DNA of 64,000 nucleotides from Methylophilus sp. (GTDB taxonomy: Bacteria; Pseudomonadota; Gammaproteobacteria; Burkholderiales; Methylophilaceae): assembly GCA_030696695.1 (NCBI GenBank), contig JAUYRP010000002.1, positions 124,001-188,000 on the forward strand. Direction: 5' to 3'. This document shows positions 1-64,000 of this stretch, piece by piece. Under the pieces are notes generated by a model. That model was not told the DNA's origin, searched no databases, and worked only from the letters and a program-made list of their open reading frames with translations. Position numbers and translations under genes: made by a program. How positions within the stretch are numbered: the stretch's first letter is position 1; each line of letters starts with the position of its first letter.

Positions 1-46
1 TTTCTGCCAGTTAAGCGAGCCGCTTAATAGGTGAATTCTAGTCCTT

Positions 47-1273
47 ATGCAGCCAGTCAACAAATCAAATAAGCTTAATAATGTTTGCTACGATATTCGT
101 GGGCCAGTGCTTCAGCGCGCGCGTCAAATGGAAGACGAGGGCCATCGTATCATCAAGTTGAATATTGGTAATCCTGCGGCCTTTGGATTTGAAGTGCCAG
201 AAGAAATTCAACAAGATACGATCCGTAATATGAGCAAAGCAGGCGGCTACACCGATAGTAAAGGTTTGTTTGAGCCACGCAAAGCCATTATGCACTACAC
301 TCAAAGCAAGAATATTGCTGGGGTGACAGTGGATGACATCATTGTCGGCAATGGGGTGTCTGAGCTGATTGTGATGGCGATGCAAGGCCTGCTGAATAAT
401 GGTGACCAAATGTTGGTACCGATGCCTGACTATCCATTGTGGACAGCTGCTGCGACTTTGGCGGGAGGCACTGCGCGTCACTATTTGTGCGATGAAGCTA
501 CTGGTTGGTTGCCTGATTTAAAAGACATAGAATCTAAAATCAATGCCAATACCCGCGGTATCGTTGTCATCAACCCTAATAATCCTACTGGTGCCTTGTA
601 CCCGCGGGAGACCCTAGAAGGCATTATTGAGATCGCACGTCATCATGGCTTAGTGATTTTTGCCGATGAAATCTATGACAAAGTACTGTACGACGGTAAC
701 GAACATATTTCGATGGCCTCGTTGGCCGATGATGTGTTATTCGTCACATTTAATGGCTTATCCAAGAATTATCGCACTTGCGGCTACCGCGCAGGTTGGA
801 TGGTGATTTCTGGTGAAAAGAAACACGCGACCGACTATATTGAAGGCTTAAACATGCTGGCGTCTATGCGTCTGTGCGCCAATGTGCCAGGCCAATTGGC
901 AATTCAAACTGCATTGGGTGGCTATCAAAGTATTCATGATTTAGTGGCGCCAAGTGGTCGATTATGTAAGCAACGTGATTTGGCTTACGAGATGTTGACA
1001 GCTATTCCAGGCGTGACCTGTGTGAAGCCTAAAGCGGCCATGTATTTGTTCCCTAAATTAGATCCAAAAATTTATCCAATTGAGGATGACCAACAGTTTA
1101 TTTTGGATTTGTTGTTAGAGGAAAAAGTGTTGCTGGTACAGGGCACTGGGTTTAATTGGAAAAAGCCAGACCATTTCCGCGTGGTGTTTTTACCTAATGT
1201 GGACGACCTAACTGAGGCAATACAACGTATCGCCAGATTTTTAGAAAATTATCGCAAAAAGCATCAAAAATAA
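47..1273 (+). CDS. alaA: Pyridoxal-phosphate aminotransferase, AlaA-like (class I/II)
   Basis: 408-aa ORF; class I aminotransferase motifs (NPNNPTGALY, FNGLSKNYRTCGYRAGW); upstream of hom-thrC. Confidence 0.85.
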   Translation: MQPVNKSNKLNNVCYDIRGPVLQRARQMEDEGHRIIKLNIGNPAAFGFEVPEEIQQDTIRNMSKAGGYTDSKGLFEPRKAIMHYTQSKNIAGVTVDDIIVGNGVSELIVMAMQGLLNNGDQMLVPMPDYPLWTAAATLAGGTARHYLCDEATGWLPDLKDIESKINANTRGIVVINPNNPTGALYPRETLEGIIEIARHHGLVIFADEIYDKVLYDGNEHISMASLADDVLFVTFNGLSKNYRTCGYRAGWMVISGEKKHATDYIEGLNMLASMRLCANVPGQLAIQTALGGYQSIHDLVAPSGRLCKQRDLAYEMLTAIPGVTCVKPKAAMYLFPKLDPKIYPIEDDQQFILDLLLEEKVLLVQGTGFNWKKPDHFRVVFLPNVDDLTEAIQRIARFLENYRKKHQK

Positions 1274-1292
1274 CGAAAGTTGAATGTAGGGT

Positions 1293-2606
1293 ATGAAAGC
1301 ACTTAAAGTTGGGTTGTTAGGCATTGGCACTGTGGGCGGGGGTACGTATACCGTGCTTACGCGTAATCAGGCTGACATAGAGCGTCGCTTGGGTGCGACT
1401 ATCGAAATTGTGCAAGTGGCTGATCGTAATATTGCACTTGCTAACCAAATCACAGGTGGCAAAGTAGCGGTGACAGATGACGCATTTGCTGTGGTAAACA
1501 ATCCAGAAGTGGATGTGGTGGTGGAGCTGATAGGTGGTTACACCGTTGCCAAAGAGTTGGTGCTTCAAGCGATTGCAAATGGTAAGCATGTGGTGACAGC
1601 AAACAAGGCCTTAATCGCTGTACACGGCAATGAGATTTTTAAAGCGGCAGAAGCCAAAGGTGTCATTGTCGCTTTTGAAGCATCTGTAGCAGGCGGTATC
1701 CCTATCATTAAAGCTTTACGTGAAGGCCTAAGTGCTAATCGTATTGAATGGGTGGCGGGGATTATTAACGGCACGACTAACTTTATTCTGACTGAAATGC
1801 GTGAAAAAGGCTTAGCGTTTGCCGATGTGCTGGGTGAAGCGCAGCGTTTGGGCTATGCCGAAGCGGATCCTACATTTGACGTGGAAGGCATTGATGCGGC
1901 ACATAAACTGACCATTATGGCCTCCATTGCATTTGGCATGCCCATGCAGTTTGATCAAGCCTATACAGAAGGTATAACTAAGCTTACGACTAAAGATATT
2001 AAATACGCAGAAGAGCTTGGTTACCGTGTGAAGTTACTTGGCATTACCAAAAAAACAGAGGCGGGTGTGGAGTTACGTGTGCATCCTACTTTGATTCCAG
2101 AAAAGCGTCTTATCGCCAATGTGAATGGTGCAATGAACGCAGTAGTCGTGAAGGGTGATGCCGTAGGTCCTACTCTCTACTACGGCGCTGGTGCGGGTGC
2201 AGAACCTACAGCTAGCGCAGTGGTGGCAGATTTGGTCGATATTGCACGCTTAAGCGATGCGACTACGCAACAACGCGTACCGTATTTGGGTTTCCAATTA
2301 AATCAGCAAGTGACATTACCAGTATTACCAATCGCCGAAGTCACCAGCGCTTATTATTTACGCATGCGCGTGATGGATAAACCTGGCGTGCTAGCAGATG
2401 TGACCAAGATTTTGGGCGATCGTCAAATTTCAATTGATGCCATGATGCAAAAAGAGCCACAAGAAGGTGAATCGGAAGCCGACATCGTGATATTGACCCA
2501 TGTGACTGTAGAGAAAAATATGGATGCTGCTATTGCCGCCATCGAAGCATTGTCTGCAATTGATGGCAAAGTCACAAAAATCCGTATGGAAGAACTCTCT
2601 AGATAA
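1293..2606 (+). CDS. hom: Homoserine dehydrogenase
   Basis: 437 aa; N-terminal GxGxxGG NAD(P) site, ANKALIAVHG, GIINGTTNFIL, C-terminal ACT domain. Confidence 0.95.
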   Translation: MKALKVGLLGIGTVGGGTYTVLTRNQADIERRLGATIEIVQVADRNIALANQITGGKVAVTDDAFAVVNNPEVDVVVELIGGYTVAKELVLQAIANGKHVVTANKALIAVHGNEIFKAAEAKGVIVAFEASVAGGIPIIKALREGLSANRIEWVAGIINGTTNFILTEMREKGLAFADVLGEAQRLGYAEADPTFDVEGIDAAHKLTIMASIAFGMPMQFDQAYTEGITKLTTKDIKYAEELGYRVKLLGITKKTEAGVELRVHPTLIPEKRLIANVNGAMNAVVVKGDAVGPTLYYGAGAGAEPTASAVVADLVDIARLSDATTQQRVPYLGFQLNQQVTLPVLPIAEVTSAYYLRMRVMDKPGVLADVTKILGDRQISIDAMMQKEPQEGESEADIVILTHVTVEKNMDAAIAAIEALSAIDGKVTKIRMEELSR

Positions 2607-2625
2607 ATAATTGAGCTAAATAAGC

Positions 2626-4059
2626 ATGAAATATATCAGTACCCGTGGGCAATCACCTGCCTTAAGTTTCAGTGAAATTCTACTCGGTGGTTTGGCCCCT
2701 GATGGCGGGTTGTATTTGCCAGAAACGTATCCGCAATTTAGCGATGCAGATTTAAACGCCATGCGAAGCATGTCCTATCGTGATTTGGCATTTACCATTT
2801 TGAGTCGCTTGGTTGATGAGAACGATATTCCTGCTGACGACCTACGCAGTATTATCAATAAAACGTATCGCGCCGAGGTGTATGGCTACACACGTGCCGG
2901 CCAAAATGCTGAAGACATTACGCCAACGCTCAAGTTGGATAATAACTTGTATTTACTCTCGCTTTCCAATGGCCCGACGTTAGCCTTTAAAGACATGGCA
3001 ATGCAGTTACTTGGCAACTTATTTGAGTATGTGTTGGCCAAAAAGGGCGAGACTACTAATATTTTAGGTGCCACTTCTGGCGATACTGGCTCAGCTGCTG
3101 AATATGCCATGCGAGGTAAAAAAGGCGTGCGTGTATTTATGCTGTCACCCCACGGCAAAATGAGTCGCTTTCAAACCGCGCAGATGTTTAGCCTGCAGGA
3201 TGACAACATCTTTAATATCGCGGTCAAAGGTGTGTTTGACGACGCACAAGACATCGTCAAAGCAGTGTCGAATGACCTTGCGTTTAAAGCCCAATATAAA
3301 ATTGGTGCGGTCAACTCCATTAACTGGGGGCGTATTGCTGCGCAAGTGGTGTATTACTTTAAAGGCTATTTGGCTGTAACGAATGACAATAGCCAAAAAG
3401 TGAGTTTTGCAGTGCCATCAGGCAACTTTGGTAATGTGTGCGCAGGCCATATTGCGCGCATGATGGGCTTGCCGATTGACCAATTAGTAGTCGCCACCAA
3501 TGAGAACGATGTGTTGGACGAATTCTTTAGAACAGGTGTATATCGTCCACGTGGCTCAGCCAATACCTACCAAACATCCAGTCCTTCAATGGACATCAGC
3601 AAAGCCTCCAACTTTGAGCGCTTTGTGTTTGATTTGGTGGGACGCAATAGCGCGAAAATGCGCGAGTTATGGCAAAAAGTAGATGCAGGCGGTGCATTCG
3701 ATTTAAAGGCGGAGGGTTACTTTAATCAAGTGCCAAACTATGGCTTTGCTTCAGGCAGTAGTAATCATCAAAACCGTATGCAAACTATCCGTGAGACCCA
3801 AGCAAAATATGGGGTGACGATTGATACGCATACCGCAGATGGGCTGAAAGTAGCGCAGGAACTTAGAAAACCAGATGTGCCGATGTTGGTATTGGAAACC
3901 GCGCTACCTGCCAAATTTGAGGATGCGATTGTGGAGGCTTTAGGCACAGTCCCAGAGCGTCCAGCAAGCTTGAAAGGTTTGGAGAACTTGCCACAGCGTT
4001 CTGTAGTGATGGATGTAGATGTGGAAGCTGTGAAGGCATTTATTGTCTCAAACACTTAG
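2626..4059 (+). CDS. thrC: Threonine synthase
   Basis: 477 aa; MKYISTRGQSP start, GPTLAFKDMAMQ PLP-lysine motif, ATSGDTGSAA. Confidence 0.95.
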   Translation: MKYISTRGQSPALSFSEILLGGLAPDGGLYLPETYPQFSDADLNAMRSMSYRDLAFTILSRLVDENDIPADDLRSIINKTYRAEVYGYTRAGQNAEDITPTLKLDNNLYLLSLSNGPTLAFKDMAMQLLGNLFEYVLAKKGETTNILGATSGDTGSAAEYAMRGKKGVRVFMLSPHGKMSRFQTAQMFSLQDDNIFNIAVKGVFDDAQDIVKAVSNDLAFKAQYKIGAVNSINWGRIAAQVVYYFKGYLAVTNDNSQKVSFAVPSGNFGNVCAGHIARMMGLPIDQLVVATNENDVLDEFFRTGVYRPRGSANTYQTSSPSMDISKASNFERFVFDLVGRNSAKMRELWQKVDAGGAFDLKAEGYFNQVPNYGFASGSSNHQNRMQTIRETQAKYGVTIDTHTADGLKVAQELRKPDVPMLVLETALPAKFEDAIVEALGTVPERPASLKGLENLPQRSVVMDVDVEAVKAFIVSNT

Positions 4060-4157
4060 TATCGAATAGTTTTCGCACCAGTTGTATGGGTGTACTGCAT
4101 CATTATGTATCCATGTTAATTAACGGTTAGTCAGTTTCAATTTATCCGAGTGCACTT

Positions 4158-5009
4158 ATGAAGCAATATCTTGCGTTATGCCAAAGAATTATTGACGAAG
4201 GCGTCTGGGTTGAAAATAAACGGACTGGTAAAAAATGTTTAACCGTTATTAATGCAGACCTTACTTATGATGTCGCCAATGGTGTGTTTCCGCTAGTCAC
4301 CACCCGTAAGAGTTTTTACAAATCAGCCATTGCAGAGATGCTTGGTTACCTGCGTGGCTACGATAACGCTGCTGACTTTAGGCAAGCGGGTACCACCACT
4401 TGGGATGCCAACGCCAACGACAATCAAGACTGGTTAGCCAATCCCTACAGAAAGGGGCAGGATGACTGTGGCTTTATTTACGGTAAAGTAGCCAGAAACT
4501 TTCCTAAACCTGATGGCGGTAGCATTGATTTGCTAAAACAAATTGTCGATGATCTTACGCAAGGCATTGATAATCGTGGTGAGATTCTGACGTTCTATCA
4601 CCCTGGCGTATTTCACATGGGTTGTTTAAGGCCCTGTATGTATAGCCATCACTTTTCATTGCTAGGCGATACGCTTTATTTAAATAGCACGCAGAGAAGT
4701 TGCGATGTGCCACTGGGCCTTAATTTTAATATGGTGCAGGTATATTTCTTACTGGCACTGATGGCACAAATCACAGGTAAAAAAGCGGGCCAAGCGTTTC
4801 ATAAAATTGTTAACGCGCATATCTATGAAGACCAACTTGAACTGATGCGTGATGTGCAGTTGAAACGCACTCCTTATCCATCGCCCAAACTCATTATCAA
4901 TCCAGATATTAAAACGCTCAAAGATGTGGAAACTTGGGTGACTGTGGATGACTTTAGTGTGGAAGGCTATGAATCACACCCTGCCATCAAGTATCCATTC
5001 TCTGTGTAA
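4158..5009 (+). CDS. thyA: Thymidylate synthase
   Basis: 283 aa; [38 protein letters not shown] and C-terminal YPFSV are ThyA-like. Confidence 0.93.
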
Positions 5010-5071
5010 GTCAATTCGCTTAAACCCTTCATAAATATTAGCAAATACGATAAGACCCGCAAATTTTGGGC

Positions 5072-5144
5072 AAAAAAAAGTTGCCCAGTTTGTTTTTTAT
5101 TGGGCAACTTCTAAAGTATGTGACTACAAGGGAGGAAGTCACTG
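5072..5144 (-). ncRNA. Predicted sigma-54/GlrR-dependent small RNA (~73 nt) with CCUCCC loop and intrinsic terminator
   Basis: Minus strand: TTGGCAC-ACTAT-TCGCT (-24/-12, GG-N10-GC), then predicted RNA AGUGACUUCCUCCCUUGUAGUCACAUACUUUAGAAGUUGCCCAAUAAAAAACAAACUGGGCAACUUUUUUUU. It has a 5' hairpin GUGACU/AGUCAC and a 10-bp terminator stem plus U-run. Confidence 0.6.
5078..5110 (-). terminator. Intrinsic terminator (minus strand)
   Basis: 10-bp perfect stem AAGTTGCCCA/TGGGCAACTT; T-run on the minus strand only (plus A-run 5072-5079). Confidence 0.75.
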
Positions 5145-5154
5145 ATATTGTAAT

Positions 5155-5171
5155 AGCGAATAGTGTGCCAA
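5155..5171 (-). promoter_or_regulatory. Sigma-54 (-24/-12) promoter
   Basis: Minus strand TTGGCACACTATTCGCT; GG and GC spaced by 10 nt, 3 mismatches to YTGGCACGRNNNTTGCW. Confidence 0.65.
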
Positions 5172-5231
5172 CTTTATTTGTTGATAAAAAACAATCACTT
5201 ATGATTTTAATGGTATTTCCCCCTATGACTA

Positions 5232-5253
5232 TTTGTCGCTAATAAGTGACAAA
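5232..5253. promoter_or_regulatory. GlrR-like binding site (upstream activator site 1)
   Basis: TTTGTCGCTAATAAGTGACAAA contains TGTC-N10-GACA, the motif described for enterobacterial GlrR; about 98 nt upstream of the predicted start. Confidence 0.6.
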
Positions 5254-5293
5254 AAAAGCATAACGTGACGTAAGTGTTTGAATTAGAAGCTGA

Positions 5294-5321
5294 AACACTG
5301 TCGCTAATTAGCGACAGTGTT
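5294..5321. promoter_or_regulatory. GlrR-like binding site (upstream activator site 2), 28-bp perfect palindrome
   Basis: AACACTGTCGCTAATTAGCGACAGTGTT; contains TGTC-N10-GACA; about 163 nt upstream of the predicted start. Confidence 0.65.
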
Positions 5322-5362
5322 GAATGGGATTGTTACACAATAGTGAATTGTTCTGCTGATGC

Positions 5363-6715
5363 TTACACTATGGACTGTTTGTATAATTGTGGCTCGATGG
5401 CATGGCGATCAAGCAGGCGATAAAACTCTGTGCGATTGCGCTGCGCAAGTTTAGCTGCCTGCGTCACATTACCATGCGTACTTTTTAATAAATTAACCAA
5501 ATACTGATGCTCAAACTGCTGTCGTGCAACCTCAAATGGCAATACAGCGTGGTTATCCACTTGTAGTGCTTTTTGTACCAAATTGATTGGAATCATGGGC
5601 GTAGTGGAAAGCACCACCGTATGCTCAATCACATTTTGTAACTGACGAATATTGCCTGGCCACGGCGCTTGCGTTAAGTAGCTAAGTGCTTCAGGGGCAT
5701 AACCCTGAATCTGTTTTTGATGGCGTTGACTAAATACTTTGATAAAGTGATGTGCCAAAAGTGGTATATCTTCACGCCGCTCTGCCAACGCAGGCAACAC
5801 CAAATTGACCACATTAATTCTATAAAATAAATCCTCACGAAAATTTTGTGATTTCATTTCTATCGCTAAGTCTCGGTGCGTTGCCGAGATAAGTCGGATA
5901 TTAATTGGAACAGCCTGTGTGCTACCGACTGGACGTATGACACGTTCTTGCAACGCGCGTAGTACTTTGACCTGCAAAGACAACGGCATATCGCCAATTT
6001 CATCTAGAAACAAAGTGCCGCCATCAGCTGCCTGAAATAACCCAACGTGATTGTTCACTGCCCCAGTAAAAGCGCCTTTGCTATGACCAAATAATTCAGA
6101 CTCTAATAAATTCTCTGGAATGGCACCACAATTAATGGCGATAAATGGTTGATGTTTACGAGCGCTTGCCTGATGCAGTGCGTGCGCTAGCAGCTCTTTG
6201 CCTGTACCACTTTCACCCTGTATCAAAACGCTGACATCGCTAGCGGCAATGAGCTTGGCTTGGCCAAGTAAATTTTCCATGCGAGGGCTTTTGGTCAAAA
6301 TCATATTTCGCCAAAGGTCTTCTTCCTCACCAATATGCGTGTTTAAGCCACTAATACGCAGTGCATTGGCGACCTGCTGCAGCAGCACTTGGCTTTCAAA
6401 AGGTTTCGACAAAAAGCTAAATGCACCCTGATGTGTCGCAGTAACAGCATCTGTAATGGTGCCATGCGCAGTTAAAATGATGACGGGCAGAGTAGGGTGC
6501 TGTTGATGAATCTGCTCCATGAGCGCAATGCCATCAATTTCTGGCATGAGCAAATCGGTAATGACTAAATCGGGCCGCTGCACAGTGAGTGTGGCTAGCG
6601 CAGCCATACCGTTTTGTGCTTTTACTGTGTGGTAGCCAGCAGATTGCAAACGCATGTCAATGAGTCGCAAAATGTCGTGATCATCATCTACGATCAATAT
6701 CGTTGCTGGTTTCAT
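5363..6715 (-). CDS. glrR: Sigma-54-dependent response regulator, GlrR-like
   Basis: 450 aa; receiver domain (DLVITDLLMPEIDG), AAA+ domain GESGTGKE and GAFTGA, Fis-type HTH; co-directional with QseG-like and histidine kinase genes. Confidence 0.85.
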   Translation of the reverse strand: MKPATILIVDDDHDILRLIDMRLQSAGYHTVKAQNGMAALATLTVQRPDLVITDLLMPEIDGIALMEQIHQQHPTLPVIILTAHGTITDAVTATHQGAFSFLSKPFESQVLLQQVANALRISGLNTHIGEEEDLWRNMILTKSPRMENLLGQAKLIAASDVSVLIQGESGTGKELLAHALHQASARKHQPFIAINCGAIPENLLESELFGHSKGAFTGAVNNHVGLFQAADGGTLFLDEIGDMPLSLQVKVLRALQERVIRPVGSTQAVPINIRLISATHRDLAIEMKSQNFREDLFYRINVVNLVLPALAERREDIPLLAHHFIKVFSQRHQKQIQGYAPEALSYLTQAPWPGNIRQLQNVIEHTVVLSTTPMIPINLVQKALQVDNHAVLPFEVARQQFEHQYLVNLLKSTHGNVTQAAKLAQRNRTEFYRLLDRHAIEPQLYKQSIV

Positions 6716-6742
6716 GCGATAGCTCTCAACAAAAGTAGCGGT

Positions 6743-7318
6743 TTAACGCACATTCAGTTTTTTTTCTATGTTTTTAAGGTGTAATAATTTTTTTTCGGTT
6801 TCATCATATTTTTTTTGTAATGCCTCATGCTTTTCTACAAGATTACTCAACGATTTTGATTCATCACGTAAGCGTTGCAGTTGCTTAAGGTTTTCTACAT
6901 TAAAAGTGTAGAGCTGGTTGATGTAGGCTTTGTCTATTTCAGTCAGCGTTTGGTCTTCACGCAGTTGCTGCAATTGCATATGTGCTTTTGGATAGTCTTT
7001 AATATAGCTAGAAGGAATTGCATACATGCAGGCTAACTTAAATCTGTGCACAAGGGCCTGCTTGTTTTTGGCGAGCGTTTGCAATGTATCACTGTATTGC
7101 TTTTTTTGACCTTCTGTATCTTGTTTTCGATAGTCTTCACAAGCAAGCAGTGCAGGTGTTAATTGTTCAGTCGCCGCTGGCAAAAGCGTGATGCCGCTAT
7201 TGTTGTTGTCACTTGCTTGAACAGGTGCAACTTCAGTTTGTGCTACAGGCGCTTGAGTGGTCGCACATGCCGTGAGCAAGCAAGATGACAACAAGAGAAT
7301 GAGGTGTAAATGTTTCAT
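6743..7318 (-). CDS. QseG-like lipoprotein
   Basis: 191 aa; lipobox-like LLTACATT, C-terminal coiled coil; lies between the histidine kinase and sigma-54 regulator genes as in glrK-qseG-glrR. Confidence 0.6.
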   Translation of the reverse strand: MKHLHLILLLSSCLLTACATTQAPVAQTEVAPVQASDNNNSGITLLPAATEQLTPALLACEDYRKQDTEGQKKQYSDTLQTLAKNKQALVHRFKLACMYAIPSSYIKDYPKAHMQLQQLREDQTLTEIDKAYINQLYTFNVENLKQLQRLRDESKSLSNLVEKHEALQKKYDETEKKLLHLKNIEKKLNVR

Positions 7319-7321
7319 GGA

Positions 7322-8752
7322 TTACGATTCCAATATTGGAAGTTTGACGATAATGTGCGCGCCTTTTGTTGTTTGCACTAGCTCAATTTCGCCTTGATGC
7401 TTCTCTATTAAATGATTGACGATGGTTAGACCCAAACCGCTACTGTTGACTAACCCTTGGTGCAGTGTTTTGCCTTGATAAAATGGGTCGAATAATCGCT
7501 CCATATCTTCCTGACTGATACCTGGGCCATTGTCTTGTATCTCAATAATCTGCCATTGCTTTTCAGCGCGAGACGATAGAATAATCATCCCGTGCTCGGG
7601 TGTAAATTTTACTGCATTTGAAATCAGATTATCCAGCACGACACGCAAAGTTTCTGCATCTGCAATCATCGTTTCAATAAAATAAAAAGTTTCAATATGA
7701 ATATTTTTAGCGCGAATACTGAGTGCATGTGAGTCGAGCGTCGCACTCATCACTTCTTCTATATTTAACGCCTTGATATTCAGTACATGTTTATCAGATT
7801 CCATTTTGGTAAATGAAAGTAAGTTCTCTATCATTTTTTGCAAGCGCACGCTATTGTCTTTGAGAATCTGTGTGATTTCGCGTTGTTGTGCAGATAACGT
7901 ACCACCGACGCCATCTGTGAGCAGTTCTGTAGCTTCTCTGATGGCAGTGAGTGGCGTTTTAAGCTCGTGCGAAATGTGCTGCAGAAAACGCTGCTTTTGC
8001 TCTTTTAACGTCAGCAACTCTTCACGTAGCCAGTTTAATCGCTTGCCAAGCAAGCGCAGATTGCCTGGGCCATCAATGGTAATTTCGTGGTGATACTCAC
8101 CCTTACCTAAATTCTCGATTGCAGTATCCATGCGCTGAATTGGTCGACCAAGCATAAACGCTAACACCCCTGCTACCAGTAGCGCAAAGGGAATCAGCAC
8201 AAGACTTTGTAGCGAAAACCGCTGTTGTGTTTTACTGGCATTTTTTGCCAGTTGTAAAGAAGCATTGTCGATACTCCGATTATTCAGACTGATGATTTCA
8301 TCTACCTTTTGAGAAAGCAATCCAAAGTCACTCAAAAATGGCATATCTTCTAAATTATTAATATTGGTACGCATGATATATGCATGCAGATTAAATTCTA
8401 TTTCTTCCACATTTTGTAACTGTTTAATTTGGGCTGGGTCAGTATTTAACTTAATCAGTTCATGCAATGCCTCAATAAAAGCCAGCCTACTAGTGTGGTA
8501 GTTTTCTAACAGTTCAAAGTCAGTTAGCACAAAGTATTGACGAGCACTACGTTCCATCAAATGCAGTTGCTCTTGCAACACTTGGCTAGCACGCGTTGAT
8601 TTAACAGACACAGCAATCGTACTTTGGCTATTCTGAGATAACTGACTAAAGGCAATATTGGCTTGAATAAAAGCGAAGATAAGCGGCAAAATTGCAAAGG
8701 CAAAGCCAATTAGCAGAAGTTTCAGAAACGAATTTGGATATTGAATACGCAT
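7322..8752 (-). CDS. glrK: Sensor histidine kinase, GlrK-like (start revised to MRIQYPNSFLK)
   Basis: HAMP, HisKA (HISHELKTPLTAIREATELLTDGVGG), HATPase. The annotated ORF start at 8911 overlaps divergent folA, so the internal ATG at 8752 is preferred. Confidence 0.8.
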   Translation of the reverse strand: MRIQYPNSFLKLLLIGFAFAILPLIFAFIQANIAFSQLSQNSQSTIAVSVKSTRASQVLQEQLHLMERSARQYFVLTDFELLENYHTSRLAFIEALHELIKLNTDPAQIKQLQNVEEIEFNLHAYIMRTNINNLEDMPFLSDFGLLSQKVDEIISLNNRSIDNASLQLAKNASKTQQRFSLQSLVLIPFALLVAGVLAFMLGRPIQRMDTAIENLGKGEYHHEITIDGPGNLRLLGKRLNWLREELLTLKEQKQRFLQHISHELKTPLTAIREATELLTDGVGGTLSAQQREITQILKDNSVRLQKMIENLLSFTKMESDKHVLNIKALNIEEVMSATLDSHALSIRAKNIHIETFYFIETMIADAETLRVVLDNLISNAVKFTPEHGMIILSSRAEKQWQIIEIQDNGPGISQEDMERLFDPFYQGKTLHQGLVNSSGLGLTIVNHLIEKHQGEIELVQTTKGAHIIVKLPILES

Positions 8753-8798
8753 ACGGTATTGCAAGTGGATATAACTAAACATCCAGTATAATAGAAAA

Positions 8799-9281
8799 AT
8801 GTCTTGTTTATCGATGATTGTAGCGGTTGCCAATAATGGTGTGATAGGTGTGAATAACACTTTGCCATGGCACCTGCCTGAGGATTTAAAACGTTTTCGA
8901 GCACTCACCATGGGACATCACATCATCATGGGCCGAAAAACTTACGAGTCATTAGGCCGCTTATTGCCTGGCAGAACCACCGTGATTGTGACGAGAAACG
9001 TAGGTTACCAAGTGGATGGCGCAGTAGTCGTGCATTCACTTGACGATGCCATGCGCTTTTGCAAGCAAGATGAAGAGTTGTTTTTAATAGGCGGCGCTCA
9101 GTTGTATCAAGATGGCCTGCCACATGTCCAAAAACTGTATATCACGCGCGTGGATATCGAGGTCGAAGGCGATGCATTTTTGCCAGAAATTGATTGGGAT
9201 GCTTGGACTTTAATTGAAAAAAAAGACCACTTGTCTGCAAGTGGTCTTCGTTATAGCGATTTAACTTACTTACGTAAGTGA
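8799..9281 (+). CDS. folA: Dihydrofolate reductase
   Basis: 160 aa; NGVIGVNNTLPWHLPEDLKRFR, IIMGRKTYES, FLIGGAQLY. Confidence 0.95.
   Translation: MSCLSMIVAVANNGVIGVNNTLPWHLPEDLKRFRALTMGHHIIMGRKTYESLGRLLPGRTTVIVTRNVGYQVDGAVVVHSLDDAMRFCKQDEELFLIGGAQLYQDGLPHVQKLYITRVDIEVEGDAFLPEIDWDAWTLIEKKDHLSASGLRYSDLTYLRK
9217..9248 (-). terminator. Intrinsic terminator of the minus-strand decarboxylase, embedded in the folA coding end
   Basis: AAGACCACTT-GTCTGC-AAGTGGTCTT (10-bp perfect stem); A8 on the plus side gives a T8 tail on the minus transcript. Confidence 0.7.
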
Positions 9282-9294
9282 TGCCCGCAAACGA

Positions 9295-11532
9295 TTAAGC
9301 TACACAGTCTACATAGTAGATGGCCTTACCATCTACCACTTGTTTGACTAAGCCATGTACGTCAGTTTCAAATCCAGGAAAACGCTCATTAAAGGTACGT
9401 GCAAATTTAAGATAATTAATAATCACGTTGTTAAAGCGCTCACCAGGAATCAATAAAGGAATCCCTGGTGGGTAAGGTGTCAGCAGCACGGCTGTAATTC
9501 TGCCTTCCAACTCGTCAATTGGTACGCGATCAATTTCTCGGTGTGCCATTTTGGCAAAAGCATCGGTTGGTTTCATGGCCGGCACCATGTTTGATAGGTA
9601 CATTTCAGTCGTTAAGCGTGCTACATCGTTGGCTTTATACACTTCATGAATTTGCGTACATAAATCACGTAATCCCATGCGTTCATAGCGTGGTTGTTTT
9701 TGTGCAAACTCTGGCAGTACCTTCCACAATGGTTGGTTTTTGTCGTAATCATCTTTAAATTGTTGCAGTGCAGCCACCATCGTGTTCCAACGTCCCTTGG
9801 TAATACCAATCGTGAACATAATAAAGAAGGAATACAAGCCAGTTTTTTCAACAATCACACCGTGCTCGGCAAGGTATTTGGTCACAATCGCGGCAGGAAT
9901 ACCAAATTTATCAGAGAAATCACCATGGATATCTAGCCCCGGTGTGATGATGGTTGCTTTGATGGGGTCTAGCATGTTGAAGCCTTCAGCCAAATCCCCA
10001 AATCCATGCCAAGCTTCACCCGCTTTCAGCATCCACGAGTCACGCTCCTCAATGCCTTCTTCGGTTAGGTCGTCAGGACCCCATACTTTAAACCACCAGT
10101 CGGCGCCCCATTCTTCATCTACTTTGCGCATGGCACGGCGGAAATCTAACGCTTCCATAATCGACTCTTCAACCAACACTGTACCGCCGGGTGCTTCCAT
10201 CATGGCGGCGGCTACGTCGCAGCTGGCAATAATTGAATATTGTGGGCTGGTTGAGGTGTGCATCAAATATGCTTCATTGAATACATCACGGTCAAGTTGA
10301 TTGCCGATGGCATCCTGCACTAAGATTTGTGATGCCTGACTTAAGCCAGCCAGCAATTTGTGTGTAGATTGCGTAGAGAATACCATGCTCTCTTTACAGC
10401 GCGGGCGATCAGCCCCAATCGCATGGTAATCACCATAAAAATCATGGAACGTGGCATGTGGCAACCAAGCTTCGTCAAAGTGTAAGGTATCAATCTTACC
10501 GTCCAACATTTCTTTGATTTCCTCAACGTTGTACAACACGCCATCATAGGTGGATTGCGTAATGGTCAACACGCGCGGTTTTGCGTTTTTATCCGTGGCA
10601 AATGGGTTGAGTTGTATTTTCTTTTGAATGTTTTCCCAAGCAAATTCGCTTTTTGGAATAGGACCAATAATGCCAAAGTGGTTGCGTGTCGGCATCAAAA
10701 ATACAGGAATCGCACCCGTCATAATGATGGAATGCAATACAGATTTATGGCAGTTACGGTCAACTACCACAATATCGCCAGGCGCTACGGTTGAGTTCCA
10801 TACAATCTTATTAGAAGTGGAGGTGCCATTGGTCACAAAATAGAGGTGATCGCAATTATAAATACGAGCTGCATTGCGTTCAGACGCTGCAACTGGCCCC
10901 GTATGGTCAAGCAATTGACCAAGCTCGTCCACCGCGTTACAGACGTCAGCACGTAACATATTCTCACCAAAAAATTGGTGGAACATTTGACCCACTGGCG
11001 ATTTTAAAAACGCCACGCCACCGGAGTGGCCAGGGCAATGCCATGAATAAGAGCCATCGGCCGCATAGTGTGTTAGTGCTTTGAAAAACGGAGGCGGCAA
11101 GCTATCTAAATAGGCTTTAGCCTCACGAATGATTAAGCGTGCCACAAATTCTGGCGTATCTTCATTCATGTGTATAAAGCCATGCAGTTCACGCAAGACA
11201 TCATTAGGAATGTGGCGAGATGTGCGCGTTTCACCGTGCAAGAAAATAGGAATTTCCTCATTACGATAGCGAATCTCACCTACAAATTTGCGCAACTGTT
11301 CAATGGCCTCGGGTTTTTCTTCAACAATTTCTTCATCGTCAATCGATAAGATAAAGGCAGATGCACGACTTTGCTGTTGAGCGAACGAGGTCAAGTCGCC
11401 ATAGCTGGTGACACCCAAGACTTCAACGCCTTCTTCTTCAATGGCCTTGGCAAGTACGCGAATGCCAAGTCCTGAGGAATTTTCTGAGCGGAAGTCTTCA
11501 TCGATAATGACAACTGGAAAGCGAAACTTCAT
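9295..11532 (-). CDS. Orn/Lys/Arg decarboxylase (PLP, fold type I)
   Basis: 745 aa; N-terminal wing domain, STHKLLAGLSQASQI PLP-lysine motif. Confidence 0.88.
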   Translation of the reverse strand: MKFRFPVVIIDEDFRSENSSGLGIRVLAKAIEEEGVEVLGVTSYGDLTSFAQQQSRASAFILSIDDEEIVEEKPEAIEQLRKFVGEIRYRNEEIPIFLHGETRTSRHIPNDVLRELHGFIHMNEDTPEFVARLIIREAKAYLDSLPPPFFKALTHYAADGSYSWHCPGHSGGVAFLKSPVGQMFHQFFGENMLRADVCNAVDELGQLLDHTGPVAASERNAARIYNCDHLYFVTNGTSTSNKIVWNSTVAPGDIVVVDRNCHKSVLHSIIMTGAIPVFLMPTRNHFGIIGPIPKSEFAWENIQKKIQLNPFATDKNAKPRVLTITQSTYDGVLYNVEEIKEMLDGKIDTLHFDEAWLPHATFHDFYGDYHAIGADRPRCKESMVFSTQSTHKLLAGLSQASQILVQDAIGNQLDRDVFNEAYLMHTSTSPQYSIIASCDVAAAMMEAPGGTVLVEESIMEALDFRRAMRKVDEEWGADWWFKVWGPDDLTEEGIEERDSWMLKAGEAWHGFGDLAEGFNMLDPIKATIITPGLDIHGDFSDKFGIPAAIVTKYLAEHGVIVEKTGLYSFFIMFTIGITKGRWNTMVAALQQFKDDYDKNQPLWKVLPEFAQKQPRYERMGLRDLCTQIHEVYKANDVARLTTEMYLSNMVPAMKPTDAFAKMAHREIDRVPIDELEGRITAVLLTPYPPGIPLLIPGERFNNVIINYLKFARTFNERFPGFETDVHGLVKQVVDGKAIYYVDCVA

Positions 11533-11556
11533 AACATTAATCCTTTACTGCTAAAA

Positions 11557-11603
11557 CATAGAGGCACAGAGAACCTAGCAGGTTTAAGCTCTGTGCCTCT
11601 ATG
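11557..11603. repeat. 15-bp perfect inverted repeat with inner 5-bp hairpin
   Basis: CATAGAGGCACAGAG ... CTCTGTGCCTCTATG with inner AACCT/AGGTT; between dcd and the decarboxylase. Confidence 0.7.
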
Positions 11604-11632
11604 GTGAGATGCATTAAATAAGTATTACTCAA

Positions 11633-12208
11633 CTAAATTTTAGGCAGTGTCACACCCACTTGCCCTTGATATTTGCCACCGCGGTCTTTGTAAGAGGTTT
11701 CACATATGTCGTCCGCATCTGCCTCAAAGAATAGTACTTGGGCACAGCCTTCATTGGCGTAGATTTTGGCAGGCAGTGGGGTAGTGTTACTGAACTCTAG
11801 TGTGACATAGCCTTCCCATTCTGGTTCGAAAGGGGTGACGTTTACGATAATGCCACAGCGCGCATAAGTAGATTTACCCAAACACACTGTCAGCACATTA
11901 CGCGGAATTCGGAAATACTCTACAGTTCTTGCCAGTGCAAACGAGTTAGGCGGAATAATGCAATAATCTGCGTTTACTTCAACGAATGAATTAGGATCGA
12001 AATTTTTTGGATCCACAATCGTACTATTGAGATTGGTAAATAGCTTAAATTCTTTTGAGCAGCGGATATCATAGCCATAACTAGAGGTGCCGTAAGAGAC
12101 TAGACGTTGCCCTTCGGCATTTACCTTAACCTGCTTGGGCTCAAAGGGCTCAATCATGCCGTGCTCTACAGCCATTTTACGAATCCAACGATCAGATTTA
12201 ATGCTCAT
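11633..12208 (-). CDS. dcd: dCTP deaminase
   Basis: 191 aa; [13 protein letters not shown] start, [19 protein letters not shown]. Confidence 0.93.
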
Positions 12209-12299
12209 ATGCGTTCAGTTTTAGAGGTTAAAAGTGAAACGCATTATAAGGCCTAAATACGGTTAAATGATGAAAATTTACAGGAAATGGCCGAAAAAA

Positions 12300-12329
12300 A
12301 TCCCCATTCGATGTTCATCAAATGGGGAT
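12300..12329 (-). terminator. zwf terminator
   Basis: ATCCCCATT/AATGGGGAT stem with T-run on the minus strand. Confidence 0.7.
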
Positions 12330-12345
12330 AATTAGATGTGACTAA

Positions 12346-13851
12346 TTAGTGCTGGTCGCCACCTAGTTCAATGCTGTAACGCCAGAATTGATCTTCAGAT
12401 TCAAAAATGACTTTTGATTCTTCTGGATCACGGTTACCTGCGCGATATTGATGCACTGGACCTTTATCTTGCGCCCATGCTTTCACTATCGGGTCAACCA
12501 AGCGCCATTGTGCTTCCACTTCATTAATGTGCAAATATTGTGAAGGGTCACCTTCCATCAAATTGAGCATCAATGTTTCATAAGAGTCGATAGTTTCATC
12601 ATCTTTTTGACGTTGAGGGCCATCAACACTTAGTGTACGCGTGGCAATATCGAGACCTGGAATTTTGGACTCAAATTCCATTTTGATACACTCACGTGGC
12701 TGAATATTAATGATCAGCCAGTTATGATGTTGGTCATCTTTCAACAACATAGGTGCTTTTTTAAAGCGAATCGCTATCGCAGTATTCCCCTCGTGCATGC
12801 GTTTTGCAGTACGCACATAAAAAGGAACACCTTTCCAGCGAGGATTATCAATAAACAGTTTTACAGCAGCATAGGTTTCAGTATTGCTAGATTCCACGCC
12901 ATCACGTTTCAGTTCTTCGAGATAACCAGCCACGTTTTCACCGTGCCCATCGCTGGCACATACGCGACCTGCAGCATACTGCGCGCGGAATGCCTGCTTG
13001 TTTAAGTTGCTCACATCAATAGGGCGAATCGATTCTAGCAGTTTGATTTTTTCTGTACGAATGCTCTCAGGCGTTAAATCTTTAGGTTGCTCCATGGCCA
13101 CCAAAGCCAATGTCTGCAATAAATGGCTTTGGAACATGTCACGTAAAGCACCCGTTGCGTCATAAAACGTGGTGCGGTCGCCAACACCTAAGGTCTCATT
13201 GTTGGTGATTTGCACGTGGTCAATGTGTGCATTGTTCCATAATGGCTCTAGAATTGCGTTGGTAAAACGCGTGAGCATGATATTTTGCACCGCAGATTTA
13301 CCAAGATAATGGTCAATACGATAAATCTGACTTTCTTTTAAATGCTTAGTCAGTCTAGCTTGTAAATCTTGCGCACTTGGTAGGTCGGTGCCGAAAGGTT
13401 TTTCAATCAGCACGCGACGCCAATATTTGCTCTCATCCAATAAGCCGACAGCCGACAGTTGCTCCACTACAGGCGCGAAGTCAGTTGGACGAACAGATAA
13501 GAAATAAGCAAGATTTTGTGGGAATGTTTTTTCGTCTGATAATTTTGCTTTCATTTTATTGAAAGCGTCGGGATCAGTAGGCGGATTTGCGTGGTAGTGA
13601 TTACGTGCGATAAAACGCTCAAACACTGCTTGATCGTAGCCATTTTTGAATTTAGCATCAAGCATACTTTTTACGTCTGCGCGCCATGCGTCCAAGCTTA
13701 CTTCGCCACGACCAACTGAGAGAATCACCATGTGATCAGGTAATCTACCGGCCGCATCCAGACGAAAAAGACCCGGCATAAGTTTGATGCGTGAGAGGTT
13801 ACCACTGGCACCAAATAGAACGAGGGTACAAGGATCAATTTGTTTTGTCAT
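12346..13851 (-). CDS. zwf: Glucose-6-phosphate 1-dehydrogenase
   Basis: 501 aa; LFGASGNLSRIKLMPGLF, RIDHYLGKSAVQNIMLTRF. Confidence 0.95.
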   Translation of the reverse strand: MTKQIDPCTLVLFGASGNLSRIKLMPGLFRLDAAGRLPDHMVILSVGRGEVSLDAWRADVKSMLDAKFKNGYDQAVFERFIARNHYHANPPTDPDAFNKMKAKLSDEKTFPQNLAYFLSVRPTDFAPVVEQLSAVGLLDESKYWRRVLIEKPFGTDLPSAQDLQARLTKHLKESQIYRIDHYLGKSAVQNIMLTRFTNAILEPLWNNAHIDHVQITNNETLGVGDRTTFYDATGALRDMFQSHLLQTLALVAMEQPKDLTPESIRTEKIKLLESIRPIDVSNLNKQAFRAQYAAGRVCASDGHGENVAGYLEELKRDGVESSNTETYAAVKLFIDNPRWKGVPFYVRTAKRMHEGNTAIAIRFKKAPMLLKDDQHHNWLIINIQPRECIKMEFESKIPGLDIATRTLSVDGPQRQKDDETIDSYETLMLNLMEGDPSQYLHINEVEAQWRLVDPIVKAWAQDKGPVHQYRAGNRDPEESKVIFESEDQFWRYSIELGGDQH

Positions 13852-13979
13852 AATAAATCCAATAAGGAAATGCCTTAAAATTTAAAGTAATAGGGAAAGG
13901 CATACGCCTTTCCCACACTGCTAGCAACGCATTTACGCTATTCAGCGTTTTACGCAGCTGCGCGCTACACTATCCGCTA

Positions 13980-14888
13980 TTATTTTTTGGATTTTACTGC
14001 GTGACCACCAAATGCATTACGCATCAGTGATAACAGTTTGTAGCTATAGCCTTCTGCATCTTGACTTCTGAAACGGGCTTGTAGTGCCACTGTCAGCACA
14101 GGGGCCGCAACGCCTTGCTCAACAGCTTCTACTACTGTCCAGCGACCTTCGCCGGAGTCAGCCACGTACGGCGCGATTTCTGTAAGGCTTTGATCTTCTT
14201 TCAGTGCTTCGGCAGTTAAGTCGAGTAACCAGCTACGTACAACAGAACCATGGCGCCATAATTCAGTAATTTGCGCTAAGTCTAATTCGAATTCTTCTTT
14301 ACCTTTGATTAAATCCAAGCCTTCAGCAAATGCTTGCATCATGCCGTATTCAATGCCGTTATGGATCATTTTAGTAAAGTGACCAGAACCAACTGGGCCT
14401 ACGTGTGCCCAACCGCGGTCTGCATGCGTCAATGCTTGCGCATAAGGTGCTAATACGTCTGCATATTGTTTTTCGCCACCGTACATCAAGCAGTAACCAT
14501 TATCTAAGCCCCAAACACCGCCAGAGGTACCACAGTCGATAAAGCCAATGCCGCTTTCTGCTAACATGGCGCCGCGACGCTGGCTGTGTTTGTAATTTGA
14601 GTTGCCGCCATCCACAATAATATCGCCCTTGTTGAGCATTGGGATGAGGTCTTTAATTTGTTTTTCAGTGATTTCGCCAGCCGGCAACATCAGCCAAACG
14701 ATTTTTTGACCCTCAAGCTTGCTGACAGCATCAGCGACTGAGGTTGCTGCTTCCAAGCCTTCGTCTTTGACAAGTTTGTTAACGAATTCGGTATTAAAGT
14801 CAAAACCAACCACGTTGATTTTGTGACGGAGTAAACGAGCAGCCATGTTGCCACCCATTTTGCCTAAGCCTATCATTGCTAATTTCAT
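13980..14888 (-). CDS. gnd: 6-phosphogluconate dehydrogenase, decarboxylating (short, ~300-aa form)
   Basis: 302 aa; MIGLGKMGGNMAARL, VDGGNSNYK, GHFTKMIHNGIEYGMMQA. Confidence 0.92.
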   Translation of the reverse strand: MKLAMIGLGKMGGNMAARLLRHKINVVGFDFNTEFVNKLVKDEGLEAATSVADAVSKLEGQKIVWLMLPAGEITEKQIKDLIPMLNKGDIIVDGGNSNYKHSQRRGAMLAESGIGFIDCGTSGGVWGLDNGYCLMYGGEKQYADVLAPYAQALTHADRGWAHVGPVGSGHFTKMIHNGIEYGMMQAFAEGLDLIKGKEEFELDLAQITELWRHGSVVRSWLLDLTAEALKEDQSLTEIAPYVADSGEGRWTVVEAVEQGVAAPVLTVALQARFRSQDAEGYSYKLLSLMRNAFGGHAVKSKK

Positions 14889-15032
14889 TCAGATTTTCCT
14901 ATGGTGTGAGGATTGTTAAGAAACACCAACCTTGTGGGTGAGGTGCACTCATTTGCAGAGTTAGGTATAATTATAGCAAATGCAGCTTAGCACTCAAAGG
15001 CTGCTTTTTCTTTTTTCAGATATCTTTAGTTT

Positions 15033-15728
15033 TTGGCGGTTTTCATGGCACTTAATCAAACGCGTTGGCACACATTTCAAACGCAAGACGACATCAATCA
15101 AGCAGCAGTCAGCCGTATTTTGGCGGCTGCAACAGAAGCAATTGCTAAATATGACAGCTTTTTAGTAGTGTTGGCAGGGGGTAGCACGCCCAAAAGCGTG
15201 TATCAGTTGCTTAGTAAACAGCAGGCGGATTGGTCTAAATGGCACGTCTTTCATAATGATGACCGTTGTTTGCCAGTAGACCATGCAGAACGTAATAGCA
15301 AAATGGCCCGTGACGCATGGTTAAACCATGTAGCGATTCCAGCCAATCAAATTCATGATATTCCTACAGAGCTAGGGAATGTAGAAGGCGCAAAAGCTTA
15401 TGCCAAGACACTAGCAGGTGTGCGTGCATTTGATTTGGTGATTTTAGGGTTGGGTGAAGATGGCCACACTGCCAGTTTATTTCCTAACCAAACAGTAGAT
15501 AACAGCGCAGATGTGGTGCCTGTATTTAATGCGCCTAAACCACCTGCAGATCGCGTAACCATGAGCCAAAATCGCTTGAATAACACGCATGAAGTGATGT
15601 TTTTAGTCACTGGTGCAGGTAAACAAGAGGCCGTCGATAACTGGCGCAAGGGCGTTGCGATTCCTGCGACATTGATTTCTCCAGCCAATGGCGTGGATGT
15701 GTATTGTTTTGGTGTTGAGCTCAGATAG
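15033..15728 (+). CDS. pgl: 6-phosphogluconolactonase
   Basis: 231 aa; LAGGSTPKSVYQLL, LGLGEDGHTASLFP. Confidence 0.92.
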   Translation: MAVFMALNQTRWHTFQTQDDINQAAVSRILAAATEAIAKYDSFLVVLAGGSTPKSVYQLLSKQQADWSKWHVFHNDDRCLPVDHAERNSKMARDAWLNHVAIPANQIHDIPTELGNVEGAKAYAKTLAGVRAFDLVILGLGEDGHTASLFPNQTVDNSADVVPVFNAPKPPADRVTMSQNRLNNTHEVMFLVTGAGKQEAVDNWRKGVAIPATLISPANGVDVYCFGVELR

Positions 15729-15755
15729 CCAAAAGTTACATTATTTGGGTATATA

Positions 15756-15783
15756 AAAAAGGCGCCATGAGCGCCTTTTTTAT
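15756..15783. terminator. Bidirectional terminator between pgl and mrp
   Basis: AAAAAAGGCGC-CATGA-GCGCCTTTTTT between convergent genes. Confidence 0.75.
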
Positions 15784-15801
15784 ATCGTTAAGTTTTATCT
15801 A

Positions 15802-16890
15802 TTAAGTATTCTGAATGACAATACTTGGAAATTTAGCGCTATGGTCTAAGCTTGCCATGGCGATTTTGCTAGCGGCTTTGCGTGCAATTTCTTTATAAAC
15901 GCTTGCAATTTTGCTCTCAGGTTCTGCAATCACACTAGGCTTACCGCTGTCTGTTTGCATGCGGATACTAATATCCAAAGGCAGACTACCCAATAAATCA
16001 ACGTTGTAATCTTTACTCATTACCTCGCCACCGCCCGCACCAAAAATATGTTCTTCATGTCCACATTTTGAACAAATATGCGTGCTCATGTTTTCGACAA
16101 TACCCAAAATAGGTATGCCGACTTTTTCAAACATCTTCAAGCCCTTGCGAGCATCCAACAGCGCAATGTCTTGGGGAGTGGTGACGATAATAGCACCAGT
16201 GACAGGGATTTTTTGCGCCAATGTCAGTTGAATATCACCTGTGCCTGGTGGCAAATCAATCACGAGGTAATCTAAGTCGCGCCATTTGGTATCACGCAAT
16301 AATTGCTCAAGCGCACCAGTGACCATAGGGCCACGCCACACCATGGGTGTATCGGTATCCACCAAAAAACCTATACTCATTGCTTGTATGCCGTGAGCCA
16401 ACATCGGCTCCATGCTTTTGCCATCCATGCTTTCTGGGCGACCGCTAATCCCCAGCATTTGCGGTTGGCTGGGGCCATAAATGTCTGCGTCTAATAAACC
16501 TACGGTGGCACCTTCAGCGGCTAGGGCAAGCGCCAAGTTTACAGACGTGGTGGATTTGCCTACACCGCCCTTACCAGATGCCACGGCGATCACATTTTTC
16601 ACATTAGGAAGTAAGTTAACGCCGCGTTGCACGCTGTGAGAAACAATACGACTCCCAACGTTAATAGTGATCTTTCCTATGCCCTCTAACGCGGATAAAG
16701 CATCGTGAATTTGTTGTTGAATGTTTTCAAGTTGGCTTTTAGCTGGATAGCCGAGCACCACATCCAAGCTCACATCATTTCCAGAGATATTGATATTCTT
16801 AATGGACTTTCCGTTAACAAAGTCTTTATCTGTATTGGGGTCTATGCATAAAGAAAGTGTGCTTTTGATAAGAAGTTCTGTGATGGCCAT
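15802..16890 (-). CDS. apbC: Iron-sulfur cluster carrier protein Mrp/ApbC
   Basis: 362 aa; ASGKGGVGKSTTSVNLA, CSKCGHEEHIFG. Confidence 0.92.
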   Translation of the reverse strand: MAITELLIKSTLSLCIDPNTDKDFVNGKSIKNINISGNDVSLDVVLGYPAKSQLENIQQQIHDALSALEGIGKITINVGSRIVSHSVQRGVNLLPNVKNVIAVASGKGGVGKSTTSVNLALALAAEGATVGLLDADIYGPSQPQMLGISGRPESMDGKSMEPMLAHGIQAMSIGFLVDTDTPMVWRGPMVTGALEQLLRDTKWRDLDYLVIDLPPGTGDIQLTLAQKIPVTGAIIVTTPQDIALLDARKGLKMFEKVGIPILGIVENMSTHICSKCGHEEHIFGAGGGEVMSKDYNVDLLGSLPLDISIRMQTDSGKPSVIAEPESKIASVYKEIARKAASKIAMASLDHSAKFPSIVIQNT

Positions 16891-17187
16891 TCCATGATCC
16901 TGAATAATGCTTGAGTAAAAAGTTAAGGTATTTTATCTGAATTTCTCACGCGAGTCATGGCATACGCACATAAGAGGGGTATGCGTGTGTAGTATTGGGG
17001 AGTGATAGAACTACTTGAATGCACGTTGAAAATGCACCTATGTTTGCATGTGATGGCTGTCTTATACAACGTTATTTTTTGCTCGCCCTTGTGCTATATC
17101 AAACAGACTGCAAAACAGCTATTTTAGTATGATGGTAACAATACCTACATGAAACTCCATATTCACTAAACATTAAGGAACGCTATA

Positions 17188-19878
17188 GTGCAAAAAGAAC
17201 TCAGCGAGTTTGCCCATACTTTTCAGGTTGAAGAGGCCTTAAATCAATTCAATACCACGAGTAGTGGCTTGACGCAGGCTGAAGTGGCAGAAAGACTAGC
17301 AAAATTTGGTGAAAATAGTTTACCCGTCAAGCGAGCGATTCCGCCATGGCTACGTTTTGTGAAGCAATTTCATAATCCATTGATTTATGTGCTGATTGCA
17401 GCGGGCATAGTGACTGTGCTACTAGAAGATTACATTGATGCAACTGTTATTGTAGCAGTGGTGCTTGTTAATGCGATGATTGGATTTGTGCAAGAAGGTA
17501 AAGCGGAAAAGGCATTGGAAGCGGTGCGTGCAATGCTGGCCTCACATGCGCGTGTCTTGCGTGACCATCAGCATTTAGATATTAATGCCAACCAATTGGT
17601 ACCGGGTGATATTGTGATACTTGAACCTGGAGATAAAGTGCCTGCTGATTTACGCTTGATTAGTGTAAAGAGCTTTTACGTAATGGAGGCGGCGCTGACT
17701 GGCGAATCTTTGCCAGTAGAAAAGTCTGTAATTAGCGTTCCCAAAGAGGCGAACTTGGGTGACAGAACTTGTATGGTTTACTCTGGTACCTTGGTCAGCA
17801 TGGGTCATGCACATGGTGTTGTAGTGGCAACAGGACAAAGCACCGAAGTGGGTAAAATTGGACATTTAGTGAGCGAAGTGCAAACACTTGCAACGCCACT
17901 TACACGTCGTCTTGATTGGTTTGCTAAACAAATCACAACTGTTATTTTATGCATAGGACTAATCACCTTTGCTTATGGGTATTGGGTAATGCATATGCCC
18001 ATACTAGACTTATTTCTCGCTATCGTTGGGTTATCTGTGGCGGCGATACCAGAGGGACTTCCTGCGGTGGTCACGATTGTCTTGGCGATAGGTACGAGAA
18101 TCATGGCAAAAAACAAAGCAATCATTCGTCGCCTTCCAGCAATTGAAACCCTAGGCTCAGTGACGGTGATATGCTCGGACAAAACGGGCACCTTAACACG
18201 CAACGAAATGTCTGCTGTGAGCGTAATGCTTCCGAATGCTACCCTGAAGGTAAGCGGTTCAGGTTATCAGCCAGAGGGTACCTTTTTGTATGAAGATGAT
18301 ACTCCAGTCGATATAGAGCATGCCGACGAATTAATCGATTTATTGGTGTGTGCCACCTTATGTAACGATGCACAAATTAAGCAGGATGAAGCTGGTATTT
18401 GGCGCATGGTAGGCGATCCTACAGAGGGTGCTTTGCAAGCAATGGCATCTAAAGGGGAGTTGGATGCCAATGATATGAAACAGCGCTATCCAAGAATAGA
18501 TGAAATCCCTTTTGAGTCAGAACGCCAATGGATGGCCACGCTACATCACCATCACCAAGGGAGGGACTTTATTTTGATTAAAGGTGCCCCTGAAAAAATA
18601 TTAAAGCTATGTCTGCGTGATGCAGTTGGCGAGCTAGACCATGCTAAATGGGAGGCGCGAATAGCAAATGCGGCTAGTAACGGGCAGCGCGTGTTGGCAT
18701 TGGCAAAGTGCGATTTGGATGAAAACGGGAAATTATTATGCGTAGACGACATTACCACACGCTTTAGTTTGTTGGGTATGGTAGGCATGATAGACCCTCC
18801 ACGACAAGAAGCGATTGAGGCTGTAGCTGAATGCCAGTCAGCGGGTCTACGCGTCATGATGATTACAGGGGATCATGAGGTCACTGCGACTGCGATTGCA
18901 AAACAATTGGGCTTGGCAGCAAAGCACACCTTAAATGGCAGTGCAATAGAAGCATTAAGTGATAGCGAATTACGCCAAATGGTTGGGCAAGTAGATGTGG
19001 TTGCAAGAGCAAGTCCTCAACATAAGCTCAGATTGGTAGAGGCTTTGCAGGCGGAAGGCGAAATTGTAGCGATGACAGGTGATGGTGTGAATGATGCACC
19101 TGCTATCAAAGCTGCTGATATTGGTGTTGCCATGGGTGGCAAGGGCACAGATGCAGCACGTGAGGCTGCAGATTTAGTATTAACAGATGACAATTTTGCG
19201 ACCATTACGAATGCTGTTAAAGAGGGACGAGTTGTTTTTGATAATATTAAAAAAGCGCTATTGTTTATTTTGCCTACCAATGGTGGACAAGCGGGTGTGA
19301 TTTTAATCGCATTGTTTTTAGGGATTGCATTACCTATCACTGCAGGTCAGATTTTGTGGGTCAACATGGTAACAGCGGTTACCTTAGCCTTAGCGCTAGC
19401 TTTTGAGTTGGCAGAGCCTAATATTATGAAACGATTGCCAAGGTCACCCAAAGAGCCGCTGATTACAAAAGTGATCGCTATTCGTATTTTATATGTGAGC
19501 ATACTCATGATTGCTGTGACATTTGCCATTTTTGAGTGGGAACTTGCACGTGGAAGCAGCATGGCAACAGCACGTACTTCAGCTGTGAATATGCTAGTGG
19601 TGGGAGAGTTGGTCTATTTGTTTAATGTGCGTTATTTTACTGCCTCTAGTTTTCATTGGCATGTATTCACTGGCAACCGCGTTGCGATTGTTGTGAGCTT
19701 ATTGCTATTGGGGTTTCAAATGATATTTACCTACACAAGTTTTATGCACCAATTTTTTGGTAGCGAGAGTCTAGATTGGATGTCTTGGTTTGCAATTTGT
19801 ATATTAGGCTTCGTTAAGTTTGTCGCTGTAGAGGTGGAAAAGGTAATTTGGCGTATGAAGAAGGTGAGTATCATATAA
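17188..19878 (+). CDS. P2-type cation-transporting ATPase
   Basis: 896 aa; ICSDKTGTLTRNEM, TGESLPVEK, MTGDGVNDAPAIKAADIGVAMG. Confidence 0.9.
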   Translation: MQKELSEFAHTFQVEEALNQFNTTSSGLTQAEVAERLAKFGENSLPVKRAIPPWLRFVKQFHNPLIYVLIAAGIVTVLLEDYIDATVIVAVVLVNAMIGFVQEGKAEKALEAVRAMLASHARVLRDHQHLDINANQLVPGDIVILEPGDKVPADLRLISVKSFYVMEAALTGESLPVEKSVISVPKEANLGDRTCMVYSGTLVSMGHAHGVVVATGQSTEVGKIGHLVSEVQTLATPLTRRLDWFAKQITTVILCIGLITFAYGYWVMHMPILDLFLAIVGLSVAAIPEGLPAVVTIVLAIGTRIMAKNKAIIRRLPAIETLGSVTVICSDKTGTLTRNEMSAVSVMLPNATLKVSGSGYQPEGTFLYEDDTPVDIEHADELIDLLVCATLCNDAQIKQDEAGIWRMVGDPTEGALQAMASKGELDANDMKQRYPRIDEIPFESERQWMATLHHHHQGRDFILIKGAPEKILKLCLRDAVGELDHAKWEARIANAASNGQRVLALAKCDLDENGKLLCVDDITTRFSLLGMVGMIDPPRQEAIEAVAECQSAGLRVMMITGDHEVTATAIAKQLGLAAKHTLNGSAIEALSDSELRQMVGQVDVVARASPQHKLRLVEALQAEGEIVAMTGDGVNDAPAIKAADIGVAMGGKGTDAAREAADLVLTDDNFATITNAVKEGRVVFDNIKKALLFILPTNGGQAGVILIALFLGIALPITAGQILWVNMVTAVTLALALAFELAEPNIMKRLPRSPKEPLITKVIAIRILYVSILMIAVTFAIFEWELARGSSMATARTSAVNMLVVGELVYLFNVRYFTASSFHWHVFTGNRVAIVVSLLLLGFQMIFTYTSFMHQFFGSESLDWMSWFAICILGFVKFVAVEVEKVIWRMKKVSII

Positions 19879-20829
19879 ATGACCACGGAGTTTATTTGGT
19901 TCTTTTCAGTGATGGCAGCCATTATGCTTTTTTTGCATGGCTTGGCTGCTTTTTCCGATGAAGTGACACGATTAGGTGGCGATCGGTTACACGCACTGTT
20001 AAAGCAGATTACGCGTACCGACTGGCGTGGCGCAATCGTGGGTGCAATCGCAACTGCGGTTGTGCAATCCTCGTCTGCAGTGACTTCTATGGCACTAGGA
20101 TTAGCTCACAGTAAGGCGCTGACGCAACGCGGCGCAATCGCTATTATGATTGGTGCAAATGTTGGTACAACACTTACCGCATGGTTGGTTGCCATGAAAG
20201 TGGAGGGTTTAGGACCAGTATTTGTAACCCTGGGCGGATTATGGTCGCTCATGGGTATTCGACCATGGCGTGCTTATGGCAAGGCGGTTTTTTACTTTGG
20301 TTTGATTTTTCTAGCACTAGACTTAATAGGGCAGGGATTAGCACCACTCGCGCAAAGTAACTACATTGCCGAGTGGCATTCGCTATTAGAGTCCCCTGTC
20401 ATCGCGTTGCTGTTTGGCGCTTTACTCACAGCAATTGTGCAGTCTTCATCGGTGGTGAGTGGTTTAGCAGTGCTATTGGTATTACAAGGCGTTATTGCCC
20501 CACAGGTTGCTGTATGGATGGTGGCAGGGTCTAACGTGGGTACTACTTCTACTGCATTGTTGGCAAGTGGCGTATTAGACACGGTGGCTAGAAAGCTCGC
20601 TTTACTTAACACTGCATTTAATGTGTTTGGCGTGCTGTTATTTTCAACTGTGCTGCAGCCAGTCGTCCATTATGTTCTAGCGTCTAACTTAGCGCCTATT
20701 GAGCAAGTGGCCATGGTGCATACTGTGTTCAACTTAATTACAGCATTGGTCACGCTGATGTTACTGCCTTTGGTTTGGAGCAAAATTGAATTATGGCTAA
20801 TGGCCAAAGAAACAAACAACCTTGTGTAA
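19879..20829 (+). CDS. Na/Pi-cotransporter II-like protein (short)
   Basis: 316 aa; duplicated QSSSA/QSSSV motifs (TAVVQSSSAVTSM, TAIVQSSSVVSGL). Confidence 0.8.
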   Translation: MTTEFIWFFSVMAAIMLFLHGLAAFSDEVTRLGGDRLHALLKQITRTDWRGAIVGAIATAVVQSSSAVTSMALGLAHSKALTQRGAIAIMIGANVGTTLTAWLVAMKVEGLGPVFVTLGGLWSLMGIRPWRAYGKAVFYFGLIFLALDLIGQGLAPLAQSNYIAEWHSLLESPVIALLFGALLTAIVQSSSVVSGLAVLLVLQGVIAPQVAVWMVAGSNVGTTSTALLASGVLDTVARKLALLNTAFNVFGVLLFSTVLQPVVHYVLASNLAPIEQVAMVHTVFNLITALVTLMLLPLVWSKIELWLMAKETNNLV

Positions 20830-20847
20830 CAAACCAAGTTTTTTTAA

Positions 20848-21753
20848 TTAACCACCCACATTTTTCTGTTGCGTCATGACCAATACATCTTGCTCACATA
20901 CATTAATAATTTCGTTAGTGACACTTCCAAGTAACCATTCATCTGCGACATTCGTGCCATGCTTACCTAATACTAACAAATCACAACCGTAATCGTTAGC
21001 CATAAATAAAAGCTTATCTACGGCATCCCCTTGTACCACAACAATGTTTGATTTAAGCGGGTCTAAGTGAGCCGTATCTGCAATCTCGTTCATTTTATTC
21101 AGTGCATGCTCTCGAATCTCGGTACGATAGTTTTCAAGATAAGGATCATTTAATTCTGAATAGTGACTTAGTTTTCCTTCAAAAGGGATTTCATAAAAAT
21201 GCGCCAACACAATTTCAGCGTCAGGAGTAAGTGATTTCACCATTGCAATAGTCGCTTGAATATCTTGCGAAAAATCCACACCAATCAGCACGCGACGATA
21301 AGAAGTAAGCGTATCATCTTTTGATATCAGCACAGGGCATAGGCTGTTGCGTAATATTTTTAATGCTGTGGAGCCCAAAAACAAGCTTTGAAGCGTACTT
21401 TTTCCATTGGCACCTATCACGAGCAAGTCAGCTTTGATTTTGTTGGAGTATGCGTGAATGCGTTCAGTCACGACACCTTGTTCAATCACCGTATCTACTT
21501 TAACGTTACTTGCTAGTAATTTGTTTTTTTCTGCTTCCAATAGTGCACTTACTTTGTTCAAAGCAGCCTGGGTGTCAGAACCTTCATCACCACCCAGTAT
21601 TCGTCTCAAAAAGTTGAGTTGATGGTGTTCAATGGTATGTATCAAAGTTAAGGAGGCACTTGTCATATGCGTAATCAACTTTGCTTTACTAATGACCTTA
21701 TTTGTAGCATCTGATAAATCGATAGCACATAGTATTTGTTTAATTTCACTCAT
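20848..21753 (-). CDS. Tandem universal stress protein (UspA family)
   Basis: 301 aa; two Usp domains, GANGKSTLQSLFLGSTALKIL and GKHGTNVADEWLLGSVTNEI. Confidence 0.88.
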   Translation of the reverse strand: MSEIKQILCAIDLSDATNKVISKAKLITHMTSASLTLIHTIEHHQLNFLRRILGGDEGSDTQAALNKVSALLEAEKNKLLASNVKVDTVIEQGVVTERIHAYSNKIKADLLVIGANGKSTLQSLFLGSTALKILRNSLCPVLISKDDTLTSYRRVLIGVDFSQDIQATIAMVKSLTPDAEIVLAHFYEIPFEGKLSHYSELNDPYLENYRTEIREHALNKMNEIADTAHLDPLKSNIVVVQGDAVDKLLFMANDYGCDLLVLGKHGTNVADEWLLGSVTNEIINVCEQDVLVMTQQKNVGG

Positions 21754-23407
21754 CTATATCTCCTTTTTTCTTCATAGCTATTTCTTGTGAGAGCGAGGCA
21801 ATTGCATACTCAACCGCATCATTCATAGGGTAAAGCACAGTCGTCGCCCCTAGTTTCTTCAATAGTTTTTGATCGCCTTCTTCTCTTGCAACAATAGCAA
21901 CACTCCCTGAGTAACGCCTCTCTTTTAGTGCATGCATCAGCGCTTGATTTGCACCAACGTCTGGCAGTGTACTCACTATCCATTGTGTTTTTTGGATAGG
22001 TAAAGTGTCTATAAATTCAGTCTCAGTTCCATCACCAAATCTAACATTCATCCCAGACCGATGCTGCTTTCTAAAATTTTCTGGGTCAAAGTCTATCGCC
22101 ATTACTTCTAGCCCAGCTTTCTGCAACCCACGGGCTAATGTGCTGCCATATCTTCCTAAACCAATCACCAACACATCGGGCAAGCTATCTTTTGCGTGTA
22201 AATTTTCTTTGTTGAGTTCTCTATATGGGTTGTTACGTTCAAATATGGAGAGCCAAGAAGATATATGGTTATAAATGGGGTGTGAGTAAAGAATCATGTA
22301 AGTAGAAAGTGCAATGGTCACAATGCCCACCAGGGTGGTGAGTCCAAGCACATCCACTCCAATATGGCCTAGTGAAATCCCCATGGCAACAAAGACAATT
22401 GAGAATTCACTGATTTGTGCAACTGTTAAACCTGCCAAAAACCCTGTGCGTTTGCGGTAGCCCATGTAGCCCATAATCGCCATTACAATCAATGGGTTGC
22501 CTATCAATACAAAAATAGATAGCACAACAGCAGGCCATGTTTCTGAACCCAGTGTAGAAAAGTCTAGCTTAGAGCCTAGGTCGATAAAAAAGAATAGGAT
22601 TAAAAAATCGCGTATGCCAGTCAAGCGTGCATTGATCGCATCTCTATATACGCTTGATGCCAGTGAAAATCCTGCTAAGAATGCGCCAGCTTCTTTCGAA
22701 AAACCTGCCCATTCACCCATGGCGGCAAACCCAGTGCCCCATGCAATGGCAAAGATAAGCAACAGTTCTTGAGAGCGTGCCATTCTTGCAACTAATGTGG
22801 GGATCAAGTAGCGCATTAATACAAACATCACGATTGAAATACCTATCAATCTAAGCGCAATTGAAACAAGTAGTTGTAATAAATCAGACTCATCACCATA
22901 CCGCAACGAGCTCATTACCATCATGGCAATCACAACCGCCAAATCCTGCACAATCAAAAACCCAATGGCAATTCTGCCGTGCAAAGCGTCTATCTCGCGC
23001 TTATCAGTGAGTAACTTTACAATAATAATGGTGCTGGAGAATGTGAGTGCCACGGCCACATAAATTGCATCCATAACGCTTTTGCCCATGGCATAGGTCA
23101 AAATAAAACCGAAGATGATAGTGAATGTCAGTTGGCCTAAACCTGTGGCGAGCGCCACTGGCCCTATGTGGCGAACATGTTGCAGGTCTAGCTTTAAACC
23201 GACTACGAATAACAGTACAACCACACCAACTTGTGCCAGTAAATCTACTTGATCATGCGCACTGACTAGGCCAAAGCCTGCAGGTCCAACCAATATACCC
23301 ACAATAATGTATGCAATTAATACCGGTTGCTTTAACCATAATGACAGCATCCCTGCAAACGCAGAGATGATAAGTAACACAGAGAATTCAGTAAAAATTT
23401 GATGCAA
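21746..23407 (-). CDS. CPA2 monovalent cation:proton antiporter with RCK N-domain (KefB-like)
   Basis: 553 aa; Na_H_exchanger membrane domain and VLVIGLGRYGSTLARGLQ TrkA-N domain; overlaps the usp gene by 8 nt. Confidence 0.85.
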   Translation of the reverse strand: MHQIFTEFSVLLIISAFAGMLSLWLKQPVLIAYIIVGILVGPAGFGLVSAHDQVDLLAQVGVVVLLFVVGLKLDLQHVRHIGPVALATGLGQLTFTIIFGFILTYAMGKSVMDAIYVAVALTFSSTIIIVKLLTDKREIDALHGRIAIGFLIVQDLAVVIAMMVMSSLRYGDESDLLQLLVSIALRLIGISIVMFVLMRYLIPTLVARMARSQELLLIFAIAWGTGFAAMGEWAGFSKEAGAFLAGFSLASSVYRDAINARLTGIRDFLILFFFIDLGSKLDFSTLGSETWPAVVLSIFVLIGNPLIVMAIMGYMGYRKRTGFLAGLTVAQISEFSIVFVAMGISLGHIGVDVLGLTTLVGIVTIALSTYMILYSHPIYNHISSWLSIFERNNPYRELNKENLHAKDSLPDVLVIGLGRYGSTLARGLQKAGLEVMAIDFDPENFRKQHRSGMNVRFGDGTETEFIDTLPIQKTQWIVSTLPDVGANQALMHALKERRYSGSVAIVAREEGDQKLLKKLGATTVLYPMNDAVEYAIASLSQEIAMKKKGDIDE

Positions 23408-23574
23408 AATATGTTATCAAATCGAGTGGTCAAATGATAATTCATCATACTTCAAATGAAGTTGTTTAATCAAATGAGCATCAGGTTATTGGGCAAGCTT
23501 GTGATTGTTGAAAACACAGCAAGTTAGCCTTTCATTTGTTAAAATGCTTCTTTCGTCAATTTTATTGAAACGCT

Positions 23575-25638
23575 ATGACATCTGCAGCACGCAAACTTTT
23601 AGTGACATCCGCACTTCCATACGCCAATGGCAGCATTCACCTTGGCCATTTAGTGGAATATATCCAAACAGATATCTGGGTGCGCTTTCAAAAGATGCAA
23701 GGCCACACTGTGCATTATGTCTGCGCGGATGATACGCATGGCACCCCCATTATGTTGCGCGCTGAAAAAGAGGGGATCACCCCCGAAGCACTCATTGCCA
23801 AAGTGCATGCAGAGCACAGCCAAGATTTTGCTGAATTTTTGGTGGATTTTGATAATTACTATTCCACCAACTCGGAAGAGAATCGCGAATTAGCCAGCAA
23901 CATTTATAAAGCGCTTAAAGCCAATGGCAAAATTGCCAGTAAAACCATAGAACAGTATTTTGACCCAGTCAAAAATATGTTCTTGCCTGACCGCTTTATT
24001 AAGGGTGAATGTCCCAAATGCCATGCCAAAGATCAGTATGGTGATAATTGCGAAGTATGCGGCGCAACTTACAGCCCCACAGATTTAATCAACCCATTCT
24101 CTGCTGTTTCTGGTGCCACACCTGTGCGTAAAGAAACCGAACATTACTTTTTTAAATTGAGTGAGTGCGCAGACTTTTTACGTGACTGGACGCGCGCAGG
24201 TCATTTACAAGCAGAAGCAGCGAATAAAATGACCGAGTGGGTAGGGGAGGTAGGCGAAAACAAACTATCCGATTGGGATATCTCAAGAGATGCGCCGTAT
24301 TTTGGCTTTGAAATCCCCGATGCCCCAGGTAAATATTTTTACGTGTGGCTAGATGCACCTATTGGCTATATGGCGAGTTTTAAAAATCTCTGTGCCAAAA
24401 ACGGCCTAGATTTTGACGAGTATTGGAAAAAAGATAGCACAACCGAGCTTTATCACTTTATTGGTAAAGACATATTGTATTTTCATGCGCTGTTTTGGCC
24501 TGCAACCTTAGAATACAGTGGCCATCGCACCCCTACCAGTGTATTTGCACATGGCTTTTTAACAGTGAATGGCGAAAAAATGTCTAAGTCACGCGGTACG
24601 TTTATTACAGCGCGCAGCTATTTAGACCATATTAAAAATCCTGAATATTTACGCTATTACTATGCCGCTAAACTCAATGGCAGCATGGAAGACATTGATT
24701 TAAATCTAGAAGACTTTGTTGCGCGCGTGAATAGTGATTTGGTGGGTAAATATATCAATATTGCCAGCCGTACAGCGGGGTTTATTAATAAGCGCTTTGA
24801 TGGTGTGTTAGCACCTTCTGCAAACAATCAAGCTGTTACAGAGTTATTGAGTGCATCCTCAAGCATTGCGGAGGCCTATGCGGCACGAGACTTTGGTAAG
24901 GCGTTGCGGGAAATTATGCGTTTGAGTGACATTGCTAACGGTTTTGTGGCGGATAAAGCGCCTTGGGTCATGGCTAAACAAGAAGGTCAAGATGAAGCGC
25001 TTCAGCAGGTGTGTTCAGATGCGCTGGAAATGTTCCGGTTACTCACGTTGTACCTCAAGCCAGTATTGCCAAAACTTGCACAGCAAATTGAGCAGTTTTT
25101 AAATGTAGCGCCTTTGAGTTGGTCTACTGATGCGCTGTCGTTAAGTGCTGGTCACCGCATTCATGCCTACGAACACTTAATCACACGTATTGATCCCAAA
25201 CAGATAGAAGCCATGACAGAAGCCAACAAAGAGAACTTAACTCCCACGCCTGCACCCGTTAAAACAGTTGCACCTACAATTACGGCTTCCAACGATGTTG
25301 GAGAGGGTGCCTACATCAGTATTGATGACTTTACTAAGATTGATTTGCGCATTGCCAAAATCGTGAATGCTGAACATGTAGAAGGCGCGGAAAAGCTATT
25401 GAAGCTCACGCTTGATATAGGTGAAGAAAAAACACGCCAAGTATTTGCAGGTATCAAATCTGCATACGATCCAGAAACCTTAAAAGGCCGTCTAACGGTT
25501 ATGGTGGCCAATTTAGCCCCGCGTAAAATGAAGTTTGGCATGAGTGAAGGCATGGTGCTGGCAGCCAGTGATGAAAGCGGCGGTCCATTTATCCTATCTC
25601 CTGATGTAGGCGCACAGTCAGGCATGCGCGTTAAGTAA
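23575..25638 (+). CDS. metG: Methionine--tRNA ligase
   Basis: 687 aa; [19 protein letters not shown], zinc knuckle, C-terminal tRNA-binding domain. Confidence 0.96.
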
Positions 25639-25802
25639 CCTGTCATACCATTAGTTATGTCACCTAGATTACGCTCAGGTGAGTTAGCTTGTCAGTGTAA
25701 TCCTACAAGCAAATCAGCCTGAGCCTAATATTGTCACAACGCAATTACCTCTATATTGCATTTGCTTTGTAAATCAAGGTGTTAATGAAAAAAGGAAGCA
25801 AT

Positions 25803-26240
25803 ATGAAACATATGTATACATTAATGCTGGGCGCTGCGCTTGTCTCAGGCCAAGCATTAGCTGGAGATAGCAACCTAAAAACAGGTGTAGGTGGTGGCTT
25901 AGGCGCTGCTGCAGGAACTGCACTTGGTGGTGTCGTGGGTGGCAGCACTGGTGAAGTGGTTGGTGGTGCGGTAGGCGGCGGTTTAGGCGGTGCAGTCACC
26001 ACCAAAGGCTCAGGTCAAGCTGGTGCCGTTATCGGTGGTGCAGCGGGTGGTGCAGGGGGTGCCTACGTTGGTCGTAAAGTGAGTGGCACAGGTACAGGCG
26101 CTGTTGTGGGTGCTGGCTTGGGTGGTGCAGGTGGCGCAGTGGTTGGTAAAGTGATTGACGAGCCTGATCAAAACAATAGAAATTACAAAAAACGTCATAA
26201 ACACAAACGCGGTAAAGGTCATCAGAAACACGATCACTAG
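25803..26240 (+). CDS. Glycine-zipper protein with signal peptide and basic C-terminus
   Basis: MKHMYTLMLGAALVSGQALAG signal-like start; repeated GGxxGGAVGG; the upstream ATG at 25779 is an alternative start. Confidence 0.7.
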   Translation: MKHMYTLMLGAALVSGQALAGDSNLKTGVGGGLGAAAGTALGGVVGGSTGEVVGGAVGGGLGGAVTTKGSGQAGAVIGGAAGGAGGAYVGRKVSGTGTGAVVGAGLGGAGGAVVGKVIDEPDQNNRNYKKRHKHKRGKGHQKHDH

Positions 26241-26250
26241 TTAATTTGAA

Positions 26251-26282
26251 TTAAAAAGCCACCTTCAAGGTGGCTTTTTTTT
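26251..26282. terminator. Terminator between convergent genes
   Basis: AAAAAGCCACC-TTCA-AGGTGGCTTTTTTTT. Confidence 0.75.
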
Positions 26283-26299
26283 GTTTTGTTTATTTGAAA

Positions 26300-26683
26300 T
26301 TACGATTTTTTATCAGATGCTTTCTTACTGGTGCTCTCTTTTTTGCTTGTAGTTTCTTTTTTTGTTTTGGTTTCTTTCGCTGCTTTATTCTCTTTAGCGG
26401 TAGTAGAAGCAGTTGCTGGCAACGTAGTTTTGCCCGTGATAGTTACCTCTTTACGCACATTTTGCAGTGTGGCAGGACCAATGCCCTCTACTTTTTCAAG
26501 ATCATTGACAGACTTAAACCCGCCATTCTTTTTGCGATAATCGACAATTGCTTGTGACTTTACAGGGCCAATACCTTCAAGGCTTTCTAGTTGGGTTTGT
26601 GTGGCTGTGTTTATGTTTACAGAAGCTACGCCAGTCAGGGTGAACATGAGTGATGCAACAATAGTGGCAAGTAGTTTTTTCAT
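26300..26683 (-). CDS. ComEA-like helix-hairpin-helix DNA-binding protein
   Basis: NINTATQTQLESLEGIGPVKSQAIVDYR ... GIGPATLQNV; Lys-rich C-terminal tail. Confidence 0.85.
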   Translation of the reverse strand: MKKLLATIVASLMFTLTGVASVNINTATQTQLESLEGIGPVKSQAIVDYRKKNGGFKSVNDLEKVEGIGPATLQNVRKEVTITGKTTLPATASTTAKENKAAKETKTKKETTSKKESTSKKASDKKS

Positions 26684-26775
26684 TGGATTCTCCAGTTAAA
26701 ATTATTATTTTGTACACCTGTACAACTTTTATTGTACTGCTTTAATCAAAACGTGACTAGGGAGAAATGAATGTG

Positions 26776-27522
26776 CTAGCAGGTGGTTGTTTGAATCTCT
26801 TGAAGAATAAGCGACAAAGCCGCTAATGGATCTTTTGCTTGCGTGATAGGGCGTCCAATCACCAAGTAATTAGCGCCTGCGGCCAGTGCTTGACTTGGCG
26901 TGAGTATACGGCTCTGGTCGTCCACACTGGCAAATGCAGGCCTAATACCAGGGGTAACCAATAGAAAGTCTTTTGAGATGTGTTGCCGTAATAATGTTGC
27001 TTCTTGCGCTGAGCACACCACACCATGTAGCCCTGACTGCTCTGTGAGTTTAGCCAACTTCAATACATGTTGCTCCACGCTATTCTCAATACCTATTTCA
27101 TTGAGGGCTGTTTGATTCATGCTGGTGAGCACGGTGACTGCTATTAAATAGGGTGAGTGAGCGTCTGAACTGCCCTTATCTACCCCTTCTAATGCTGCTT
27201 GCATCATTGCGCTGCCGCCGCTGGCATGCACATTCAGCATCCAGACGCCCAATTTAGTAGCAGCTTCACACGCTTTGGACACGGTGTTGGGAATGTCGTG
27301 AAATTTTAAATCTAAAAATACATCGAATTGTTTGGTGACTAGTTGTTCTACAAAGCTTGGTCCCGCTGAAGTGAATAGCTCCTTACCCACTTTGAGTTTG
27401 CAAAGCTTTGGGTCTAATTGATTCACTAATGTGAATGCTTGGTTTGCTTCTTGGTAATCTAAAGCGACTACAATTTTGCTGTCGATAGTTGAGCGCTGTG
27501 CACTATTTGCAGGTGTTTGCAT
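26776..27522 (-). CDS. pyrF: Orotidine 5'-phosphate decarboxylase
   Basis: 248 aa; DLKFHDIPNTV, GANYLVIGRPIT. Confidence 0.94.
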   Translation of the reverse strand: MQTPANSAQRSTIDSKIVVALDYQEANQAFTLVNQLDPKLCKLKVGKELFTSAGPSFVEQLVTKQFDVFLDLKFHDIPNTVSKACEAATKLGVWMLNVHASGGSAMMQAALEGVDKGSSDAHSPYLIAVTVLTSMNQTALNEIGIENSVEQHVLKLAKLTEQSGLHGVVCSAQEATLLRQHISKDFLLVTPGIRPAFASVDDQSRILTPSQALAAGANYLVIGRPITQAKDPLAALSLILQEIQTTTC

Positions 27523-27531
27523 GAAGAGGAA

Positions 27532-28737
27532 TTATTTTCTATTGATGAGTTTAATATCCCGCACGGTAGCTTCTGAAGGCTCAGAGGGGAGAGATTCCCA
27601 AGCATTACAGGCTGGACACTGCCAGTGATATTGTTTGGCGCGGAAACCACATTGGTTGCAGTGATAAGCAGCGCGGTCGCCGATTGCATTACGTACGGTT
27701 TGTTGCATGAGTTGAATGTCTTGCTGATGATCATTCAGCATGGCACGTGCTTGTAATAGCTGATCTAACACTTTTAAATTAGGTTTTCGAATCAATTCGT
27801 TACGTGCAAGTTTGGCTGCAGCTTCGGCACCTTCTTCGGCCAATGTGGCTTCATACAGCACAGACACAAGCGAAGGCAGTTGATAAGTCTCTAAATAGTA
27901 ATTGAGTTGCGCTAAGCCTTCTTTTAAACCCGTATTGCCTTTTTTATTAGAGGCATAGCTTTTCAGCATTTTATTCGCCACCAAGCCTAAAAATTCGGGT
28001 TGCTGAAACTCGATCCGTTTCCAATAAGAAATGGCTGCGGCATGTGCACCTGCATTGGCTTCAATATCGCCCAATAACACATTGGCACGTACGCAGTTTT
28101 TGTTAGCTTCTAATGCTTCACCAAGCAACTGTTTGGCGGCATCGGTATCTTCTGCAATGATGGCATTCATTGCCAGCTCGCAATAATACTGGGCAATCTC
28201 TTGACGGAATGGCACACCAGACAGACGCTCTAATTCAGTGGCCATCACAATCGCTTGTGACCACTCACGTTCGCGTACATAAATTTCAAGCAGTGAGCGC
28301 AAAGCTGGTTGACGATAGCGTGTGTCGTCTAGTCCTTTAAATAATTCTTCTGCACGATCAAACAAACCAGCTTTTAAATAGTCCTGTGCAAGTTCAGCTT
28401 TCACCGCATTTCTTTGCGGTTCTGAGAGCTCTTTTTTCTCTAATAGACTCAGGTGTAAGTGAATAGCACGATCAGTTTCACCTGTGCGGCGGAACAAGCT
28501 ACCTAGAGCAAAGTGTAGTTCAAGCGAATCATTATTGATGTTGATAGCTTCAGTAAACGCTTCGACTGCTTTGTGGTGTTGGTCACTGATTAAAAAATTA
28601 AGGCCTTTGAAATATGCGGCTGGAAGGGTAGTGGATTCTGAAATTAATTGCTTGATATCAACGCGCGCAGCTACCCAGCCTAATGTAAAAAAGAGGGGGA
28701 GTACAAGTAACCACCAGTATTCAAATTCAACGGACAT
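27532..28737 (-). CDS. lapB: LPS assembly protein LapB (TPR plus rubredoxin-like zinc domain)
   Basis: 401 aa; N-terminal TM, TPRs, C-terminal YHCNQCGFRAKQYHWQCPACNAWESL. Confidence 0.9.
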   Translation of the reverse strand: MSVEFEYWWLLVLPLFFTLGWVAARVDIKQLISESTTLPAAYFKGLNFLISDQHHKAVEAFTEAININNDSLELHFALGSLFRRTGETDRAIHLHLSLLEKKELSEPQRNAVKAELAQDYLKAGLFDRAEELFKGLDDTRYRQPALRSLLEIYVREREWSQAIVMATELERLSGVPFRQEIAQYYCELAMNAIIAEDTDAAKQLLGEALEANKNCVRANVLLGDIEANAGAHAAAISYWKRIEFQQPEFLGLVANKMLKSYASNKKGNTGLKEGLAQLNYYLETYQLPSLVSVLYEATLAEEGAEAAAKLARNELIRKPNLKVLDQLLQARAMLNDHQQDIQLMQQTVRNAIGDRAAYHCNQCGFRAKQYHWQCPACNAWESLPSEPSEATVRDIKLINRK

Positions 28738-28876
28738 ATGCGGTGAGAAAAACGTAATACTATATTTTACCTAATGGCACAGTGATAGGCTAATGATATT
28801 AAAAATCGGCATACAAAAAGTAGTAACAATATAAAGAATGCACACAATAAAAAGCGCCTATGAAAACGGCATCCAT

Positions 28877-28903
28877 AAAAAACGGCACCGAAGTGCCGTT
28901 TAG
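28877..28903 (-). terminator. ihfB terminator
   Basis: ACGGCAC-CGAA-GTGCCGT; minus strand followed by T-rich run. Confidence 0.7.
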
Positions 28904-28936
28904 TTTGTTGCATGTGAATTAATACTTCAACATTGG

Positions 28937-29221
28937 TTATGTTGCGGAGTCTACGCGGTCACGCAACTCTTTACCCGCTTTAAAGTGCGGTACATGCTTT
29001 GCAGGTACTTGCACTTTACTGCCGGTTTTTGGGTTGCGACCCAAACGCGGTGGTCGGTAATTTAAACTAAAACTACCAAACCCACGGATTTCAATTCTCT
29101 CGCCTGTCGATAAATTATCTGTCATTGCATCAAGAATTGCTTTTACCGATAACTCAGCATCCTTCACTACTAGCTGCGGAAAACGTTCAGCAAGCAAGTT
29201 GATTAATTCCGATTTTGTCAT
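28937..29221 (-). CDS. ihfB: Integration host factor beta subunit
   Basis: 94 aa; [42 protein letters not shown]. Confidence 0.94.
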
Positions 29222-29251
29222 TGCTTTAAGCCCTAAATAGGTAGATGACGA

Positions 29252-30760
29252 TTATTTTTTACTATCTAATTTGGCTTTTAATAACGCACCAAGGTTAGTA
29301 GTACCGGCTGCAGCAGAATCATCAGGTACGATATCATCCGCTTTTGTTTTAGCTGCTTTGGCTTTTGGTTTAGCTGCTTTGTCGTCGGCTGCAGGGTTGC
29401 TGCTACCATTTGGGTCTTCAGTTAATTGTTTAACACCTAAAGAAATGCGCTCTTTCTCTACATCAATGGCAAGGATAACAGCTTGTAATTCGTCACCCTT
29501 TTTGAAGTTACGGATGGCTTCTTCGCCAGTTTGTGTCCATGATAAATCTGACAAGTGAACCAAACCATCAATACCGCCTGGCAAACCAATAAATACGCCA
29601 AAGTCAGTAATCGATTTAATTTGACCAGACACTTTGTCGCCTTTAGCGTGTGTTGCAGAGAAATCATCCCATGGGTTTGCTTTACATTGTTTCATACCCA
29701 ATGATAAGCGACGACGCTCTTCGTCAATCTCAAGAATCATCACTTCTACTTCATCACCTAACTGAGCAATCTTGCCTGGGTGAATATTTTTGTTGGTCCA
29801 ATCCATTTCTGAAACGTGTACCAAACCTTCAATGCCTGGCTCGATTTCAACGAATGCGCCGTAATCAGTCAAGTTAGATACTTTACCGAATAAACGTGTG
29901 CTCACTGGGTAACGACGTGTTAAAGCTACCCATGGGTCATCGCCCAATTGTTTGATACCTAATGAAACGCGGTTTTTCTCTTGATCGAATTTCAAGATTT
30001 TCGCTTCAACTTCTTCACCTACAGTCAATACTTCTGATGGGTGTTTTACGCGACGCCATGCTAAGTCAGTGATGTGTAGCAAACCATCAATACCGCCCAA
30101 ATCAACGAACGCGCCGTAGTCTGTAATGTTTTTAACAATACCTTTAATCACTGCACCTTCAGTCAATGTGCCCATTAACGCTTCACGGTCTGCACCCATG
30201 CTGTCTTCCATCACAGCGCGACGTGACACCACGATATTGTTGCGTTTGCGGTCTAATTTGATCACTTTAAAATCCCACTCTTTATTTTCATAAGGAGTGG
30301 TGTCTTTGACTGGACGTACATCAACTAATGAGCCAGGTAAGAATGCCATGATGCCGTTTACAGAAACGCGCAAGCCACCTTTAACACGGCTGCTGACAAA
30401 GCCTTTAACAACGCGGCCTTCGTTCATTGCATCTTCTAAATCAAGCCATGCTTGCATTTTCTTCGCTTTTTCGCGAGAAAGTTGTGTAGAGCCAAAGCCG
30501 TCTTCGAGTTTTTCAATCGCAACTTTTACAAAGTCGCCAACGGCAACTTCGAGTTCACCTTGCGCATTTTTGAACTCGTCAGCGTTAATTACGCTTTCAG
30601 ATTTAAGACCAGCATTAACAATTACGAAATCGTTATCTACAGAAACAACTTCAGCAGTAATTACTTCGCCTGAGCGCATTTCTTGACGCGCTAAGCTTTC
30701 CTCAAAGAGGGCTGCAAAAGATTCCATAGTAGATGGGGTTGAGTTAGAAGTAGAAGCCAT
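29252..30760 (-). CDS. rpsA: 30S ribosomal protein S1 (start revised to MASTSNS)
   Basis: Repeated S1 domains ([27 protein letters not shown] etc.). Confidence 0.95.
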
Positions 30761-30928
30761 TAAAAGTGTGTATCCAAATAAGTTACTTAATAAGCATAAT
30801 TGAGTATTAAGTAATCCCACCTAGCAGTGGGGTAGTTAATAAAACATTACGGCTAAATGTAGTCGTAATTCGAACGTAAGATTTTACACAAAAAATATCT
30901 TATGTTCAATGACTTAAATGCTTTTTTT

Positions 30929-31618
30929 CTATGTTTTTTTGTAGGAATTCAAGCATTCTTGGTAAGCATCCAACACAAAATCTACAGCCTGTTGAATCGT
31001 TTTGTCTGACGTATCCAGTAATAGTGCATCTTGTACTTGTTTAAGCGGTGCTGCACTGCGCTGACTATCGCGTAAATCTCGTGTTTGTAAGTCTTGCAGA
31101 ATCGTCTCGTAATTCGCATCTAAACCACGGTTACGCAATTGCTCAAAGCGCCTTTGCGCGCGAATCTCCACCCCTGCAGTTAAGAATATTTTAAGTATCG
31201 CATCTGGAAACACAACAGAAGCCATATCTCGACCGTCACCCACTAAGCCCGGGGCTTTTCTAAAGCTTTTTTGTAAATCTAGCAAGGCGTTGCGCACTGC
31301 TGGGTGCACTGCAACTTCAGATGCACCGCGACCCATTTCCTCGCTTCTTACCAACATGGAAATGTTTGCGCCATTCAACAAAATTTCGCCATGCACAAAC
31401 TGAATCGAAAGTTGTGAGACAAGTGCTGCAATGGCTTCGGCTTGATTCCAAGCAATTCGTTGTTCTTTGCTGGCGTAAGCGACGATGCGATATATCGCAC
31501 CAGAGTCTAAATAGTGAAACCCTAATGCTTCAGCCACTAACTCAGCCACGCTCCCTTTGCCAGAGGCAGAAGGGCCGTCAATCGCAATCACAGGGATGTG
31601 TGTAGGTAATTTACTCAT
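30929..31618 (-). CDS. cmk: Cytidylate kinase
   Basis: 229 aa; IDGPSASGKGSVAELVA, LDSGAIYR, DGRDMASVVFPDA. Confidence 0.94.
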   Translation of the reverse strand: MSKLPTHIPVIAIDGPSASGKGSVAELVAEALGFHYLDSGAIYRIVAYASKEQRIAWNQAEAIAALVSQLSIQFVHGEILLNGANISMLVRSEEMGRGASEVAVHPAVRNALLDLQKSFRKAPGLVGDGRDMASVVFPDAILKIFLTAGVEIRAQRRFEQLRNRGLDANYETILQDLQTRDLRDSQRSAAPLKQVQDALLLDTSDKTIQQAVDFVLDAYQECLNSYKKT

Positions 31619-31716
31619 TAATAAAACTTATCAAATTGTTAGAAATAATCAATTGGATTAAATTTGTTTACTATCCAATAATGGGTTATCAAAATTTAAT
31701 TGCAGGAGAAAATATC

Positions 31717-31941
31717 ATGACCAAAACAGCAACGTTTGCAATTTTACACTTCACCGTAGCATTCACAGTGGGTTATTTGTTAACTGGTAGCGCTATGGTC
31801 GGTGGCTTATTGGCAGTGATTGAACCTGCTTGTAATACCGTTGTATTTTACTTCCACGAAAAAGCATGGAAAAAATATGAGCAAGCCAATCCACAGGGTC
31901 ATGCTAAAGCGGTCAGTCATGGGTGGATGCACTTACATTAA
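31717..31941 (+). CDS. DUF2061-like small membrane protein
   Basis: MTKTATFAILHFTVAFTVGYLLTGS...EPACNTVVFYFHEKAW; SD-like GCAGGAGAA before the ATG at 31717. Confidence 0.75.
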   Translation: MTKTATFAILHFTVAFTVGYLLTGSAMVGGLLAVIEPACNTVVFYFHEKAWKKYEQANPQGHAKAVSHGWMHLH

Positions 31942-31950
31942 TGCTAAAAA

Positions 31951-33231
31951 TTAAGAGACGAGTTTTTTAAACTCTTCAAAGTAATTCGGGAAAGTTTTGG
32001 CCACACAATTCGGGTCGTTAATCGTAATGGGCACACCACCTAGGCTTACTAATGAAAAGCACATCGCCATGCGGTGATCATCATAAGTATCAATCACTGC
32101 ATTAGGCGTGAGTTGCACCGGCGGGGTGATTTGGATGAAATCTGCGCCTTCTTCCACAATCGCACCGACTTTGCGTAATTCGGTGGCCATTGCGCTGATC
32201 CGGTCGGTTTCTTTCACGCGCCAACTCGCAATATTTCTTAGGGTGGTTGTGCCTTCGGCAAATAATGCCATTATGGCCAATGTCATTGCCGCGTCCGGAA
32301 TGTGATTGCAATCTAAATCTAATGCTTTGATTTTATTGGCTTGTTCCGTTTCAATATGATTGTTGTGATAAGTAATCTTGCCTCCCATCATTTCCACCGC
32401 TTCTGCAAAGCGCACATCACCTTGAATACTGTCCTGCCCTAAACCTGTGACAGTGACATCACCTGCAATTGCGCCTGCCGCAATGAAGTAAGAGGCACTG
32501 GAAGCATCACCCTCAACAAATATTTCTGATGGGCTGGTGTATTGACTATTGGCCGAGATAGTAAAACGTTCCCAACCATCGCGCTGTACCGTAACACCAA
32601 ATTTTGCCATCAGATTCAGCGTGATTTCAATATATGGCTTGGAAATGAGTTCGCCAACTACTTCAATGGTCGCTTGTTGTTGAGTAAGAGGCAGCGCCAT
32701 CAACAATGCCGTTAAAAACTGACTGGAAACATCGCCACGGATTTGAATGGGCTTGCTGACATCCAAATGCGCAGGTGAGATATTTAATGGTGGAAAGCCG
32801 CTGTTTGCTTCATATGTTATGTTGGCACCCGCTTGACGCAAAGCATCCACCAAATCGCCAATTGGGCGCTCGTGCATACGAGGCACCCCGTGTAAGTGGT
32901 ATTCGCCATTAGATAAAGCTAACGCAGCCGTCAGTGGCCTAAATGCAGTGCCAGCATTGCCTAAAAATAAATCTGCTTGTTTATTGGGAAACTGCCCGGA
33001 GCAGCCCATCACTTTCCAATCTCGCTCGCCACATTGTTCTAATTGCACACCTAGTGTTGTAAGCGCTTCCAGCATGCGGTTCGTGTCGTCTGAAATTAGT
33101 AAATCACGAATAAGTGTGGTGCCACTAGATAAGGCTGCTAATAACAAAGTGCGGTTAGAAATACTTTTAGAGCCAGGCAATTTAACGTTACCATTTGCGC
33201 GTCTGTAAGCAGGTAAATGCAGTTGTTCCAT
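31951..33231 (-). CDS. aroA: 3-phosphoshikimate 1-carboxyvinyltransferase
   Basis: 426 aa; [35 protein letters not shown]. Confidence 0.95.
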
Positions 33232-33264
33232 GTTGTATTTTCTGAGTTTAATTTGGTATAGAGG

Positions 33265-34128
33265 CTATTGCTTGCTCTTGGCCCATTGATTGCGGGCATG
33301 GCTTGCGCGCTCAAACAAAGCTTCTAATCCCACGCTGTCATTGTTGATTAATAGCTGTTTTATCATGGCAAGCTCTGATTCATAAGCTGTAATTTCATTT
33401 AACAAAGCCTGTTTATTGGCCATGCTGATGTCACGCCACATTTCTGGATGGCTACCCGCAATTCGGGTGAAGTCTCTAAAACCACTGGCCGCAAAGCTGA
33501 ATAACTGTGCAGCATTTGGACGTGAGGCAATATCATCCACCAAAGCAAAGGCAAGCAAATGCGGCAAGTGGCTCACCGCTGCAAAAATTGCATCATGCTG
33601 CTCGGCAGACATGGTGGATACATTTGCGCCGCAGTTTCGCCATAAATCATTCACAGCTGTAATGGCATTGGCATTTGTATCGGCAGTAGGGGTTATCACC
33701 ACATTTTTACCCACAAATAAGTCAGCAAGTGCGGCAGCGGCGCCGCTTTTTTCTGCGCCAGCAATGGGGTGACCACCAACAAATTGATTGAATTGATCAC
33801 CTAACACCGCTTTTGCACTGGCTATCACATCAGTCTTTGTGCTGCCTGCATCTGTTATCACCGTATGTTGCGATAAAAACGGCTGAATGCTGGTTAATAT
33901 TTTTGTGGTTTGAGCAACAGGTGCTGCCAGCATAATCATGTCTGCATCACTCACGGCCATTTGAATATCAGATTCAGCTTCATCAATAATGCCAAGTGAT
34001 AAAGCCTCATCCAAGCTGTAACGTGTGCGGCAAACGCCCACAATACGTGTATCAATACCTGCTTTTTTTAAAGCAAGTGCAACAGAGCCACCAATTAGGC
34101 CAACACCAAAAATAACCAGCTTTTTCAC
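33265..34128 (-). CDS. tyrA: Prephenate dehydrogenase
   Basis: 287 aa; IFGVGLIGGSVALALKKAG, GGHPIAGAEKSGAAAA. Confidence 0.92.
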   Translation of the reverse strand: MKKLVIFGVGLIGGSVALALKKAGIDTRIVGVCRTRYSLDEALSLGIIDEAESDIQMAVSDADMIMLAAPVAQTTKILTSIQPFLSQHTVITDAGSTKTDVIASAKAVLGDQFNQFVGGHPIAGAEKSGAAAALADLFVGKNVVITPTADTNANAITAVNDLWRNCGANVSTMSAEQHDAIFAAVSHLPHLLAFALVDDIASRPNAAQLFSFAASGFRDFTRIAGSHPEMWRDISMANKQALLNEITAYESELAMIKQLLINNDSVGLEALFERASHARNQWAKSKQ

Positions 34129-34244
34129 GGGTAATCAACGCACAAACAGATTAAAGCCGAAATTGTAACATGCCATGCGTTTGGCTCAGTATGGTCAACT
34201 TAAGTGATTGCTAAAGCGTTATAGCGTATAATGTGAATTGCTTT

Positions 34245-34612
34245 GGGGCTGACCAGGTTTCGACGTGGGTTGCAAAGCAGTGCAGGGCATACCGAGGGTT
34301 CAGGTTTCCTCGTAAATCCATCTGAACAAGTATAGTCGCAAACGACGAAACTTACGCTCTAGCCGCTTAATACCGGCTGGACGCTGCACCATCTCTCCCG
34401 TGGGGTGGGTGGCCTTAAAACCATCGCAGCGTCATATACACGGGATACGTTTTACGTTGGGTTACTTAGCGTAAGATTAACCTTAAGGTAACTCGCTTAG
34501 TCAGTGCTTGTCTGTTGGTGGGGGCTAAGTTAAATTAAACAACAAGGCTAAGTATGTAGAACTGTCTGTGGAGTGCTTGCGGACGCGGGTTCGATTCCCG
34601 CCTGCTCCACCA
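34245..34612 (+). ncRNA. ssrA: Transfer-messenger RNA (tmRNA)
   Basis: 5' GGGGCTGACCAGGTTTCGACG, 3' GCGGGTTCGATTCCCGCCTGCTCCACCA; tag ORF GCAAACGACGAAACTTACGCTCTAGCCGCTTAA (ANDETYALAA*) at 34338-34370. Confidence 0.97.
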
Positions 34613-34689
34613 AACTCAGTTTCTGTCTAGACCACTCTAGACTACTTGAAACCCTTGTATTTATTGGGTTAGAGAGAAACTTAAAAATC

Positions 34690-34718
34690 GACCACTCCGT
34701 CTGGGGTGGTCTTTTTTT
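34690..34718 (+). terminator. Intrinsic terminator downstream of ssrA
   Basis: GACCACTCC-GTCT-GGGGTGGTC followed by TTTTTTT. Confidence 0.75.
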
Positions 34719-34783
34719 GTCTGGATTTGGTCACTTTATAGCCACATTTGGACACAATTTGGTCACAAGAATTGGTGGCCAAA

Positions 34784-35800
34784 ATGATTGATTGGATAAC
34801 GGCTATCATCCCTTGTCACCATGAAGAAAAAATACATGGTGGAACTATCGCCTCAGTCAATTTAGATGGTGAAATTGAATGGCGTGTTGAAAAGAAACAT
34901 CAAGTTCGTGGTTCTCACGAATCGAATCTCAACATTAAATCTATCGACAATAAATTAATCTATTTTGATGGTAATCCTGCTAAATGGTTACAAGGTCATA
35001 ATTTATTTGGCTCTAATGATCTAATCGGATTAGTTGAGGCCGTAATGATTGCCTTAATCCCAATTTTAAAACTTACACCAACACAGCAAGATTTAGATAT
35101 CTGGTCTCAAGGACTTTATGAACTAAAGCGTGTTGACTGTACTGCAATGTGGGATTTGCCAAGAAGAAGCGATATTAGAGCATGGCTACGTGCCGCAGAA
35201 ATGCAATCAAAAAGCCGTCACGGTAGGCCAGTGACTACTGGAGGCACATTGTATTTTGGTAAAAACTCAAGAAGATGGTCTATCAAATTTTATTCTAAGG
35301 GTGATGAAGTTGAAGCCAGAGGTCACAAATTACCATTACAAATATACAATCGTGACAATTTAATTGATTGGGCTGATAATAAGCTCAGAGGGGAATTAAC
35401 TCTCAGAAGTATTCAACTCAAAGAAAAGCAACTTAATGTCGCTATTCAGTGGAAGGAAAGCACACCAACTGAACAGCTAATTTCATACATTGAAAGCTTA
35501 AATATGTCTGAGCAGTTTAATATCAGCCCAATGAATTTAGATGGACTTCCTGCACGTTTAATTGCTGTATATAAACTGTGGAAAGAAGGGGAAGACCTGC
35601 GCGCACTATATCCTCGAGCAAGTTTTTATCGTTATCGCTCTGAATTTTTAAAGCTTGGTATTGATATAGCCATAAGACAGCCTTCTAAACCTGAAAATGT
35701 TATTCCTTTGGTTAGAGTTTTACGACCCGAAGCAATATCCCAAATTCCTGAATGGGCATTAGGAACATCTTTGTATTTTGAACCAAACAAAAAAGCTTAA
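34784..35800 (+). CDS. Filamentous phage / plasmid gpII/X-family replication initiation protein
   Basis: MIDWITAIIPCHHEEKIHGGTIASVNLDGEIEWRVEKKHQVRGSHESNL resembles the II/X family N-terminus; start revised from 34748. Confidence 0.75.
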   Translation: MIDWITAIIPCHHEEKIHGGTIASVNLDGEIEWRVEKKHQVRGSHESNLNIKSIDNKLIYFDGNPAKWLQGHNLFGSNDLIGLVEAVMIALIPILKLTPTQQDLDIWSQGLYELKRVDCTAMWDLPRRSDIRAWLRAAEMQSKSRHGRPVTTGGTLYFGKNSRRWSIKFYSKGDEVEARGHKLPLQIYNRDNLIDWADNKLRGELTLRSIQLKEKQLNVAIQWKESTPTEQLISYIESLNMSEQFNISPMNLDGLPARLIAVYKLWKEGEDLRALYPRASFYRYRSEFLKLGIDIAIRQPSKPENVIPLVRVLRPEAISQIPEWALGTSLYFEPNKKA

Positions 35801-36469
35801 TCAGAAACGTATTATTTGCGTATAAACCTTATGTATTATCGGTAATAAGCCAAAAATGAAAGGGAAATAATACTCTGTAAACTCAAGCTTTGTGAAAATC
35901 AGGTCTAAAGCCGCTCTTGTCCTTATCCATAGGTTACTAGCCCATCCTAGCTGAAGAGTTTCTGACTTTTTATAATTATGCAAAATTTCATTATTTACAC
36001 TACGCGTTATAAGTGGTGTGAATGTGAAATGAATTTTACGACTGGCATATTCCCAAGTTAAATTCGAGGGTGTGCTGTTTTGTATACTTAATTCATTAAT
36101 ATTAATATCTTTACTATCAGCATATCTTTTTAAAATTCCGGGTGTTATTTTCTTATATTCTTTATCGAATTCATAATAGATGTATTTATTAATACATGAA
36201 TGAAAGCCCTCTGAAACAAAATCGCGGCTTAAATTTTTGTACGACTGAAAGCACCTAAAATACCAGTAAATCCACATAATCCATAACGCTTGCATCAGTA
36301 TCTGTGGCTTTCCAATGCTCATAGCAATTCCAAGCAAAGGCAGTGAGAAATTCCCAGTACTTTTAATTTCTGCAATAGGAATTAGCAGAAGAATCGCGCT
36401 AATTACAAACAAGTCGCGTCTCTGGCGTAAAAAAGCAGTACTTTCATCGTTATTCTCTGGCATATACAA
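35801..36469 (-). CDS. Hypothetical membrane protein
   Basis: 222 aa, hydrophobic segments near both termini; convergent and directly abutting the gpII-like stop codon. Confidence 0.5.
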   Translation of the reverse strand: MYMPENNDESTAFLRQRRDLFVISAILLLIPIAEIKSTGNFSLPLLGIAMSIGKPQILMQALWIMWIYWYFRCFQSYKNLSRDFVSEGFHSCINKYIYYEFDKEYKKITPGILKRYADSKDININELSIQNSTPSNLTWEYASRKIHFTFTPLITRSVNNEILHNYKKSETLQLGWASNLWIRTRAALDLIFTKLEFTEYYFPFIFGLLPIIHKVYTQIIRF

Positions 36470-36518
36470 CCTTTTTATAGACTATTTGCTTAAGTATAAA
36501 TAATTACTTCTAGCTGGA

Positions 36519-36648
36519 CACGGAGCCGTGGCGCGAAGGGGACCCGCGATTGCGGACGGACGCTTTAGCGCCCGCCCGTAAGAGTGGGGGGGAGCGCGCA
36601 TCCAGCGCCCCTCGATATTGAAAGTGCGTATATGTGATACTGCACTTT
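36519..36648. other. Candidate ssDNA phage/plasmid origin region: cluster of GC-rich hairpins
   Basis: CACGG-AG-CCGTG (36519-36530); CGGACGGACGCT-TT-AGCGCCCGCCCG (36553-36578, 10/12 paired); GGGG(A)GCGC..GCGCCCC (~36588-36611); AAAGTGC..GCACTTT (36621-36648). Confidence 0.4.
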
Positions 36649-36674
36649 TGTCTCAAACTGAGGCCACGTAAAAT

Positions 36675-36702
36675 AAAAAAGCCCGCCTAAGCGGGTTTTT
36701 TA
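36675..36702. terminator. Intrinsic terminator
   Basis: AAAAAAG-CCCGC-CTAA-GCGGG-TTTTTTT. Confidence 0.75.
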
Positions 36703-36770
36703 TCAATCACATCCGCCCTGATTTCCCTGTTGCACTTTGATTGATTGTATAAAAATGGTGAAATTCTGTT

Positions 36771-37283
36771 ATGACAAACAGAATTCCACCTTCGCTAAAC
36801 TGGTTAATCGACAAACGTGCACGCATCTCTGGTGAAATTGAAAAAACCAGACGCTCATTGAAAAGAGCCCAAGTATTAATTAAAGAACTTGAGGAGCTTG
36901 AAGTTAAATTGAAGGCAATTGATACTGCGCTTGATTTGCATGATATAAAAATAGACGTCAATCTTATAAAGCCAATCGCATCAAATACATATCGTCTTAA
37001 TATACCTCATGGAGATCTAACTAAATCCATACTAACTTGCATCAGGCTTAACGGGACAAATAAACCAGTGGCCAAGTCCGTTATTCACAACTTTGTGGTG
37101 GCAAGACATTTCGATTTTGATGCTGATGAAATTACGCATGCCCAAGTTTCCCTCAGCATCAAAAGAAGACTAAACTGTTTATATCACAAGGGGTTGCTCC
37201 TTAGACACCATTCGCCAAACACAAGTGAGTACGGTTTATGGTCATTTTCCCCCAAATACTTTTCAGATCATGGCATAGAATAA
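36771..37283 (+). CDS. Hypothetical protein, N-terminal coiled coil
   Basis: 170 aa intact ORF; E/K/L-rich coiled-coil segment then a possibly winged-helix-like C-terminus. Confidence 0.55.
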   Translation: MTNRIPPSLNWLIDKRARISGEIEKTRRSLKRAQVLIKELEELEVKLKAIDTALDLHDIKIDVNLIKPIASNTYRLNIPHGDLTKSILTCIRLNGTNKPVAKSVIHNFVVARHFDFDADEITHAQVSLSIKRRLNCLYHKGLLLRHHSPNTSEYGLWSFSPKYFSDHGIE

Positions 37284-37290
37284 TATCTTA

Positions 37291-38457
37291 TTAATCATAA
37301 GTATATTCAAATCCTAATCTTTTTCCTTGGTTGTATCCACAGAACGCCTTTGAAGGTTCTCTGCCTAGAATTTTAGAAAGTAGCGAATAAAATTTATCTT
37401 TAATTCCAAGGGTCTTATTGTCGTTTTTGAAGGCAAACTCGGCAGCATAAAATGCCAAATAGACTCTTCCTATACCATTAAACGAACCAAACTCAGCTCG
37501 CCTCATTCTTGAAAAAAAAGATTCTGCCTGATTATTATTTACACCAAACTCATCTTGATATTGAGTCGAATGATTTACTGCAAAATGCTTTATACCAAGC
37601 AGAGGCTCTATTTTATTAAAAGCTCCTCCGGAATCTGTCATGATGATAGATTCTTTAGTAACAGATTTTTTTATGAGTGGTAGGATTATTTCAGCTGTCT
37701 CTTTCCTTAAAACGTAAGTTATCGTTCTGTTTGAGCCATACGATCCATCGTTATTTAACGCTAGCTGAGATAACGCAAGCACGATACGTCGATTTTTTAG
37801 CTTTTTTAAATTAGAAGGTTCAGGATGTGTTTTTTTATCAGGAACAATAGAATCCTTTCTAATTCTTAGTTTATTGTTAACTAAAACAGAATCAGATGCT
37901 TTTCTATTGTTGCTTCTCCTTGGCTTACCACAGATATGCATGCAATCAATATGGACTATGCCGCTCAAAGGCGTCATATCCATTGTTTCAAAGATTACTT
38001 CTCTAATTTTTCCAACATTTAGAAAGGCAGTCTTGTAGGTTATGCCTATATCAGAAGGGAGTTCATTTGCATTTGCACCTTGTAATCCCGTAATAAAAGC
38101 AAACAAAATCCATAATAATTTTGAAAAACTTAGCTTTCGATTATGGAACACAGTACCTGAAGTCACACTGAAGCGGTGGCTACAATGCTTACAATGCCAT
38201 TGTCTCCTTGTTTTGATGTACCAATGTTTTTCTATCGCTCCACATTCTGGGCATGCGAACCTCTCCTTATCTCCAAATCTGCACCGTTTAAAAATCTCCC
38301 AAGCCTCTTCCTCTGTGAGTTGCGCCAATTGATACAAGGTGAACTCTCTATTATCCTTATTTCGACTGTAATGCATTACCATGAATAACCTGCCTTTTCT
38401 TTTAAATGAAAATTGCAGGCGCAGCATGTGATTTTCAGGCAACAACAAACCATCCAA
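37291..38457 (-). CDS. IS1595-family (ISXO2-like) transposase
   Basis: 388 aa; N-terminal zinc ribbon (CPECGAIEKHWYIKTRRQWHCKHC), DDE-type core (VHIDCMHICGKPRR, MTDSGGAF, NQAESFFSRMRR). Confidence 0.8.
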   Translation of the reverse strand: MDGLLLPENHMLRLQFSFKRKGRLFMVMHYSRNKDNREFTLYQLAQLTEEEAWEIFKRCRFGDKERFACPECGAIEKHWYIKTRRQWHCKHCSHRFSVTSGTVFHNRKLSFSKLLWILFAFITGLQGANANELPSDIGITYKTAFLNVGKIREVIFETMDMTPLSGIVHIDCMHICGKPRRSNNRKASDSVLVNNKLRIRKDSIVPDKKTHPEPSNLKKLKNRRIVLALSQLALNNDGSYGSNRTITYVLRKETAEIILPLIKKSVTKESIIMTDSGGAFNKIEPLLGIKHFAVNHSTQYQDEFGVNNNQAESFFSRMRRAEFGSFNGIGRVYLAFYAAEFAFKNDNKTLGIKDKFYSLLSKILGREPSKAFCGYNQGKRLGFEYTYD

Positions 38458-38622
38458 CTATGTAAATAATATTGGTTTTGCTTGACAATCACATTTTTAA
38501 AGCTGAAAATGGGCTACAGTCTCACAAGATTGCAGCACATTAAAAAGCTCAGACTACCTCGCCAAAGGTTCTGGGCTTTGTGCTTTCTACGCCATTTAAA
38601 AATTTAAATGATTTTTGTTAAC

Positions 38623-38853
38623 TCATTTTCTATCTCCTTTGGATTGCTTTTCAATCCAATCAGCAACATCTGCGGTTTTAGCGAACCATCCTTTGCGGCC
38701 AGCCAATCTGAACACCTTCACACCAAGCTCTTCTAATTGCATGCTCCGATAAAATGCAGCATATGTATTAAATCCAAGAGCGGTGCGTAAATTTACACCG
38801 CTAATAATTGGGCCATAGCGCTCTTCCATCATTTCCACCATGCTTTTATTCAT
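38623..38853 (-). CDS. Small HTH/excisionase-like protein
   Basis: 76 aa; GVNLRTALGFNTYAAFYRSMQLEELGVKVFRLAGRKGWFAKTADVADWI. Confidence 0.5.
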   Translation of the reverse strand: MNKSMVEMMEERYGPIISGVNLRTALGFNTYAAFYRSMQLEELGVKVFRLAGRKGWFAKTADVADWIEKQSKGDRK

Positions 38854-38925
38854 TTGAGCTTCCTTGATTTACATTAATTATTATTGATGTTGACCTAGGG
38901 TTACAAAACAATCTAGGATATTCAA

Positions 38926-39768
38926 ATGACTATTCAAGTGACACCATCAAAGTTGAGGAAAGGCGGACAATATAAACACTGGGCTGAGGAAGCACGTGTT
39001 TGGATTTGGTACCGAGCAATAAAATTAAATTGTGACTTGTCAGACTATGCACTAGATAAACTTTTTGCATGGACTGAAAATGGACAAGGAGATAAATCTA
39101 CAGATGAAAGACCACGGACGTTTGAATGGTTAAGAAAAAAAGCCAGAAAACCCAGGGGAATAAAAAATAAATGGCGCACCATGGACAATCTAGTTGCAAC
39201 GGTAAATCAAGACAAACGTTTCTATGGAACTAAAGATCTTTACTATTCCGACTTATGGAAACTGCTCCAAAAAAATACACACTGCTTAAAAGAAGTCCAA
39301 TTGCAGTTTGACGAGTTAATTAATAAATATAAATTGATTAGGGTTGATTCAGATTCTTACCAAGTTCTAACAAATTTGTGTATTAAGTACGGCAAGCAAT
39401 CAGTATTCGATAGATGCTTGAGAATATCACTCAGACAAATGAATTCTATCTCTGCAATTTGTTTGGTCTGGATTATCGGCCTAATGGCTCGGTCTCCTCA
39501 AACAAACTATATAAGAGAAATCGCAGAGTTAACTCTTGATAAGAGACTTGATGATTTTTTTGGAGTATATTTTAACGGTGAAAAGTTGCATTTACAGTAT
39601 TACACAGATGCTATTGAAGTGTTTTTAAATTCAAAAATAGAAAGTATTTCTAACGGTACAGTTGGATATGGATATGTAGAAGTCAAGAATGAATGGATAA
39701 TATTGCCTCATCAAGTAATTGATAATCTGTCTGAAGAAGTTTTATATCCACTTCCATTCGCTCATTAG
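38926..39768 (+). CDS. Hypothetical protein
   Basis: 280-aa intact ORF in the island; no family recognised. Confidence 0.55.
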   Translation: MTIQVTPSKLRKGGQYKHWAEEARVWIWYRAIKLNCDLSDYALDKLFAWTENGQGDKSTDERPRTFEWLRKKARKPRGIKNKWRTMDNLVATVNQDKRFYGTKDLYYSDLWKLLQKNTHCLKEVQLQFDELINKYKLIRVDSDSYQVLTNLCIKYGKQSVFDRCLRISLRQMNSISAICLVWIIGLMARSPQTNYIREIAELTLDKRLDDFFGVYFNGEKLHLQYYTDAIEVFLNSKIESISNGTVGYGYVEVKNEWIILPHQVIDNLSEEVLYPLPFAH

Positions 39769-39918
39769 TTAGAATTATTATTTAACGTTCAACTAATTGC
39801 CACTAGTTGAGTAATTTACTTTAATGAGAATTGGAATTTGCTAAGTTGATTGTTAGTATTTAATAGAGCAGAATCAAGCTCTGGAAGTTAGTTCAATAAT
39901 TATTTGATAGGATATTAA

Positions 39919-40113
39919 ATGACATTATTACCTTTGGTGATGCGTAAAAATCAAAAGTTATCGAACCATCATAAATTTCTAATTGCTCAACAGGACGAAT
40001 TAACAATTGATGAGCCACTCCCAGCTATTCTTGACCTGAAAGAAGGCGGTTATAAAGTAGAGCGATCAACAAGAGTGACAGAAGTAAATCGCGAAACAAC
40101 AGATGATAACTAA
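39919..40113 (+). CDS. Putative graspetide precursor 1
   Basis: 64 aa; C-terminus ERSTRVTEVNRETTDDN; 8 nt upstream of a second ORF with the same C-terminal motif, followed by ATP-grasp. Confidence 0.7.
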   Translation: MTLLPLVMRKNQKLSNHHKFLIAQQDELTIDEPLPAILDLKEGGYKVERSTRVTEVNRETTDDN

Positions 40114-40121
40114 CAACAAAA

Positions 40122-40328
40122 ATGCACATGAGCCAAAAGCCATTTATTTTTAAATTCGCGGAACATATGGTTTCAAATCAATCTTGCGCATTGCGTTATG
40201 ACGAGTCTAGACAAATCTCTCAAGTTGAAATTAATGGAATTTGGGTAGATACGCCTGATGCTAATGTTGAAGTTTATGCATCAACTAGATGTACAAAGGT
40301 AAATGCAGAAACGACTGATGACCATTAG
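40122..40328 (+). CDS. Putative graspetide precursor 2 (TgmA-like)
   Basis: 68 aa; C-terminus ASTRCTKVNAETTDDH; stop overlaps the ATP-grasp start (ATGACCATTAG). Confidence 0.75.
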   Translation: MHMSQKPFIFKFAEHMVSNQSCALRYDESRQISQVEINGIWVDTPDANVEVYASTRCTKVNAETTDDH

Positions 40329-41298
40329 TAGATATGTGTTAATAGTTAGTACTGTCGCTGATATAGCTACTGACGATGTTATTAAACGGTTAACTGAAAA
40401 ATCAGTCCCACACAGAAGATTAAATACTGAGGACTTCCCATTCCATATTCTTTTTGCATTTAATCCAGAGATGATAAATCAGGGAGCTTGGTTGGAGGTA
40501 AACGGGGAAGTACTGCCACCTCCAACTTCAATATGGTACAGACGTTTTAGATCCCCACCTATACCTGATGGTATGGATTCAGGTGTACATCATTTTTGTG
40601 TTCAAGAAAGTCGAGCCGCGCTACTCGGAGCTATAGTAGGAAGCTCCGCTAGATGGATGAGTCATCCTTCAGCTATATGGCAATCTGAATACAAGCCTCT
40701 TCAGCTTTCAATAGCATCAAAAGTTGGCCTGAAAGTACCTAAAACCATCATTACAAATGACCCATCAGCAATTCGTAAAGCTTTTATTGATTTTGGGGAA
40801 ATGATTGTTAAGCCGGTTAGAACAGGTTATGTTTCCTATGCAGGCGAAGACCACTCAATATTTACATCACAAGTCCTTCAAGAGCATTTGGATGAGTTGG
40901 AGAATGCAACCTTAAGTCCCTCAATTTATCAGGAACTTATACCTAAAAGCTTTGATATAAGAGTAACAATAGTTGGTAAGAGGCTTTTCTCAGCCGCCAT
41001 TGATTCGCAATCTGACCCTGATGCTTCTGTTGATTGGAGACATACGGCAAATCCACTGCTGCCTCACTACTCAATAACTTTACCTCAAGAAATTCAAATT
41101 AAATTACTTAAATTAATGGAACTACTAGGGTTGAATTTTGCTGCTATTGACCTTATTCAAACACCTGATGGTGAGTATATTTTCTTGGAAGTCAATCCCA
41201 ATGGGCAATGGCTGTGGATTGACGATATTTTAAACCTGGGTATTTCAGACGCTGTAGCAGATTGGCTATCTGTTGCGGAGATCACATGTCAAAACTAA
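40318..41298 (+). CDS. ATP-grasp ribosomal peptide maturase (MvdC/D- or TgmB-like graspetide synthetase)
   Basis: N-terminal pre-ATP-grasp domain with SIWYRRFRSPP; GEMIVKPVRTGYVSYAG; YQELIPKSFDIRVTIVGKRLFSAAI; FLEVNPNGQWLWID. Confidence 0.85.
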   Translation: MTISRYVLIVSTVADIATDDVIKRLTEKSVPHRRLNTEDFPFHILFAFNPEMINQGAWLEVNGEVLPPPTSIWYRRFRSPPIPDGMDSGVHHFCVQESRAALLGAIVGSSARWMSHPSAIWQSEYKPLQLSIASKVGLKVPKTIITNDPSAIRKAFIDFGEMIVKPVRTGYVSYAGEDHSIFTSQVLQEHLDELENATLSPSIYQELIPKSFDIRVTIVGKRLFSAAIDSQSDPDASVDWRHTANPLLPHYSITLPQEIQIKLLKLMELLGLNFAAIDLIQTPDGEYIFLEVNPNGQWLWIDDILNLGISDAVADWLSVAEITCQN

Positions 41299-42428
41299 GT
41301 GATTGTTGGTGGATATTTACTGACTTAATTTTCCCAAGAATAAGACAGCTTTCACCTATCGATAAGAAAAATGATGAAAATCGTTGCCAAACAGAGCTTG
41401 CAGCAGTTAGAAAGCTTGTCACAGAACTTCCCGATACTGAAAAACGCCTTAAAGATTACTTAGCCTCAGTTACAGAGTTACTAGAATTGGAAAAGGCTCG
41501 AAAGCAGAGCATCGAAGCTAGACTCACTAGTATTATTGGCCTGACTTCAATTGCAGGCACAATAGTATTTGGTGGTCTAGTTGCCCAAGTTGCAGGAGCA
41601 CTGCATGTGGATTCAAAATGTTTGAAATGGTTACTTGCGTTAGGAGCTTTCTACCTAACTCTTCAGCTCTGTAGTTCGTTATTGGCAGCAGTGCGAGGAG
41701 TATCTAGATCAAGTTATATTACTAATAAAACTTCAGAACTTATTCCTACCAGCTCCGACACTATTGCATCTTTCTTAAAGAAAAAAATTATCTCCGCATC
41801 AGAAATGTATGCTGATCATCAATATGAAAATAACTCTAAGATAAGTCATATGGCTGTAGCTCATCAAGCTATGAATAACTTTGTTATTGGATTACTTGTT
41901 TTTGCATCGTCAATTGCTTTGTCGATTATATTTGCGGACCCTAAAATTAAAGAAGATGTTGGTTCAAAAGTTGCTGTTTACCTGCAACAACCAGACAGAA
42001 ACCTTCATCTAACGCATGTTGCGCGTATTGGCCCATTCCCCAGTGGAGAAAGTAAGCTTAGCAACAAGGAAAGTGAAGCTTGTGTAATTAGTTTATTGAG
42101 ACCGTATAGAAATGATTCTAAGCATGGTTGGCAATTGGTTGCTGGAATTGATAAGCAAAATTTAAAACCTAATTTGGTAAAAGTTTATGGTTCAAATTAT
42201 GGCTTGGCAATGGCTAGAGCTGCTTGGGTAAGAGATGTGATTTTGAATGGCGTTCAGGACTTTCACTCAGAGCAAACTATATTAAATGTGGCTGGTCCAA
42301 TGAGTATAGGGAGCGCATTCAGAGAAATAAGTTTAGAGTCTGACCGTATGGTAGATATTTTTGTATGGCAGAATCAGCCTCCAAACTTATCAACTCCAGA
42401 GTTGCTGAAACCAAAAGTCTGTCATTAA
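41286..42428 (+). CDS. Multi-TM membrane protein with coiled coil and OmpA-like C-terminal region
   Basis: Start revised to ATG at 41286 (overlaps the ATP-grasp end); three hydrophobic segments; C-terminal GSNYGLAMARAAWVRDVIL...SDRMVDIFVW. Confidence 0.6.
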   Translation: MSKLSDCWWIFTDLIFPRIRQLSPIDKKNDENRCQTELAAVRKLVTELPDTEKRLKDYLASVTELLELEKARKQSIEARLTSIIGLTSIAGTIVFGGLVAQVAGALHVDSKCLKWLLALGAFYLTLQLCSSLLAAVRGVSRSSYITNKTSELIPTSSDTIASFLKKKIISASEMYADHQYENNSKISHMAVAHQAMNNFVIGLLVFASSIALSIIFADPKIKEDVGSKVAVYLQQPDRNLHLTHVARIGPFPSGESKLSNKESEACVISLLRPYRNDSKHGWQLVAGIDKQNLKPNLVKVYGSNYGLAMARAAWVRDVILNGVQDFHSEQTILNVAGPMSIGSAFREISLESDRMVDIFVWQNQPPNLSTPELLKPKVCH

Positions 42429-42429
42429 T

Positions 42430-45400
42430 ATGCAATTCGTCGAAAACGGACCGGATATCCCAGAGCGCCTATTGCAAGAGCATGAAGATGGGCGTGTCAT
42501 TTTTTTCTGTGGTGCAGGTATTTCATATCCCGCAGGTTTGCCTGGCTTTGGCGGCCTGGTTGATAAGATATATGAGGAACTTGGCACAACAAGATCAGAT
42601 ATTGAAGATAATGCCTATGGTAAAGAGCAGTTTGACGCAACTCTTGACCTTTTGGAACGACGAGTTCCTGGACAGAGAGGGTCTGTCAGAGCGGCATTAC
42701 AAAAGGTTCTGAAGCCAAATCTCCGAAGAAAAGGCGCGAAAGATACTCATAATGCGTTACTTCAACTATCGCGTGATCGAAACAATAATGTGCGACTTGT
42801 AACGACTAATTTCGACAGAATATTTCAATTGTTGATGGATAAGGTTAAGCCGTCAATTCCAGGATACCCTGCGCCACTCTTGCCAATTCCAAAGAATAGT
42901 CGTTGGAATGGAGTGGTATATTTACATGGATTACTACCCAAACAATATGATCAAAGTGCATTAAATCGGCTGGTATTATCTAGTGGTGATTTTGGTCTTG
43001 CATATTTAACTGAACGTTGGGCAGCACGCTTTGTTAGTGAGCTTTTTCGAAATTATATAGTCTGTTTTGTTGGATATAGCATTAATGATCCTGTGTTGCG
43101 TTACATGATTGATGCGCTTGCTGCTGATCGAATGTTGGGTGAATTGACACCTCAAGCTTATGCTTTTGGTGATTACACTGAAGACCAATATGACAAAAAA
43201 AAGATTGCATGGGAAGCCAAAGGCGTAACCCCAATTTTATACGAAGTGCCAACAGGTACACATAACCATTCGGCTCTTCATAAAACTTTAAAATTGTGGG
43301 CTGAAACACATCGTGATGGTGTTTTGGGTAAAGAAAGAATTGTTGCCCAGTATGCAGTTAACCCTCCAATGGCAAGCACAGAACAAGATAATTATGTTGG
43401 CCGTATTCTTTGGGCCGTAAGCCATAAGTCAAGTTTGCCAGCTAGGCGTTTTGCTAATCTAAACCCCGTGCCTCCAATCGAGTGGCTTGAGCCATTAACC
43501 CAACAAAAATTTAATCAAACTGATTTACCGCGTTTTAGTGTCCCTCCTATGACGGAATTGGATGATAAGTTAAATTTTAGTCTTGCTTGGCGACCAACTC
43601 CATATACTTTAGCTCCTAAAATGGCACTAGTTAATACTGGTAATAGTGATAGTAAATGGGATGATGTTATGTTTGAGCTTGCTAATTGGCTTGCTCGACA
43701 TCTCGATAACCCCAAACTCGTTATATGGATTGCAAAGCAGGGAGGACAATTACATCAGCAGTTTTCTTGGCTTATTAGTCGAAAAATTGAAGAGCTTGAT
43801 CGACTCATAAAAGAAGGTAAACAAGATGAAATAGATAGAATCGTTGCGGGCTCTGCAAAAGCCATCCCTGGCAAGTTGATGCGTACGCTCTGGAGGTTAC
43901 TCTTGTCAGGAAGGGTAAAGTCATATGTGAGTATTGCAGATATATATAATTGGCGTGATAAATTTGAACAAGATGGACTGACCCCTACAATTCGGCTAGA
44001 ACTACGCGACATCTTATCGCCACGTGTAGAGTTGAGCGAACCATTTAGGTTTGATAGTGATGAGACAAAAAATGTTAATCCGAAACGAATTTCAGACATA
44101 GTTCGATGGGAAGTTGTTTTGTCCACCGCGCATCCTCACTCAGCTCTTAGTGATATGCAAAATAAAAAACAGTGGGATGATGCCTTACCGGAGTTGTTGC
44201 AAGATTTTAGTGTTTTATTGAAAGATGCTCTCGATTTAAAAAGAGAACTGGGTGGGGCTGATAGCCATAACGATGGTTCATATTCTGACCAACCATCCAT
44301 AAGTGAACATTCTCAAAATAAAGATTTCCATGATTGGACGGTATTGATTGAACTGGCTCGTGATGCTTGGCTTTCAAGTTCTGCTACCAATTCCACTCAG
44401 GCTGTTCATACTGCAGAAGTCTGGTGGGAGACACCTTATCCGACATTCAAGCGATTAGCATTATTTGCGGCTGCTCAGAATAATGTCATTCCAAATAAAA
44501 CGGCAATAAAGTGGTTACTATCGGAAGAGTCTTGGTGGCTTTGGTCTGAAGAGGTTAGACGAGAGGTAATGCGTCTGCTCACTTCGTTTGCAACTAAGCT
44601 TGATAAAACTCAATTAAAGCAAATTGAACAAGCTATATTGCGTGGCCCCCCTCGTAAAATGTATGTTGATGACATTGATTCTGAACGTTGGGAATACATT
44701 GTCCAGCATGGTATTTGGTTGAGACTAGAAAAACTTAAGATTGCTGGCGGCGACTTATCCAAACAGTCCCTAATAAAGTTAAATGCCTATAAAAAACACA
44801 ATCCATCTTGGTTGATCGCTAGCGATGAGCGGGATGAGTTTCCTATGTGGATGGAAAGTGGCTGGGGCGATGATTTAGATAATAAAGCTCTGGTATCTCC
44901 TCGCCAGCGTAAAGAACTTGTGATCTGGCTCAAGCAAGATAGAAAATTTGATCATTGGAATCGAGATGACTGGCGCCAGCGATGTAGTGTTAACTTTTCA
45001 ACTACCGCTTGTGCATTATATGAATTAGCACTTGAAGACATTTGGCCTACGGATAGATGGCAAGACGCTTTCCAAGCATGGGCAGAAGAAAAGCATCTTA
45101 GGCGCTCATGGCGCCACATGGCGCCTGTAATTGCGCGCGCACCTGATATATTGATTGAAAAATGTGCCCATGGCATTAGCTGGTGGCTTCAAGCAATTGC
45201 AAAAACTTTTGAAACTCATGAAGAAGTTTTTTATGGCCTTATTCAAAAGCTCATGGCTTTAAATGAAGAAGGTGAATTGTCAATTGATGATCCTGTAGGA
45301 AGGGCAATAAATCATCCGATTGGGCATGCTACAGAGGCAGTGTTGAGACTATGGTATAGACAGCTACTACAAGATGGTGAAGGTTTGCCAGAAACTCATA

Positions 45401-46233
45401 GAGTAATTTTTAATGCTCTTTGTGATAAAAATGTGGCTAAGTTTTCTCACGGACGAGTGTTGTTAGCTGCGAATGCAATTTCATTATTTCGTGTAGATAA
45501 AGACTGGACAACTGAAAATCTCTTGCCTTTGTTCGATTGGGAGCAATCTGAGATCGAGGCTAGGTTTGCCTGGGAAGGATTTCTTTGGTCACCTCGATTG
45601 TATTTGCCGCTATTGGCTGCAATCAAGAAGCCACTATTAGATACAGCTTCCCGTTATTCTAGATTAGGCAATCATGCGCGACAATATGCAGATTTTTTAA
45701 CTTTTGCCGCTTTAGAGCCAAATGATATATTTACTACAGAAGAGTTTAAGGTGGCAACGAGTAAGCTACCACAGGAGGGCCTAAATTATGCTGCTCAGGC
45801 CTTAGTTCGCGCACTTGGAGGTTCAGGTGATAAGCGAGTTGAGTATTGGCATAATCGTGTTTTGCCATACCTAAAATACATATGGCCAAAATCAAAAGAT
45901 TTAATTTCATCATCAATTTCAGAAAGCTTGGCCCGCCTATGTGTGACAGCCGATGATGCTTTCCCAAGCGCTATGTCAACTCTAAAAAACTGGATTATCC
46001 CTGCTGAACATTCGGATTATGTTGTTCATTTAGTATGTCAGTCTAAATTAGCTGAAAAATTTCCTGATGACACCTTAGACTTGTTGAATAGAATTATTAA
46101 CGGCAATGTTTTATGGCATTCAACTGAGCTTAATGATTGCCTTCAAACAATACAAAACGTATCTAATGGGCTAAAAACTGACCCAAGATTTATTAGATTA
46201 TTAGAAATCGTCACGAGGCATTTAAGGGCATAA
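42430..46233 (+). CDS. SIR2-domain protein with very long C-terminal region (putative anti-phage effector)
   Basis: 1267 aa; VIFFCGAGISYPAGLPGFGGLVDKIYEEL, RLVTTNFDRIFQLL, VYLHGLL, CFVGYSINDPVLRYMIDAL. Confidence 0.8.
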   Translation: MQFVENGPDIPERLLQEHEDGRVIFFCGAGISYPAGLPGFGGLVDKIYEELGTTRSDIEDNAYGKEQFDATLDLLERRVPGQRGSVRAALQKVLKPNLRRKGAKDTHNALLQLSRDRNNNVRLVTTNFDRIFQLLMDKVKPSIPGYPAPLLPIPKNSRWNGVVYLHGLLPKQYDQSALNRLVLSSGDFGLAYLTERWAARFVSELFRNYIVCFVGYSINDPVLRYMIDALAADRMLGELTPQAYAFGDYTEDQYDKKKIAWEAKGVTPILYEVPTGTHNHSALHKTLKLWAETHRDGVLGKERIVAQYAVNPPMASTEQDNYVGRILWAVSHKSSLPARRFANLNPVPPIEWLEPLTQQKFNQTDLPRFSVPPMTELDDKLNFSLAWRPTPYTLAPKMALVNTGNSDSKWDDVMFELANWLARHLDNPKLVIWIAKQGGQLHQQFSWLISRKIEELDRLIKEGKQDEIDRIVAGSAKAIPGKLMRTLWRLLLSGRVKSYVSIADIYNWRDKFEQDGLTPTIRLELRDILSPRVELSEPFRFDSDETKNVNPKRISDIVRWEVVLSTAHPHSALSDMQNKKQWDDALPELLQDFSVLLKDALDLKRELGGADSHNDGSYSDQPSISEHSQNKDFHDWTVLIELARDAWLSSSATNSTQAVHTAEVWWETPYPTFKRLALFAAAQNNVIPNKTAIKWLLSEESWWLWSEEVRREVMRLLTSFATKLDKTQLKQIEQAILRGPPRKMYVDDIDSERWEYIVQHGIWLRLEKLKIAGGDLSKQSLIKLNAYKKHNPSWLIASDERDEFPMWMESGWGDDLDNKALVSPRQRKELVIWLKQDRKFDHWNRDDWRQRCSVNFSTTACALYELALEDIWPTDRWQDAFQAWAEEKHLRRSWRHMAPVIARAPDILIEKCAHGISWWLQAIAKTFETHEEVFYGLIQKLMALNEEGELSIDDPVGRAINHPIGHATEAVLRLWYRQLLQDGEGLPETHRVIFNALCDKNVAKFSHGRVLLAANAISLFRVDKDWTTENLLPLFDWEQSEIEARFAWEGFLWSPRLYLPLLAAIKKPLLDTASRYSRLGNHARQYADFLTFAALEPNDIFTTEEFKVATSKLPQEGLNYAAQALVRALGGSGDKRVEYWHNRVLPYLKYIWPKSKDLISSSISESLARLCVTADDAFPSAMSTLKNWIIPAEHSDYVVHLVCQSKLAEKFPDDTLDLLNRIINGNVLWHSTELNDCLQTIQNVSNGLKTDPRFIRLLEIVTRHLRA

Positions 46234-46410
46234 TTTAAGATACCTATTTATTAAATGAATCACCTATAGTTTACTAGAGGCCTTTGAGCCGTAATAATTA
46301 TCTTACAAGCCTTTTGTTCAGTGATAAGTAAAAATTGTTACGTCTCCTTAGGGGACAAAGCGGTCATATCAAACTGATTCGTGTTACAAATAATTACTTT
46401 TGAAAAATTT

Positions 46411-46436
46411 AAAGAAGGCGCCTAAGCGCCTTCTTT
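46411..46436. terminator. Bidirectional terminator at island end
   Basis: AAAGAAGGCGC-CTAA-GCGCCTTCTTT, 11-bp perfect stem. Confidence 0.8.
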
Positions 46437-46448
46437 GTTTTTAGTAAA

Positions 46449-46982
46449 TTATTCAGTAATTTTCTTTAAGTTTTCCAAACCACCTTGATAAACACTTGTA
46501 ATAACTTTAATTGCATTTGCGTCATCTTGACCTTCAGCAGGTGTTGCTGACACATCTTTACGTTTGAAATCACCTTTCCAAATGACTGAAGAAGTATTTT
46601 CACCAGTTGCTTTCACAGTGACTGATGAAACGTAATTTGAAACTGGCAGGACTCCCTCAATAATTGAGTATTTAAAGGTTTTTGTTTTAGCGTCATAACC
46701 CAATAATTTTTCTTTGATGGTTCCATCGTCTTGTAGTGTCAATAAACGCTCTGCGCCAACTTTGTTGTTCTCACCTTTTAAAATTTCCGTCTTCTTTACC
46801 GCAGGATGCCAAGCACCTAGATCGTTAAAGTTACTTACTTTTTCCCACACCTTTTCAGCAGGTGCATTAATCGCTACTTCTTCTTTAACTGTTAATGTTT
46901 TTGCATTGTCCGCAAATGCATTAAAAGTAGTGCTCAACAGCAATGCAGATATCAATAAATTGTATTTCATATTGTGCTCCAT
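46449..46982 (-). CDS. SRPBCC-family (polyketide cyclase-like) secreted protein
   Basis: Signal peptide; VAINAPAEKVWEKVSNFNDLGAWHPAVKKTEIL. Confidence 0.8.
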   Translation of the reverse strand: MEHNMKYNLLISALLLSTTFNAFADNAKTLTVKEEVAINAPAEKVWEKVSNFNDLGAWHPAVKKTEILKGENNKVGAERLLTLQDDGTIKEKLLGYDAKTKTFKYSIIEGVLPVSNYVSSVTVKATGENTSSVIWKGDFKRKDVSATPAEGQDDANAIKVITSVYQGGLENLKKITE

Positions 46983-47015
46983 AAATGATTAAGGTGAATA
47001 TATCAATCGAGATAC

Positions 47016-47057
47016 ATACAGATTAGTATACCCATTAACTATACAGATTGGTATACC
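47016..47057. promoter_or_regulatory. Tandem operator-like repeats upstream of the SRPBCC gene
   Basis: ATACAGATTAGTATACC (47016-47032) and ATACAGATTGGTATACC (47041-47057), 16/17 identical, each with ATAC-N6-GTAT dyad. Confidence 0.55.
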
Positions 47058-47192
47058 ATGCTAAGCAATTTTAACTTTCATCGGGTAATTGATTAACAAC
47101 CTCTAGCTAAAAAGCTGAATAAGATAGATTAGAGGAATAATTCTCTAAGGTTTGATTTCTATATTAGTGAATACTTGGAATATGGTTTTACC

Positions 47193-47762
47193 TTAAGCCA
47201 ACCCATTTAGGTGTTCATAAAGTATGTAGCTACCAATTCCAATTAACACAATTCCACCAAATACCTCTGAACGCTTACCTACCACGACTCCTAATACCCG
47301 ACCAAGCATGACACCTATTGTCACCATCGTAAAAGTTGCAACACCAATTGCAACTGCAGTAACGATAATGCTTACATCAATAAAAGCTAAGCTTACGCCA
47401 ACAGCCATTGCATCAATACTCGTGGCAAATGCTGTGACCGCTAGTACGATAATGGAGTGTTTGCTTGGCTTTTCTTCAATAGGGGTTGGATTTTGGATAC
47501 CTTCATACATCATATGAAGGCCTAATATAGCTAGTAAAGTAAAAGCTATCCAATGATCCCAGTCAGCCACGAAACTTGAAGCAACATTGCCAATAGCCCA
47601 ACCAACAAGCGGTGTAATTGTCTCTATGACGCCAAATATAAGACCCGTACGTAATGCTTCTGATAGCTTTGGCTGATGTAGTCTTGCGCCTTTACTAATT
47701 GCAGCAGCAAAAGCATCGGTGGACATGGCAAGTGCGATGAGTACGATAGAGGTGAAATTCAT
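47193..47762 (-). CDS. mntP: Manganese efflux pump MntP (start revised to [21 protein letters not shown])
   Basis: [15 protein letters not shown] and [15 protein letters not shown] repeats. Confidence 0.92.
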
Positions 47763-47774
47763 GATGGGGTCTCT

Positions 47775-47933
47775 AGTCGGGACAAGCGTTATGAACGTCA
47801 ACGCGCCCGACTAAAAGTCACGCTGACATCCATTAGTCTCGCCAACCGAAAACGGCTATCTGCACCACGACAAAAGTCGATTATGTTGATACAGACACTT
47901 CATGAAAGAAGCAGGCTACTCCCCAAAGGTTAA
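47775..47933 (-). promoter_or_regulatory. yybP-ykoY (manganese) riboswitch in the mntP leader
   Basis: Minus strand TTTGGGGAGTAGCCTGC ... GTATCAACATAATCG ... TTGGCGAGACTAATGG, then TAGTCGGG..CCCGACTA stem before the mntP ATG. Confidence 0.85.
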
Positions 47934-48058
47934 CTCCATTCTAACTGATGAAATGGAATCAATGAGTTTTTAATTAATTGGATAAATCATTACACACTCA
48001 ATAAGTGCTAACCTGATATAAGAGAATATTAACCTACAGTTTGAAATGAGAGGCCAAA

Positions 48059-48466
48059 ATGAAGAAAGCATGGTATTCGCATCTTGCCAGATTGATAGCG
48101 CACATGAGTGGGAAACCCATTACGTTCACAATCGCCGTCGGAGTGATTCTAATATGGATTATTACAGGTCCAATATTTAACTTTAGTGATACTTGGCAAC
48201 TGGTGATTAATACCGGTACGACCATAGTGACATTTCTAATGGTTTTTCTTATTCAAAATACCCAAAACCGAGACACAGAAGCGATTCAAGTTAAGTTGGA
48301 TGAGCTGATCCGTGTGACACAAGGTGCTCATAATGCCTTACTAGATTTAGAGGAAATTGAAGAGGAAGAGTTGGATGCTTTTCGTAGCAAATATCAAGCT
48401 CTTGCTAAATCTGCTAGAGACGAAATACTAAGAGGGCTAAAAGATACAGATATTCCTGAAGCTTAA
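48059..48466 (+). CDS. Low-affinity iron permease family protein
   Basis: 135 aa; WIITGPIFNFSDTWQLVINTGTTIVTFLMVFLIQNTQNRDTEAIQVKLDELI. Confidence 0.85.
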   Translation: MKKAWYSHLARLIAHMSGKPITFTIAVGVILIWIITGPIFNFSDTWQLVINTGTTIVTFLMVFLIQNTQNRDTEAIQVKLDELIRVTQGAHNALLDLEEIEEEELDAFRSKYQALAKSARDEILRGLKDTDIPEA

Positions 48467-48509
48467 TATTTACTTTGTGAAACTAATGACTTTAGACAAA
48501 GCGAGATTT

Positions 48510-49847
48510 TTAGTCACGCTTCCTTACAAATAAAACCTTAAAACATAGCCCTGGATTAAGATTTGACAGCTCAACAGTTGCTCCATGCCGCGTAGCAATT
48601 TCTTTAACAATCGCGAGCCCTAAGCCTGAACCAGATATATGTTGATTTTCGCCTCTGTAAAACCTTTCAAACACTCTCTCTTGATCATTTTGTGGAATTC
48701 CTGGACCAGAATCCTTTACTTCTAACACAACATGGCTAGCTTGATTAAATACTGAAACGTCTATTTTTCCGCCATTGGGTGTATAGCGAATTGCGTTATC
48801 TAGAATGTTATTAATAAGGATTTTGATTTCTTGTTGCACTGCATTGATTTCACAGTGATCGTCTTTGGTTAAGCCAATATCAATAGATTTTTCTTGTGCC
48901 AAAGGTAGTAGTTCTTGAAAAGACTCTTTCACCAATTCAAGCATATTTAGTGATTGAACTTGTCTTGATAGGTTATCGGGTTCAAGTCGAGCTAGAGTGA
49001 GTAACTGACTCACAAGCTGTTCTGATCGGTTGATTCCAGATTTTAAATTTTGTATTGCAGATTCTCGTTCTAATTTTGACTTGGATTGCTCAAGGACTGT
49101 CAGTTGCAATTTAAGCGCTGTGATAGGTGTACGCAACTCATGTGCTGCATCCGATGTGAATCGTTTCAACACATCCACCATCAAAGACACTTTACCCATA
49201 AATAAGTTGAGTGACTGCACAAGCGGCTTAACTTCTGCAGGCACGTTACCATCTGCAAATGGATTTAAATCTGCGGAATCTCTTTGCTCAATCGCTTTGG
49301 ATAATGCCGACAACGGAGAAAGCGCTTTTCTGATTGCATAAAATATCAATAAAACCAAGATGGGAATGAATAGCAACTGAGAAGCCATCAGACTGTAGGC
49401 GGTCTCTTTAATGGTGTTTTTCCTCAGTCTTAGAGACTGAGCCACTTGGATGGTTTCTTCATTCGCCTTGACCACAAAAAAACGCCATTGTTTGGTCTGA
49501 AATCTTTGTGTGGACAGTCCTAGTGATGTAGGAAGTGGTACTTTAGCCTCAGGATGTGAAACATAAAGCACTGCTCCATCTTTAGCTAACACGCGCACAT
49601 AAAATTCTTCTTCCCCCTCAATTTTTGCACCTGAGCCAACTTGATTATTTCGGTATAAGTGAGTGACATCTTGAATGGCAAGGTGCTGAGCAGCAATCGC
49701 GCTTGCTACTTGTTGTAAATTAGCATCATATAACTCATCAAGCTCTTCTTTACTGACCCAGTAAGAAGCAAAACTAATGAGGCCATATATCACCAAAATT
49801 GATAACGTAATGTATATCAGCAAAAATCGTTTGATGGAGTTATTCAT
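48510..49847 (-). CDS. Sensor histidine kinase, QseC/PmrB-like
   Basis: 445 aa; FTSDAAHELRTPITALKLQL, HATPase SGSGLGLAIVKEI. Confidence 0.88.
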   Translation of the reverse strand: MNNSIKRFLLIYITLSILVIYGLISFASYWVSKEELDELYDANLQQVASAIAAQHLAIQDVTHLYRNNQVGSGAKIEGEEEFYVRVLAKDGAVLYVSHPEAKVPLPTSLGLSTQRFQTKQWRFFVVKANEETIQVAQSLRLRKNTIKETAYSLMASQLLFIPILVLLIFYAIRKALSPLSALSKAIEQRDSADLNPFADGNVPAEVKPLVQSLNLFMGKVSLMVDVLKRFTSDAAHELRTPITALKLQLTVLEQSKSKLERESAIQNLKSGINRSEQLVSQLLTLARLEPDNLSRQVQSLNMLELVKESFQELLPLAQEKSIDIGLTKDDHCEINAVQQEIKILINNILDNAIRYTPNGGKIDVSVFNQASHVVLEVKDSGPGIPQNDQERVFERFYRGENQHISGSGLGLAIVKEIATRHGATVELSNLNPGLCFKVLFVRKRD

Positions 49848-50509
49848 GAGTTGACTCTTACTTTTGGAAACGTATAGCCTACACCTCGAACATTGACAAT
49901 AATTTCCGCTCCAAACTTTCGTCTAATGGTGTGGATATGTACTTCTACAGCATTGCTTTCAACCTCATCACTCCATCCATAAATTTTTTCCTCCAATTGA
50001 CTTCTCGAATAAATCACACCAGGGTTTTCAATCAGTATCTGCATAATATTGAAAGCTTTCACTGACAATCTCTCGGTTCGTCCTTGATAACTTAATGTAT
50101 GCGTTGCTGGATCTAGGCTGGCATCACCGTAAGTGATTATCGGATGAGTGCGATCTTGTTTGCGCCTTGCCAGCACTCGAATTCTGGCTTCCAACTCTTC
50201 TACAGCAAAAGGCTTTAACAGGTAATCATCTGCACCGCAATCAAGTCCCTTCACACGGTCTTCAATACTATCGCGTGCTGTGATAATGAGGACTGGAATC
50301 ATGATGCCTTTTTCACGTAACTGCACCAGATATTCAAGCCCAGATCGTTTAGGCAAGCCAAGGTCTAATAAAATTAAGTCGTATGTCTCAAGATTGAGGG
50401 TATGTTCGGCAGCAAAGCTATCTTTAACCCAGTTGACTACATGGCTTTTCAAAGCCTTTTGTAGGCTTTGACCAATCATCTCGTCATCCTCAACTAATAA
50501 TATCCGCAC
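49844..50509 (-). CDS. OmpR-family response regulator, QseB/PmrA-like
   Basis: 221 aa; LVEDDEMIG, GADDYLLKPFAVEELEARIR, SNAVEVHIHTIRRKFG; overlaps the histidine kinase start. Confidence 0.9.
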   Translation of the reverse strand: MRILLVEDDEMIGQSLQKALKSHVVNWVKDSFAAEHTLNLETYDLILLDLGLPKRSGLEYLVQLREKGIMIPVLIITARDSIEDRVKGLDCGADDYLLKPFAVEELEARIRVLARRKQDRTHPIITYGDASLDPATHTLSYQGRTERLSVKAFNIMQILIENPGVIYSRSQLEEKIYGWSDEVESNAVEVHIHTIRRKFGAEIIVNVRGVGYTFPKVRVNS

Positions 50510-50583
50510 AATTTAACCCTTAACTATTCAATGACAAAAAACCAATTAGTACTCGATTTTTTTATTGATATTGCCACATATTT

Positions 50584-50633
50584 CTTAACGGAAACTTAAA
50601 AGAAATAAATGAAACTGTTAAGTTTCCGTTAAG
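50584..50633. promoter_or_regulatory. PmrA/QseB-box-like inverted pair in the divergent promoter
   Basis: CTTAACGGAAACTTAA (50584-50599) and its exact reverse complement TTAAGTTTCCGTTAAG (50618-50633); each contains half-sites with an 11-nt period. Confidence 0.65.
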
Positions 50634-50681
50634 TTTAAGTCATTAAAGTGCACACAACTTTTACTAAGTCAGTGATGCACC

Positions 50682-52025
50682 ATGTCATTAAAGTCGATTC
50701 ACCACATACGTTTTTTTGTCATTTTTATATCGATAATTGTCGCTATCAGTGGTTGCCAATCTATCCCGAACACCACTGACAAAACAGGTGTACTTCAAAA
50801 AGTGCTTGATCACGACCAGCAACTTTCTAAAAACACAGCGGTTGATGTTCGACAGATAGCCATCAAACTAGATGAAAACGCTATGCTGAGTGAGTCAGAG
50901 GCTGTGCTATACGCATTGCATAATAATGCTGCATTTAAGTCATTGTTAATTGATCTCAAGCTTGCCAAAGCCGATCTAGTCAATGCAGGATTACTTCCCA
51001 ATCCAGAGCTGTTATTTGCATTCGGCGTGACCAATAAACCTTACCGATATGCAATCGATTTGCCGATCGAACTCCTTTGGTTGCGCCCAATTAGATTAAG
51101 CACAATGAAGCATGAGGCCGATGCGACAGCTTACCGCCTTACACAGTCAGGGCTTAATCTGATTAGAGATGTACGTATTAGCTATGCACAAGCCGTACTG
51201 TCCCAAGAACAATTAAGAGTAGCAGAAGCTGCCTACCAATTGCGCAATAATATTTATAAGCTCTCGCTGAAGCGGCTTGAGGCAGGTGATATCAGTGGTA
51301 AAGATATTTTGCTTGCACAGAACGATGCTTCTACAGCAAGGCGTGATTGGGCGCTTGCGCAATATGAAGTGAAGATAAAAATGCAAAACCTGCTCTACTT
51401 GCTTGGTGCTGGACAGAAAATTCAAGAAATTACTTTGTCACCCAATCTGGTTCCTGCTTGTACTGCAAATGAGGTTGATCAGTTAATAAGTCAGGCTTTA
51501 GCGCTTCGACCAGATATTTTATCTGCGCAATATTCAGTTAATGCGGCGAAAGAGAAAATCAAGCTATCCAAACTTGACTGGCTAAAAATTACGGCTACAG
51601 CGGATGCGACTAGTGGCGAAATCAACGGCCACACACTTGGTCCTGCCATTCGCTCAACCCTTCCCATAGCCAATCAAAACCAAGGGGCTATCAGTAGAGC
51701 CGAAGCAGAGTTGGAAAAATCGGAATTAAATCTTGAAGCACTTAGGCAACAGGCTGTTGTAGAGATAAGAACCACTCATCTTCAGTACCAACAATCTTGC
51801 CATGACTGGCATGCTCTTCAAAGCCAGATCTTGCCGACAGTGCAGCAAATGATGCAACTCACAGAGCAAGCCTATCAGAAGGGAGATATTTCTTACCTTC
51901 AAACACTTGAAGCCAATCGTCAGATTGTAGATACACAAATGAGAGAAGTGCAACTGAAGGCAGATCTCATGACTAAACTCGCAGAGTTAATGCGTAGCAG
52001 TGCCAAAAGTAACAGTGTTCATTAA
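50682..52025 (+). CDS. TolC-family outer membrane efflux protein (CzcC-like)
   Basis: 447 aa; lipoprotein-like start (ISGCQSIP), OEP repeats. Confidence 0.85.
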   Translation: MSLKSIHHIRFFVIFISIIVAISGCQSIPNTTDKTGVLQKVLDHDQQLSKNTAVDVRQIAIKLDENAMLSESEAVLYALHNNAAFKSLLIDLKLAKADLVNAGLLPNPELLFAFGVTNKPYRYAIDLPIELLWLRPIRLSTMKHEADATAYRLTQSGLNLIRDVRISYAQAVLSQEQLRVAEAAYQLRNNIYKLSLKRLEAGDISGKDILLAQNDASTARRDWALAQYEVKIKMQNLLYLLGAGQKIQEITLSPNLVPACTANEVDQLISQALALRPDILSAQYSVNAAKEKIKLSKLDWLKITATADATSGEINGHTLGPAIRSTLPIANQNQGAISRAEAELEKSELNLEALRQQAVVEIRTTHLQYQQSCHDWHALQSQILPTVQQMMQLTEQAYQKGDISYLQTLEANRQIVDTQMREVQLKADLMTKLAELMRSSAKSNSVH

Positions 52026-52038
52026 CTGACAGTCACAA

Positions 52039-53313
52039 ATGGATAAAAGACCAATGAAATTAAAAACTCAGAATATCAAATCGTCAATTGTGGGTACAGC
52101 GCAGAAAAAAATATGGATTGCAACAGCTTTAATCGTGGTCACAATTCTACTGGTTTCCATTAAATTGATAGCTAGCCCTAATGAAGAAGTTAGAGTACAG
52201 CATCATCCTGCGCAGATAGTTGTACCTGAAAGCTCATTAAATACTGTCCATCTCAATGATGATTCTTATCGCAGACTTGGCATCCAAATTGCAACCGTTA
52301 AGCGCGAACGATTAGAAAATAAAAGGGTATACGGGGGTGAAATTGTGATGCCTGCCGGAGGTTTGGTCAGTGTTTCAGCCCCTATTTCGGGTAAGTTAAT
52401 TTCTTTAGATAAAAATCCATTAAAGCCAGGTGCGCCCATCAAATTGGGGCAGTTACTTTATCGTATCCAACCCATTATTACTGCAGATGCACGTGCAAAC
52501 TTAGTGAATGCCTTGGCGGACGCAGAAAGTTTGGTAAACGTTGCAAAATCTCAAGTCGATGCGACAGAAATTGCACTTAATCGTGCTAAGAAACTACTTC
52601 AAGATTTAGTGGGTAGTCAACGTAACGTCGATGACGCTAATGCAGCCCATGAAATTGCGCTGAGAAATTTAGAAGCCGCGTATGTCAAAAAAAATGCTCT
52701 ACATCAAGTGGTTAATCTAGGTACTGTTGAACCCATCGATATCAAATCTCCCCAATCGGGCTTTATCAGCAATCTATTTGCAGTCACAGATCAGTTGGTA
52801 TCTGCAGGCAATCCCATTATAGAGATTTCATCCCTTAATACATTATGGGTGCGTGTGCCGATACCTGCTGGTGATTTAGATACCATCGATGAAGTGGCAG
52901 TTGCCGAAATCCAGTCATTATCTGCCAAATCAGGTGCGCCAAGTATTGTGGCTAAACCCACCAATGCACCGCCTACTGCTGACCCTCTTACAAGTTCTAC
53001 GCATCTTTACTACGCAATCCAAAACAACCAATCATCATTACGTCCTATGCAGCGGGTTTCTGTCAGTCTCAAACCACGAAGCCAACCTATTCAAGCATTA
53101 ACCATTCCATGGTCTGCTGTTGTATTTGATGTCTATGGCGGCAGTTGGGTCTACACACAGCAATCAGCCAATGTATATGAGCGTAAAAGAGTCTTTTTAG
53201 ACCATGTCGTTGGTCAGCAAGCCGTGATAAGTGAAGGCCTTCCCGAAGGTTCTAAGGTGGTAGTGAACGGGGCACTGGAGCTATTTGGCGTTGAAACTGG
53301 CTTTAGCCATTAA
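52039..53313 (+). CDS. RND efflux periplasmic adaptor (CzcB/CusB-like)
   Basis: 424 aa; VSVSAPISGKLISL, HlyD-like hairpin, C-terminal AVISEGLPEGSKVVVNGALEL. Confidence 0.88.
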   Translation: MDKRPMKLKTQNIKSSIVGTAQKKIWIATALIVVTILLVSIKLIASPNEEVRVQHHPAQIVVPESSLNTVHLNDDSYRRLGIQIATVKRERLENKRVYGGEIVMPAGGLVSVSAPISGKLISLDKNPLKPGAPIKLGQLLYRIQPIITADARANLVNALADAESLVNVAKSQVDATEIALNRAKKLLQDLVGSQRNVDDANAAHEIALRNLEAAYVKKNALHQVVNLGTVEPIDIKSPQSGFISNLFAVTDQLVSAGNPIIEISSLNTLWVRVPIPAGDLDTIDEVAVAEIQSLSAKSGAPSIVAKPTNAPPTADPLTSSTHLYYAIQNNQSSLRPMQRVSVSLKPRSQPIQALTIPWSAVVFDVYGGSWVYTQQSANVYERKRVFLDHVVGQQAVISEGLPEGSKVVVNGALELFGVETGFSH

Positions 53314-53330
53314 TTTTTTCAGGCTGTTAT

Positions 53331-56300
53331 ATGTTAAAAAAACTGATTCACTCCGCCGTAAAAGGCCGGCTTCTTGTGTTGTTGATCGCCCTAGCCATTA
53401 TGATGGTGGGACTTAACACCATAAGACAAGCACCATTGGATGTTTTTCCTGAATTTGCCCCAGTGAAAGTGGAAATTCAGACTGAAGCGCCTGGGTTATC
53501 CACTGAAGAAACAGAGCAATTGATCAGCATGCCACTTGAGCAAGCGCTGAATGGCACACCACAACTGAAAACATTACGTTCAAAATCTGTATTAGGTTTG
53601 TCTTCCGTGGTCTTATTATTTGAGGAAGGTACAGACCTTTATCAAGCAAGACAGTTTGTGCAAGAGCGCTTAAGTTTGGCAGCTAGCCGTTTGCCATTAG
53701 TCGCGAAACCACCTGTAATGATGCCACCGTTGTCATCCCTGTCACGAGTCCTCAAAGTCGGCGTTTCTTCCAAAACACTCTCCCAAATCGATATCAGTGC
53801 GTTGACCATGTGGACTATACGTCCACGCTTGATGTCTGTACCGGGTGTTGCAAATATAGCCGTTTGGGGTCAACGTGATAAGCAATTACAGATACTCATC
53901 AACCCTGAGCATCTGCGCGCCAGAGGTATAACATTGCAGCAAGTGATGCTGGCTTCTGGGAATGCAGCCAGCATTGAATCTGGAGGCTTTATAGATTCCC
54001 CCAATCAACGTATTGCGATTCGGCATAAAAACTTAACAACAAAGCCTGAGGAACTGGCCAACACTGTGGTTGATTTTAAAAATGGTGCGCCCATCCGTTT
54101 AGGAGACATTGCGGAAATTGTGATTGGAGCGCCACCCACTATCGGCGATGCTGTGATCAATCATGGTGATGGTCTATTACTGATTGTAGAAAAGCACCCC
54201 AATGCCAATACTATTGAAGTCACAAAAAAAGTTGAAGCAGCCATTACGGAACTGAAACCTGCACTTAAAGATTTGGATATTGATTCCACCATTTTTAGGC
54301 CTGCCACGTTTATTGAGCGAGCAATAGATAACTTACAAAACGCGTTGATTCTGGGAGCTGTATTAGTGGCGCTCATACTCATACTATTTTTACGCAACAA
54401 ACGTGCTGCTTTAATTAGCATCTGTGCAATTCCACTGTCACTTATCAGCGCTGTATTGGTGTTGACTGCCTTCAATGTTGGCATCAACACCATGGTCATT
54501 GCAGGCTTAGTAATCGCACTTGGTGAGGTAGTGGATGATGCCATTATTGACGTTGAAAATATCATACGACGACTGAAATTAAACCAACTACTAGAAAACC
54601 CAAAATCCAAACTGAATGTCATCGTAAACGCATCTCTAGAAGTACGAAGTGCCGTGGTATTTGCAACCATGATTGTGATGGTGGTGTTTCTACCGGTGTT
54701 TTTTTTGGATGGCATTGCAGGTGCTTTCTTTAAGCCATTGGCCATGGCCTATTTACTCGCTATTTTGGCTTCTTTAATCGTGGCGCTGGTAGTCACGCCA
54801 GCATTATCTTTTCTTTTACTAGATACGGAATATGAAGAAAAGGATATCGCTATTGTTAGCTGGTTACACTATCAATATGCAAGACTACTTGATGCCATAC
54901 TAGTTAAGCCAAAACAGATTTTCGTAATAGCTTCGATTGCATTATTTGCAACAGGGATAAGCTCATTTTCATTAGGTTCGGAATTTTTACCAGAGTTTAA
55001 AGAAACAGATTTCTTGATGCACTTTCTAGAACGCCCAGGCTCCTCAATTGAACAGATGAAGAAAATGACCTTACGAGCAAGTCATGACTTATTAGCGATT
55101 CCCGGGGTTAGAAACTTTGGTGCGCATATTGGCCGTGCAGAAGCCGCAGATGAAGTGGTGGGCCCTAACTTTACTGAGCTATGGGTCAGCATTGATCCTA
55201 ATGTGAATTACGCAGAAACAGTTTCAGCGATTCAACGCACCATGAAAGGCTATTCAGGTATCTTCACCGATGTGCAAACTTACCTAAAAGAACGCAGCAA
55301 AGAGGTTTTATCAGGCACTAGCTCTAGTATTGTAGTGCGACTCTTTGGACCAGACCTAGCAGTGTTGCGACAACAAGCTGAGACCATTAAAAGCACCATG
55401 CAGTTAATTGAGGGGGTTGCCGATTTAAAAGTTGAGCCACAAGCACTCGTTCCACAAATTGAAATTCGCCTCAAACAAGGTGCGGCACAACGTTACGGCA
55501 TTAATACCAATGACATTCGCAAAGTCACGAGCATGGTGCTGAAAGGCACAAAAGTGGGTGAAGTTTATGAAGCACAGCAAAAAGTGGATGTAGTAGTAAT
55601 TGGTAGCCCAGAATCAAAATTGGATTTATACGCTATTCAACAACTACCCATAGATTCTACTTTTGGCCCTCAGCTTAGAATCAAAGATGTGGCAGATGTT
55701 TATTTTGTGGGCATGCCTAACGAGATAAAACGTGAAGCCGTCTCAAGGCGAATTGACATTGTCGCCAACGCAAAAGGTAGAGATCTCGGTTCCGTAGCTT
55801 CAGAAATAGAAAGCAAGGTTTCAGCAATGCCGTTCCCAAGTGGATACTACCCACAGTTTTTAGGAGAATACACTGCACAAAAAGCAGCTACCCAAAGATT
55901 GCTAGGGCTCACTGCCTTGGTCATATTCGCAATCGTCTTGATTGTGTATATGGATTTCAAATCCTATCAACATACGCTTATCTTCTTAGCCTCATTACCA
56001 TTTGCCCTCTTGGGTGGCGTGATTGGGGTATTGTTATCTGGTGATGTCGTTTCTCTCGGCTCTATGGTTGGATTTATTGCTGTGCTAGGTATTGCCGCTA
56101 GAAATGGCATTTTACTTATTAGCCATTACAGACATCTAATAACTAGTGAAGGCTGCACTCATGGCTTAGATGTAGTGAAGCGTGGCTCGCACGAGCGTTT
56201 AGTACCGATTCTCATGACAGCACTCGCTACCTCTCTCGCATTAGTGCCTATTCTGTTTAAAGGCCCTATCTCGGGTTATGAAATTGAATACCCACTAGCG

Positions 56301-56393
56301 GTGGTTGTAGTGAGTGGTTTACTTACATCAACAGTGCTGAACTTAATTTTACTACCTAGTATTTTCTTAAAGTTCGGAAATATCAATAAATAA
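53331..56393 (+). CDS. HME-RND efflux inner membrane transporter (CzcA/CusA family)
   Basis: 1020 aa; [47 protein letters not shown]. Confidence 0.9.
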
Positions 56394-56402
56394 ACGACAG
56401 TG

Positions 56403-56457
56403 GTTAATCCTACTTATAAATCATGCAAAAAATGCATGATTTATAAGTAGGATTAAC
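56403..56457. repeat. 25-bp perfect inverted repeat (5-nt loop)
   Basis: GTTAATCCTACTTATAAATCATGCA-AAAAA-TGCATGATTTATAAGTAGGATTAAC, no T-run on either side. Confidence 0.95.
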
Positions 56458-56591
56458 TAAATTCCATGCAAACTTTGCAAGTTAAATATATATAAATAAA
56501 AGATTATCTATATAAATCAATTAGGTATATATTGGGTATGTAACTTGCTCTATAGCTTGAAGAAATACTTATTGATAGCCTTAGAGGAAAT

Positions 56592-58289
56592 ATGTTACCC
56601 ACAGTTTTAAATCGTTTGTTTCAACCACTCTCTTTTAAAAATAAGGCGCAAACTCAAACATTCGCCATATTGTCAGTAGTCACATTTATTATGCTGACAG
56701 GCAACTTTTCGCTGTTCCATGGCATTTTAAATATCTATCCACTGACTCTTCACAATCTTCCGTTTCTCATTTCTTTAGCATTATTTTTTACATCACTTAC
56801 TGCAATATTTTTCCTACTCATTAGCCACGGTAAATGGACGCGTTGGATACTTGCTGCTTTCCTGTTGATCGCATCCCAGTCTGCTTATTACATGGATCAT
56901 TTGGGCGTGATCATCGATACAGTCATGATTGACAACATCATGCAAACCAATAGAAGCGAATTCTCAAGCCTCGTTACATCCACGCTGATTCTTAGAACTT
57001 TTATTTTGGGCGTTATTCCCGCTTGGTTAATATTGAAATATTGCCCACAGCCTCTTAGTTTTAAACTAGAACTGAAATATAGACTACGCGCAATATTATT
57101 GTTCTTATTAGCCATAGTGGTATTGGTGATTCCCTTTAGTGCCGATTACACCTCATTTATTCGTGAACATAAAATCGTGAGGTTTTATTCAAATCCAACG
57201 TATTCCGTTTACTCCGCGATTAAATACGTAACTCAACAATCGAGTATTTCTGTACACAACCTTCCATTACTAAAAACTGCTCAAGACGCTGTATCTTTAG
57301 ATCCTTCCACCAGTAAAAAAGAGTTAATCATCATGGTGGTGGGTGAAACGGCGCGCGCCGATAGGTTTTCTTTGAACGGCTATCATCGAGATACAAATCC
57401 AGAGTTATCCAAACAAGACATTGTCAGCTTTAGCAATGTCAGCTCTTGTGGCACATCTACTGGTGTCTCAGTGCCATGTATGTTTTCGTCATTAGGACGT
57501 AAAAAGTACGATAAAGAAAAAGCGTTAGATCAGGAGAATGTACTCGATGTCCTTGCAAAGCACGGTATTGAAGTATTGTGGCGTGACAATAATTCTGATT
57601 CCAAAGGCGTTGCAACGCGTATCAAATATGAAGACTTTAAAACGCCCACGCTGAATCCAAATTGCAAAGGTGAATGTAGGGATGTAGGCATGTTAAGTGG
57701 CCTAGATAAATATATTTCAAAAAACAAAGACAAAGACATGATGATTGTTCTTCATCAAATGGGGAATCATGGTCCTGAGTATTATCGCCGTTATCCTAAA
57801 GAATTTGAACGCTTTAAACCAGCTTGTCAGACTGGTGAACTAAGAGATTGTACTCAAGAGGAAGTTGACAACGCTTATGACAACGCAATTCTGTATACAG
57901 ACTATTTCTTATCAGAAGTGATTAACTTCTTGAAAAAATACGATGAACAATACGAGGTGGCCATGTTGTATGTATCTGATCATGGCGAATCTCTAGGTGA
58001 GCATGGAATATATCTGCATGCAGCACCTTATATGATTGCACCCAAAGAACAAACTCATGTGCCTGTCATTGCTTGGACTGGAAAATACTTTGATTACAAC
58101 CTACAAGATATCAAACCCTTTAAAGATGCAGCAATAAGTCATGATGATTTGTTTTGTACGTTGCTCATCGCCTATGAATTAGAGTCAAAAATGTGCGAAG
58201 GTAAAAATACCATCTTAACTAAAAATAAAAATAAAAATCTAAATTCCATAGCTCAATCTGTAGAGGTTTTGGATAGCAATCTAGATTAA
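56592..58289 (+). CDS. eptA: Lipid A phosphoethanolamine transferase (EptA family)
   Basis: 565 aa; N-terminal TMs, VVGETARADRFSLNGY, SDHGESLGEHGIYLHAAPY. Confidence 0.88.
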   Translation: MLPTVLNRLFQPLSFKNKAQTQTFAILSVVTFIMLTGNFSLFHGILNIYPLTLHNLPFLISLALFFTSLTAIFFLLISHGKWTRWILAAFLLIASQSAYYMDHLGVIIDTVMIDNIMQTNRSEFSSLVTSTLILRTFILGVIPAWLILKYCPQPLSFKLELKYRLRAILLFLLAIVVLVIPFSADYTSFIREHKIVRFYSNPTYSVYSAIKYVTQQSSISVHNLPLLKTAQDAVSLDPSTSKKELIIMVVGETARADRFSLNGYHRDTNPELSKQDIVSFSNVSSCGTSTGVSVPCMFSSLGRKKYDKEKALDQENVLDVLAKHGIEVLWRDNNSDSKGVATRIKYEDFKTPTLNPNCKGECRDVGMLSGLDKYISKNKDKDMMIVLHQMGNHGPEYYRRYPKEFERFKPACQTGELRDCTQEEVDNAYDNAILYTDYFLSEVINFLKKYDEQYEVAMLYVSDHGESLGEHGIYLHAAPYMIAPKEQTHVPVIAWTGKYFDYNLQDIKPFKDAAISHDDLFCTLLIAYELESKMCEGKNTILTKNKNKNLNSIAQSVEVLDSNLD

Positions 58290-58294
58290 TTTAT

Positions 58295-58717
58295 ATGGAA
58301 CGCTGGGTCATTTATGCATTTATCTCGATGTGTTTTGCCGGCTTTACCGCTGTCATTGCAAAACAGGGATTAGTTGGTATATCTGCTGAATTAGGCTTGA
58401 CGTTAAGAACCCTCTTTGTATGTATTTTTATCATCATTTTTGGTTTATTAAACGTTGCACCAACTGAGATAAGGCAACTTCAAAGGGAAAATTACATATG
58501 GCTCGGCTTATCTGCCATCACTACGGCCGGCTCATGGATTTACTACTATAAAGCACTAAAGATGGGTGATGTAGCCACAGTAGCACTCATTGATAAAGGC
58601 AGTGTAATTGTATCTGTACTGCTTGCTTGGTGGCTATTTAAAGAAGTCATTACACTGCGAATGATATTAGGTGCAATGCTGATTATTGCTGGCATCGTAG
58701 TCATTTCCAAGAAATAA
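58295..58717 (+). CDS. Single-domain EamA-type transporter
   Basis: 140 aa, about 5 [46 protein letters not shown]. Confidence 0.75.
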
Positions 58718-58742
58718 CTATAAAAATAAAAAGGGGCATGTC

Positions 58743-59909
58743 GTGAAAATTACTATTGTCGGCACAGGCTATGTTGGATTATCACTAGCTGTTCTACTTG
58801 CACAACGTAACGATGTGATTGCATTGGATATTATTCCGAGTCGCGTTGACATGCTAAATAACAAACATTCTCCCATCATGGATGTTGAGATTCAAGATTA
58901 TTTAAGCAACAAGCCATTACAACTTAAAGCAACGATAGACAAGCAAACTGCTTATCGGGATGCAGACTTTATTATTATAGCGACGCCAACTGATTATGAT
59001 CCCAATACCAATACGTTCAATACCGAATCTGTTGAAAGTGTGATTCGTGATGTAAGTGCAATCAATCCAAAAGCTGTCATTGTGATTAAATCAACAGTGC
59101 CAGTCGGTTATACCGAAAAAGTAAAAACGGAACTCAACAATGAAAATATATTTTTCTCACCAGAGTTTCTTCGTGAAGGTAAGGCTTTGTATGACAATTT
59201 ATACCCATCACGTATTGTCGTGGGTGAGGTAAGCAAGCGGGCTAAACTATTTGCAGAGCTGCTTATGGAGGCCGCATTAAAGCCAAAGGTTGATTTACTA
59301 TTCACTCATAATACTGAAGCAGAAGCAATCAAGCTGTTTTCAAATACTTATCTCGCCATGCGAGTCGCATTTTTTAATGAACTAGATACCTATGCTTTGA
59401 TTCATGGGTTAAATACCCGAGAGATTATCAACGGCGTCTGTCTGGATTCACGTATCGGCAATCACTATAACAACCCATCGTTTGGTTACGGTGGATATTG
59501 CTTGCCTAAAGATACCAAACAGCTACTGGCCAATTATAAAAAAATTCCGCAGAACTTAATTCGAGCCATAGTAGAAGCCAACTCAACCCGTAAAGACTTC
59601 ATTGCTCAGCAAATAATCGAACTTAAGCCAAAAGTGGTTGGTATCTACCGGCTCATTATGAAAGCAGGGTCTGACAACTACAGATCATCCAGTATTCAAG
59701 GCATCATGAAGCGCATCAAAGCAAAAGGGATAGAGGTAATTGTGTATGAACCTGTCTTGGAAGAAGGCAATTTCTTCAATTCAAAAGTATTTAAAGATTT
59801 GACACAATTTAAGCAGTTATCAGATGTGATTGTCAGCAATCGTATGTTGCAAGAGTTAAGCGATGTATCGCACAAAGTATATACACGCGATCTATTTGGG
59901 AGTGATTAG
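58743..59909 (+). CDS. ugd: UDP-glucose 6-dehydrogenase
   Basis: 388 aa; [54 protein letters not shown]. Confidence 0.92.
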
Positions 59910-60929
59910 TTGAAGATTCTGCTAACAGGCGCTGCAGGTTTTATCGGCATGCATGTCGCGCGTATTCTGCTCGAACGTGGTGATGAAGTCGTTGGCATTG
60001 ATAACTTAAACGATTACTACACACAGCAGCTCAAACACGACAGGCTTGCACAGCTCCGTAGCTTTGCAAACTTTAAATTTTTTGCACTAGACGTTGTGGA
60101 TGCTAACGCACTACAACAGCTATTCAGCCGTGAGCAATTCCAACGTGTTATTCATCTTGCAGCACAAGCGGGTGTTAGATATTCGTTAACAAATCCTACT
60201 GCATACATTCAATCTAATTTAGTAGGTTTTTCTAATATCTTGGAGTCTTGCAGAAAACACCAAACAGAACACCTGGTATACGCCAGCTCTTCTAGTGTAT
60301 ACGGCAGCAATAGTCATATGCCCTTTACGGTGCATGACAATGTCGATCATCCATTAAGCTTATATGCAGCCACAAAAAAATCAAATGAATTGATGGCACA
60401 TGCTTACAGCCATTTATATGGCATACCTACTACTGGCTTACGCTACTTTACGGTTTATGGTCCATGGGGACGACCGGACATGTCGCCTTGGCTATTCACA
60501 TCAGCCATACTTGAAGGTAAACCAATCAATATATTCAATCATGGCAAGATGAAGCGGGACTTTACCTACATCGATGATATTGCTGAGGGAACTGTCAAAG
60601 TCTTGGATACCATTGCACAACCCAATTCCAATTATCTTACTGAATTACCAGATCCAGCCACAAGTTCTGCGCCTTACAGAATTTACAACATTGGCAATCA
60701 TCAACCGGAAGACTTGATGCTCTTTATTGAAACTCTTGAAAAAGAACTAGGCGTAACCGCTGTCAAAAATTTCATGCCAATGCAAGCAGGTGATGTACTC
60801 GCCACCTATGCAGATGTGGACGATCTTAAGCATGACGTTGGATATGCGCCAAGTACGAGCTTACAAACAGGCCTTAAGCAATGGGTTCAATGGTACCGCA
60901 ACCACGCTGATGGCGTGTATTCACAATAA
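59910..60929 (+). CDS. NAD-dependent epimerase, UDP-glucuronate 4-epimerase-like (TTG start)
   Basis: 339 aa; TGAAGFIGMHVARILLERGDEVVGIDNLNDYY, SSSSVYG, YAATKKSNE, RYFTVYGPWGRPDMSPWLF. Confidence 0.88.
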   Translation: MKILLTGAAGFIGMHVARILLERGDEVVGIDNLNDYYTQQLKHDRLAQLRSFANFKFFALDVVDANALQQLFSREQFQRVIHLAAQAGVRYSLTNPTAYIQSNLVGFSNILESCRKHQTEHLVYASSSSVYGSNSHMPFTVHDNVDHPLSLYAATKKSNELMAHAYSHLYGIPTTGLRYFTVYGPWGRPDMSPWLFTSAILEGKPINIFNHGKMKRDFTYIDDIAEGTVKVLDTIAQPNSNYLTELPDPATSSAPYRIYNIGNHQPEDLMLFIETLEKELGVTAVKNFMPMQAGDVLATYADVDDLKHDVGYAPSTSLQTGLKQWVQWYRNHADGVYSQ

Positions 60930-60951
60930 CTCATAAGTCTTATTTAAATAC

Positions 60952-61980
60952 ATGAAACAGCTAATTAATCGATTATTTACTCTGCTTAGCAAACGCTGGA
61001 TACTTTCAATCATAATTGTTGTGTTGTCTCTCAGCGCTATTGTCCTATACAGGTATTTTCACCCAGAAATTTACCGCATTCCATCGAATCCAGATAATGC
61101 TCAAGAAATCAATTTCTTTGCATTAGGTGACCAGGGTTCAGGTAGTTTAGAACAAAGAGCCGTTGCAGATGCAATGGAAAAGCTGGCCAAAAAAAATAAA
61201 AACTTGGATTTTGTAATTTTGCTTGGTGACAATTTTTATATCGATACTAAGCTCACTGAAAAAAGTCCTGAATGGAATACGATGTTTGAAGAAATCTATT
61301 CAGGCGCCTACCTAAGTACCGTCCCTTTTTATGCCATTCTAGGGAACCATGATGAGGATTTATCTTTAAATCCGAAAACTCACCCCGAAATTGAATACTC
61401 AAAAAAGGCACTGGGTTCAAATCGTTGGCGCATGCCTGCACATTATTTTCATACTGATTTTGGCAACATTAATGGTCGACCTTTGCTACGGATTGTTTAT
61501 CTAGATACGAATGCATTACCTGATGAAATGTCTGTGCAAGCAAATTATGTGCGAGAGCAATTTATCCGCAATCCTTTACAGCCTATCTGGAAAATTGTTG
61601 CCGGTCATCATACTATTCGAAGTTGTGGTAAGCATTTCGAAGATAAAGCTAACCTGAAAAATACACTTTTACCAGCTTTACAAGATGCTAAGGTAGATAT
61701 CTATCTCTCTGGGCATGATCATAATCAGCAATTAATTGTAAAAGAGGGTGAACCCAACTATGTCGTCAATGGGGCTGGGGGTAAAAGCTTATATGCACAA
61801 AAAGTACATTCTGATGACTTGCGCTTTTTTAATGAAGGTTATGGGTTCGTCAGCTTAAAAGCCAATGCAAATAATCTTAAAATTGATTTTTTTGATAATC
61901 ATGCTAAAACAGTTTCATCAAATGAAATTGCACGAGAGTGCAAAGACCTGAATACTCGATGCATTAAAGCGAATAAATAA
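60952..61980 (+). CDS. Membrane-anchored metallophosphoesterase (purple acid phosphatase-like)
   Basis: 342 aa; N-terminal TM; ALGDQGSGS, LLGDNFY, ILGNHDE, SGHDHNQQ. Confidence 0.8.
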   Translation: MKQLINRLFTLLSKRWILSIIIVVLSLSAIVLYRYFHPEIYRIPSNPDNAQEINFFALGDQGSGSLEQRAVADAMEKLAKKNKNLDFVILLGDNFYIDTKLTEKSPEWNTMFEEIYSGAYLSTVPFYAILGNHDEDLSLNPKTHPEIEYSKKALGSNRWRMPAHYFHTDFGNINGRPLLRIVYLDTNALPDEMSVQANYVREQFIRNPLQPIWKIVAGHHTIRSCGKHFEDKANLKNTLLPALQDAKVDIYLSGHDHNQQLIVKEGEPNYVVNGAGGKSLYAQKVHSDDLRFFNEGYGFVSLKANANNLKIDFFDNHAKTVSSNEIARECKDLNTRCIKANK

Positions 61981-63416
61981 TGCAACAAGATAAATCCAAT
62001 TTATATCGTGCTCTGCTGATAACGACAATACTGCTAGGTATAACAGTATTTCTTTGGGGGTTGGGTAACATTCCTTTCCTGTCATTTAATGAAGCGCGAA
62101 GAGCAATACCAGCCGCTAACATGATTAAAGACAATGATTGGTTGATACCAAAGTTGAATGGTGAGCTTTATATTACCAAACCACCTCTTATATATTGGTT
62201 ATCAGCAGGGATTTCTCAGCTGTTTGGCATAGTTAACGAATGGACAGCGCGTATCCCATCAGCGTTGTCGGCCATAGCAACTTCAACGCTAGTTTTTGTG
62301 TATGCAAGACGTCATTATGGTGCATGGGCTGCTTTGTTTGCCTTGCAAATAATCATTGCAAATGCAGGTTTTTCCATGCTCGGACGACAAGCTGGTATTG
62401 AGATGCTTTTGTCTTTCCTGTGCTTTAGTTCACTAATTTGCGCATTCAAATATACGCATGAAGAAGTAGATAGGAAGTGGCTACTTTTAAGCTACTTTTT
62501 ATTGGGGTTGGCCGTACTAACTAAAGGTCCTATAGCCCTATTATTTGTTACATTGCCACTGTTAGCGTGTGCACTCTATCAACGCAAACCACGTCAGTGG
62601 GAAGTACTCCTCGATCCATTAGGTTGGCTAATTTTTCTGTTGGTGGGGTCATCTTGGTACCTGGCTGTCACTTGGCAAATGGGATTCGACGTATGGCAAT
62701 CCACTGTTCAGAAAGATATGGTGACCAAAATATATGGCAATACAGGTGAGCCTATTTACAATTATATTTTATGGTTAGCGGCTGATTTTTTTCCTGTATT
62801 TTTCCTGGTACTTATTAGTCCTATTACAACATGGCGTAGGTGGAAGCAACATGACGTCACTTCAAGTTTATTGATTGGATTGCTGGTGCCATTTCTGATT
62901 TACACAGCATTTAGCGATAAACATGCAAAATATCTATTACCTATTTATCCATTATTCGCCATCGTGCTTGGATACAAACTAAGTGAGATATACAAAGAGG
63001 GCGGTAGTCGACTTAAAAAAACAGTTCTTGGTTTGTTATTTTTAATGCCTATTGGTTATGCAATATTTTATACGTTCGCTGAAGCTAAAGTATTCCACTA
63101 TCGTTACGAGGCAATACCGCTAATCAGTAAATGGTTTATGGAAGAGTCAAGCCAATTGCCAATCTATGGATATAAACATCTGGATGAGCGGCTTATTTAT
63201 TACGCCAATCGTAGCATCCCAATCATTGACGATACAAAATTACCGTCATTAAAAACCAGTGATGCCATACTTCTAGTTGAAAATTCAGATATATCAAGAC
63301 TTAAAGTTGAAGCGCAATGTACTTTAAAAGAGTTTAAACCCTACTTAAGTCGTAGAGGATCATTGGCAATTCTGGGATTTGGGGCGGCTTGTGAGGGCAC
63401 TTCAATATCACAATAA
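61980..63416 (+). CDS. GT39/ArnT-like membrane glycosyltransferase
   Basis: 478 aa; LSFNEARRAIPAANMIKDNDWLIPKLNGELYITKPPLIYWLSA, multiple TM; start overlaps the preceding stop. Confidence 0.82.
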   Translation: MQQDKSNLYRALLITTILLGITVFLWGLGNIPFLSFNEARRAIPAANMIKDNDWLIPKLNGELYITKPPLIYWLSAGISQLFGIVNEWTARIPSALSAIATSTLVFVYARRHYGAWAALFALQIIIANAGFSMLGRQAGIEMLLSFLCFSSLICAFKYTHEEVDRKWLLLSYFLLGLAVLTKGPIALLFVTLPLLACALYQRKPRQWEVLLDPLGWLIFLLVGSSWYLAVTWQMGFDVWQSTVQKDMVTKIYGNTGEPIYNYILWLAADFFPVFFLVLISPITTWRRWKQHDVTSSLLIGLLVPFLIYTAFSDKHAKYLLPIYPLFAIVLGYKLSEIYKEGGSRLKKTVLGLLFLMPIGYAIFYTFAEAKVFHYRYEAIPLISKWFMEESSQLPIYGYKHLDERLIYYANRSIPIIDDTKLPSLKTSDAILLVENSDISRLKVEAQCTLKEFKPYLSRRGSLAILGFGAACEGTSISQ

Positions 63417-63490
63417 ATTATTTAAATTATATTGAGACTTAACCTCTTTCAAATCATGAATACTTAAACTAAATAACTTTTAACCATAAA

Positions 63491-64000
63491 ATGACAAATT
63501 CAATACATTTACTCAGCGTAGTAGTCCCAGTCCACAATGAGGCAGAAAATATAGCACCTTTAATTCAAGAAATAGAAGATGCACTATCTGATTTCGTAGC
63601 GTTTGAAATCGTCTACGTAAATGATGGCAGTAAAGACGATACAAAAAAACGCTTGGCTGAAGCGAAAATCCGCCACCCAAAACTCAGGGTGATTACGCAT
63701 GCATTTAGTTGTGGTCAAAGTACTGCCGTCCGGACAGGGGTTCAATTTGCCAAAGGTGATTGGGTTGCAACGCTGGATGGTGATGGTCAAAACGATCCTG
63801 AAGATATCAAAAAGTTAATTGCTGCTATTGATAATGGAGTAGATTTGATTGGGGGCAACCGTCGTCATTCAAGACGTGATACTTGGATTAAGCGAATATC
63901 TTCAGTAGTAGCGAATACTGTGCGCTCAAAACTATTACGTGACTCAACGCCCGATACAGGTTGCGGCCTCAAACTAATTCGACGAGATGTTTTTCTCGAC
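63491..64000 (+). CDS. GT2 family glycosyltransferase, polyprenyl-phosphate type (truncated by window edge)
   Basis: Translated from sequence: LLSVVVPVHNEAENIAPLIQEIEDAL...IVYVNDGSKDDTK...GDWVATLDGDGQNDPEDI; open at 64000, not in the supplied ORF list. Confidence 0.85.
   Translation, partial: MTNSIHLLSVVVPVHNEAENIAPLIQEIEDALSDFVAFEIVYVNDGSKDDTKKRLAEAKIRHPKLRVITHAFSCGQSTAVRTGVQFAKGDWVATLDGDGQNDPEDIKKLIAAIDNGVDLIGGNRRHSRRDTWIKRISSVVANTVRSKLLRDSTPDTGCGLKLIRRDVFLD

Follow-up and report, generated by a model that had tools for sequence, protein, structure and literature searches.

A three-gene graspetide cassette with a PycTM-like membrane protein, a candidate anti-phage module in Methylophilus

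The window (the whole stretch of 64,000 nucleotides of Methylophilus sp. DNA that was analysed) carries two short precursor genes, an ATP-grasp peptide ligase gene and a membrane-protein gene, which make up a divergent copy of a three-gene cassette: single cores are split over two genes, and the membrane protein is extended (Table 1). We consider it a serious possibility, if short of a probability, that this graspetide cassette functions as a module of anti-phage (or toxin-antitoxin-like) type, in which the peptide would act on the PycTM-like membrane protein. With a little more reserve, we suggest that the cassette represents a new class of bacterial immune system: a graspetide, ribosomally made and ring-tied, would regulate a PycTM-like membrane effector inside the cell, and its role would be immune rather than antibiotic.

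Table 1. Positions of the cassette genes and of neighbouring features in the window
Feature	Position	Strand	Details
tmRNA gene, left edge of island	34245..34612	+	ARAGORN
Precursor 1	39919..40113	+	64 aa; leader unrecognised; single core STRVTEVNRETTDD; core but not leader matches family profile
Precursor 2	40122..40328	+	68 aa; single core STRCTKVNAETTDD; family leader KPFIFKFAEH...YDESRQISQV
MvdD/TgmB-type ATP-grasp peptide ligase	40318..41298	+	326 aa; TIGR04187, TIGR04184, PF21068
3-TM membrane protein, putative remote PycTM homologue	41286..42428	+	380 aa; family partner of ligase
DSR1, SIR2-type anti-phage protein	42430..46233	+	NF041818, 1858.9 bits (cut-off 1400)
Intrinsic terminator-like hairpin after DSR1	46410..46437	+	12-bp stem and T tract

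The precursors end in VERSTRVTEVNRETTDDN (precursor 1) and YASTRCTKVNAETTDDH (precursor 2), and are unrelated outside the C-terminal core STRxTxVNxETTDD. Their last 16 residues share 11 identities, and the best 15-residue window also gave 11, compared with at most 8 in 1000 shuffled pairs. The two ORFs, different but for the C-terminal core, are present as the earlier note had described them, with a similarity far above chance. Because 4 of the 11 shared core residues use different synonymous codons, the match is maintained by selection at the protein level and does not reflect a fresh duplication. Precursor 2 has an alternative in-frame ATG at 40128. Each core has the form T-x4-E-x2-DD, with Ser/Thr donors ahead of Glu/Asp acceptors, and the pair adjoins the ligase gene.

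The ligase matched TIGR04187 (E 2.7e-75; 253.5 bits, under the curated cut-off of 350), TIGR04184 (E 6.7e-68; 229.2 bits, under the curated cut-off of 475) and the Pfam pre-ATP-grasp model PF21068 (2.2e-11). Homologues of solved structure are 5ig8 (E 2.3e-49), 5ig9 and CdnC 7mgv (4.2e-41). Among its relatives the window ligase is a lone long branch; no copy was found at E<=1e-15 in the other members of the genus that were searched. The E. coli genomes searched gave no match. The spacing of Thr, Glu and Asp in the window cores was also seen in 62 T(K)T-pattern and 60 TxTxT-pattern cores of relatives. The earlier note had named conservation of the core next to synthetase homologues as one point on which its reading could fail, and T-x4-E-x2-D was found in many such precursors. 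With the two TIGR matches and the recurring core, its identification of graspetide-type precursors beside an ATP-grasp ligase stands, and the ORF pair very probably encodes, to judge from these sequence comparisons, the graspetide precursors for the ligase directly downstream. The assignment to graspetide biosynthesis is close to certain, the side-chain cross-links themselves being predicted.

The precursors of relatives combine a PF[IL]..F...Y[DS] leader with mostly 2-6 cores, of the form TKTxxxxExDD or TxTxTxxxxExSDxD. Against a leader-core profile built from these precursors, precursor 2 scored E 1.5e-10, and its leader by itself 5.1e-9, whereas the leader of precursor 1 alone reached -0.5 bits. 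A by-eye alignment (PLV...PAI) had made it tempting to see a diverged family leader in precursor 1, but this was rejected on the profile score. One synthetase may, as the earlier note suggested, serve two leader types. The precursor family models of NCBIfam matched neither window precursor. The description of the precursor 2 leader as 'TgmA-like' was not borne out specifically: this leader belongs to a large thuringinin-like family, and TgmA was ruled out by the lack of a match to its family model and by the occurrence of the leader among relatives. Two precursor genes were also found at three other loci (L020, L026 and L036). The simplest reading of the window pair is that a multi-core product has been divided between two single-core genes, as an alternative to the idea that the products act as a pair. 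The earlier note mentioned neither the membrane partner nor the defence setting that are described below.

To survey the cassette, a pattern scan that took a single genome from each species, with ranking by how similar the enzymes were to that of the window, yielded 80 loci plus 19 viral loci, and membrane proteins were sought with an iterated profile seeded with four of them. Of the 80 nearest ATP-grasp loci, 68 had a membrane-protein homologue next to the ligase, as did Leptospira phage LE1 and, among the viral contigs, five. Going by their titles, the cassettes come from no fewer than nine bacterial phyla: Pseudomonadota, Bacteroidota, Bacillota, Nitrospirota, Chloroflexota, Acidobacteriota, Elusimicrobiota, Chlamydiota and Ignavibacteriota. 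When the 719 ORFs of 69 loci were clustered, the only recurrent genes were precursor, ligase and membrane protein, the next family occurring in 4 loci; no transporter (ABC transporters included), leader protease or other maturase was recurrent in the 69 loci. Distances between ligases and between membrane proteins were strongly correlated (Mantel r 0.917, compared with at most 0.135 in 999 permutations), and on the ligase tree the loci with a membrane partner clustered, with 2 changes as against 19 in shuffles. Ligase and membrane protein co-evolve, and the recurrent gene content, the correlated distances and the tree grouping together define a self-contained three-gene cassette. In Leptospira phage LE1 (L015, 3679-5580), the entire cassette consists of a three-core precursor, the ligase and the membrane protein. 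A further instance came to light afterwards, outside the genus of the window but within its family; it likewise has a normal three-core precursor, ligase and membrane protein, with neighbours that look restriction- or helicase-like by eye.

The window membrane protein has hydrophobic TM segments at residues 80-106, 115-136 and 195-221 (family members have 2-3), and its long N-terminal part is probably cytoplasmic. Two residues, R72 just ahead of TM1 and K185 just ahead of TM3, are invariant in all 56 aligned members and lie on the predicted cytoplasmic side. PADLOC PycTM models matched 27 of the 56 (best 4.1e-7), and when the family was set against ten PycTM sequences, profile to profile, the match had E 1.3e-7 and spanned 144 collinear columns, compared with E values of 0.01 or above for reversed or locally shuffled profiles. 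The window protein alone matched no PADLOC model. These comparisons point to a family that would be a remote relative of PycTM. SLATT was set aside as the closest family, the single model searched (SLATT_4) having given sub-threshold matches only. An AlphaFold model was confident from residue 1 to about 230 and not in the C-terminal extension, and Foldseek comparison of the model with the PDB returned nothing significant, just unspecific long helices. The extension (41949-42428, from about residue 222) has no Pfam match and no relative among the compared loci, and by topology is perhaps extracytoplasmic; a by-eye guess of an OmpA-like domain was dropped, having neither kind of backing.

These results bear on the possibility that the cassette makes a secreted bioactive graspetide, a protease inhibitor or bacteriocin-like product, with the membrane protein as exporter or immunity protein. 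Known graspetides do include protease inhibitors (the microviridins), and there is exactly one membrane protein per cassette. That thuringinin loci are associated with an uncharacterised membrane protein is already known; the family described here is probably cluster 18 of Makarova et al. 2022, who proposed a role in peptide transport for these proteins in thuringinin loci that have no known transporter (PMC8939145). We nevertheless regard secretion as unlikely: the membrane protein resembles PycTM and not a transporter, neither a leader protease nor an ABC transporter recurs in the 69 loci, and the cassettes sit among defence genes and in phages. Since the cassette is without a secretion or protease gene, its product is most likely intracellular.

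The neighbourhood of the cassettes was rich in matches to defence models. At E<=1e-20, the PADLOC models that matched among 121 and 122 flanking ORFs numbered 157 and 87, model totals that are not gene counts because the models overlap, compared with 7 for 123 control ORFs from arbitrary places, all of these from the window's class whereas the cassette flanks span many phyla. Ten hand-picked, and thus non-random, neighbours included Wadjet JetA, Lamassu LmuB, Mokosh-like MkoC, type III restriction and Gabija GajA. The link to defence suggested by this island position is one of guilt by association, and islands gather other cargo too.

In the mechanism that we propose, the ligase would link core Thr/Ser side chains to Glu/Asp through ester bonds, so that the C-termini become compact, acidic and ring-tied; in the window they would come from two single-core precursors in place of the usual multi-core precursor. 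The peptide would stay in the cell, where its target would be the PycTM-like membrane protein encoded beside it, with Arg72 and Lys185 probably close to the site of action. The more likely effect would be to keep this protein silent, the less likely one to activate it. If phage attack halted the supply or modification of the peptide, the membrane protein would then be freed and membrane damage would follow. PycTM in Pycsar disrupts membrane integrity once cyclic pyrimidines bind (PMC11224242), and the modified peptide might by analogy be an activating ligand, as cUMP is in Pycsar; multi-core precursors could also cross-link an oligomer. Activation is, in our view, decidedly unlikely, as precursor and ligase are tightly packed with the effector, and a constitutive supply of activator would be toxic unless the ligase senses infection. 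Precursor, ligase and effector seem to be products of a single operon, which makes the peptide likelier as an inhibitor than as an activator.

The precursor 2 gene overlaps the ligase gene, and the ligase gene overlaps the membrane-protein gene. The DSR1 gene, which is complete, starts 1 nt past the end of the latter; on the coding strand no terminator-like site was found between the two, and the only strong one follows DSR1. This spacing and the single terminator behind both would suit a joint defence system of cassette and DSR1 in this genome, which we consider highly improbable, since DSR1 homologues stand alone elsewhere as single genes (a 52% homologue in a congener and two on plasmids among them) and other cassettes adjoin Gabija, Wadjet or Lamassu instead. 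An obligate partnership was ruled out on the same ground, and DSR1 is probably a separate system in the same apparent operon. A DSR1 copy of 88% identity occurs in another genus of the family, cut by the contig end.

At the left of the island, the tmRNA gene is followed by a G2P-type filamentous-phage Rep (34245-35800). The tmRNA seems to be a repeated insertion site, because in a congener (L156) a 77% Rep occupies this position too; no convincing att-like direct repeats were found around the island. An IS1595-family transposase lies within the island (37291-38457), and a 280-aa ORF without a Pfam match (38926-39768) is found just upstream of the cassette.

We know of no role for many graspetides. 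With a cassette in so many phyla, co-inherited with a PycTM-like protein and lying amid defence genes, an immune role for a large group of them becomes directly and cheaply testable. A literature search covering open-access papers and a small share of preprints found no published graspetide defence system, and within the literature searched four points appear to be new: the kinship with PycTM, the location in defence islands, the strict limitation to three genes and the split single-core layout of the window.

The closest known system is the thuringinin type (Lee groups 3/5/6; Makarova cluster 13 precursors and cluster 18 membrane proteins), with which the window has in common an MvdD-type ligase, Thr...Glu...Asp cores, an accompanying membrane protein that is uncharacterised and, in precursor 2, a PF..F...Y leader. 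It differs in having two precursor genes with one core each in place of several, one of them without the family leader, in the additional C-terminal part of its membrane protein and in a ligase just 40% identical to the nearest relative found. The TgmA/TgmB graspimiditides (fuscimiditide) have a ligase of a related ATP-grasp family, but the window has another leader, no TgmA match and, among the neighbours scanned, no isoaspartyl O-methyltransferase partner. The likeness to PycTM of Pycsar is a putative distant homology that covers the TM helices and the helical region after them, including an acidic-x-K-A motif before TM1. The partner in the window is a peptide ligase with its precursor rather than a pyrimidine cyclase, and no PycC was found among the neighbours scanned. 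DRT10-SLATT likewise pairs a small membrane protein with a machine making a repeated product, which has been suggested to engage the oligomeric SLATT protein in a multivalent form of control (PMC12632851); the repeated product is cDNA there and would be a ring-tied peptide here. If our proposal is true, ring-tied peptides would stand alongside cyclic nucleotides and cDNA among the molecules that may regulate membrane effectors.
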